NCBI GenBank assembly: GCA_903893855.1 | Contig: CAITNV010000030.1 | Location: forward strand, 1 to 45,270 | Reading direction: 5' to 3' | DNA: 45,270 bases | From: Candidatus Tayloriibacteriota bacterium | Lineage (GTDB): Bacteria; Patescibacteriota; Minisyncoccia; Phycocordibacterales; PALSA-1337 | Shown here: positions 1-45,270 of the stretch, piece by piece | Layout of the letters: each line of letters starts with the position of its first letter | Position numbering within the stretch: position 1 is the stretch's first letter | The notes under the pieces: model-generated | Database searches by the model: none | Seen by the model: only the letters and a program-made list of their open reading frames with translations | What the model was told of the DNA's origin: nothing | Program-made: the position numbers and the translations under genes

Positions 1-139
1 CGTTCTCCCCATCAACAGCGATGATTGAACATCTTCCCTCATCAATCCCCTTTATTCCACTAATATTTCCCCAATCCTGTTGAAGGAGGGCTTTGGTATA
101 TATGCCGGCGGGGACGTGATTAAAGGTGATTTTTTTCAT
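1..139 (-). CDS. Partial hypothetical protein running off the window start (MKKITFNHVPAGIYTKALLQQDWGNISG...)
   Basis: Open minus-strand frame from ATG at 139 to the window edge; its start overlaps the stop of the 120..563 gene. Confidence 0.5.
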   Translation of the reverse strand, partial: MKKITFNHVPAGIYTKALLQQDWGNISGIKGIDEGRCSIIAVDGEN

Positions 140-563
140 TCTGAACTTTTGACAAATAATCTTTAATAAGCTCGACATCCTTTCTGTCTTTCTCACGATT
201 CCATGTCGTTGATTTTACTTCGAGCAAATTTGACAGACTCACAAAGTAAATGCCATCGATTTCCTCCATCCGATCGGGAGAATTTCTAAAATAATCAATA
301 TTACCTCCACCATAAATATGTGCGTAAAGAGAAACGCCTTTGTGATTTTCGAGGGATTCAACCATCATGTCGCCGAGACTTCCATGCTCACGTCTATATT
401 CCCACTCTGGATCAGATTTCAAATGTTCGAAAAGTTCTTCTGTTACGATAATATCAATATCATCAGAAGGTCTAATACCTTTTAGTTCAAGTACAGCTCC
501 GCCCATAACTACGAACTGCTTATCAGGTAAATTAAGTGCTCGGACTTTCTCTATAATAGTCAT
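120..563 (-). CDS. Nucleotidyltransferase-fold protein
   Basis: Motif VVMGGAVLELKGIRPSDDIDIIV (G-G...D-x-D) typical of nucleotidyltransferase-like proteins. Confidence 0.6.
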   Translation of the reverse strand: MTIIEKVRALNLPDKQFVVMGGAVLELKGIRPSDDIDIIVTEELFEHLKSDPEWEYRREHGSLGDMMVESLENHKGVSLYAHIYGGGNIDYFRNSPDRMEEIDGIYFVSLSNLLEVKSTTWNREKDRKDVELIKDYLSKVQNEKNHL

Positions 564-677
564 AAAATTACATCAAGTATATGGCAAGGTTACCCTTCTT
601 GCAACACACTCAAAACGTGTATATACTATGCATAGCAATAGTTTTTCCGCGCATAAAGCGCCTCAACAATAATATAT

Positions 678-1241
678 ATGCTATACGAAACCTATCTTAA
701 GCTCCGAAGTCATAGCTCAATCATTCCCGAGGCCGAAGTTGTTATCGACCATCTCGAGAAGAACCAGTTTGGGCCAATTATTCAAAACATTGTCACAGCA
801 TTTGTTCTGCGTGACCTGCCGATTTCAAGCGAAATCAATGTTTGGATTGAGCATGCCAACCAAATACTCTATGAAATTGCTGGTCAGTTGCAAGGATGTA
901 CCATAATACCCTTCAGTCTGAATCCTCAAGCACAACCAACTGGAAGGGACATAGTATACTTCCATTTTGGTCAGATCATATTTAAGGAAACCTTAGGTAC
1001 GGTCACTCATTCCACGCTCGTGAGACTTGCGGATAATATCCCCGGTCCGTCTGCTGTTCCCAAGGGTTGGAACAACCTTACGAGCTTCACTCATGAACCA
1101 AGGCTTCTCGAGCGCCATGTCAGAATCTGGTTTTGCCCAGACCTGCATATTGGTAACCTCATCGAAGGAAATGGCGCATGTTTTCTTGATGGAGAAGTTA
1201 ACCTCGAGAGAGTAAAGGAAATGTCGAGCCGCATGAACTAG
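678..1241 (+). CDS. Hypothetical protein
   Basis: 187-aa ORF followed immediately by an intrinsic terminator. Confidence 0.6.
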   Translation: MLYETYLKLRSHSSIIPEAEVVIDHLEKNQFGPIIQNIVTAFVLRDLPISSEINVWIEHANQILYEIAGQLQGCTIIPFSLNPQAQPTGRDIVYFHFGQIIFKETLGTVTHSTLVRLADNIPGPSAVPKGWNNLTSFTHEPRLLERHVRIWFCPDLHIGNLIEGNGACFLDGEVNLERVKEMSSRMN

Positions 1242-1252
1242 CATTGACATAC

Positions 1253-1275
1253 GTCCGACAAAAGTCGGACTTTTT
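1253..1275 (+). terminator. Intrinsic terminator GTCCGAC-aaaa-GTCGGAC-TTTTT
   Basis: Perfect 7-bp stem followed by a T-run. Confidence 0.85.
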
Positions 1276-1280
1276 ATTTA

Positions 1281-2141
1281 TTATCTATTTGACGAACTTG
1301 CCTCCCCCTGCAAACGAATCAATTTAGAAAAATCTGCCACATACCCTACCCTTTGCGCTGTGGCTGTTGCGTCGAATCTCTTGCGAGCCTGATCGAGCGG
1401 AAGTGTGGTGTCGATAAGTCCTTTATCGAGAGCGAGCTGGTCTGCATAGTTAGTCAGAAGCACTTGCCAATCAAATACTGGCAGAAGGTCTGGCCAGATT
1501 TTATTAACTGAATCTGCAATACTTGAAGTACAGTTGGCATAAAAACCATTGTACCAGCGTGGATGCGTGACGAGATCATTCATTCGTACGAGCATATCCG
1601 TCAGCAACAGACGTGCTTGATACGGAGTGGCTTTCAATGGATAGACATATACTTCATCGTTATAAATATTCGTGCGAACATACACCGAATCCCTTTCATC
1701 AACTGGAATATACATAATTGGGAAATTATTGATGAGCCCATTAAACATCGTATACTGTTCGCTTTTTGTAAGCCGAGCCTCAATGGTAATAGATAGGAAA
1801 TTACCATCAGAGAATTCAAATGACATAAACGTATGTGCGAAAGGACTACCCGCATCAAATGGCACCGTTATATACCAAGCTTTCGTGAGCTTGGCGAGAT
1901 CATAGGTGCGATCATAACGATCCTCGACAGTTGGCGTACCGCTAGCATCATATTGGAAGTTCCGAACATTTTTCACCGTGACATAATGGCCGTTAAATTC
2001 TGCAGAACCCAATACATTGAGCGTATCTTTCCAATTCCCTTCAGTTGGCACTTGTTTGGTGAATTGCCAAACAAAGAACGCAGCGACAAGCAGGAAAAAA
2101 ACCAAAGCGATATACAAAATAATTTTCAAACTTTTTTTCAT
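1281..2141 (-). CDS. Membrane-anchored DUF4105/Lnb N-terminal-like protein
   Basis: N-terminal TM helix; ...SPFAHTFMSFEF... and ...YNGFYANCTSSIADSVNKIWP... resemble the DUF4105 family (recall). Confidence 0.6.
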   Translation of the reverse strand: MKKSLKIILYIALVFFLLVAAFFVWQFTKQVPTEGNWKDTLNVLGSAEFNGHYVTVKNVRNFQYDASGTPTVEDRYDRTYDLAKLTKAWYITVPFDAGSPFAHTFMSFEFSDGNFLSITIEARLTKSEQYTMFNGLINNFPIMYIPVDERDSVYVRTNIYNDEVYVYPLKATPYQARLLLTDMLVRMNDLVTHPRWYNGFYANCTSSIADSVNKIWPDLLPVFDWQVLLTNYADQLALDKGLIDTTLPLDQARKRFDATATAQRVGYVADFSKLIRLQGEASSSNR

Positions 2142-2168
2142 ATGTATTTAAAAACACCACAAAACAAT

Positions 2169-3053
2169 TTACTGAATCGAGCTCGCAAACGCTTTCATAT
2201 CATCTGTCACCTCAAGACCCTTGAGCGTATAAAGATCGGCGCTCGTATGAAATACGCCTTTGTACGTGCTGCGTGCTGAACGAAAACCGGCATCTTTAAC
2301 AGCTTGAATGACAGTATCATTATAGTGTCCATACGGATACGCAAAGAGGTCGATGGAGTGTCCAATCTGCTTCTCGATCAAGAGCTTGCTACCCGTGATT
2401 TCATTCTTTAGAACGGCTGGATCTTTAACACTCACGAGGTATGGATGCGTGCGCGTATGTCCACCTATGGTCATGCCGGAATTATCCATCACACGAATCT
2501 GATCCCATGTCAGGAAATATCCTCCACCGACATAGTCGCTAGTGATAAAAAAGGTTGCAGTATCGGCGTATTTTTTAAGTAAAGGAAAAGCATATCCGTA
2601 TTGATTTTTCCAACCATCATCGAATGTGATAACAATTGACTTCGGCGGAAGTGTAATATTATCAGAAAGAGACTCCACTAAATATTCGAGACTAATAACG
2701 GTGTAGCCATTGTCACGCAAGTATTTAAGTTGACTCTCGAAAGCATCTGGCGCCACTTCATAATGAAGTTGCATTGCAGTCTCGCCTGAAGAATGCGGTC
2801 TGACACTATGGTAAATGAGAATCGGTACTTTTATGGAATCAGGCTTAATCGTCTCCGGCACTTGCTGGAGGGATTGTTCAAGATCAAATTGACTAATTTT
2901 TGAAAGCAAAGCCTCTTGATACAAGTCGACAGGTTTGACGAAATAGATCTGGCGTATCAATAGCCCACCGAGGACGAGGATAGAACCGTATAAGAAAAAA
3001 TGGAGATTTCGGTCTTTAAGTGCGAAATGAAATGAACGAAGCCAGTTGAACAT
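2169..3053 (-). CDS. Polysaccharide deacetylase (NodB/PgdA-like)
   Basis: TFDDGW, HTRTHPYL and FAYPYGHYND motifs; the start MFNWLRSF at 3053 avoids the long overlap with the upstream ORF that the track start (3230) implies. Confidence 0.85.
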   Translation of the reverse strand: MFNWLRSFHFALKDRNLHFFLYGSILVLGGLLIRQIYFVKPVDLYQEALLSKISQFDLEQSLQQVPETIKPDSIKVPILIYHSVRPHSSGETAMQLHYEVAPDAFESQLKYLRDNGYTVISLEYLVESLSDNITLPPKSIVITFDDGWKNQYGYAFPLLKKYADTATFFITSDYVGGGYFLTWDQIRVMDNSGMTIGGHTRTHPYLVSVKDPAVLKNEITGSKLLIEKQIGHSIDLFAYPYGHYNDTVIQAVKDAGFRSARSTYKGVFHTSADLYTLKGLEVTDDMKAFASSIQ

Positions 3054-3147
3054 ATGTGAGATTATAGCATGAAAGTTTTTTGCCACGAAAAAATATGTGG
3101 AAAAGAAAAACCAGCGACAGTTGAGATTCGCTGGTATGTGAATTAAG

Positions 3148-3717
3148 CTATTCCAACATTCTCTCAGGATTGACTTTAGAGAAATGTGTCTGTGCTGCTC
3201 TGTATTGGGCTTTACGCTGAAGGAGATCAAAGAGGACTTCCTCTGAATTTGCGACGAGAGTAATCATTACCGGTTGGTGAGAATGAAATTTATCAAACCG
3301 GCGAACGTTACAAATGTGAACAAACAGATCTCCACGATCCTCTGTCTGAGACATTGAAGCGAATTGCAGGCAGACTGCCCTGACAGATGGGTTACGCATT
3401 TGTCCCGCTAGATCCGTGAATACAGATTTGGCAAGATCCTCGAGACCGGAGAAATCTGGCCCATTGTACTTGAACTCCTGATGACATTTTCGAAGGGTTT
3501 CCACCGTACATTTTTTTAGGGAAAGTTTACGCAAGATCATCCAATATTCTGCAGCAATGGATTCAGCAGCTTGTTGTTCGAATTCACGTCCCATCAGAAG
3601 TCGGTTGATGCTTTGATAGAACTCCAGTACTTCCTTGTACCGATCCTTTTTCTTGTGCTTTTTTTCGCTCATATTTGAAGACGGTAACGTTATCGCCATA
3701 CGGGTCTTGTTATTCAC
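3148..3717 (-). CDS. Hypothetical protein
   Basis: 189-aa ORF, no recognised domain. Confidence 0.5.
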   Translation of the reverse strand: MNNKTRMAITLPSSNMSEKKHKKKDRYKEVLEFYQSINRLLMGREFEQQAAESIAAEYWMILRKLSLKKCTVETLRKCHQEFKYNGPDFSGLEDLAKSVFTDLAGQMRNPSVRAVCLQFASMSQTEDRGDLFVHICNVRRFDKFHSHQPVMITLVANSEEVLFDLLQRKAQYRAAQTHFSKVNPERMLE

Positions 3718-3752
3718 GATTGACCAACGTTAGCTTTGACGTACCCCGAGGT

Positions 3753-3800
3753 AGTCACAGCCAAAAAAGTCTGATATTGCAGGCTCTTTTGGCTGTGGCT
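3753..3800. repeat. Long hairpin AGTCACAGCCAAAA...TTTTGGCTGTGGCT with extended inner pairing
   Basis: About 14-bp outer stem plus GTCTG/CAGGC inner stem, intergenic. Confidence 0.7.
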
Positions 3801-3867
3801 TTGTCTTGAAATCAAGGAATTAGATCTACAAATTAGAGTATAATACAATCAGGATTAAGTCAATGAT

Positions 3868-3902
3868 AAAAAAAATAAGCTCAAACAATTACTCGTCTGA
3901 GC
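3868..3902 (-). terminator. Terminator downstream of the CsaA-like gene
   Basis: Minus strand GCTCA...TGAGC followed by TTATTTTTTTT. Confidence 0.6.
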
Positions 3903-3984
3903 GATCTTTTTACCCCTTGTGGGGAGGGCCGAAGCCGTTTGTAATTACACTATAGCACTATTGAAGTATGTTTGCAGTATATAT

Positions 3985-4321
3985 TTAAAATAATTTACCA
4001 CCAAGTACAGCGCCCGCTCGTTGCGGTGCGACAAGAATAACTTTTCCATCTTTGTCAGGAACTCCAAGCGTCAATACTTCGGATTCAAAAGGACCGATTT
4101 TTCGCGGAGGAAAATTAACGACGCCAAGGACAAGCATGCCGAGTAATTCTTCTTTTGAATAGAGAGCCACGATTTGAACCGAAGAATTCTTCACACCGAC
4201 TTCAGGGCCGAAATCAATCCGGAGCTTATACGCCAGTTTTTTAGCTTCAGGAAAATCATTTACTTCAATGATCTTCCCTACTCTAATATCTAGTTTTTTG
4301 GAAATCGTCGATGGTTGCCAT
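3985..4321 (-). CDS. csaA: CsaA-like tRNA-binding-domain protein, apparently frameshifted near its N-terminus
   Basis: LDIRVGKIIEV...VQIVALYSKEELLGMLVLGVVNFPPRKIGPFESEVLTLGV; the expected N-terminus MATIDDFQK is present in another frame from 4321, separated by a 6-A run at 4294-4299. Confidence 0.75.
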
Positions 4322-4366
4322 ATGTAAATATAGTTTACCAAATTTTGTAAAAAATAATATAGCGCA

Positions 4367-4392
4367 TAAAAAAAACCACACATGCGTGTGGT
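4367..4392 (-). terminator. Terminator of OPRT-like gene 1 (ACCACAC-GCAT-GTGTGGT-T-run on minus)
   Basis: 7-bp stem plus minus-strand T-run just downstream of 4416. Confidence 0.8.
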
Positions 4393-4415
4393 AGTGTGAT
4401 ATGACGTCCTGCGTA

Positions 4416-5117
4416 TCAATATTTCGCATTAAGCCTGTCCCAAGTGTCCGACTGCTTCATATAAAGGGCGGCTGAACCGAGTTTACAGAGTGGGCAAAGA
4501 TTCGCCTCCCAGATCGGTATGGGTTTATTGATGAGCGCAATGATTTTTCGATCAGCCTTACTACTTAATTCAGAACGGTTCACAAGAGCTGTTATCACCT
4601 CGGCGACGTACCCGCCGTTTGCGGCAATTAGATCTAGCACTAATCCGACATTGTTGCCGTTGAAAATAACATTCTCAGCGATCAGCACAAGTTCACTGAT
4701 TCGCACTCCCTGTCCATTGAAATCCACACTTGCCGAGGCCAACACACCGGGCCCGCTTCGTCTTTCGATATGGGAAGTGAAGCATGGATTATTTCGCGCA
4801 TTCTTGGTGCGACTCCGTGCTTGGCTAATGTTACGTGCGATGTCATGTGCAAGGGTGATTGACCCTCCGAAAGAACTGACCACACGGTTAATCGAATTAA
4901 CGAGGTGTGGAGTTTTAGTTTTTACCAAGTCGACCAAATCACCTGCTGCCTGATCAAGAAGAGATGGATCTTCCACGATACAACCTGTATCAATGAAGCC
5001 ATTTGTATGATAAGCCGAATCCAAACGAATATGAGGCCGATTCGGGTCCCCATCGTGCTGCCAAAATGCTCGGCGGGATCGAAGCAAATCAATCCACCAT
5101 GATTGGTTTCTGTACAT
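4416..5117 (-). CDS. Orotate phosphoribosyltransferase-like protein, paralog 1
   Basis: FWQHDGDPNRPHIRLDSAYHTNGFID..., ELVLIAENVI; C-terminal CPLC; start MYRN aligned to paralog 2. Confidence 0.6.
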   Translation of the reverse strand: MYRNQSWWIDLLRSRRAFWQHDGDPNRPHIRLDSAYHTNGFIDTGCIVEDPSLLDQAAGDLVDLVKTKTPHLVNSINRVVSSFGGSITLAHDIARNISQARSRTKNARNNPCFTSHIERRSGPGVLASASVDFNGQGVRISELVLIAENVIFNGNNVGLVLDLIAANGGYVAEVITALVNRSELSSKADRKIIALINKPIPIWEANLCPLCKLGSAALYMKQSDTWDRLNAKY

Positions 5118-5293
5118 AGTTATTGTAAGGTTCGCTGCAATTTTTGTTGCAATTGTTGAGGTTTTTGACATTTATACACAACTCTAGATATAGAGTATCT
5201 AAACAAACCATTTAATGCAACACAATGAGGCTTTAGGCTAAAAACTGATAGTATGTAGGTATTCAGAATTATTACATTATAATCCTCGTCAAT

Positions 5294-5320
5294 AAAAAAC
5301 CACACCAAATAAAGTGTGGT
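5294..5320 (-). terminator. Terminator of OPRT-like gene 2 (ACCACAC...GTGTGGT-T-run on minus)
   Basis: 7-bp stem with the same arms as the terminator of paralog 1. Confidence 0.75.
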
Positions 5321-5347
5321 AATACCGTAGTGATGCATTCACAAACA

Positions 5348-6049
5348 TCAACACTTCGAATTAAGTAGATCCCAACTAGTCTTACCTCCCATTTCGAGAG
5401 TCCATGAGCCCTGTCTGCAAAGCGGGCACTCACTCGCTTTCCAAACGGGAATAGGACGATTTACGAGAGCAACAATCCTACTTGAATTAATAACCGTACA
5501 TCCCGAGCGATTCACAAGAGTGGTCATAAACTCAGCAACGTGTCCATACTCCGTCGTAACAGCCGATGTAATCAATCCGATTTTCCGCTCATCAACAATT
5601 ACATCATCCGTAACAAGCACAAGTTCATTTGGTCGCACACCCACACCCTTAAAAACAGTGAAACCGCTCTCAGATGTATCGTTCCTGTTTTTTCTTTCGG
5701 TACACGAGACCAGACAACGCTTTGCTGTTGCACTTTTATTATGCTGCCGTGCTTGGCTAATATGTAGTGCAATTGCGTGCGCAAGGGCACCTGCCCGTAA
5801 CGCAGGACCAACTACTCGGTCTACTACATTGATAAGGTTGGACGATTCAATTTGCACAAGCTCTACCAAATCGCTCGCCGCTTCGTTGAGCAAGCCCGGA
5901 TCTTCGGCTATCAGCTTTGCATCGAAGAAGCCATCGGCATGATAGTCTGGATTCAAAAGAATATGAGGTCGCTTCGGATCCCCATCGTGAGTCCAGAAAG
6001 CTTTACGCGTTTGGAACTCTGTAACCCAATCTGCTTCATCTCTATACAT
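5348..6049 (-). CDS. Orotate phosphoribosyltransferase-like protein, paralog 2
   Basis: Collinear with 4416..5117 over its full length (FWTHDGDPKRPHILLNPDYHADGFFD..., CPLC). Confidence 0.6.
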   Translation of the reverse strand: MYRDEADWVTEFQTRKAFWTHDGDPKRPHILLNPDYHADGFFDAKLIAEDPGLLNEAASDLVELVQIESSNLINVVDRVVGPALRAGALAHAIALHISQARQHNKSATAKRCLVSCTERKNRNDTSESGFTVFKGVGVRPNELVLVTDDVIVDERKIGLITSAVTTEYGHVAEFMTTLVNRSGCTVINSSRIVALVNRPIPVWKASECPLCRQGSWTLEMGGKTSWDLLNSKC

Positions 6050-6213
6050 ACGTGATGGTGAGGTTCAATGAATTGTTAGGTTTTACGTTTATACATAATT
6101 CTAACCATAGGTTACACGAGCTCATTTTTAAATGCAATGCGCGAGACGTTGACATGCGGTCGGAAGTACCGTACTCTAACTCCAGCAAATAAACGATCTT
6201 TTAAAGGAGGTAT

Positions 6214-7116
6214 ATGTCTCAGTTTAAAGTAATTACTAATACACGTCAGCGAGAAGAAATAGTTCCCGATGTCCAAGTCACCCTCCCAATTCCCGCTCAT
6301 TTACCTGACCCCTTAAGCAAAGGTGGTCGAGAAATATGTGAACAGTGGATTAAGGATAACTGGCATCTGGTAAATTATACGGTATCTATAAATGACCGAG
6401 CAAAAGCGACAAAGCTTGCCGCACGACTTAGTGAAGCATTTGCACGTAGCTCTGACGATCCCGAGATCCCTGCGATCCTCGAGGAGTTGAAAGCTATTCA
6501 AGCGAAACCAGCAAATGAGCGCACGGCCTCTGAGTGTTGGACTCGACACGCTTACCTACTCACTGAATATGGTGGCGGATCTGTTGTTCACGACGCTATC
6601 ATGGAAAGGCTCGATCGCTATAAAGGCAATGTGCTTGAAGCGATGTGCGGACACACCAGTTATTTCGACGAATTAGAAGGACGAACTGTTGTGGCGACTG
6701 ACGGTTGCGAAGCATCACTTGAACGCTATCCTTTCCCCGAGCGTCGGCGAATACTCTGCGACCTTGACGTGTATCCATTGAGTGCGTTTCACGATGAAGA
6801 GTTCGACGTAATTTCAATCTGCTTCGGCTACAAATATCCCAAATATCTTCGCGCTATCGCTTCGGAGTTTCGAAGGATACTGAAGCCGAACGGAATATTG
6901 TCATTCGTCGAAAATCCTAAAAACGGTTACGAAAAATACTACAACCGGAGTCTCGAAAGGAGACGGATGAATAGGCTTCTGAGAACTGCAGGCTTCCCCA
7001 AGAGGTTGTATAGCAGAATCCACGTGAAGGATTGGCCGACAAAAGAACAGGGTGAGTTCATACACATTCAGGCGTTCAAGCAGATACGCAGAAGGCGAAA
7101 AGTCGTGAAAGCTTAA
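6214..7116 (+). CDS. Class I SAM-dependent methyltransferase
   Basis: NVLEAMCGHTSYFDELEGRTVVATDGCEASLE..., FDVISICFGYKYPKYLRAIASEFRRILKPNGILSFVEN; SD AAAGGAGG upstream. Confidence 0.75.
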   Translation: MSQFKVITNTRQREEIVPDVQVTLPIPAHLPDPLSKGGREICEQWIKDNWHLVNYTVSINDRAKATKLAARLSEAFARSSDDPEIPAILEELKAIQAKPANERTASECWTRHAYLLTEYGGGSVVHDAIMERLDRYKGNVLEAMCGHTSYFDELEGRTVVATDGCEASLERYPFPERRRILCDLDVYPLSAFHDEEFDVISICFGYKYPKYLRAIASEFRRILKPNGILSFVENPKNGYEKYYNRSLERRRMNRLLRTAGFPKRLYSRIHVKDWPTKEQGEFIHIQAFKQIRRRRKVVKA

Positions 7117-7141
7117 GCATCGCAATGCTATGTGCACCCCG

Positions 7142-7164
7142 CCCGCAAGAAATTGCGGGTTTTT
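7142..7164 (+). terminator. Intrinsic terminator CCCGCAA...TTGCGGG-TTTTT
   Basis: 7-bp stem and T-run. Confidence 0.85.
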
Positions 7165-7332
7165 ATTTAGGTATAATTCCTATCCCCAACAACATCAATA
7201 AAATACTTTCGTAGATTTTTGTCTGTAATTCCGAATTAAATATTTAAAAATTATTTAGCGAGTATTCACACCAATTTGACACCACTCCACAATACTGTAT
7301 TCTGACCATAGATTCAAACCTTACAACCACAT

Positions 7333-8277
7333 ATGATATACCACATACTCAGATCACAGCAGTATAGTCGGGAGGATCTCGAAAGACTATTCTGGGACAC
7401 CGATGAAATAAGAAGGCTTTACGAGAACTCGCTCGGCAAAAAAGACCTCAGGACAAGGCTCGAAGGCAAAAGCATGTTTGCGGTTTTTTATGAACCGTCA
7501 ACACGTACCCGCTTCTCATTCTGCATAGCCGCTGCCAATCTTGGGATGACAGCGATTTGGACCGAGAATGCAGGCGAGTTTTCCTCTGCAGTTAAAGGCG
7601 AAACACTCGCAGACACTATTCGTGCACTCGGCGAATTGGGAGGAGACGTCATCGTGCTTCGTCACCCTGATGTAGGTGCAGCCGAACAAGCGGCCGCTAT
7701 CGTCAGGAAGTTCGGCTACAATACCGCAATCATTAATGCGGGTGACGGCACAGGTCAACACCCCACTCAAGCTCTTCTCGACCTGTACACGGTGAAACGT
7801 GAACTGGGCCGTCTGGACAATATGACGGTTGTCGTCGGAGGTGATTTGGCAAATGGTCGGACGGTGCATTCGCTTGTATACCTTTTGTCGAAGTTCGACG
7901 ACATCAACTTCATTTTTCTCTCTCCGCCCAAGCTTACCATGAGCAAAGGCATTCTCGATCACCTTCAGGAGCACGGAATCAAATTCACCGAGACCCAAGA
8001 CAAAGAATGGGCTTTGCGCCAAGCAGACCTCATATACTGGACGCGCATTCAGACTGAACGTGGAAGCACCAATGCCACACTTGATCTGACTATTGGAGAG
8101 CCTGAGTTGAGGCTCATCAAACCCAATGCACGAATACTTCACCCTCTGCCGAGAGTGAGTGAAATTAAAACGGTGGTTGATGAAGACCCTCGCGCAGCCT
8201 ACTTTCGCCAGATCAGCAATGGCATGTTCATCAGAATGGCTTTGCTCGAAAAGGCTTGCGGAGGTTTCCTCGAGTAA
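7333..8277 (+). CDS. pyrB: Aspartate carbamoyltransferase catalytic subunit
   Basis: FYEPSTRTRFSF, HPTQALLDLYT and HPLPRVSEI motifs. Confidence 0.9.
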   Translation: MIYHILRSQQYSREDLERLFWDTDEIRRLYENSLGKKDLRTRLEGKSMFAVFYEPSTRTRFSFCIAAANLGMTAIWTENAGEFSSAVKGETLADTIRALGELGGDVIVLRHPDVGAAEQAAAIVRKFGYNTAIINAGDGTGQHPTQALLDLYTVKRELGRLDNMTVVVGGDLANGRTVHSLVYLLSKFDDINFIFLSPPKLTMSKGILDHLQEHGIKFTETQDKEWALRQADLIYWTRIQTERGSTNATLDLTIGEPELRLIKPNARILHPLPRVSEIKTVVDEDPRAAYFRQISNGMFIRMALLEKACGGFLE

Positions 8278-8299
8278 TTGGTTCGCGACCAAATCCATT

Positions 8300-8325
8300 A
8301 TCCCGATGTAAAGTCGGGATTTTTT
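8300..8325 (+). terminator. Terminator downstream of pyrB
   Basis: TCCCGA...TCGGGA-TTTTTT. Confidence 0.85.
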
Positions 8326-8350
8326 ATTTCTCTAAATTGAACGAGATTAG

Positions 8351-8983
8351 TTAATCTACTAAAACAGATCTCACGAAACCGCCCAATTTATTCACTGCCA
8401 CATCAAGTTTCCCACTATTATCGATCTCTAGAACATGCTCCGACGGTATAGAGAATCGATCAACCAGCTTATGAAAGAAGTCCTGCTCGGCTTCTTGGTA
8501 TATTTTTAAACTGCCTACTGTTGAATGAATATCACCAATATTTTTGATCCGCATATTTACACGTTTATTTGCAACAGCTGTATCTACACTAACAAAAACA
8601 AAAAAGAGCTGATGTTTCGAAGCGAGGTATGCAATTAGTCTATCATCAATTGCCTGAATATACGGTTCATCATCTTCAGTAATTTGCTTTTTAATATTTA
8701 TTGCAAGCGCTGCTTGTAATTTAAAAGCATAGTGGCAATCAATAAACATTGCTTGTGTGGTACTTGTCGCCAATTCTTCACTAAGATAGTCAGCTGCTTG
8801 CTCAATCAGTGAATCGTAATTCTTCGGGATTTCTTCATATGATAAGCCATTTCGAGTACCGACTTCAATAAGCGCACGCTTTTGCTTACCAATGATAAAA
8901 TCACTATGGCCCACTAATTTTTCAATTAATGTGGTTTTTCCACTACCATTAATTCCACCTATAAAAAATACTGCTTTTTTCAT
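8351..8983 (-). CDS. Small P-loop NTPase/kinase-like protein
   Basis: Walker A FFIGGINGSGKTTL at the N-terminus. Confidence 0.75.
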   Translation of the reverse strand: MKKAVFFIGGINGSGKTTLIEKLVGHSDFIIGKQKRALIEVGTRNGLSYEEIPKNYDSLIEQAADYLSEELATSTTQAMFIDCHYAFKLQAALAINIKKQITEDDEPYIQAIDDRLIAYLASKHQLFFVFVSVDTAVANKRVNMRIKNIGDIHSTVGSLKIYQEAEQDFFHKLVDRFSIPSEHVLEIDNSGKLDVAVNKLGGFVRSVLVD

Positions 8984-8999
8984 ATGATATTAGACGAAA

Positions 9000-9560
9000 C
9001 TATCGTAATATAAATTTAACAACCTCCCGAGCCACCTCATCGGGTAATTTTTTGTCTGTTTCAATAATATGTCCGCCACATTTCTCGAAAATTGATCGAA
9101 ACGTACCAGCAAAAGCCTTATTATTTTCGATGAAAGTCTCAAAGGGTATTCCGGCCATTCTTTCCATTTCCTTTATATCCTGAGGAGTTGGATGTCGGCG
9201 ACGCAGTCGTGTTTCAAAAACTTCCGGCGAAGCGTGGAGAAGAATGAGCTCAGCTGGTATATCGTGTTCGGGCTTATAGACATCTTTAAATAGCTCCGGA
9301 TTTACGAAACCAGTAATAACTGTACTTTTGTTTTGACGAGCGTTTTCCTTGGCCACATCGAGCCAGTGTCTTGTCTCACTTTTAAGCCATGTTAGTCCGC
9401 CTCCATCTGGAACACCTCGCTCATCTAGGTCTCTAACATCGTATGATTGAAGTGGCAACATTTCTTTCAAGTGAACGAGAGTTGATGACTTCCCGACACC
9501 AGAGATTCCAGAAACGAAATAGATTTTTGGTGGTTTATTTTCGAGCATTGTGCCTAACAT
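9000..9560 (-). CDS. Small P-loop NTPase/kinase-like protein
   Basis: Walker A VSGISGVGKSST; nucleotide-kinase-like layout with R-rich lid ETRLRRRHP. Confidence 0.75.
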   Translation of the reverse strand: MLGTMLENKPPKIYFVSGISGVGKSSTLVHLKEMLPLQSYDVRDLDERGVPDGGGLTWLKSETRHWLDVAKENARQNKSTVITGFVNPELFKDVYKPEHDIPAELILLHASPEVFETRLRRRHPTPQDIKEMERMAGIPFETFIENNKAFAGTFRSIFEKCGGHIIETDKKLPDEVAREVVKFILR

Positions 9561-9605
9561 AATACCATGTAGTTATCTTTAAGTCATAAAGTATAGACTA
9601 TCTAA

Positions 9606-9632
9606 AATAAAAACCCCAACATCAAGTCGGGG
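9606..9632 (-). terminator. Terminator downstream of the MOSC gene
   Basis: Minus CCCCGAC-TTGAT-GTTGGGG-TTTTTATTTT. Confidence 0.8.
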
Positions 9633-9640
9633 CTTAACAA

Positions 9641-10444
9641 TCACTCTCTGACCAGCTCAACAACCTCGATTTCCTGACCAACAGAAATGATTGGCACAGG
9701 ATGCAGGCTCTTGAGCCGAGGATAGAAATACGTGCCAAAGTAGATTTTTCCGTTTGGGTTACGGAAGTTGGCAAGCGTCTTAAGAACGCCCCTACCACGC
9801 TCACCGGTGTCTGGGTCAACATCGATAATAGAACAACGTGCGGTCAACTTTCGTCGCTCGAACAATGTATCACCAATGCGAAGCACTTTCCACCTGTTTT
9901 CCTCGAACGGCGCATGATCTGACGTTACAATGTTGGGCCGGAAACAATTGCAACTCACTTTCGGCGAACCAGTCCTCTCGCGCTCTTCATTTACATAGTC
10001 AAGGGATGACTGTCCAATGATGTGAATCGACGCTGAATCGTGGCAGGATATGATCATTGGTTCATCAAAATTATCAAGTGCTCGGCGTCGCATTTTCGAA
10101 TCGTGAACTGCAACGAGCCGACAACTGACACCGAGGTATTCGCTAAACCATGCCGAAGCTTCATCACCTTGATCGTCTGCAATGAATGGCATTGTATGAA
10201 CTGTGACCATACGTTGCGAGGATGGAGAAAACTCCATTCTGTGAGTAAATGTAGGCATCCTCGGAGCCTCAATGCTGAGAGCTGACGAAATAACATTTAC
10301 GTCGACGCCAACAAGAGCGAGTTTTGGGTGTGATCGCTGAGAGAGAAATGTTCCTGACACCGATTCAATGAGCATGAGTTGCTGGTGGATCATAGGGCTA
10401 GTTCCCTCACCACGCTCGTGATAACTTATTTTGTTGTACAACAA
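9641..10444 (-). CDS. MOSC-domain protein (YcbX/MARC-like)
   Basis: SCNCFRPNIVTSDHAPFEENRWKVLRIGDTLFERRKLTARCSIIDVDPDTGERG matches the MOSC core; true start may be an internal Met (MIHQQ at 10393). Confidence 0.8.
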   Translation of the reverse strand: MLYNKISYHERGEGTSPMIHQQLMLIESVSGTFLSQRSHPKLALVGVDVNVISSALSIEAPRMPTFTHRMEFSPSSQRMVTVHTMPFIADDQGDEASAWFSEYLGVSCRLVAVHDSKMRRRALDNFDEPMIISCHDSASIHIIGQSSLDYVNEERERTGSPKVSCNCFRPNIVTSDHAPFEENRWKVLRIGDTLFERRKLTARCSIIDVDPDTGERGRGVLKTLANFRNPNGKIYFGTYFYPRLKSLHPVPIISVGQEIEVVELVRE

Positions 10445-10472
10445 TTATATCGTGGTGGTGTTTGTTGTCAAA

Positions 10473-10509
10473 CAAAACAAAACCGCCCTTACTCTTGCGA
10501 GTAGTGGCG
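10473..10509 (-). terminator. Probable terminator downstream of gltX
   Basis: CGCCacTACTC/GAGTAagGGCG-type hairpin followed by TTTTGTTTTG on minus. Confidence 0.6.
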
Positions 10510-10569
10510 ATGGTGTTAATAATGCTATTATATACCTTAGTTTAAATAATGCAAGTCACAGCACTGACA

Positions 10570-12249
10570 TCAGCCCAGATTTGCAACAGAATTAATCCGC
10601 TGCAATACTCGCTCTTTACCCATAACCTTTAACACGTGGAAGAGATTTGGAGTGCGGTTCGTTCCAGTCATTACCAATCTGAGAATCTTCATAAAGCTAG
10701 CGAAATCACCTTTGAAAGCCTCTGGGTTCGCTTTTAATTTAACTTTGTCGGTAGTAAAACCGAGCTGATCTGCAACCGCCTTTATCTCTGGAAGCCAAGC
10801 ATCAATAGAATCAGTTGTATACAGTACATCCGCAGCCATTAGATCGGCCAAATCCTTTGATATGCTGTTGAAAATAGCCTGCAACTTTTCATCAGCAAGC
10901 ACTTGTTTAACTTTATCTGGATTAAACAAAGAGTCGAAAAAATATCCGATACTATCACGCCCAACAGACCAGTTGGCAATATCCTTTCGAGGATTCTCGA
11001 GATCACGCTCAATTGCAAGAACCTTCTCAAGATAAGGTCGTTCACTTGATATCAGATTGGCGAATGGAGCATCGTATCTTGTTGCCCATTTAATCATCCT
11101 ATCTGCCACTTCCTCTGCAGTCATCATGGCAATAATGTCAGAACTAATATCGTCCAGTTTCTTGAGGTCAATCACAGGACCCGGACCACTCTTTTGCAAT
11201 TCATCCAATTGAAAAGGAAAATCCCATACCGATGCTTGACGCTTCGATTGCCACCAAACATCAAAAGAAGGGTTAGCAAGACGATAAATGTATCCGATCA
11301 GAGCATCAGTTGGATACCCGAGTTCAACGTATCGCATAATATCTGCTTCGGGATCTTTTCTCTTGCTTAATTTTCTAACGGTTGTGCCATCTTTTTTATT
11401 AATTGGAGAGAGATGGCCATATTTGGGAATTGGAAAATCAAACGATTCCCATAATTCCAAATGTTTGCCAACAGACGACAACCATTCTCTTCCTCTAATG
11501 ACAAATGTAGTTCTCATGAGATAATCATCGATAATGTGCGCGAGATGATATGTAGGGATTCCATTTGTCTTAAGCAAGACAAAGTCTTCATCGTTTTGTG
11601 GCACTTGAATGTCGCCTAAAAATTCATCTTTAAATGAACGCTTAACATTCTGATCGCCCATTGATTTAAATCTCAATACATATGGAGTATTATTTTTTAG
11701 TTTTTCCTGAATTTTTTCGATTGGGGCGTCGCGCCAAGTAGCGTATTTGCCATAATAACCAGGGCGAACTTTTTCGGCTTCTTGTTGTGAGCGCTGAATA
11801 TCCAATTCTTCTCTGGTCATAAAGCAAGGATATGCTCTTCCGCGTAATACCAGCTCGCGGGCAAAGCTTGCATAAATATCACGTCGCTGTGTCTGCAGAT
11901 ATGGCGCGTATGCACCGAATTGCTTTTCGCCATCGATGAAGCCTTCGTCGAATTTGATTCCGAATTCTTCCATTCCACTCACAATTAAAGCCCGAGCACC
12001 CTGTACTTCGCGATCGGTATCAGTATCTTCAATTCTTAGGTAAAAGACGCCCTTCGAGTCATTAGCGATTCGGCGGTTTATAACGCCCATATAAAGTGCC
12101 CCGATATGCAAGAAACCAGTCGGGCTTGGGCATAATCGTGTGATTTCAGCCGTAGGTGGCAAGTTGCGGGCAGGATATTTGTCAAACCAAAATTGAATTG
12201 GCTTAACGTCGGCACCAAAGAGAAGGGTAGCTAAATCTAAATTATTCAT
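10570..12249 (-). CDS. gltX: Glutamyl-tRNA synthetase
   Basis: RLCPSPTGFLHIGALYMGVI, FYLRIEDTD, KLSKRKDPE motifs. Confidence 0.9.
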   Translation of the reverse strand: MNNLDLATLLFGADVKPIQFWFDKYPARNLPPTAEITRLCPSPTGFLHIGALYMGVINRRIANDSKGVFYLRIEDTDTDREVQGARALIVSGMEEFGIKFDEGFIDGEKQFGAYAPYLQTQRRDIYASFARELVLRGRAYPCFMTREELDIQRSQQEAEKVRPGYYGKYATWRDAPIEKIQEKLKNNTPYVLRFKSMGDQNVKRSFKDEFLGDIQVPQNDEDFVLLKTNGIPTYHLAHIIDDYLMRTTFVIRGREWLSSVGKHLELWESFDFPIPKYGHLSPINKKDGTTVRKLSKRKDPEADIMRYVELGYPTDALIGYIYRLANPSFDVWWQSKRQASVWDFPFQLDELQKSGPGPVIDLKKLDDISSDIIAMMTAEEVADRMIKWATRYDAPFANLISSERPYLEKVLAIERDLENPRKDIANWSVGRDSIGYFFDSLFNPDKVKQVLADEKLQAIFNSISKDLADLMAADVLYTTDSIDAWLPEIKAVADQLGFTTDKVKLKANPEAFKGDFASFMKILRLVMTGTNRTPNLFHVLKVMGKERVLQRINSVANLG

Positions 12250-12299
12250 AATAAAATAACTGTAGCGTTTTTTTGGTCTTTTTACAATGCCGTCTCACA

Positions 12300-12830
12300 T
12301 TAAGCAAGCTTTGCGATAATCAGATCTGCACATTCCTCAGAGCTCAATTTCTCTGAATCGATGACAATTGCTTCCGGTATTGGATTCTCGATATAGAACT
12401 GATCGTTGGGTTCGAAATAGCCGTTCATTTCGGCGATCTTCGCCTCTGGTAGCTCCGACACCTTCATCATTTCTTTGGTTCTTTCATAGACGCGTTGTAG
12501 ACGGACTTCTTTCTGTGCAGTGAGACGGAAAGCGTGGAATTCGGCGCCGTGGGCAACAGCAACTTGTATCAGAGGAAGAATTCCGTCGGTGCTCGTGATC
12601 TGCTCGACGATGACGCTTATTCCATGCTCCAAGTATTTCTCTATCATGACCCACATGACGTCTCGCACAATAGCGAGGGTTTTGTCATTCTCTCGAAAGT
12701 TCGGCACGAGGCGTTTCACATCTGGCAGAGCAATTCGCGCGGTGTCGGGTAGCCACTCATTCACAAGCTTGGAAGTAGTCGTCTTGCCCGAGCCCATTGG
12801 GCCGTCAATGAGGATGAGGAATTTTTTCAT
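12300..12830 (-). CDS. P-loop kinase-like/AAA protein, third gene of the TA-like operon
   Basis: Walker A LIDGPMGSGKTTTSK; 3-nt gap to the upstream gene. Confidence 0.75.
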   Translation of the reverse strand: MKKFLILIDGPMGSGKTTTSKLVNEWLPDTARIALPDVKRLVPNFRENDKTLAIVRDVMWVMIEKYLEHGISVIVEQITSTDGILPLIQVAVAHGAEFHAFRLTAQKEVRLQRVYERTKEMMKVSELPEAKIAEMNGYFEPNDQFYIENPIPEAIVIDSEKLSSEECADLIIAKLA

Positions 12831-12833
12831 GGA

Positions 12834-13190
12834 TTATCTTTTATTTAGGTTACGTGTATTTAAATATTCTCGAATTCTTTCTCTGTCTTCGTTGCCCTTG
12901 TCTCCCTTAAAATAAACCTCAATATATACGAGCTCTATTTTGTTTTTGTGATATGCATAGATAAGACGTATTGAACGTGACCGTAGTGATTCACAGTGAA
13001 CATGAACTTTGACTATTTTAACATCACTTGTGGAATTAATAATAGTAAAGTTCTTACCAATTCCAGTTCCATTTGGTGAAGCCACAATAACCGATGTCAC
13101 ATCGTTAATATCCTCACTCAGAGTTGGATATTTTTTTGAAAGCTTTTGTAGCTCCTTCTTAAATTCTGGAAGTTGGTAAATGGTAACCAT
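12834..13190 (-). CDS. RelE/ParE-like toxin candidate
   Basis: YQLPEFKKELQKLSKKYPTL...SRSIRLIYAYHKNKIELVYIEVYFKGDKGNEDRERIREYL; 2-nt gap to the antitoxin. Confidence 0.7.
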   Translation of the reverse strand: MVTIYQLPEFKKELQKLSKKYPTLSEDINDVTSVIVASPNGTGIGKNFTIINSTSDVKIVKVHVHCESLRSRSIRLIYAYHKNKIELVYIEVYFKGDKGNEDRERIREYLNTRNLNKR

Positions 13191-13192
13191 AA

Positions 13193-13918
13193 TTATTCAG
13201 TGACTGAGGTTTCGTCTGGTCTATAGAAAACATGCCGATAATTAAGAATGTCCATCTTACCTGCTACACGCCATGGAGTGTCGATGTGAGATAGATCGGA
13301 AAGCGCCTTTGCGGTTTTTGAAGCGAGCCGTTCAAGTTCATCATCAATATGCTTGAGCTCTTGAGCATTGAGAGATGAGACTTCGGGCTCGGTAGTTACT
13401 AAATATTTCTTCTGATCATACTGGAAAAACTTACTATGCACCTCAATTAGTTTTCCTTGCGTCTCTAATTCTCGAGTGATTTTCGCAAATGAAACTGGAC
13501 TAGGGCCGTGGGTATTTTTTACATACGTAGCTCCAATAAGGTACTGTTGGTATTTTTCGTAATAATCAAAATCAATGAAATAGAGGAGTTTGTAAATTGC
13601 CGTCTGGCCGATATTGGGACGATTCCCAACCTTGCTCACAATATAAAGTAGGACTTGTCTAAATTTATCGATATTTTCTTTCGGTATTTCTTTGACACGA
13701 ATTGTTTCAACACGAGCGACTATGTCTGCGCTATTTTTCTCAAAAGTATGTAGTGACACATCAAAAAGATTCGCGAGTATAGCCATTTGCTGTTCGGTTG
13801 GCTTCATGTCACCGTCTTCTAATTTAATATATGTAGGACGAGAAATACCCAAACTCTCCGCGACATGAGTCTGAGAAAGGCCTGATAATTTGCGTTTGTT
13901 TTGTATCCAAGTAGACAT
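13193..13918 (-). CDS. HTH (Cro/C1) plus Panacea/DUF4065 antitoxin (PanA-like)
   Basis: N-terminal HTH (KLSGLSQTHVAESLGISRPTYIKLEDG) and C-terminal QTAIYKLLYFIDFDYYEKYQQYLIGATYVKNTHGPSPV. Confidence 0.8.
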   Translation of the reverse strand: MSTWIQNKRKLSGLSQTHVAESLGISRPTYIKLEDGDMKPTEQQMAILANLFDVSLHTFEKNSADIVARVETIRVKEIPKENIDKFRQVLLYIVSKVGNRPNIGQTAIYKLLYFIDFDYYEKYQQYLIGATYVKNTHGPSPVSFAKITRELETQGKLIEVHSKFFQYDQKKYLVTTEPEVSSLNAQELKHIDDELERLASKTAKALSDLSHIDTPWRVAGKMDILNYRHVFYRPDETSVTE

Positions 13919-14085
13919 GCCAGTATGGTAACATAAAGATATCTATTTTACAATTTGACTGTAGGTAATGTAATTTTGTATAGCATTGATACTGAGATTT
14001 GCGCATTTAATTGTATACCAAATCAACGCGAATGGAGCACATCAAGAGACTGTAACGCTTCAATCTATTGAACGGCATATGTAAT

Positions 14086-14889
14086 ATGAAAAATAATCAA
14101 AAGAAAATTACACTCATTATTCTAGCGCTTGGTGCGGCAATTGTGATTGGTGGTGGGTATCTCATGTACAAAAATGAAAAAGTAGAGGCACCTAAATCAG
14201 TTGCTGATACTTCTGTTACTGATACTGCACCAAAAGTTTCAGCTCCTGTAGCTCAAGGAGCAGATATTGCCTGTGTTCCTTACAATAATACAACTAATAA
14301 TTCTCCGAAAATAACTACAAAAAATAGCGTCAGCACATATACAAATTCCGATTATGGCTTTCAAATAGCCTATCCAGACAGCCTCCATGCGACATCGAGT
14401 TTTGTGGGGTCGTATAGTTTGATGAGTGATTGGCGACAAAATAGCCACTACAGTTTTTTTGACTACAATCAAGAACATGCTACATATGGATCATATGTAT
14501 TATTTGGTGAGCCAATTGTTAGTGTTGTGTTTGATAATGCTACCTATATTCCAACCGAATATCCCCATAGTACTTCTACATTACGAGTAGAAGTAAGAAT
14601 TGGCGCAAGTAATAACGCTACAGAGGTAGCTCACTGTCTAGACACTGACACTGAAGTTCTCTCAACTTCAACCGTTACGATAGATGGCGTAACTTTTAAT
14701 AAATATAATTATGGAAGGTCAGAACTTAGTAATCGCACGAAGTTTTCAAGTTACAGAACACTACACAACAATACCTGCTTCGCAATAGAACCAGCGTTTT
14801 CATGGGTGGCTTACGACCCTGCGGTATTGATGAGCAAGGATCAACCTATCGTCGATTCTGTTGTGAATAGTTTTAAGTTCACGAAATAG
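14086..14889 (+). CDS. Membrane-anchored hypothetical protein
   Basis: MKNNQKKITLIILALGAAIVIGGGYLMYK TM anchor then an extracytoplasmic region. Confidence 0.6.
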   Translation: MKNNQKKITLIILALGAAIVIGGGYLMYKNEKVEAPKSVADTSVTDTAPKVSAPVAQGADIACVPYNNTTNNSPKITTKNSVSTYTNSDYGFQIAYPDSLHATSSFVGSYSLMSDWRQNSHYSFFDYNQEHATYGSYVLFGEPIVSVVFDNATYIPTEYPHSTSTLRVEVRIGASNNATEVAHCLDTDTEVLSTSTVTIDGVTFNKYNYGRSELSNRTKFSSYRTLHNNTCFAIEPAFSWVAYDPAVLMSKDQPIVDSVVNSFKFTK

Positions 14890-15070
14890 TAAGAAAGTAA
14901 TCAAATCGGCTATTTACTGCAAGGCGGTCTTGAAAAATGTATTCCTTGACATACCCCACTATAAATGATATGTTATTTTCCAGTTTAAACCGTCTTTATA
15001 AGGCTAAAAAGGGCTTTCCTTGGCGGGATTGCTCATTGAAAACTAATGAAGACTTGGAAAAAGTTAGAAA

Positions 15071-16546
15071 ATGAACAAAATCATTACGGCAATTGCCCTG
15101 TGCGCTCTTAGCGTCGGGCTCTCGGTCAAATCGGTCAAAGGGGCGACGATCAACGTCTTGGGCAGTTCGATCACCAACTACAGCGCGATTGGTGCGAGCA
15201 ATCAAACCATCGGACAGTTCACCACGGATGTTGTTGACGATTCCCTCAACTTCGGCGCAATGACGTTCCACGTCAACACCACGAACCTCATTTCGGCGAT
15301 TTCCATCGTCGACCATAACGGTAACTTGTTCGCGATTTTGGATGGTAATCATCCGGATCAAAGTGACAGTTCTGTATCGTCGTCGTTCACGTTCATCCTT
15401 CCTCCGTCGTATCCCTTGGGCTTTCACACGTATGAGCTTCGAGGTACCCTGTCATCAACGTTCACCAACGGTGAGACATTCTCGATAAGCATCACTCCGG
15501 CGTATGACTTTCAATCGGGACAGACCGATAGCACCGGAGACCGCGTGACTGCCACCCCTGCAACGGTTATCTCATTGGGGACGGTCGTTGCACTGGGGAA
15601 TAAACCGAATGAGTCTTATGTGGACGTCGTATCCCCTGCGCAAGGTGATGTGGTCAACGCTGATACGAACAATACGATCACCGTCGTGATCTACTCTCCG
15701 ACGGCAACGAACCTGTTCGTTGAACTTAATGATCGCTTCATTAGTGGCTGGTTTCAGGATTTCCCTGCAGGCCTATCCACGAATGTGTATGACCTTCCGT
15801 ACCCGTACGATTATGCGGGTAAGCAGTTCAGCATAACGGTTTTGGCTGTTGGTAAGCCCACCGATCAAGGTGGAGGTATCATCATTCGGTCGTTTATTGT
15901 GGCTGCGAAAAGTGGCAATTTCACAATCAATGCGCCAACGATCCCTCGGATCCCCGTAGTGACGACGATTTTGGCTGACTATGTTATGAGAGCGGGACAA
16001 CTCGCTCACATTTCCTGTCAGTGGACAAATGTCTCGGTTGGCGATCCGTGCACCATCGTGCTGGATTGGGCAAGTGGCTATTATGCTGTCCAAGATAAAA
16101 CCAACACATATCAGACTCCTGCACACGGACCATCCAATGTCCGAATTCCGGTCGGAACCTTCCCCACGGTAAGCGGTTCCACCAACTTGACGATCACGAT
16201 TCCGGCCAACATCGAGTTAGGTTCGTATTACGTTAATGCGTTAGATACGGCATACAATATTGGCTACAACAGCGGACCACTTACCCACATCGGCTTGCCA
16301 TATGCTCCGACCAATGCGGTAATCGACAAATTGTATCTCTCGCAACCGTCGTGGACAACAGGATACGCCCTACTTCTTATGGAAGGGTTGCCTGATGTAA
16401 ACTACGACGTCGAAGAATCGACCAACAACGTTAACTGGGCGACGGTGAATACGAGCCCACTTAGCGATCCTTCGGGAAGCTTTTACTTCAAACGTGAGTT
16501 CACGAATGTCGTCAATCGCTTCTACCGAATGAAACAGAACTTTTAA
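15071..16546 (+). CDS. Secreted protein with C-terminal STN/W/RFYR domain
   Basis: Signal peptide MNKIITAIALCALSVGLSVKSVKGA; C-terminus YDVEESTNNVNWATVNTSPLSDPSGSFYFKREFTNVVNRFYRMKQNF. Confidence 0.7.
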   Translation: MNKIITAIALCALSVGLSVKSVKGATINVLGSSITNYSAIGASNQTIGQFTTDVVDDSLNFGAMTFHVNTTNLISAISIVDHNGNLFAILDGNHPDQSDSSVSSSFTFILPPSYPLGFHTYELRGTLSSTFTNGETFSISITPAYDFQSGQTDSTGDRVTATPATVISLGTVVALGNKPNESYVDVVSPAQGDVVNADTNNTITVVIYSPTATNLFVELNDRFISGWFQDFPAGLSTNVYDLPYPYDYAGKQFSITVLAVGKPTDQGGGIIIRSFIVAAKSGNFTINAPTIPRIPVVTTILADYVMRAGQLAHISCQWTNVSVGDPCTIVLDWASGYYAVQDKTNTYQTPAHGPSNVRIPVGTFPTVSGSTNLTITIPANIELGSYYVNALDTAYNIGYNSGPLTHIGLPYAPTNAVIDKLYLSQPSWTTGYALLLMEGLPDVNYDVEESTNNVNWATVNTSPLSDPSGSFYFKREFTNVVNRFYRMKQNF

Positions 16547-16571
16547 TTCGTTTCAATCAACAATCAACAAT

Positions 16572-16604
16572 CCGCAATACCGAAACATGGTATGGCGGGT
16601 TTTT
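16572..16604 (+). terminator. Terminator CCGCaATACC...GGTATgGCGG-TTTTT
   Basis: About 9-bp paired stem with one mismatch plus T-run. Confidence 0.75.
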
Positions 16605-16650
16605 ATATAAAAAAATGAGGCGTCAATTTTCGACGCCCCATAAATCCGAG

Positions 16651-17013
16651 CTACATCCTCATTACACCTCGAACAGTCATCGCCCGCAGCATTGAAGGCA
16701 GATCCGTTGCTCGAGTAAGGTCTTGAGCCAATGCAAAAGGATTGTTTTCTTGTTCCACAAGAGTGACAATTTCCTGAAGAATCGCGGCCGTGGCCTTTCG
16801 CTGATTTTGGGCAGAATTTCCTTTTATCACTACTTCTGCGGCGAATCTGCCGATGAGTTTAACTTGTGCTAAACACTCATCGTACTGGCAAACAGTCTCG
16901 GAATTGACTTCTCGCGCTGTAACAAGCATTCTGAGCCTGCCAAGAATTTCGCTTGCCGTCTGAAGCAGCAGGGTTTCGAACTTTTTATTAAGGTTAACTT
17001 TATGAACATCCAT
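16651..17013 (-). CDS. Hypothetical helical protein
   Basis: 120-aa ORF, no recognised domain. Confidence 0.5.
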   Translation of the reverse strand: MDVHKVNLNKKFETLLLQTASEILGRLRMLVTAREVNSETVCQYDECLAQVKLIGRFAAEVVIKGNSAQNQRKATAAILQEIVTLVEQENNPFALAQDLTRATDLPSMLRAMTVRGVMRM

Positions 17014-17253
17014 TGCAAACTCCTACGTTAAGGGTTTATAAGCTATCAAAAACTCACGGTAAAACCATAGCATGTAGCAATACATAAGTCAATAACTATA
17101 GAAGCAATAATTTGACGTAGCCTATCATATATGTTATAGTAGTACTCTTGTAGTAGTTCCTTGAAATCTCAGTGTTTGCAGGCTATATGGTATGGCCAGC
17201 ATTGAACATTGAATAACAAACTATCCCCTAGGGATAGCGTCAGAAAGAAAATT

Positions 17254-18201
17254 ATGAAAACGACCCTGTTAGGGCTCATCGCCCTTGTCCTGTCGGTACT
17301 GTCTCCGGTTACGAGCTACGCGCAAGCTGATCTCGCAGTGACCGGTGTGCGGTTCAGTCCGAACCCGATCTATGTCGGCGACTGGATCACGACAACGCTC
17401 ACGGTGAGCAATGTCAGTAGTTTCGATTACACCGACCAATTCCTTGTCAACATACAAGGAACATCGGTTGCGGTCTCTTCGCTCGCCGCCGGCGCGGTGA
17501 CGAATGTCACCGTAGTGGATGCGTTTTCACTCGATACGGCCGGCACGATTGAACTGAAATTCGGCATCCAAGCCGACGACGCCGTATATGGCAACAACTG
17601 GATTGGGGCAACCTTGACCACTACGTGGAATCCGGACGAGCCCTATGTCTTGGTAACATCGCCAAACGCCGGAGAGCAGTTAACGGTCGGACAAACGTAC
17701 ACCATTAACACGGTGACGAATCTCCTTCCGGCGGGCACGAGCGTACTTCTCCAGATTGAATACTGGGATGCGAATGGGGATGTTCATGGTGAACCTATGG
17801 TGTATGAGGACGTTATCGGACTCTATGCCGGCGGTCAATACAAGTGGACTGTTCCGGCAAAGTACGCATCCTCGGCATTTAACTCGAACGCATTCGCGAT
17901 CCGAGCGGTGTTAGTCGGGACGAACATCTCGTCGTTTAATCCGCCTCAGGATTACAGTCGAGAATTCAGCATCTTGCCGCAACCGTTTTCGCTCGCAATT
18001 GCGACAAATACCGTGCATGGTTCGCCGATATACGAGCTAAGCGGAATGGCCGGCTACAGTTACAGTATCCAAGCCTCGACGAACTACGTCGACTGGACGA
18101 CCATCCAGACGTTGTTTAACACCAACGGCACGGTGTCGTTCCATGACGAAGGTTTCACCAACTATTCCACGAGATTTTATCGCGGGGTTGGGCATTACTA
18201 A
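17254..18201 (+). CDS. Secreted CARDB-like protein with the same C-terminal STN/W/RFYR domain
   Basis: Signal peptide MKTTLLGLIALVLSVLSPVTSYAQA; CARDB-like ADLAVTGVRFSPNPIYVGDWITTTLTVSN; C-terminus YSIQASTNYVDWTTIQTLFNTNGTVSFHDEGFTNYSTRFYRGVGHY. Confidence 0.7.
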   Translation: MKTTLLGLIALVLSVLSPVTSYAQADLAVTGVRFSPNPIYVGDWITTTLTVSNVSSFDYTDQFLVNIQGTSVAVSSLAAGAVTNVTVVDAFSLDTAGTIELKFGIQADDAVYGNNWIGATLTTTWNPDEPYVLVTSPNAGEQLTVGQTYTINTVTNLLPAGTSVLLQIEYWDANGDVHGEPMVYEDVIGLYAGGQYKWTVPAKYASSAFNSNAFAIRAVLVGTNISSFNPPQDYSREFSILPQPFSLAIATNTVHGSPIYELSGMAGYSYSIQASTNYVDWTTIQTLFNTNGTVSFHDEGFTNYSTRFYRGVGHY

Positions 18202-18222
18202 TCAGTATCATAGATACAGATT

Positions 18223-18250
18223 AAGGGCTTGTTTTAGACAGGCCCTTTTT
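18223..18250 (+). terminator. Terminator AAGGGCTTGT...ACAGGCCCTT-TTT
   Basis: 10-bp stem with one wobble plus T-run. Confidence 0.8.
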
Positions 18251-18275
18251 AATTTCCAAAAAAAACGCACGCAGA

Positions 18276-19022
18276 CTATTTCTGTTCAAAAATAAAACCA
18301 TTCCTGCTCCAAAACCATAATGGTGGATGCATATCGATCGGATCGATGCCGCTTCCCTTCAGAGTTTTACGCCATCTTTCGGATATTTGCTCTTTAGACA
18401 TCTTTTCTGATTCTTGTTGAGTAATTACGGAAAGCTTTATCGAACATTGAGTTATGTGAGTGTCGGGAGCGATATCGATATAATCTCTATTTTTGAGATT
18501 GACCTGTCCGTATGTGCTCAAGATAAATGACCAATAATTAAATATTTTTGGACCGGAAAGATACGGAAATCCTTTTTTAAAATCTACCTGAACAGTCTTT
18601 CTGAGTACGAGAAAGTCATCGTCTGTTGACCCAATAAAATGTTCAAATGTTCCCCAAGTATCATGTATGGTCTTTGCAATCGTTCGCCAAGTGTTGATGT
18701 GTTTATTAGGTTGAAGCGCAAGCTTATGTTTCGTAAGCGCCTTCCGCACATCGACTTCTGATCGTTTAACTACCTCAGATAGGTTGAATACGAAATTAGT
18801 CTCTGAATCGCGAAAAGTCTTGAGTGCTGCTTCCCATAACTTATAGCTGTCGCGTTGATAATTCAAAGCCATCGGTAACGTAAAATATGCCAAGCGTAAT
18901 TCTCTTTCTCTTTCAGAAAATTCAGGATTTGAATCTTCAGGCATTTTTGTCTGGCCAAGTTTTCCAGACTTATACGCTTTAATCAAATTATTACAGGCTT
19001 TGATTATTTCTTTCTGTGGCAT
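18276..19022 (-). CDS. Hypothetical protein
   Basis: 248-aa ORF. Confidence 0.55.
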   Translation of the reverse strand: MPQKEIIKACNNLIKAYKSGKLGQTKMPEDSNPEFSERERELRLAYFTLPMALNYQRDSYKLWEAALKTFRDSETNFVFNLSEVVKRSEVDVRKALTKHKLALQPNKHINTWRTIAKTIHDTWGTFEHFIGSTDDDFLVLRKTVQVDFKKGFPYLSGPKIFNYWSFILSTYGQVNLKNRDYIDIAPDTHITQCSIKLSVITQQESEKMSKEQISERWRKTLKGSGIDPIDMHPPLWFWSRNGFIFEQK

Positions 19023-19070
19023 GTGGAAAGTATAGCAGAGTTAGAGAGCGTGGGCACCACCTTGTCATCT

Positions 19071-19100
19071 GTTAAAAAACTCGGCTACGATAGCCGAGTT
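19071..19100 (-). terminator. Perfect terminator AACTCGGCTA-TCG-TAGCCGAGTT-TTTT overlapping the stop codon of 19099..19482
   Basis: 10-bp perfect stem and minus-strand T-run. Confidence 0.85.
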
Positions 19101-19482
19101 ACTTAACAGAAAAATACTTGTTGCCAGCAGTATTATAAGCTTCGACCTCGTATTTATTATTTCGGTATCCCTTTTTCCAATTCTCTATCATGTAAAGAAA
19201 TGGGTGCACAAAAGGTGTTTTGATAGCTTGTTGAACATGTACTCGTTCATGTTCAAGGTCGTTTTGTAGAATATTTCTACCTAGCAAGATAGTCTGACCT
19301 ACAGCCATTGCCCTTATGCCCTTCTTGCTTGGTAGCCACGAATACCACCAAAAGCTTTTTACATGAATCACGATTGCGGTTGGATTCTTTAGGAGAGATA
19401 CTTTTTTGGGAATAGATAAAATCGAAAACACTATTCCTACAAGTGACCATGGGAGATTAAGAATAAAAGTAATACATTTCAT
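19099..19482 (-). CDS. Small membrane protein with HExxH-like motif
   Basis: Hydrophobic N-terminus; ...NDLEHERVHVQQA... contains HERVH. Confidence 0.5.
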   Translation of the reverse strand: MKCITFILNLPWSLVGIVFSILSIPKKVSLLKNPTAIVIHVKSFWWYSWLPSKKGIRAMAVGQTILLGRNILQNDLEHERVHVQQAIKTPFVHPFLYMIENWKKGYRNNKYEVEAYNTAGNKYFSVK

Positions 19483-19527
19483 ACATTATGCTATTTTAAA
19501 AGTCTTCATCGCGTCTTTAATGACAAC

Positions 19528-20259
19528 TTATTTACTCCACACCATTTCAAATATTTCTTTCATTGCTTTTGCAACGATAGGATTTTCTATAATCACAGCC
19601 TGCTGTTCTTTGAACATGATTACTCGAATAAAACGATTAGTTATTTCAATAGAAGTTTTCGATGTGTATTCAGCGGCGGGCATTATCTTTGGTTCGAAGC
19701 CATAGACTTTATCTGTATCTCGAAATTTTTTAAGATCCTTTGTATCAGGAACAACTGACCGGATTTTTATCTCGGCATTTGCAACAACACTATTCCATTC
19801 GTGGAAAAGTTTAATTAGATCAGGACTTGCATCTTCAGCGCTGCCAAAGAATGCAACGATTTCAGAACCCTTGAGTTCATCAAATTTATACCAAAGTGCC
19901 TCTCGAATACCGTGTAGACCTTCGAAATGGATAGTTCTGACCTTCGGGTCATAAGTGCTGAACATATTCATGAGTTGTGGAAGTATATGGAACGCATGGT
20001 CGACATTCTTTTTTGCTTCTCCAATTATCTCTTCTGGAGATTTTGCAATAAACATCTGCTTCTTATCACTTGGCATTTTTAAGACAAAACCTCTCTTTCG
20101 CAAATCCTCAAGAATCAAGTATGTGGTTGGACGCTTAAGTCCTGAATTCTTCGCAATGAGAGTTGCCGATGCTTGACCAATACGAAGGAGTGCCAAGTAA
20201 ACTTGGGCTTCTTTTCGAGATAAGCCGATCTTTTCCATGGTCTCTGTAAGGTTTTCCAT
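19528..20259 (-). CDS. TrmB-family transcriptional regulator
   Basis: N-terminal wHTH LSRKEAQVYLALLRIGQASATLIAKNSGLKRPTTYLILEDLRKRGFV. Confidence 0.85.
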   Translation of the reverse strand: MENLTETMEKIGLSRKEAQVYLALLRIGQASATLIAKNSGLKRPTTYLILEDLRKRGFVLKMPSDKKQMFIAKSPEEIIGEAKKNVDHAFHILPQLMNMFSTYDPKVRTIHFEGLHGIREALWYKFDELKGSEIVAFFGSAEDASPDLIKLFHEWNSVVANAEIKIRSVVPDTKDLKKFRDTDKVYGFEPKIMPAAEYTSKTSIEITNRFIRVIMFKEQQAVIIENPIVAKAMKEIFEMVWSK

Positions 20260-20434
20260 GGATACAATGTAGCGTATTTAATTAAGTCTGTCAATAATTC
20301 TGACAACAATATAGATATGATGTTTATACGGCTTATAATAAAGTTATTTATAGATATAACTAGCTACCAAAGATGACAATATTCTATTTTATGGCCTAAT
20401 TAAATATAGAAACCCCAAAAAGGAGCTCTTTAAA

Positions 20435-21544
20435 ATGAAAACATCAATAGACTATTGGTTCGCCTGTGTTAATGGCCAAGGTGAGAACGACGAGGTGTTT
20501 CGGGTAATTGCCACGGAGCTTCCCTCTCTTTCATCACTGATTCTCGATAGATCATGTCAGTTTCAATGCCAGCACTGCATTTTTCAAAATGAAACTTCTT
20601 CAAAAAATCTTCCGGATGTTAATGCGGTTCTTCATGTGCTCAAGGAACTGCCCAATGTGAAAGTAGTGCACGAAGGTCGCCAGCTCACCCGCAAGCAATT
20701 GCCGTTACTCAAAGCAATCTGTGATGCCAAATATCAAATCGGTATCATTGAGAGTGGAACATTCGTACCGATGATCGATGATATTTTGAAAACTGGGCTG
20801 AAATTTGATTGGATAGACATTTCAGTAGACGGCCCAAAGGATATTCACAATCTACAAAGAAATAGCTCGAGAGCTTGGGATGTCGCCACTGAAGGAATTC
20901 AGCAAGCTCGAAGGGTTATCAATCCTAAGGGTAAACTGACTTCTCTCATGACTCTCAGTAGTCTCAATTCTAAATATGTCTTACAGACAGGTGAAGAGGT
21001 TTTTACGCGAGGAGTGGACGAATGGCATATCACAACAATGTCGATTAGAAAAGGTCTCGAGGAATTGAAAGCTTCAGAAAAGCAACTTGAGGGAGCCCTA
21101 AACGATATGGTAGATTTCAGCAAATCGCCGAAAAAGATATTCCTGAGGATTTATAATCTTGAGGATATGCGATCGCTCATCTCAATCTTTGGGAAAGGTG
21201 CTTTCTCGAAAATTCTCAAAGATGCCAAGGTAACTCAAAACGCTTTGGTACTCGATATTGGCCTCCCGTTATTCTTCTATCCAGCATCCTTAGCTCCAAG
21301 CGAAACGTTAGTTATTGATACAGACAACTGGTGGCGACTGCCGTATTGCATCAAATACACGCTGAGCGAGCTTCAAAGTGGCCGTGACATGCGCGGACAA
21401 GATATTTCGGTATATAACATTACCGAGATTACACAACAAACCGATGTAGTGCAATTATATCGGCAGGCTGTAGCTCAATGGCAAAAGCATTGCGGTGAGC
21501 GACAACTGATCGAAGAACGTGCACTACTTCAAAACTTATTCTAG
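20435..21544 (+). CDS. Radical SAM protein
   Basis: CQFQCQHC (CxxxCxxC) cluster motif near the N-terminus, DWIDISVDGP; SD AAGGAGC upstream. Confidence 0.85.
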   Translation: MKTSIDYWFACVNGQGENDEVFRVIATELPSLSSLILDRSCQFQCQHCIFQNETSSKNLPDVNAVLHVLKELPNVKVVHEGRQLTRKQLPLLKAICDAKYQIGIIESGTFVPMIDDILKTGLKFDWIDISVDGPKDIHNLQRNSSRAWDVATEGIQQARRVINPKGKLTSLMTLSSLNSKYVLQTGEEVFTRGVDEWHITTMSIRKGLEELKASEKQLEGALNDMVDFSKSPKKIFLRIYNLEDMRSLISIFGKGAFSKILKDAKVTQNALVLDIGLPLFFYPASLAPSETLVIDTDNWWRLPYCIKYTLSELQSGRDMRGQDISVYNITEITQQTDVVQLYRQAVAQWQKHCGERQLIEERALLQNLF

Positions 21545-21560
21545 AAAGGAGGTGACTGAT

Positions 21561-21629
21561 ATGGCAGGAGCAAATACTGGTTCAGCAGGAGTCGGCAAGC
21601 CGCGACGGCCCAAAAAGGGCAAGAAATAG
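21561..21629 (+). CDS. 22-aa cationic peptide MAGANTGSAGVGKPRRPKKGKK, candidate radical-SAM partner/RiPP precursor
   Basis: ATG preceded by AAAGGAGGTGACTGAT (strong SD), 16 nt after the rSAM stop, terminator directly after; below the ORF-track size cutoff. Confidence 0.65.
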   Translation: MAGANTGSAGVGKPRRPKKGKK

Positions 21630-21636
21630 CAGCGTA

Positions 21637-21668
21637 ACCGATTTAGGGTCAAACCTAAGTCGGTTTTT
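21637..21668 (+). terminator. Terminator of the rSAM-peptide operon ACCGATTTAGG...CCTAAGTCGGT-TTTT
   Basis: 11-bp stem with one wobble plus T-run. Confidence 0.85.
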
Positions 21669-21695
21669 ATTTAAAATCTTTTTCTTTAATTTTAA

Positions 21696-21893
21696 TATCC
21701 ACTACTGTCCCACAAAAGCTTTAAATTGACCCTTGGGAAGAAACGAAACAACTTGTCCGAAGATTGTGCTAGAGCAATACATGGAAAAAGCCCTTGAGGC
21801 GTTTAAGTCTCTACTAAGCTCGACAGCTTTAGTATGGCTTACCTCAAGGACTTTTTCTATGGTGGGGTTAATTTAGTGGGACAGTAGTGATAT
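21696..21893. repeat. MITE-like or structured element bounded by inverted repeats CACTACTGTCCCAC / GTGGGACAGTAGTG
   Basis: 14-bp perfect terminal inverted repeats plus a nested ~20-bp hairpin CATGGAAAAAGCCCTTGAGG/CCTCAAGGACTTTTTCTATG. Confidence 0.75.
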
Positions 21894-22002
21894 TCTGCCG
21901 ATAACATTGACATAAATATATTATCGTGATATCTTAAAAAAGTATTTTGTTCTCTAAAAAAATTAACGGTGTGCCCCGCGCATACAAACACAGGAGGTCA
22001 CT

Positions 22003-22599
22003 ATCAGCATCTCATACCACAGTCTGTTTGGTTACATCTCTGGAATACTTTTGATTATTGTGATGTTCCCATACATCCGAAGTATTGTCATCACCAAAGA
22101 AACTAAGCTTAATCGCGTATCATGGATCATTTGGAGCACGATTGGCATCATCAACCTCGCCGCATACATTTCAGCGGGAGAAAAAGGCACCATTTGGTTT
22201 GTCATTGCGGCCGCTATTAATCCAATCATCCTACTTCTTCTCTCACTGAAATTTGGCGAGAAACATTGGTATCCAATTGATACTGCATGCATCGTGCTTG
22301 CTGCGTTGTCTTTGCTACTATGGAGGATGACTGGCAATCCAATACTTGCTCTTGTCGCGGGTTTGGTAGCTGATTTCCTTGGCCTTGTTCCTACCTTTAT
22401 CAAAGTAATACGAAATCCGCATTCCGAGAACCTTGTAAGCTGGCTTATCGGACTATTAGCAGGCATATGTAATATTATCGCGGTTCAACCTTGGACATGG
22501 GCAAGTGGCATATACACGATATACATGGTGTCGCAATCCATTCTCGTGATCGTGCCGATCGTTAATGGACAACTTCTTCGCAAGACCACGCCTAAATAG
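22003..22599 (+). CDS. Small multi-TM protein (PQ-loop/SWEET-like)
   Basis: Repeating TM helices; AGGAGG SD lies 5-6 nt before an in-frame ATC at 22003; TTG at 22051 is the track start. Confidence 0.55.
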   Translation: MSISYHSLFGYISGILLIIVMFPYIRSIVITKETKLNRVSWIIWSTIGIINLAAYISAGEKGTIWFVIAAAINPIILLLLSLKFGEKHWYPIDTACIVLAALSLLLWRMTGNPILALVAGLVADFLGLVPTFIKVIRNPHSENLVSWLIGLLAGICNIIAVQPWTWASGIYTIYMVSQSILVIVPIVNGQLLRKTTPK

Positions 22600-22648
22600 C
22601 GGTGGTTTTTTATTTTAAAAACATTAAGCACAAAAAATAAACCGCAAA

Positions 22649-23305
22649 CTATTTATTAAACACCACACTCTCCCCCTCCCCTACAATTTCGAACTTTCCA
22701 TCGACAATCTTTAGTGCAGAATTATCGTCGCATGCATAGAGCGGGAATGCGAAGTCGGCTCGATGCTTTTCGAGGACTTCTTTTGTGGCGTGAGAGAAAT
22801 ATTCGGAATTGAGATGTGGGAGGAAAAGGCAGTTTACAAATGCCAGTGGTTCTGAGAATTCTTCGAAGACTTCTTCGGGGTAAATGACATTGAGAAGTTC
22901 GACGGGGAGGAATTGCCCCACGACCATACTTCCAGCGCTTATGCCCATGTACACGCGAGTTTTCAAAAGTTCTGGTAGTGCTTTCTCGACGCCCGTTTCT
23001 CTCATGACCTTTACGAGATATTGTTCATTGCCTCCACCGAAAGTTATGAGGTCAGCGGCCTCCATTCGGGGCTTCCATACGCTCTCTGGTACGCCGGCGA
23101 TATCGAGGATGTCGATACATGCATAGCCTTGACGCTTGAAGTCATTGAGATTGTCGATGAGCCAACTTTTGTCGCCTTCCATGATGTTCGTGGCGGTTGG
23201 GATGAAAAGTACAGAAATATCTTGCGCGGGCTTGCCGACAAGTTCAAGGATGTTTTTGGCTATGGTTGCATTGGTGATGCCAGCGGAGGTGAGGAGGAGG
23301 GACAT
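22649..23305 (-). CDS. Peptidase E-like (family S51)
   Basis: LITFGGGNEQYLVKVMRETG, YMGISAGSMVVG (GxSAG), DDNSALKI. Confidence 0.85.
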   Translation of the reverse strand: MSLLLTSAGITNATIAKNILELVGKPAQDISVLFIPTATNIMEGDKSWLIDNLNDFKRQGYACIDILDIAGVPESVWKPRMEAADLITFGGGNEQYLVKVMRETGVEKALPELLKTRVYMGISAGSMVVGQFLPVELLNVIYPEEVFEEFSEPLAFVNCLFLPHLNSEYFSHATKEVLEKHRADFAFPLYACDDNSALKIVDGKFEIVGEGESVVFNK

Positions 23306-23425
23306 GGTGGTAGTTTAGCATGGATTTTAAAATCATTTTAGTAAATAGAAATTGACACTACTTCATAAAATATTTGTATTAAAAAACTCGAGTTGCCAAT
23401 TAAAAAAAATGTTATAATTCTAATA

Positions 23426-24535
23426 ATGATGACTACACAAAATAAAAAACTAAATAAAGTAAGTGTTGTGAGTCTTTTCTCTGATAAAAAAGATTCCAAG
23501 AAGGCTGCGGCTTTTAAAATGATTGATCTTTTTGCTGGGATTGGTGGTATACGGCTTGGATTTGAAAGCATCGGCGGAGAATGTGTATTTACTTCTGAAT
23601 GGGATGGACCTGCGCAGAAAACCTATCTTGCAAACTTCGAGGAAATGCCCTACGGAGATATTACCAAGATTGAACCACAAGATATTCCCTCTTTCGATGT
23701 TTTACTTGCAGGCTTCCCTTGTCAGCCCTTTTCTCAAGCCGGTAAAAAGCTTGGACTCGCTGACACGCGAGGTACCCTTTTCTTTGATATCGCGAAAATA
23801 GTTGAACATCATAAACCAACGGTAGTATTTCTTGAGAATGTTAAACGGTTTAAAAGTCACGATGGAGGCAGAACATTCGAGACGATCAAAAGTATTCTCG
23901 AAGGACTTGGCTATGAAATATACGCGCAAGTTCTCAACGCCAAGGACTTTGGTGTTCCTCAGAATAGAGAGAGGATTTATATCATTGGCTTTCTTGGAAA
24001 GACGAATTTCACTTTTCCAACACCTTCTGGTAAGAAGACTAAACTTGGAGACATTCTAGAGAAGAAAGTGGATCCAAAATATACGATATCAGATAAGCTC
24101 TGGGCTGGGCATCAACGAAGGAAAAAAGAGCACCGAGAGAAAGGTAATGGTTTCGGATATTCTATGTTTAATGAAAATTCGGAATACACGAGCACGATAT
24201 CAGCTCGTTATTATAAAGACGGTTCTGAAATTCTTATTGAACAGAAAGGTAAAAACCCTAGGAAATTAACGCCGAGAGAAGCGGCTCGATTGCAAGGATT
24301 CCCTGATGATTATGTTATATCTACGAGTGATAACCAAGCCTATAAACAATTTGGCAATAGTGTTGCGGTGCCGGTTATTAAGGCACTTGCGAAGGAGGTT
24401 GAGAAGGCGCTTAAACAACTTAAGAAGTCTACGGACAGCGATTCAAAATCAATTAATCTTGATGAAATTAAACAAGAAAGCGTAACGAAAGCAAGGAAAA
24501 GCGTTGCTTCAAAATTAGTAAGTGTCAGTCACTAG
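23426..24535 (+). CDS. DNA (cytosine-5) methyltransferase of a type II R-M system
   Basis: MIDLFAGIGGIRLGF, GFPCQPFSQAGKK, ENVKRF, QNRERIYIIGF, PREAARLQGFPDDY, QFGNSVAVPV. Confidence 0.95.
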   Translation: MMTTQNKKLNKVSVVSLFSDKKDSKKAAAFKMIDLFAGIGGIRLGFESIGGECVFTSEWDGPAQKTYLANFEEMPYGDITKIEPQDIPSFDVLLAGFPCQPFSQAGKKLGLADTRGTLFFDIAKIVEHHKPTVVFLENVKRFKSHDGGRTFETIKSILEGLGYEIYAQVLNAKDFGVPQNRERIYIIGFLGKTNFTFPTPSGKKTKLGDILEKKVDPKYTISDKLWAGHQRRKKEHREKGNGFGYSMFNENSEYTSTISARYYKDGSEILIEQKGKNPRKLTPREAARLQGFPDDYVISTSDNQAYKQFGNSVAVPVIKALAKEVEKALKQLKKSTDSDSKSINLDEIKQESVTKARKSVASKLVSVSH

Positions 24536-25303
24536 AGAATCCCAATACTTATTATTTGCCCGCCATTGAGAATACGGTCTCACATTACCCTGATACATAC
24601 CACTATCGAAGAAAATATGCCCTTTTCTCACGCCATCAATCCAAGATTTAAAACTAATAGGTGCGCCAAAAACGATTTTTGAATATGCGCCAGTTTCATC
24701 CTTGAGACACTTAAACCAGCCTAGTTTATTAAATTTCTTTTCAACTCTCTCCTTCATCATTTCTGCACTCCATTCTGCAATAACTAGAATGTTCTTCTGC
24801 ATATTCTTTGGAACGATTTTGTCTTTATCGGGTCGGGTATCTTCTCGGTAAGAATAGACAGCAAAAATATTATCCTGATCATCCACCTTGAGTATTTGTC
24901 CAAAGGGACTAAACACGTTTATTTTTGGAGATGGTTTTCCAGACCATGAATATCTTTCCCCTTTCTTTAGGTTAGGTGCACCAAAAATCTCTAGGAATTG
25001 ATCGCGATCGATTCCATATTCTTCATCTTTGAATATATAGTAGCTTGCTGACCAGTCACCAAAGGTTGTTTTGCTTGTGGTGTCACTCTTCATTTCGAAA
25101 CCATAGAGGTCGGGTGCGTTATCGGCGTTGTGAGCAACACCCATCTGTGTCTCTAGCCAGTAACCGTCTTTGCCGTCGTGGCGTTTGTTTGAGGTTGAAA
25201 TATCGGGGATTTTGTCTTTGACATTTTTGTTGAAAAGCCTGACGATTTTTCTTTTTATCTCTTCAGTGTTGTTTGCGCCGCTTGGATTCTTGACATCAGT
25301 CAT
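24515..25303 (-). CDS. LlaMI-like type II restriction endonuclease
   Basis: DGKDGYWLETQMGVAHNADNAPDLYGFEMKSDTTSKTTFGDWSASYYIF resembles the LlaMI family (recall); convergent with the methyltransferase. Confidence 0.8.
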   Translation of the reverse strand: MTDVKNPSGANNTEEIKRKIVRLFNKNVKDKIPDISTSNKRHDGKDGYWLETQMGVAHNADNAPDLYGFEMKSDTTSKTTFGDWSASYYIFKDEEYGIDRDQFLEIFGAPNLKKGERYSWSGKPSPKINVFSPFGQILKVDDQDNIFAVYSYREDTRPDKDKIVPKNMQKNILVIAEWSAEMMKERVEKKFNKLGWFKCLKDETGAYSKIVFGAPISFKSWIDGVRKGHIFFDSGMYQGNVRPYSQWRANNKYWDSLVTDTY

Positions 25304-25486
25304 AATGTGGTACATGGTAGCAGAAAAGGGGGGATAATGCCACACATAAGAAAAATTGAGCCCCTACTCAATAAAATTGATATTTAATAAAATCTTTCAT
25401 ATTTAAAAATATACAATTACGTGTTCGATATGTAATAACTTTTAATTAATAAACAGCTAGTATTAAGAAAATATCAAAATCCTTTA

Positions 25487-26812
25487 CTAAGAAGGTCTTT
25501 TCGAATTCTTTTTACTTTTTCGTATAAATTTTTCAAACTTTTTCTTTTGAGAAGTAATTCTTGATCCGATTGTCTGCATGGCGATAGCTGCGTTACTAAT
25601 ATACGAACTACCTATCTGCTTACGACCTGCCTTGTGCGACTTGTGTCTGTATCCACCTGTCTGTCTCAGCTGATACTTGCGAATCTTCTTGTCAGCCTTC
25701 TTGTACGACCTTTGTAGGGTCTTATCACGAAGTAACACTGCTTGCCCGTCGAATTTGAACCCGAGATAATCAACGTATCTTCTTCCAACAGGATTTTTGT
25801 CACCATCCTTTACATCTGTACACACGACACTCCCGTCAGCTTGTCGCTCGAATTTAACGAAGAAAGCTTTTTTGGCATTTATATCCAAAGCATATTTTTC
25901 TATCTCACTCTTAAGCGTAGATAGTACGGTATCCGCAACATCAGCCGGACACACAAGGACAATGTCATCGCTGTAGCGTCTATATAGAGCATTTGGAAAT
26001 GCGCTACGAATTGCAGAATCAAATGCCGACAGGTAGACGTTCGCTAACAGGCCACTCACAGGACTTCCTTGAGGAATACCTATCTCTGTTTTGTTCGTCT
26101 TAACTAGCTTCTTACCTGATTCGTACACAGCTTGCGGCAGAGATTTTCCTTTTCGTACATCTCGCACTATCCGCGGCGCAAGACGAGCGTATGCGCTGTT
26201 CCAAGCCTTGTCTTTGAGCACAAAACGAAACGCGGAAAGAGATCGAAAAACCTTGTATTCATTCGTTTTAAGCTCACCCACACCCAGCACCGCACATAGA
26301 CGTTCTTTAAGCGTCTTATGTTTCAGCGTGTCGAAAAACTTTGAAATATCAGCGACAATCGCCACGCAATCACCGTGTTGTTGAATATATTGAAATACCT
26401 CGCGGGCGAATTGAATATTACCTTTATTGCGAGTTCCATCATCGGCAATCTTACGATATGCAATGACGCTCTCCGCGCTTCCGTTTGCCGCTATAAATTC
26501 TTCGTATGCTCGACCCCAAACATAGGAATAGAATCCGTAAATATGAGCATCCAGGTGAGATGCGTACATTATAGGTCGAGGCTTGATGCTGCGATGAGCT
26601 ATTCCGGTTTCATTCTTCCGATAACGTACATCTTTCATTATGAACTTTAAAAATGGGAGGAACTGGTGGGCTGGTATATTCTCGATGGCACGTTTTACCA
26701 AAGCAAAATCCTGATCGTTATCTAGGTCCAACGACTTATCAAAATGCTGATATGTACGCTTCTTCTGCTTTGGTCTGAGCGAAGCACGCCATTGTGTATA
26801 GACATCATCCAT
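25487..26812 (-). CDS. Stand-alone reverse transcriptase, UG/DRT type (possibly UG2/DRT2-like)
   Basis: RT motifs KPRPIMYASHLDAHIYGFYSYVW, CVAIVADISKFFDTLKHKTLKERL, GIPQGSPVSGLLANVYLSAFD, RRYSDDIVLVCP; no maturase or endonuclease domain. Confidence 0.85.
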   Translation of the reverse strand: MDDVYTQWRASLRPKQKKRTYQHFDKSLDLDNDQDFALVKRAIENIPAHQFLPFLKFIMKDVRYRKNETGIAHRSIKPRPIMYASHLDAHIYGFYSYVWGRAYEEFIAANGSAESVIAYRKIADDGTRNKGNIQFAREVFQYIQQHGDCVAIVADISKFFDTLKHKTLKERLCAVLGVGELKTNEYKVFRSLSAFRFVLKDKAWNSAYARLAPRIVRDVRKGKSLPQAVYESGKKLVKTNKTEIGIPQGSPVSGLLANVYLSAFDSAIRSAFPNALYRRYSDDIVLVCPADVADTVLSTLKSEIEKYALDINAKKAFFVKFERQADGSVVCTDVKDGDKNPVGRRYVDYLGFKFDGQAVLLRDKTLQRSYKKADKKIRKYQLRQTGGYRHKSHKAGRKQIGSSYISNAAIAMQTIGSRITSQKKKFEKFIRKSKKNSKRPS

Positions 26813-26827
26813 ATTGTAGATGTGTAA

Positions 26828-27115
26828 AAGCCCTCGTCCTCAAGTGAGTTTCAGCATACTCATTGGACAAGGGCTCACAGAAAATCTGGGTTGTGCGCAC
26901 GACATGTGCCCGAAAGCACAAGGCTGATAATTAACATTGATATAATAATAACGTTGACACAAGAACACTTTATGTCCTATCTTGCCTTCACTATCATTAC
27001 ACTGTTGACCGCGATAACAGGCCGAAGCTTGCATATCGTGGCAAACGATTAGCCCAGTGCCCCTAGACATGGATAGCCGCACAGCCAAAGTCCATCCAAT
27101 ACCGAACACTGATTA
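26828..27115 (-). ncRNA. Candidate structured ncRNA directly upstream of the RT gene
   Basis: Serial hairpins on the minus strand, ending with AGCCCTTGTCC...GGACGAGGGCT (11 bp with one wobble) that finishes 16 nt before the RT ATG. Confidence 0.6.
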
Positions 27116-27316
27116 AAAGATTGTCTCACAAAATTTGTAGAAATACAATATATAACGCCTCTTTTGATAAACTGAATAATGTTTGAGAAGAAACATCATC
27201 ATATTAGGACTTACGCAGAAATATTTACTCAAAGAAGGAACGATTGACGAGAAGCGAGAACTGGTGCCATCGTTTAAATGTAAACCATTACTTATTATAA
27301 GAGAGTAGTTTTAGTG

Positions 27317-28369
27317 TCATTGGAGTGATGAAAACATATTCGCTATTTCAGTTCCTCTCTGCAATAGGTCTTGATATGTAAGCACTTCTATACCATGAAG
27401 AGAATGATTCATCTTTCTTAATGCTTCTTTTTTATCTTTTTGCCAGTGTTCTTTGTTTCCTATCAAAATAAAGGCTCGAGGTTTAATTATCGAAACTTCT
27501 ATTCCGTACACCTTCATTATTTTTTCTTGTAATTCGTATCTGTAATGTTCGACGTCACAAAGATAATATACAACCTGTCCAAGTGCAGCATTTGTTTCAG
27601 GCGTCCATTTATATGCCCCAGGATGTGACGAGTCTGAGGTAATGACTTCATCCTCAGGCAATTTGATTTCGAGTATGTCGAGAAAGCCATCAACTGTTGG
27701 GAACAAATAGTCAGGCATACTACCTGAAAGGTTGATTTTTGTTTTTTCAAATGGATCAAGGTACTGGATACCAAAAATCCATGTGTGAGCGTAAATCCAT
27801 TTTTGCCAAGAATCTGGTCCTGTTGTCTCTGAATACTTTTTTGTCAATCTATTATTAAATTCATTAAGGACGGAAACTCTGTCTGCTTGAATTTGACCAA
27901 CCGCCAAGTGTGTAGCTAATTTTGGATTACTGTCTTTTAGGAGACTCCAAAAATCATCAGAATTATTGTTGGCAATCAATTGCCTCAACACCTCAGATTT
28001 ATTTTTGTCATCAACGATGATAACCTGATTTGCAGGAGCAGTTATATATTCTTGATCTCCTCTTTTTATACCAAGCTTTGCTATCTGGTCTCTGCCGTAT
28101 ATTGCGTCAAATAATTTCCTTGTGGACTCAGTGTTTAAATCAAGCTTTACACCTTCATGTAAATCAAGAGATATAAAACTTCTCTCAATAAGTTGTTCCC
28201 ACCCTTGACCTCTTTCTTTTTTAAACTTAACCAGAGTACCCCTTACTCCGCCACTATGAATCTGCGGTTTGAAGACTAAGGCGGTATCAGCTGTCTGAGT
28301 AAGAAGAACCCAGCTTGAATCAACTATTCCCTTTCCCACCGAATGAGTTTTGATCTTTTTTTCTTCCAT
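27317..28369 (-). CDS. Shedu-like nuclease (DUF4263, SduA-like)
   Basis: PDYLFPTVDGFLDILEIKLPEDEV...YKWTPETNAALGQVVYYLCDVEHYRYELQEKIMKVYGIEVSIIKPRAFILIGN (PD-(D/E)XK-like core). Confidence 0.75.
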   Translation of the reverse strand: MEEKKIKTHSVGKGIVDSSWVLLTQTADTALVFKPQIHSGGVRGTLVKFKKERGQGWEQLIERSFISLDLHEGVKLDLNTESTRKLFDAIYGRDQIAKLGIKRGDQEYITAPANQVIIVDDKNKSEVLRQLIANNNSDDFWSLLKDSNPKLATHLAVGQIQADRVSVLNEFNNRLTKKYSETTGPDSWQKWIYAHTWIFGIQYLDPFEKTKINLSGSMPDYLFPTVDGFLDILEIKLPEDEVITSDSSHPGAYKWTPETNAALGQVVYYLCDVEHYRYELQEKIMKVYGIEVSIIKPRAFILIGNKEHWQKDKKEALRKMNHSLHGIEVLTYQDLLQRGTEIANMFSSLQ

Positions 28370-28557
28370 TATTTACCAATTATAACTTCTGTACTGACAA
28401 AAGAGTGAAATCAGAATATTTAGACCTCGAGATCTCTAGGTACCAAAAATTGATTGCTGCAGTCCTCCCCATCGCCCTCGCCTCTCGCTTTGCCGTCGCA
28501 AAGCTCGGGCTGGGCACCGCCTCGCGGTTCGCTCTGGTGAGCTCACAACGCTCCGGC

Positions 28558-28603
28558 GTTCGATTCCAAGTCGCATTGCGCACTGGCGCAATGCTTCCCG
28601 CAG
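28558..28603 (+). repeat. Inverted copy of the tRNA-Gln 3' end interrupted by a 9-bp hairpin
   Basis: GTTCGATTCCAAGTC + GCATTGCGC-ACTG-GCGCAATGC + TT + CCCGCAG, compared with the tRNA 3' end GTTCGATTCCAAGTCCCGCAG. Confidence 0.75.
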
Positions 28604-28630
28604 CGCTCAATCGCTACGCTCTTTCGCTGG

Positions 28631-28701
28631 CTGCGGGACTTGGAATCGAACCAAGATTCACGGCTTCAAAGGCCGCTGTACTACCATTATACGATCCCGC
28701 A
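28631..28701 (-). tRNA. tRNA-Gln(UUG)
   Basis: TGCGGGATCGTATAATGGTAGTACAGCGGCCTTTGAAGCCGTGAATCTTGGTTCGATTCCAAGTCCCGCAG; anticodon loop CTTTGAA. Confidence 0.93.
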
Positions 28702-28779
28702 ATGTACGTATCGTAACCCGTAAATGGCTTAAGGACAAGTGCGAGCTTATACACGCTATTTTGTTATAGGCAATTCCAG

Positions 28780-29898
28780 CTATTTCACCCCTCCAGCTAT
28801 CCTCATAATTGCAAGCTCAAGCGGGAGACTTGGTATGTATGCACGATTGGTCTCATCGTATGCGCGCAGGAGTTCCACAAGCATAGTAGAGGTCACGCTC
28901 GCTGGTGCGACAGCAAGATCACGAATGAAGCTAAAATCCTCATCGGAGAATCCCGCGGCAATGGTGGGGGCGATACTTGGACCGGCGGATTTGAGTAGAA
29001 GCACGGCTCGAGCTTTATCAAGAACGAGACTCGTGAAGACAACGAAATCAAGCCCTGACTTCTCGGCATTTGCAAGGGTCGTGAGGGCTAAAGTTATGCC
29101 CTGCTGGCGAGCATCTCCCGAGGCACCAGAATTCGCCGCGCCTGCACTACCTGCTCCACCTGATACCCCTGCCCCCGCTTGCACTATCCCCGCAATGAAA
29201 TCATTGACCAGAGTGGTCCGCGGAGCACCTGTCACCGACTGAATATGCTCGAGCGTTACACTTTTACCTGAACCTTGCTTCGCCCCCAACACTTTATCAA
29301 GCACACCAAGAGCATCGCGGAATGATCCATCTCCAAGTATTGCAATGAGGTCAGCCGAGCCTTGCTCAAGACTGTAACCTTCTTTCTTTGCGACATTTGT
29401 TATTGCATTGCGAAGAATTTCACGAGTCGGCTTCTTAAAGGTAAATGTCTGACAGCGCGATACCACAGTCGCCGGTAATTTATCAAGCTCAGTGGTAGCG
29501 AGGATGAAGATGACGTGTGCAGGTGGCTCTTCAAGCGTCTTTAGAAGTGCATTGAAAGCTTCTTTGGTGAGCATGTGGACCTCATCGACAATATAGACCT
29601 TGTACTTTGATTCAAGGGGCATGACCGACACTCCATCGCGAATGGCACGAATGTCGTCAATTCCACGATTCGACGCTGCATCGATCTCATACATATCATT
29701 GTCAGTTGTCCCGAGCTCACGAGCGAATATGCGCGCAATGGACGTCTTCCCTGTTCCCCGAGAACCGGCGAAGAGATATGCATGCGATATGCGACCCGAT
29801 TCAATCGAACCGAGAAGCGAAGTGACGATATGATCCTGTCCGGTAATTTCTTTAAAAACCGCGGGGCGATATTTGCGATACAGTGCGATATTAGACAT
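28780..29898 (-). CDS. dnaX: DNA polymerase III subunit gamma/tau
   Basis: ALYRKYRPAVFKEITGQDHIV, FAGSRGTGKTSIARIFA, YIVDEVHMLTKEAFNALLKTLEEPP. Confidence 0.95.
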   Translation of the reverse strand: MSNIALYRKYRPAVFKEITGQDHIVTSLLGSIESGRISHAYLFAGSRGTGKTSIARIFARELGTTDNDMYEIDAASNRGIDDIRAIRDGVSVMPLESKYKVYIVDEVHMLTKEAFNALLKTLEEPPAHVIFILATTELDKLPATVVSRCQTFTFKKPTREILRNAITNVAKKEGYSLEQGSADLIAILGDGSFRDALGVLDKVLGAKQGSGKSVTLEHIQSVTGAPRTTLVNDFIAGIVQAGAGVSGGAGSAGAANSGASGDARQQGITLALTTLANAEKSGLDFVVFTSLVLDKARAVLLLKSAGPSIAPTIAAGFSDEDFSFIRDLAVAPASVTSTMLVELLRAYDETNRAYIPSLPLELAIMRIAGGVK

Positions 29899-29978
29899 GC
29901 CCTTAGTATATAGAAAAATTAAGAAAAAATATAGAGAAAGCTGGAGGGATAATCAGGAAAAAGAAAAAATTCTCGCCT

Positions 29979-30023
29979 AAAAAAATGCCACCCGCTCCCC
30001 CTGTTGCAAAGGAGGAACGGGTG
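29979..30023 (-). terminator. Intrinsic terminator CACCCGTTCCTCC...GGGGGAGCGGGTG-T-run
   Basis: 13-bp stem with two wobbles and seven Ts on the minus strand. Confidence 0.85.
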
Positions 30024-30165
30024 TGACGTGATGCATTCACGCCATGCCTAATTACCCAAACGCCAACAAACGTATTCCAACCTAGGGGATAGCTGGAATT
30101 TATCCTCCAATAGGTAGCTTACAACCAAGCAACCTAACCGATAAAAGCATACACCCTACGCAGAT
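29985..30165 (-). ncRNA. Candidate structured small RNA/leader upstream of dnaX
   Basis: Stacked hairpins TAGGTtGCTT..AAGCtACCTA and GGaGGATA..TATCCcCC followed by a strong terminator; no supported ORF. Confidence 0.5.
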
Positions 30166-30174
30166 TTTGGCAAG

Positions 30175-31188
30175 CTAGTCTGAATAGGTGAGATTTGGAT
30201 TGGCTTTAATATAGGCTTCAGTGAGTTCCGCCACTTCTTCGATGCTCGTTGCCTCCATAAGTTGCATGCGGAATTCTTTTGAACCAACCCAGCCGTGTAC
30301 ATAGGCTTTATAGTGCTTTTTCATGATAGCGAAGCTTTTGATGTCGCCGAGTAGTTCGCCGAAGAGTCGCGTATGCTCCACCATAACGCACAAACGCTCA
30401 GGTATAGTGATAGCCTCTCGAGAAATCGTGGGGTTAAAAAGCCAAGGATTGCCAAATATTGCTCGGCCGAGCATTGCTCCGTCGGCGCCCGATTCTTTCG
30501 TCTTCGCCTCTGCGTCGGCGCGGCTCAGTACGTCGCCATTACCAAGAAGAATCGTCTCTGGAGAAATCCGATCCCGCATGGCCACAATAGTCTTCATAAT
30601 ATTCCACTGAGCAGGCACGTCGGACATTTCTTTTCGAGTGCGGAGGTGAACCGTGAGAACTGGAAGATGGAGAGCGAGAAGCGAACCGATCCATCCTTCA
30701 AGGTCGATGGTGTTGTAGCCAATGCGAGTTTTAACCGATATTGGTAGATTCGGCGCTCCACGACGAGCAGCTTCGATGACCTCCACGGCACGCGCGGGAT
30801 TCTTGATGTGCGCTGCACCAGCACCTTGCTTCTCGATGCTTTTGTCGGGGCAACCCATATTAATGTCGATACCGTCGAAGCCCAATGAAGCCACAAGCTG
30901 GGCCGCTTCGAACATTTTCTCTGGATGTGAAGTAAAAAGCTGCGCGACGATAGGACGTTCGCTTTCGTGATATGCAAGATCGCGAAGAAGGACCGGCCTC
31001 CCAGCTGAACAGAGTCCGTCTGCAGAGACGAATTCTGTCCATGTGACGTCCGGCTTGCCATACTTGGCTATGATACGGCGAAAAGCCGCGTCGGTAACAT
31101 CAGCCATAGGTGCAAGCGTGAGGATTGGTCGTCCCTCTTCGCGTGCCTTCTTTTGTAATTGTTTCCAAAAACCAAATTGTGTGTCCAT
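30175..31188 (-). CDS. dus: tRNA-dihydrouridine synthase
   Basis: LTLAPMADVTDAAFRRI, INMGCPDKSIEKQGAGAAHIKNP, PISVKTRIG, GNGDVLS, GAMLGRAIFGNPW. Confidence 0.93.
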   Translation of the reverse strand: MDTQFGFWKQLQKKAREEGRPILTLAPMADVTDAAFRRIIAKYGKPDVTWTEFVSADGLCSAGRPVLLRDLAYHESERPIVAQLFTSHPEKMFEAAQLVASLGFDGIDINMGCPDKSIEKQGAGAAHIKNPARAVEVIEAARRGAPNLPISVKTRIGYNTIDLEGWIGSLLALHLPVLTVHLRTRKEMSDVPAQWNIMKTIVAMRDRISPETILLGNGDVLSRADAEAKTKESGADGAMLGRAIFGNPWLFNPTISREAITIPERLCVMVEHTRLFGELLGDIKSFAIMKKHYKAYVHGWVGSKEFRMQLMEATSIEEVAELTEAYIKANPNLTYSD

Positions 31189-32204
31189 TATTTATTGAGA
31201 GTCATGACATTCGTGCCGATTCGATCAATGAGGCCCAAAACATCTCGATCGCGATTGGTACTGCAGAGCACAATTACGGCGATGATTTGATGTTTGCCGT
31301 CTGTAGTTATGGCAAATAAAGTAGCGGCTGTCAATCCCGCCTCCGGAGTGTAGCCGTCCTTGCCGCCAATATATGCCGTAAGATTAAGGAGATGCGCAGG
31401 ATTCACCCATGTGTGGAAACCGACAGTTTTAACTTTCGTTGTCGTAATAGCAATAAGGTCAGGCCGATTAATATAAATCCAATTAAGAATTGTAAATATA
31501 TCCGTTGCAGATGAAATATTCTCCGACGAAAGTCCTGTCGGCTCCGCAAAATACGTATGATATGCCCCAATCGAATATACCCAATCATTCATCGCTTTCA
31601 CGAAAGCTTTCTTGCCATAGGTAAGAGCCAACGCTTCCGCAGCGTCATTACTCGATGTCATAAGAAGTGGGTAAAGCAAATCATGCGCACTTATCTGTTC
31701 CCCATCGACCAGTTTCGCAGTATTCCCCGAATATGTCGCAAGCACTCGTGGACCAATGTTAATAATTGTTGTTCGATCAATAAGATTATCCGCCACTACT
31801 GCTGTTACGAGCTTGGTAAGTGAAGCAATTGGCACTGATCGATCTGCGTCCTTCTGATCGATGACCGAATTACCCGCCACGAAAGCGTTGGTATGTGGAG
31901 ATATTCCACCTAAAGTCTCGACAATATACTCTGGAGCGGTAATTGGAGTCGTGCCTTTCGCCCCCGTAAGCAAAGACACTGCCGGCGTAAGGCTCTCTAG
32001 GCTCTCCTGTGATGCGCCCGTCGCACCAGCGTTCTCTTCTGCTACCGCCTCCGCATTGGTATCGATATTTTTAACCGGAAAAGTCGTCACCTTATGCGTG
32101 AAATGCTTCGATATCCATTGCGCTCCCGCCACAATGAGCATCGTAATAAGAATACCAATAAGTATGGTGAGAACGCTATAGTATATGTAGTATGTTTTTT
32201 TCAT
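31188..32204 (-). CDS. D-alanyl-D-alanine carboxypeptidase-like serine hydrolase (S11)
   Basis: SIASLTKLVTAVV (SxxK), SSNDAAEAL (SxN), GKDGYTPEAG (KxG). Confidence 0.88.
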   Translation of the reverse strand: MKKTYYIYYSVLTILIGILITMLIVAGAQWISKHFTHKVTTFPVKNIDTNAEAVAEENAGATGASQESLESLTPAVSLLTGAKGTTPITAPEYIVETLGGISPHTNAFVAGNSVIDQKDADRSVPIASLTKLVTAVVADNLIDRTTIINIGPRVLATYSGNTAKLVDGEQISAHDLLYPLLMTSSNDAAEALALTYGKKAFVKAMNDWVYSIGAYHTYFAEPTGLSSENISSATDIFTILNWIYINRPDLIAITTTKVKTVGFHTWVNPAHLLNLTAYIGGKDGYTPEAGLTAATLFAITTDGKHQIIAVIVLCSTNRDRDVLGLIDRIGTNVMTLNK

Positions 32205-32261
32205 TAATAATTTATAAAAAATTGTGCGCTTCTCTATAACCCGTATGCTAGTCTTTGTATG

Positions 32262-33107
32262 CTACTGCATGGTGTACACAATATCTTTGCCGTAGCGAAG
32301 GTCGATAGTTTTGAAGTTTTTATTAGTCTCATGATTCCAAAAAGCAGTGAAGTAAGTAAATGATCGGTCGAGCGGTACCGAAGTATTAAAATACACAGCA
32401 ATATCTGTGGTCGTGGTGCCTATGGTCGGGTTTTTTAGGGCTATACTATAGTCGTCATTTTGAGCACTAATCGGCATATGACTATTTGGTATGGTAATAC
32501 CATGAACCGTAAGTCCCATAGTACTAAAGAAGTTAATAGCTTGATGTGCAGGTTCGAAATATTCTGGTCCCGCAAGATATGTTCCCAAAGTCGGCGTAGT
32601 CGAAGCCGATGAATACGTAATATACACACCGGCAGAAAACTGCGGCGCTTTCGCATACACAAAACCCTGTTCATCAATGAAATAGCAATCCCCCGTAGTG
32701 CTATCGCATGACTGACCTGATGCTTTGCGCTCGGTCACCGTCACATCAAGCTCGTGAAAACCATTTCTCTTAAATGTTACTTGAGAGACTGGAGGAAGAT
32801 CGTGAGTGATGTCTTCGCGAATATTGTTGCTCGGGTATAGGAAAATATTATCTTTCGCAAAAAGATACATATATGAGCCGTCTATTCCACTGGCGACGAT
32901 AGACTCGATGCTCGTTCGGGGTACTAGAACCGTGCCGGTCACTACAATCGTATCAATATGAAAGAATTTCGCTCGAGAAAGAAAAGCTAATGTCGAAAGA
33001 AAAGAGCCGAGAACGACCACGATAAGGATCGAGAGAATGATGCCTTGTTTACGGCGCTTCTTAATGTACTTATCAGATTGTATTCCTTTACGACTCTTTG
33101 AAAGCAT
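32262..33107 (-). CDS. FtsQ/DivIB-like POTRA-domain cell division protein
   Basis: Basic N-terminus, single TM, then FHIDTIVVTGTVLVPRTSIESIV (POTRA-like). Confidence 0.7.
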   Translation of the reverse strand: MLSKSRKGIQSDKYIKKRRKQGIILSILIVVVLGSFLSTLAFLSRAKFFHIDTIVVTGTVLVPRTSIESIVASGIDGSYMYLFAKDNIFLYPSNNIREDITHDLPPVSQVTFKRNGFHELDVTVTERKASGQSCDSTTGDCYFIDEQGFVYAKAPQFSAGVYITYSSASTTPTLGTYLAGPEYFEPAHQAINFFSTMGLTVHGITIPNSHMPISAQNDDYSIALKNPTIGTTTTDIAVYFNTSVPLDRSFTYFTAFWNHETNKNFKTIDLRYGKDIVYTMQ

Positions 33108-33115
33108 TTCGTGAA

Positions 33116-34438
33116 TTATATCACGATCGAAGCTTTACCCAAATATTTCTGGAGCACTTCTGGAATGCGAATAGATCCATCTGGCTGTTGGAAATTCTCC
33201 ACAAGCGATACAAGGATGCGCGGTGTCGGTATTGCTGTGCAGTTAAGTGAATGGGCGTAACGAAGCTTATTATCCACAGGATCTCGATAGCGGGTATTGA
33301 AGCGACGTGTCTGAAAATCATGGAAATATGAAGCGGAAGAAATCTCGCGATATGTGCCTTCTTTTGGAACCCATAGTTCGATGTCGTATTTCTTTACCTG
33401 ACCAAGACCAAGGTCACCGCCACAATTAACAACCGTTCGATATGGAATACCGAGTGATTCAATGAATTCTTCGGTATTGCGATTAAGTTCATCATGTAAA
33501 CGCACTGAAGTCTCATGACTAGCTTCAGAGAGGATGACTTGCTCGAATTTATAAAACTCATGCACACGAATGAGGCCTTTTACATCTTTGCTATGAGCGC
33601 CGGCTTCACGACGATAACAAGGAGAGAAGCCAAGATATTTTATCGGGAATTGCGCAGGATCGAGAATCTCTTCTCCATGAAGGCCCATAATTGGCACTTC
33701 GGCTGTACCCGCGAGAGCGTCGCAATCCTGTGTCATATAATAGTCTTCAACATCCCCCGGTAAATGCGCGGTGCCGTAGAGATTCGCCTTTCGAACAATA
33801 ACCGGTGGAATGACCGGCACGAAGCCCTTAGCAGAGAAAAATTCCAAAGCATAATTCCAGACGGCAAAGCAAAGCCGCGCCCCATCGCCCATAAGATAAT
33901 AGCCTCGGAAGCCGTGTACTTTCGCCCCTCGCTCGAAATCCACCATTTTGAGTGCTGTCATAAGCTCAACGTGATCTTTTGGTTCGAAAGCTACGCCACC
34001 ATTAGCGCCGTTTTTACCTGAGAAGTCTGGAAGCTCTCCCCAAGTCTTTATTTCGCGATTGTCTTTGTCGGTCTCGCCGTCGGGCACAGACATGTCTGGA
34101 ATATTTGGCACTTGGAGCATGAGAAGCTGCCATTTCTTTATTATTTCTTTAAGTTCGGTATCGTGCTGTTCAATAGTTTTTTTGAGAGTCTTCATCTGCT
34201 CGATGAGAGCATCGCGTTCATGAGTCGGTGCTGTTATGCCGACTTCAATATTAGATAGAGTGGCAATTTTCTCCCCTACAGCATTCTGTTCTGCGCGTTC
34301 TTTCTCAAGAGCTGCCAAAAGTACGCGGCGTTCATCGTCGAGTTTAATGAGTTCATTGATATCAATTTTTACATGCTTTTTTCGAGCTCCAGCAATGACT
34401 GCATCTTTATTTTCTCTAATCAGTTTTATATCAAGCAT
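33116..34438 (-). CDS. serS: Seryl-tRNA synthetase, copy 1
   Basis: MLDIKLIRENKDAVIAGARKK, FSPCYRREAGAHSKDVKGLIRVHEFYKFEQV. Confidence 0.92.
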   Translation of the reverse strand: MLDIKLIRENKDAVIAGARKKHVKIDINELIKLDDERRVLLAALEKERAEQNAVGEKIATLSNIEVGITAPTHERDALIEQMKTLKKTIEQHDTELKEIIKKWQLLMLQVPNIPDMSVPDGETDKDNREIKTWGELPDFSGKNGANGGVAFEPKDHVELMTALKMVDFERGAKVHGFRGYYLMGDGARLCFAVWNYALEFFSAKGFVPVIPPVIVRKANLYGTAHLPGDVEDYYMTQDCDALAGTAEVPIMGLHGEEILDPAQFPIKYLGFSPCYRREAGAHSKDVKGLIRVHEFYKFEQVILSEASHETSVRLHDELNRNTEEFIESLGIPYRTVVNCGGDLGLGQVKKYDIELWVPKEGTYREISSASYFHDFQTRRFNTRYRDPVDNKLRYAHSLNCTAIPTPRILVSLVENFQQPDGSIRIPEVLQKYLGKASIVI

Positions 34439-34527
34439 AGTCGTATCATCATAGCAAGAATATAGTTTTCATCAAAATTTCATTCTTTCTTTATGGTGGC
34501 TATATCCGACTACGCTAGACTGTATGT

Positions 34528-35499
34528 ATGGAAGAAGAGATTATCACACAAACAGCTCAGACCGTACGCACATTGCGACCTAACGATGCTGATTTCCCTT
34601 ATCTATTACGGCAGTTGCCACTTAGTCCATCTGAGCAGGTGAAAGAATTATTTATTCGTGGTGATTTATTATCGTGTGATAAAGACACTCCATATCGTTT
34701 TCTGTGCGTCGTTGGCTCGCGGAAGCATACTTCGTATGGCGAACGAGCTTGTCAGTCTCTTATCGAAGGTCTTAGAGGGTACAATATTTGTATTGTTTCA
34801 GGTCTTGCAATAGGTATTGATGCCATAGCTCATGAAGCAGCCTTGCGTGTAGGTTTGCCAACCATTGCTTTCCCCGGCTCTGGACTTGATCGTAAGGTTC
34901 TCTATCCCGCTCGTAATCAGCATTTAGGAGAGCGTATTGCTAACACTCCGCACTGCGCCCTTGTCTCAGAATTCAACAATGATTTTACCGCTACCGATTG
35001 GAGCTTTCCACGACGTAATAGACTTATGGCTGGAATATCGCACGCTACACTTGTCATTGAAGCGAAGCTTGATTCTGGAACACTGATTACATCGAGACTT
35101 GCAGGAGATTATAATCGCGATGTTCTTGCGGTACCTGGGCCTATTTTTTCCTCGCTTTCTGAGGGGCCGAATATGCTCATTAGTAAAGGTGCAGCAATTA
35201 TTCGCTCAAGTGAAGACATAATTGCAGCACTTGGTCTATCACCAGAGGATCGATCTGTTACAAGCCTTTCGGACGGTGGCGACACGAGGGGCGGACACGA
35301 CGCTTCTGATTCACTTTCACAACAAGAGATTAATATTCTCGACCTCCTCATTGAACCGATGGATAAAGAATATTTGATAGATAAAATCATTCAGCAACAC
35401 CATTTATCCATCGCAGAAATCAACGCCCATTTATCAATGCTTGAATTATCAGGATACATTATTGAGAGCGGCGGAATGATCGAACCGGGGCATACATAA
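34528..35499 (+). CDS. dprA: DNA-processing protein DprA/Smf
   Basis: VVGSRKHTSYGERACQSLIEGL, VSGLAIGIDAIAHEAAL, FPRRNRLMAGISHATLVIEAKLDSGTLITSRLA. Confidence 0.92.
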   Translation: MEEEIITQTAQTVRTLRPNDADFPYLLRQLPLSPSEQVKELFIRGDLLSCDKDTPYRFLCVVGSRKHTSYGERACQSLIEGLRGYNICIVSGLAIGIDAIAHEAALRVGLPTIAFPGSGLDRKVLYPARNQHLGERIANTPHCALVSEFNNDFTATDWSFPRRNRLMAGISHATLVIEAKLDSGTLITSRLAGDYNRDVLAVPGPIFSSLSEGPNMLISKGAAIIRSSEDIIAALGLSPEDRSVTSLSDGGDTRGGHDASDSLSQQEINILDLLIEPMDKEYLIDKIIQQHHLSIAEINAHLSMLELSGYIIESGGMIEPGHT

Positions 35500-35596
35500 T
35501 GTATATATTGTTACGTTATGCGCAGGATATTATTTGCATCAACGTCAACTTCCATGTAATACTAAGAGTAAATTCGCGTGCACACGCAATATTATT

Positions 35597-38185
35597 ATGA
35601 AACTACTCATCGTCGAGTCACCAGCAAAAGCCAAAACTATATCAAAGTATCTCGACGGTAAATACCGTGTCGTAGCATCTATTGGACACATTCGTGACCT
35701 TCCAAAAAGTAACAAAAAAGCCATCGACATCCCAGCCGGTTTCGTCCCCCACTATGAGATTAGCCCCGGCAAAGAACGTGTAGTAGACGAGATCCGATCC
35801 CTTGCAGCAAAAGCCGATGAAGTTATTCTCGCGACTGACCCCGACCGCGAAGGAGAAGCTATCGCTTGGCATATTGCTGAAGCTGTAGGACTCAATGGTA
35901 AGAATATGCCTGCACCGAAGCGCGTAGTATTCCACGAAATCACCAAGGATGCAGTCTTAGAGGCTATGGAGCATCCTCGTGAGATTGATGAGAATCTTCG
36001 CAAAGCTCAAGAAGCTCGCCGAGTACTTGACCGTCTTGTTGGCTACGATCTCTCAGGTCTTATCTGGAAAAAGGTTCGCTATGGTCTTTCTGCTGGACGA
36101 GTACAGTCTCCCGCACTTCGAATCGTTATGGAACGCGAACGTGAAATCCGTGCTTTCATATCGCATAAATTCTGGGTTATAGAAGCCGATGTTATCGATT
36201 CTGCAAAGAAAGGCACCGCGCCATTCACTCTCACCTGCACCGAAGAACCGACTGATTATAAAAAAGTTGAAGACATTGTTGCAAAAGCTCGTGGAACTAA
36301 TGGCGAGAAGTGGCAAGTCGTGTCCGTAGACGAAAGTGAAGTTGGTCGCTCTCCTCGCGCCCCATTTATCACATCTACACTTCAACAGACTGCTTCATCA
36401 CGATTAGGTTTCGCTCCATCACGTACTATGTCAGTGGCACAGCGACTTTATGAAGCCGGTCTCATTACTTACATGCGAACCGACAGCACTAACCTTAGCA
36501 AAGTAGCCCTCGCTCAAATCGCTTCATGTATCGAGAAAGACTTTGGTAAGCAGTATCACCAATTCCGCACATATTCAGCTAAAAGTAAGAACGCTCAAGA
36601 AGCCCATGAAGCCATTCGACCTTCAAACTTCAACCTACGTTCTGCAGGAGCTAATGATGAACAAAAAAAGCTCTATAAACTCATCTGGCAGCGTACTATG
36701 GCTTCACAAATGGCCGATGCTCGCACCCTTCGCACACGTATTCTCGCTAATGTTACTGGAGGTAAAGGCACTATGCCCGATTTCGCAGCTAATGGTTCAC
36801 GAATCATATTCGACGGTTGGCTTGCAGCAGATGCTGAAGCACGAGGTGACGATATCGAACTTCCAAAAGTCGCGGCTAATGACCCACTAAGTCTTGTTAC
36901 TACAAAGACAGCGGTAAAGATACCAGCGAAAATAATTGAACAATCTGCCCCAGAGTCTGGTGTTACCGAACAAGCTACAGGACCAGTCCGAAGCATTGAG
37001 AAGTCTACCCAGCCACCACCTCGATACACTGAAGCAGGACTCGTTAAAGAGCTCGAAAAGCGCGGTATTGGCCGACCTTCTACATACGCTTCTATTATCC
37101 GTACCATTGAAGAACGAGGTTATGTTGAGAAAGAAGGCAAAGCATTAAAACCTACTGATACAGGAGACGTCGTATCGTCTTTCCTTGAAGAGAATTTCAT
37201 GAGCTATATTAACGATTCATTTACTGCAGAAATGGAAGACTCTCTCGATGATATTGCTCTTGGTAAGCGTGAGTATGCGAAGACCTTGAAGGATTTCTAC
37301 ACCCCTTTCGCTCGTGAAGTTAAAGAGAAAGAAACAACTGCAAAAATCACCAATCTCGGTGATGCAGATGCCAAGTATGTATGTCCGAAGTGTAGCTCTT
37401 CAATGATTATCAAACTCGGCCGTGGAGGTAAATTCCTCTCATGTTCACGATACCCTGATTGTGATGGAGCGCTCATGCTCGATGGAACAGAGATTAAACG
37501 TGGAGTTCCTATCGGTCACGATCCTGTAACTGGTCTTCCGATATATGTCCTCGTTGGACGATTCGGCCCGTATGTACAGCTCGGCGAAAAGGTTCCAAAA
37601 GCCAAAAAAGCCCCGAAGAAAAAGCGCGCGACAAAGAAAACAAAAAAAGGTGAAGTTGATTCAGTCCCCGCAACAACAGAAGTCACCGTAGCAGAAATAA
37701 CTCCCGCCCCCGAACCAGCTAAGCCCCGTATGGCCTCCATCCCTAAAGGTGTGGACCTTACCAAGATTACCGTCGAAGAAGCCCTGAAGTATTTAAGCCT
37801 TCCTCGAGTGCTCGGTAATCATCCCGACGGCAAGCCAATCACAGCATCCGCAGGACGATTCGGCCCATACATTGTCCACGATAGTGACTTCCGTTCGATA
37901 AAAAAGCCTGACGATGTCTACACTATTTCTCTCGCCCGTGCTCTCGAAATGCTTTCCCAACAAAAGATTGCTCGTAAAGGTGCCCCTGTCGCATATCGAA
38001 CCATCGGTAAGAATCCGAAAAACAACCGCGACATTATCCTCTACAAGAAAGCAAGTGCCGGAGCAGATAGTAAAGACAATGCCCCATTTTTGAAAAAAGG
38101 ATTCCGACAAGTCTATATTCCGAAAGACATAGATCCCGACAAAATGACTGTAGAACAAGCCTTGAGTTTACTTTCTCAAAAATAG
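35597..38185 (+). CDS. topA: DNA topoisomerase I
   Basis: MKLLIVESPAKAKTISKYLDGKYRVVASIGHIRDLP, ATDPDREGEAIAWH, YMRTDST, Zn-finger CPKC...C..YPDC. Confidence 0.96.
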   Translation: MKLLIVESPAKAKTISKYLDGKYRVVASIGHIRDLPKSNKKAIDIPAGFVPHYEISPGKERVVDEIRSLAAKADEVILATDPDREGEAIAWHIAEAVGLNGKNMPAPKRVVFHEITKDAVLEAMEHPREIDENLRKAQEARRVLDRLVGYDLSGLIWKKVRYGLSAGRVQSPALRIVMEREREIRAFISHKFWVIEADVIDSAKKGTAPFTLTCTEEPTDYKKVEDIVAKARGTNGEKWQVVSVDESEVGRSPRAPFITSTLQQTASSRLGFAPSRTMSVAQRLYEAGLITYMRTDSTNLSKVALAQIASCIEKDFGKQYHQFRTYSAKSKNAQEAHEAIRPSNFNLRSAGANDEQKKLYKLIWQRTMASQMADARTLRTRILANVTGGKGTMPDFAANGSRIIFDGWLAADAEARGDDIELPKVAANDPLSLVTTKTAVKIPAKIIEQSAPESGVTEQATGPVRSIEKSTQPPPRYTEAGLVKELEKRGIGRPSTYASIIRTIEERGYVEKEGKALKPTDTGDVVSSFLEENFMSYINDSFTAEMEDSLDDIALGKREYAKTLKDFYTPFAREVKEKETTAKITNLGDADAKYVCPKCSSSMIIKLGRGGKFLSCSRYPDCDGALMLDGTEIKRGVPIGHDPVTGLPIYVLVGRFGPYVQLGEKVPKAKKAPKKKRATKKTKKGEVDSVPATTEVTVAEITPAPEPAKPRMASIPKGVDLTKITVEEALKYLSLPRVLGNHPDGKPITASAGRFGPYIVHDSDFRSIKKPDDVYTISLARALEMLSQQKIARKGAPVAYRTIGKNPKNNRDIILYKKASAGADSKDNAPFLKKGFRQVYIPKDIDPDKMTVEQALSLLSQK

Positions 38186-38186
38186 T

Positions 38187-38723
38187 ATGGCACAACACCT
38201 CGAAGACGGATTTGAAGACTTCGAGAGTCAAATATCAAAAGAGATTCTGGAAATGCATACTGCAGATCAGGAGCTCCGCGAACGACTTCTCGATACACCT
38301 TGGACTGACGCAGACATTTATGCGTGGGCTGGGCTTCATGCACGAAATAACGATCGTTTACGAGCCATTATTGTGGAAATTGGATGGCCAACTAAGTCTC
38401 GCGTAGGCATGGATGCATCAAATGCAGCATGGTTAATAGCCCAGCACGCAGATAATGATGTGGAATTTCAGAAACACTGCCTCGAACACATGGGTAAAGA
38501 ACCTGAGTCAGAGGTGTCACACCAACATATCGCTTTTCTCTACGATCGAATATGTATCAATGAAAATAGACCGCAGTACTTCGGGACGCAGTTCACCACT
38601 GATGAAAACGGTGCGCACATTCCTATGCCTATCGAGGACCAAGATAATGTAGATGCTCGCCGTGTCGCAATTGGAATGGATACCATAGCAGAATACAGCC
38701 GACATTTAGACAATATATCGTAA
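38187..38723 (+). CDS. DUF6624-like hypothetical protein
   Basis: RLRAIIVEIGWPTKSRVGMDASNAAWLIAQHADNDVEFQKHCL pattern (family name from recall). Confidence 0.6.
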   Translation: MAQHLEDGFEDFESQISKEILEMHTADQELRERLLDTPWTDADIYAWAGLHARNNDRLRAIIVEIGWPTKSRVGMDASNAAWLIAQHADNDVEFQKHCLEHMGKEPESEVSHQHIAFLYDRICINENRPQYFGTQFTTDENGAHIPMPIEDQDNVDARRVAIGMDTIAEYSRHLDNIS

Positions 38724-38750
38724 TTGCGATAGTAAAGATGCTAGTTAAAA

Positions 38751-39980
38751 CTAAACTGAGAAATTACTAATTGAATATAGTTCATCATCAGATGCATTAT
38801 CGTCTGCATGTATTTCTTCTTGCGTTCGATCATCAATTGGGGCAACTGGAGCAACAGCCTCTTCTATATCAGCTATCATTGATTCATTTGTAGGAGTACC
38901 TGAAGCCTCAATTAGATTTTCGACTGGGCCCTCAGCAGTTATTTCACTCGCCATCTCTCGGACTGTTTCGCTTGGTGATATTGCTGACGAAGGCGACATT
39001 GTTGACGAGGGTGACAAAGGTGATGTTACATTCTTTACGATACTAGCCGCTTTATTCGTTGCATCAATATGACTCTGCATTTTATCCATTGGAATACCGA
39101 GATTCGAACCACTTGTCGTTACACGATCGAGAATATCTCGCAAATCATCCGCAGAGAAAAAGTCTATCGTAAGCTTACCACCAGCTTCCCTTCGTTCAAT
39201 ATGCACTCGAGTACCAAGCGATTCTTTAAATTTCGCTTCAATAGCAACAAGCTCTGGGTCAAAAGCTCGCTCCTTCTTGCGCACACGATCATGTGCGATC
39301 TTACGCGCTATAGCTTCAGCTTCACGGACCGTGAGCTTCTTAAACATAATCTCTTTAAAGAGTGTGAGCTGCTCTTCAGGCCTATCAACAAGCATGAGGA
39401 GCGGTCGAGTATGACCGTCCGATATTTTGCCTTCAGATACAGCATTTAAAATCTCATTTGGAAGCGTGAGAATGCGAAGTGTATTTGATACATATTCGCG
39501 ACTTTTACCAACCTTCTCTGCAATCTGCGCATGCTTCAAACCGAACTCTTTAAAAAGCTGCTCGAAAGCCCGCGCTCGATCCACAGCATTCAAATCTTCA
39601 CGCTGGAGATTCTCGATAATAGCAAGTTCGAGTTTTACCCGAGCATCTTCTTCGCCATTTCGGATCAAAGCCGGCACTTGCGTAAGTCCAGCAAGCTTAG
39701 ATGCTCGCAAGCGTCGCTCACCAGAGATGAGCTCGTATTCGGTAACAAGTCCACCATCTTCCTTCATCACTTCTCGGCGCGTCACTACAAGTGGCTGCAA
39801 AATACCGTACATCCTGATCGATTCAGAGAGATCCTTCAATCGAGCATCATCGAATTCCCTTCGTGGCTGATATGGATTGGGATTAACTCTCGCTACATCG
39901 ATCCAAAAAATCGAATCACTAAAAAACTGTGACCCTCGTGGAGTCTCTTCCGGTCGCATTGGGGTTTGTGGTGATGACAT
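38751..39980 (-). CDS. parB: ParB/Spo0J-family protein
   Basis: NPYQPRREFDDARLKDLSESIRMYGILQPLVV, ISGERRLRASKLAG, HAQIAEKVGKSREYVSNTLRIL. Confidence 0.92.
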   Translation of the reverse strand: MSSPQTPMRPEETPRGSQFFSDSIFWIDVARVNPNPYQPRREFDDARLKDLSESIRMYGILQPLVVTRREVMKEDGGLVTEYELISGERRLRASKLAGLTQVPALIRNGEEDARVKLELAIIENLQREDLNAVDRARAFEQLFKEFGLKHAQIAEKVGKSREYVSNTLRILTLPNEILNAVSEGKISDGHTRPLLMLVDRPEEQLTLFKEIMFKKLTVREAEAIARKIAHDRVRKKERAFDPELVAIEAKFKESLGTRVHIERREAGGKLTIDFFSADDLRDILDRVTTSGSNLGIPMDKMQSHIDATNKAASIVKNVTSPLSPSSTMSPSSAISPSETVREMASEITAEGPVENLIEASGTPTNESMIADIEEAVAPVAPIDDRTQEEIHADDNASDDELYSISNFSV

Positions 39981-40077
39981 GGCGATATTGTAGCAAATTT
40001 TTCGATTTTCTAGTAGACTAAAAATAGATGTATTACTGTGTGTGCATTTATACAGGTTTACATTTTATTTAGTTTAT

Positions 40078-40160
40078 GCCGAAGTGGCGAAATGGCAGAC
40101 GCACAGCACTCAAAATGCTGCGAGAGCAATCTCATGTGGGTTCAACTCCCACCTTCGGCA
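40078..40160 (+). tRNA. tRNA-Leu(CAA)
   Basis: GCCGAAG...CTTCGGC acceptor stem, variable arm, anticodon loop CTCAAAA. Confidence 0.93.
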
Positions 40161-40164
40161 CAAT

Positions 40165-41103
40165 ATGCCCCGCAAAAACTCCAAAGAATCACGAATCCCC
40201 GTGGTTGTTATTCTTGGCCCTACAGCATCAGGTAAAAGTGACCTCGCTGTAGAACTAGCCCTCAAGCTCGACCGTCGCGCCGAGATTATTTCAGCTGATT
40301 CTCGACAGATTTATACCGGCCTCGATATCGGCACCGGCAAGACTACCAAAAGAGAAATGAAGCGCATCCCTCATCATCTTCTCGATGTTGCCGACCCAAA
40401 AATCCCTGCGAATTCTCCGCGGTCATATAGCGTCGAGAAATGGAAAAATTCCGCAGAGAAAATAATCGAAGAAATCCACGCCCGTGGCAATATACCGATA
40501 GTCTGTGGCGGAACCGGCTTCTATATAACTGCACTTATCGACGGCATTGTCTTCCCTGATGTACCACCGAATAAAAAACTGCGCGAAGAACTCGCGACGC
40601 TCGAAACCACCGAACTCTTCGCGACACTTACCAAACTCGACCCCCGCCGCGCAAAAACCATGAACAAAACCGGCGGAGACGCCAATAACCGCCCCCGCAT
40701 CATTCGCGCTATCGAAATTGCCACGGAACTCGGCTCAGTCCCTCTCGTCACCCGCAAAGTCACCAAGTATGAACCCATTTTTATCGGCATTGCGATCGAA
40801 CCAGACGAACTCGCGAAGCGCATCGAGCGTCGTCTCGATAAACGTTTCAAAAACGGCATGATTGATGAAGTAAAAAAACTTCTTGCGAAGCCGCCACGTG
40901 GCCTCGGTCTCACCTACAAACGCCTCAATGAACTCGGCCTTGAATACCGTTTCATCGGGCAATTCCTCCACGACAACCCTCGCCCAGCACAACAAAAGAA
41001 AGCTTTCCCCGAACTTCGAGAAAAGCTTGCTCTTGCAATTCGCCACTATGCCAAACGTCAGATGACGTGGTTCAAGCGCGACTCACGCATCACGTGGTAC
41101 TAA
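40165..41103 (+). CDS. miaA: tRNA dimethylallyltransferase
   Basis: VVVILGPTASGKSDLAVELAL, EIISADSRQIYTGLDIGTGK, HHLLDV, VCGGTGFYI; start set at MPRKNS, just after the tRNA. Confidence 0.93.
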   Translation: MPRKNSKESRIPVVVILGPTASGKSDLAVELALKLDRRAEIISADSRQIYTGLDIGTGKTTKREMKRIPHHLLDVADPKIPANSPRSYSVEKWKNSAEKIIEEIHARGNIPIVCGGTGFYITALIDGIVFPDVPPNKKLREELATLETTELFATLTKLDPRRAKTMNKTGGDANNRPRIIRAIEIATELGSVPLVTRKVTKYEPIFIGIAIEPDELAKRIERRLDKRFKNGMIDEVKKLLAKPPRGLGLTYKRLNELGLEYRFIGQFLHDNPRPAQQKKAFPELREKLALAIRHYAKRQMTWFKRDSRITWY

Positions 41104-41128
41104 CCGTACCCCAGCTATCGACCATTAA

Positions 41129-41734
41129 CTATTTCAACTTAAACGACTTAAAGAATGCCTCCGTCGTCGTCGGCGCATCGCCTCGATACAAAACCGCCAC
41201 GCCGTACAAACTAGAACTTGCGAAAATATATTTACCTCGAACATTAATATTTGCAGTTTCAGAATAGAGCTGATATTCGAGCGTATGATAACTTCCGAAG
41301 TCCCCAACCGTACTCGTCGATACCTTGCCACTAATCGTAGCAGAAGAAGACGCTAGTGCTGCTCGCATGATTTTCTCAGGAGATGAAACATCGACAAACG
41401 AAGGATAGTGAACCGACGTCGCAATGAAAGCAACAGAAGGACCGTCGCCATAAAGATAATCGTTCTGCTGATATGGAGTGACTACATTTTTGTCGAAGCC
41501 GGCGAGGAATTGCACCGAGTGATCGGGCTTTCCCGGAAAGTGAACAGTAAAACCTCCATCTGAAGGTGAGAAATTGTCCGATGCTACAGTATTTTTTACT
41601 TGACCATTTCCCGCCGTTCCCGCCGTGCCACCTCGCGACTTCATAATAAATAAAACACCAACCACAATAACGATAATAAGCATTACTCCAAGTGACCACC
41701 GCCGATATGTATGTGTTGTATTTGTTTGTTCCAT
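41129..41734 (-). CDS. Membrane-anchored hypothetical protein
   Basis: N-terminal TM helix LGVMLIIVIVVGVLFIM and extracytoplasmic domain. Confidence 0.6.
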   Translation of the reverse strand: MEQTNTTHTYRRWSLGVMLIIVIVVGVLFIMKSRGGTAGTAGNGQVKNTVASDNFSPSDGGFTVHFPGKPDHSVQFLAGFDKNVVTPYQQNDYLYGDGPSVAFIATSVHYPSFVDVSSPEKIMRAALASSSATISGKVSTSTVGDFGSYHTLEYQLYSETANINVRGKYIFASSSLYGVAVLYRGDAPTTTEAFFKSFKLK

Positions 41735-41788
41735 GGAGAAAGAATAACATGCCGAGCATGGTTAGTAAATAAATCTTGCTTTTGAATT

Positions 41789-43063
41789 TTATTTAATAAC
41801 ACTCTTCCCAACAATAGCCCGCAAAACCTCAGGGACAACAATAGAACCATCTTCTTGTTGATAATTCTCCATGATAGCGATAAGTGTTCTGCCGATAGCG
41901 AAAGCAGTGGCATCATTCATATGGACGTATTCAGTGCCTCCCGCCACGCGACGCGCCTTAGTCTGAAGCCTCATTGACTGATAACTTCCCATATAGTCAG
42001 AAGTGTTCGTCTCGCGATAACGATCCTGTCCGGGCATCCATGTCTCAATATCCATCTGTCGCATATCCGGACCACCCATATCCCCCGTGCAGATCCGCAC
42101 TACTTGATATGGAAGCCCTAGCAAACCCAATAAGTGTTCTTGTATGGCAACGATAAAATCCTGCTCAGCTAAGCCATCGCTTGCGAGAGCGAAACTCTCC
42201 ATCTCGAGCTTGTCGAACTGATGTAGGCGCAAAATTCCCTTCACGTCCTTTCCATGAGAACCGGCCTCTCGACGAAATGCGGGTGACAGACCGATATATC
42301 GAAGTGGCAATTTCTCCTCAGGAATAATTTCATTCATATGCAACGGCCCGAGTGTATGTTCAGCGCTACCGACAAGGTAAAGGTCATCCTCAGCGAGATG
42401 ATACCGTTCTTCTCGTGGCTCCAAACGCGCCATTTTCTCCATCACATCAGGCTTAATAAAGACCGGCGGTACAACAGGCACAAAAGGCTTGGTCGATACC
42501 TTAAGCCCAGCTTTATCCGCAATAGCCTTAAGCGTCGCTTCATCAGTGAGCGTCTTAAAAGTAAGATTCACAAGCGCTTGCTGGACGAGCACAAGATCAC
42601 CGAGAAGATATGCGAAGCGAGAACCAGATATTTCTCCAGCTTTATCGGTCTCAATAATACCGAGAGCTTTGCCGAGCTCCCAATGCTCCTTCGGTTTAAA
42701 ACTAAAAACCGGCTTCACTCCCACCTGCCTCGCGACGACATTCTCATCTTCATCACGACCGATCGGCGTGTCCTCTGAAGGAATATTAGGAATGAGCTTG
42801 TAAGCTTTATTAAAATCCGCCTCCACACTCGTAAGTTCCCCCGTGAGCTTCTGAAGCTCCATCTTAAGTTCTTTACCTCGAGCAACATCCTGCCCAGCAC
42901 TCGCGACATTGCGACTCGCGCGAATATCCTCAATTGCCTTCTGAAGAGTGCGACGCTTCTCATCAAGCACAAGAAAAGCATCGAAGTCCACCTTCGACTT
43001 CTTATTAATAATAGCTGTACGCACAATATCTTGATTGTTTCGAATATAGTTTAGATCTATCAT
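41789..43063 (-). CDS. serS: Seryl-tRNA synthetase, copy 2
   Basis: MIDLNYIRNNQDIVRTAIINKK, LSPAFRREAGSHGKDVKGILRLHQFDKLEM, AIGRTLIAIMENYQ. Confidence 0.92.
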   Translation of the reverse strand: MIDLNYIRNNQDIVRTAIINKKSKVDFDAFLVLDEKRRTLQKAIEDIRASRNVASAGQDVARGKELKMELQKLTGELTSVEADFNKAYKLIPNIPSEDTPIGRDEDENVVARQVGVKPVFSFKPKEHWELGKALGIIETDKAGEISGSRFAYLLGDLVLVQQALVNLTFKTLTDEATLKAIADKAGLKVSTKPFVPVVPPVFIKPDVMEKMARLEPREERYHLAEDDLYLVGSAEHTLGPLHMNEIIPEEKLPLRYIGLSPAFRREAGSHGKDVKGILRLHQFDKLEMESFALASDGLAEQDFIVAIQEHLLGLLGLPYQVVRICTGDMGGPDMRQMDIETWMPGQDRYRETNTSDYMGSYQSMRLQTKARRVAGGTEYVHMNDATAFAIGRTLIAIMENYQQEDGSIVVPEVLRAIVGKSVIK

Positions 43064-43074
43064 ATTTTTTTAAA

Positions 43075-43560
43075 TTAAAAGCGTTTCCACTCAGTAGTAA
43101 TTCCCTTTCGTTTATTATCTGCCATAACAAGTTCATCATAAATACCATCAAGGAGGTCATAGGACTTAGCTTCTTCGAGCGTGACCCAAGCGAACTTGTC
43201 AGTCTCAGTCTCCTGTAGAGTAACCTCGCCGGAGGAGTAATCTGCCATACACGATATCACAAGGGAGGGCGCTTTGTCTGCGTGAATTGTCGCAAGACTT
43301 GTAACGTATTCAATATTCTTAACCTCAAGACCTACCTCTTCTCGTACCTCTCGTCGCAAAACTTGTTCAAGCACATTGTACCAATAGTCTTTGGTATCTT
43401 TAGGTAAATTACGATAGTCATCCACATCGAGCTTGCCTCCCGGAACCGTCCACATATTTGGAAAACGTGGCTTCATTGCTGAGCGCTTTGTAATGAGGTA
43501 TTTAACGTCTTTTACGATAATTGCCGTGGTAACTACTTCGTGTAATAGTTTTGATTCCAT
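43075..43560 (-). CDS. NUDIX hydrolase
   Basis: GGKLDVDD...EQVLRREVREEVGLEV (NUDIX box). Confidence 0.85.
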   Translation of the reverse strand: MESKLLHEVVTTAIIVKDVKYLITKRSAMKPRFPNMWTVPGGKLDVDDYRNLPKDTKDYWYNVLEQVLRREVREEVGLEVKNIEYVTSLATIHADKAPSLVISCMADYSSGEVTLQETETDKFAWVTLEEAKSYDLLDGIYDELVMADNKRKGITTEWKRF

Positions 43561-43581
43561 GGCAAAAGTATAGCATAAAGC

Positions 43582-43988
43582 CTATAACTCGCCCACAATA
43601 GCAACATTCTTCTCAAGAATCACATCATTTTCACCAAAGGTAAATTGCGCACGCACTAATTTACCCTGTAAAACCAGCGGTAACCAAAATATATCATCAG
43701 GCCACATATTAGTGTATGGAATGTCAGCTAATGCAAACCATGCCGGAGCCATTTCTTCGCTCTCGGTAGGCTCTCCTTCCCAAGTTCGAGCGGTGTAGAC
43801 ATGCACGACTTGATCCCATGCTTGATTCGAAGGGAAAGTAAAAGTTAATTCGGCTACTTTCAACATATCTGAGACGCTGACGGCTATCTCTTCTTTCGTC
43901 TCACGTCGCATTGCATCAGCAATCGTCTCACCTTCCATTACCTTACCGCCAACACCATTCCACCTGCCCTTACCAAAGTGGCCCGGAC
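43582..43988 (-). pseudogene. NUDIX (MutT/MTH1-like) hydrolase truncated at the N-terminus by the IS element
   Basis: Open frame extends upstream as GHFGKGRWNGVGGKVMEGETIADAMRRETKEEI into the IS left end with no start Met visible. Confidence 0.75.
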
Positions 43989-44041
43989 CCTAAATTTCAT
44001 ACACCAATCTTGTATAATTAACAGCACTAATATACAAGCAT

Positions 44042-44296
44042 ATGAAAAAACATCGTATTGCACCTGAAGTGAAGGAGCAAATCATCAATCGTATTAAAAA
44101 TGAGGGCATTACCGTTGCTGAGGCGGCCAAAGACCATGGCGTGTCAGATGTCACGATATACAGTTGGATTGCCAAGAAGACTGAGGGTCAACCAACCATT
44201 TCCGAGATCATCAAATTGAAGCGTGAGAACGCTCAACTCATGCAGCTCGTCGGAGAGATCACTCTCAAGCTTTCTGAAACCCAAAAAAAGAAGTGA
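44042..44296 (+). CDS. IS3-family transposase OrfA
   Basis: HTH protein with C-terminal leucine-zipper-like region; ends at the A7 slippery region. Confidence 0.9.
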   Translation: MKKHRIAPEVKEQIINRIKNEGITVAEAAKDHGVSDVTIYSWIAKKTEGQPTISEIIKLKRENAQLMQLVGEITLKLSETQKKK

Positions 44297-45093
44297 CCAT
44301 GAACAGTGTGGTACCGAAAACTCTCCGGGCCAGAGAGATCGGCATATCACGTTGCATGTTGTACTACAAACCAAAGAAACCAGACAAAGACTGGCAACTC
44401 AAATGTCGTATCGAGGAAGTTCTGCACATGGATGGTTGTCAATCATATGGTTCGAGAAGACTGGCTTGGCACTTGAAGCTGAATCGGAAACGGGTCAAAC
44501 GAGTGATGAATATATTTGGCATCAAGGCATACAGGAGACGAGGGCGAAAGTGGAAGAAAACCAAGAATATCAAGGCTATATACCCAAACTACCTTTTAAC
44601 AAATTACCCCGAGTACGAGAATCACATCTGGGTGACTGACTTCACCTACATACCATTTCAAGGCAAGACGGTGTATGTAGCTACCGTTATTGATTTGTTC
44701 ACGAGAAAGGTGGTGGGTATGTCTGTGTATACCACTCACGCCACACAACTGGTATTGTCAGCCTTCATGAATGCACTCCTTAACAATCCACGACCAGTCA
44801 TCTTCCACAGTGACAATGGCAGTGAATACAACTCAGAAGTCTTCATTGAAGCCTTGAAGACTGTAGGTGTATGTATCTCACGCTCTGCTCCTGGGTGTCC
44901 CTGGGAAAATGGATACCAGGAATCATTTTACTCGCAGTTCAAGGTTGATCTTGGTGATCCACAGAGATTCAAAAGTATGGGTGAGCTTGTTCTCAATATC
45001 TACCAGACAGTCTGGAGGTACAACAATACTCGAATACACTCGGCACTGAAAATGTCACCTGTGCAATTTGCGCAAAAATTATTAAAAGTCTAG
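44293..45093 (+). CDS. IS3-family transposase OrfB (rve/DDE)
   Basis: WVTDFTYIPFQGKTVYVATVIDLFTRKVVG, FHSDNGSEYNSEVF, SRSAPGCPWENGYQESFYSQFK. Confidence 0.93.
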   Translation: MTMNSVVPKTLRAREIGISRCMLYYKPKKPDKDWQLKCRIEEVLHMDGCQSYGSRRLAWHLKLNRKRVKRVMNIFGIKAYRRRGRKWKKTKNIKAIYPNYLLTNYPEYENHIWVTDFTYIPFQGKTVYVATVIDLFTRKVVGMSVYTTHATQLVLSAFMNALLNNPRPVIFHSDNGSEYNSEVFIEALKTVGVCISRSAPGCPWENGYQESFYSQFKVDLGDPQRFKSMGELVLNIYQTVWRYNNTRIHSALKMSPVQFAQKLLKV

Positions 45094-45270
45094 TATTACT
45101 GATACAGGATTAGTGTCTGACAAAAGGGGTCCAGTACACTACCAGACAGTCTGGAGGTACAACAATACTCGAATACACTCGGCACTGAAAATGTCACCTG
45201 TGCAATTTGCGCAAAAATTATTAAAAGTCTAGTATTACTGATACAGGATTAGTGTCTGACAAAAGGGGTC
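45000..45270 (+). repeat. 132-bp direct repeat (45000-45131 and 45139-45270) of the IS right end, separated by 7 bp
   Basis: Both copies read CTACCAGACAGTCTGGAGG...GTGTCTGACAAAAGGGGTC. Confidence 0.95.

Follow-up and report, generated by a model that had tools for sequence, protein, structure and literature searches.

A divergent, probably early-branching DRT2 system in a Patescibacteria genome, with a predicted Neo gene bounded by a non-ACA motif

DRT2 defence systems create a gene that is absent from the genome as a normal gene. In the Klebsiella representative (KpnDRT2) the reverse transcriptase (RT) repeatedly copies a 120-nt template of a noncoding RNA (ncRNA) by jumping between a pair of ACA motifs; at each junction of the cDNA repeats a -35 element meets a -10 element at 17-bp spacing, and neo is an endless frame on the strand antisense to the ncRNA (PMC11100668, PMC12039810). 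The published Neo is hydrophobic (PMC12039810), and a pseudoknot pairs G155-C159 with G250-C254, a few bases past the template (PMC12596737). Published work made neo readable just where ACA motifs mark the ends and left the matter unsettled for divergent clades, for which Tang et al. raised alternative mechanisms (PMC11100668). Telomerase and DRT10 likewise employ a matching alignment segment to which the product re-anneals before being recopied (PMC12039810, PMC12632851), although they belong to other RT lineages and produce a short simple repeat rather than a whole-gene unit.

Here, we analyse a 45,270-nt stretch of DNA (the window) from a Patescibacteria genome of 0.94 Mb (the host had already been taken, rightly, for a CPR bacterium in an earlier note made from the letters of this DNA), which probably carries a divergent, likely early-branching DRT2 system producing a Neo protein. 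The locus (Table 1) resembles KpnDRT2 (PDB 9c0i) in having a stand-alone RT of the same fold, an upstream predicted ncRNA, a matched motif pair, a unit whose length is a multiple of 3 and whose antisense frame is endless, a 17-bp junction promoter, and a predicted pseudoknot that joins the bases just past the template with the terminal loop. It departs from KpnDRT2 in RT sequence (~30% identity), motif (TTATC instead of ACA), unit length (87 versus 120 nt), the overlap of motif copy 2 with the pseudoknot arm, its Patescibacterium host, and an RNA that is unrecognisable by sequence. While the mechanism is already known, the non-ACA matched motif, the 29-codon unit and the Patescibacteria branch are new, as are indications, drawn from sequence, that the same rule may read Neo in many other DRT2s.

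Table 1. Features of the DRT2 locus and its neighbours (window coordinates)
Feature	Position	Strand	Basis or remark
C5 cytosine DNA methyltransferase, neighbour	23393..24535	+	Pfam 6.1e-110
LlaMI-type restriction endonuclease, neighbour	24515..25345	-	Pfam 4.1e-60
DRT2 (UG2) reverse transcriptase	25487..26812	-	441 aa, YSDD active site; PADLOC, NCBIfam, PDB, Foldseek, tree
Predicted DRT2 ncRNA, both ends approximate	26820..27115	-	fold z -3.15; contains all template and hairpin elements
Terminal hairpin, 11 pairs	26829..26875	-	arms AGCCCTTGTCC/GGACGAGGGCT; inner TGAGT/ACTCA stem
Predicted pseudoknot partner GCTGA	26851..26855	-	loop of terminal hairpin
Small hairpin CAGA-TTT-TCTG	26878..26888	-	occupies the place of the relatives' TAACT/AGTTA hairpin
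Predicted pseudoknot arm TCAGC	26923..26927	-	directly after template; pairs with GCTGA of terminal loop
Predicted jump motif copy 2, TTATC	26926..26930	-	immediately 3' of template
Predicted repeat unit, 87 nt	26931..27017	+ (neo strand; template on -)	top unit of unbiased scan
Predicted -10 element TATAAT	26941..26946	+	17 bp from -35 across junction
Possible neo start codon ATG	26972..26974	+	no clear Shine-Dalgarno before it
Predicted -35 element TTGACC	27005..27010	+	genomically out of order; joined at junction to next repeat's -10
Predicted jump motif copy 1, TTATC	27013..27017	-	template 5' end, within unit
Shedu SduA, island neighbour, not part of DRT2 system	27317..28369	-	PADLOC 3.9e-101

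The upstream region and its predicted repeat unit

The RT is separated from the next gene (sduA) by 504 nt. This agrees with the roughly 500 nt free of conventional genes announced by the earlier note, save that a 53-aa plus-strand ORF (26891-27052) crosses the region, its frame being that of the predicted neo. The same note had described 290 nt of serial hairpins: strong folding was borne out (the 296 nt upstream of the RT fold better than 200 of 200 dinucleotide shuffles, z -3.15; for the last 106 nt z is -2.9, with 2 of 200 shuffles equally good), whereas the region as a whole has a minimum-energy structure of several nested helices and not a series of hairpins. The terminal hairpin with its inner TGAGT/ACTCA stem was found as described, ending 16 nt before the RT ATG. 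Judged by sequence, the region would form a structured ncRNA with a pseudoknot near the 3' side of the template; across 50 loci the match between arm and loop within a locus exceeds that between loci (0 of 5000 permutations, in statistics that ignore kinship), and the arms in Kpn-like loci agree with the KpnDRT2 position. A consensus scan of the minus strand returned no ncRNA promoter.

Motif sites were initially placed by hand, which failed (the resulting 51-66 nt units were discarded), and the solution presented here came from a scan. Since neo is antisense to the ncRNA in KpnDRT2, we screened the 400-500 nt preceding the RT for antisense repeat units, i.e. identical k-mer pairs (at least 3) bounding units that are divisible by 3 and whose antisense frame is endless; each unit was scored on its junction promoter plus the length of its motif. 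The top unit in the window has 87 nt, is divisible by 3, is flanked by a TTATC pair and holds an endless frame (NIDIIITLTQEHFMSYLAFTIITLLTAII), while its repeats form the junction promoter TTGACC-17-TATAAT. Its predicted Neo unit of 29 aa (MSYLAFTIITLLTAIINIDIIITLTQEHF) runs endlessly over the repeats, so that the Neo gene can, on this reading, be predicted to the base. Its length falls below those quoted for published DRT2 units (111-129 nt), and 29 codons would be the shortest unit both among the loci analysed here and among those quoted in two DRT2 papers. Among 3000 dinucleotide shuffles of the window region 38 reached the score, none of them with an equally good promoter, and score and promoter together were matched by 0 of 1460 control stretches (420 nt, both strands of the window).

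Other candidate units fared worse. The window's ACA-bounded units, of 99 and 111 nt, have junction promoters of only 8/12 and 6/12. An 89-aa minus-strand ORF also spans the region, which would place Neo on the sense (ncRNA) strand, but the published neo is antisense; over 89 DRT2 loci, scores of at least 15 were attained at 42 loci on the antisense strand versus 11 on the opposite strand and 4.7 per shuffled set.

What the sequences show is the family of the RT, the arrangement of the elements, its excess over chance and the fact that it recurs in relatives. By analogy with KpnDRT2, from which we infer RNA binding, priming, jumping, second-strand synthesis, transcription, toxicity and the phage trigger, the locus may operate as follows. 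The RT would bind the ncRNA encoded directly upstream, and phage infection would set off reverse transcription of the 87-nt template (26931-27017). On reaching the 5' end of the template, the cDNA would finish in GATAA, copied from TTATC copy 1, and this end would re-anneal to TTATC copy 2 for a further round, yielding a tandem 87-nt cDNA with the predicted junction CCGCGATAA|TTAACATTG (also written CCGCGATAA|TTAACATTGATATAAT). Once double-stranded, the repeats would place TTGACC 17 bp ahead of the next repeat's TATAAT, a promoter reading the strand opposite the ncRNA, and the transcript would encode a hydrophobic 29-aa repeat in a frame without end. The Neo product would stop growth and thereby block the phage.

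Relatives and DRT2 loci at large

The nearest DRT2s to the window RT were three from Patescibacteria (L014, L015 and L087; 41-49% RT identity). A search of 380 genomes of the phylum, 247 of the order and 384 of the class returned matches in two genomes alone: G575, of the host's order (Patescibacteria UBA6065; match coordinates identical to those of L087's genome), and G856, of its class (Moraniibacteriota; coordinates identical to those of L086's genome). No DRT2 closer to the window RT was found in these phylum, order and class genomes or in viral contigs, and a scan for close relatives in viral contigs returned none; four viral contigs that matched a DNA pattern taken from the relatives' terminal loop all lacked a DRT2 match.

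The three relatives share with the window its branch, non-ACA matched motifs, 17-bp junction promoters, the placement of the pseudoknot and a terminal hairpin with compensatory changes, and differ from it by longer units and a long-range 5'-3' helix. The top unit is GTTGA / 171 nt / TTGACT-17-TATAAT at L014 and GTTAT / 144 nt / TTGCAA-17-TATAAT at L015, while at L087 GTA / 150 nt / TTGACA-17-TAAGAT ties for the top score; singly, these were equalled in 5, 6 and 30 of 400 shuffles, respectively. The scoring rule is not blind for these loci, because it was formulated after they had been viewed. In an alignment built without regard to the motifs, the motif copies of these three loci share columns (149 onward and 319 onward). 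The unit translations of the relatives are similar by eye (INLINHIMQLNMVYTF, VNLINHLNSNLMIYVL, TNLISRLMQLDMIRVL), and with that of the window all are hydrophobic (GRAVY 0.8-1.4).

The earlier note had made its reading depend on conservation or covariation upstream of the RT, which is present in part. Architecture is shared with the three relatives (their pseudoknot arms, GCTGAC and GTCAGC, lie at the same two places as in the window), and of ten terminal-stem pairs common to all four loci, four are altered on both sides. On the other hand, a covariance model of the 3' domains of the relatives, a weak basis with its three sequences, detects those three alone and not the window RNA, and the relatives' 5'-3' helix (CTTGTATT/AATACAAG) has no clear counterpart in the window.

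When ACA was required, the scan recovered the published layout at Kpn-like loci (L038, 105 nt, TTGACA-17-TATAAT; L036 and L040, 120 nt; L092, 117 nt). The promoter of the best unit reached at least 11/12 in 32 of the 89 DRT2 loci, versus 0.3 per shuffled set. Strong units occur in 22 RT clusters (grouped at 70% RT identity), in 14 of which the motif lacks ACA; the jump motif differs between DRT2s, and its two copies agree within each locus. A predicted non-ACA unit (TATG, 129 nt, TTGACC-17-TATAAT) was also seen at another Patescibacteria DRT2, from Nomurabacteria (L051, upstream of 2438).

We lean towards a wider reading, in which ACA is a special case: DRT2 templates would be bounded by an arbitrary, lineage-varying but copy-matched direct repeat, and Neo synthesis would go back to the common ancestor of all DRT2s, the basal Patescibacteria members with a unit of just 29 codons among them. 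If so, Neo genes left unannotated by published pipelines in divergent DRT2 clades would become readable once the ACA requirement is dropped. Neo is predicted here in one of the most divergent DRT2s, from a phylum of tiny genomes, and the result for the 22 clusters makes the generality of DRT2 gene synthesis directly testable.

The window might instead hold a DRT2 RT, an ncRNA and rolling-circle cDNA with template boundaries (unit length or motif) other than those proposed. The longer units of the relatives (144-171 nt), the two bases that motif copy 2 shares with the pseudoknot arm, and a branch known from four loci only speak for this; yet no second unit in the window is at once divisible by 3, endless in its frame and provided with a junction promoter scoring 11/12 or more, and the offset of the predicted unit (-13) is near that of Kpn-like units (-12). 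We regard other boundaries as unlikely and retain the 87-nt unit.

The reverse transcriptase and its placement

The earlier note's stand-alone RT lacking maturase and HNH domains is confirmed by Pfam, with RVT_1 as the sole domain of the ORF (boxes GIPQGSPVSGLLANVYL and RRYSDDIVLV), and its tentative assignment to a UG/DRT system, possibly UG2-like, can be made firmer, since profile, structure and tree support DRT2 (UG2) and not group II, DGR, retron or DRT9. Against the PADLOC models Drt2 scored best (354 bits, 3.9e-106), followed by UG17 (88 bits). Drt2 was also the top NCBIfam model (322.7 bits), below a curated cut-off of 390 bits that serves for naming and marks no biological feature; L014 (324.2 bits), L015 (312.3 bits) and L071 (370 bits), an accepted outgroup-side member, fall under it too. 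The single strong match in a PDB sequence search was Klebsiella DRT2 (9c0i, 2.8e-49). An AlphaFold2 model (pLDDT 86; thumb residues 390-416 of low confidence) resembles 9c0i in its predicted right-hand fold with long helical thumb and finger insertion (Foldseek 8.6e-34, TM 0.76/0.78), the next match being DRT9 (4.8e-12).

A tree built from 94 DRT2-like RTs, with an outgroup of 8 (this genome's own DGR-type RT plus more distant RTs of viral contigs), split the two sets at an SH-aLRT of 100; the window RT and the L014/L015 pair branched off basally, apart from a group of 91 (support 95). This basal position is likely but not firm, because the RTs were sampled by their similarity to that of the window and the root was placed on a distant outgroup. 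The divergence that the earlier note had expected from the YSDD box and the CPR host holds by score and tree; YSDD itself is no sign of oddity, since L008, L012, L014 and L015 carry it too.

The basal branch, along with the alternative mechanisms of Tang et al. (PMC11100668), would suit a DRT2-like RT that makes no Neo and whose ncRNA yields another DNA product, such as a homopolymer as in DRT9 or short repeats as in DRT10. With only 54.9 bits against the PADLOC Drt9 model (versus 354 for Drt2), a Foldseek match to DRT9 that is 22 orders of magnitude weaker, and the Neo layout present in the window, such a product seems very improbable, and we keep to a Neo-making DRT2. Decay into an inactive DRT2 locus is scarcely credible: the rarity of relatives could be cited for it, though nothing points to it directly, while the ORF is intact, all residues invariant across 37 DRT2s are kept, and the template retains frame, motif pair and promoter together. 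A group II intron-derived, retron or DGR RT beside an unrelated upstream RNA can practically be dismissed, for the RVT_1 match in its favour is generic to all RTs, whereas the NCBIfam group II maturase model gave 75 bits (cut-off 300), a split at 100 in the tree sets the RT apart from those of the DGR and group II-like kinds (the grouping that would have spoken against the earlier note), and no maturase, HNH, template repeat or variable repeat lies nearby.

The defence island and other observations

The DRT2 locus sits in a defence island (23393-28369), with a C5 methylase and a LlaMI endonuclease on one side and Shedu SduA on the other. The genes of the methylase and the endonuclease run towards each other and share 21 bases at their 3' ends (24515-24535). 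On an unrelated Psychrobacter plasmid (L006) a DRT2 also adjoins a LlaMI endonuclease and dcm; since the pairing recurs there, DRT2 and LlaMI systems may travel together. Another type II pair adjoins the DRT2 of L015, and those of L014 (1830-4661) and L087 (1213-7105) lie beside large serine recombinases and DNA methylases, which suggest a mobile or prophage-like element.

The island adjoins a tRNA-Gln(TTG) gene (28628-28701). In five genomes of the family, tRNA-Gln is likewise retained near dnaX, and the island genes were not found beside them (three of the five stretches end at a contig end); a direct repeat marking an insertion site beside tRNA-Gln was looked for at the island flank and none was found. 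Elsewhere in the window, an 18-nt inverted repeat (CACTACTGTCCCACAAAA, 94% complementary, arms 154 nt apart) lies at 21700-21889, where there is no clear gene.

The same genome encodes a second RT of DGR type (336 aa; contig C38, about 960-1950), upstream of which two near-copies, TGCGGCGGTGTCGGCAA and TGCGACGGTGTCGGCAA, are located near 1-30 and 490-515; by their sequence, these may represent the variable repeat and the template repeat of a diversity-generating retroelement.
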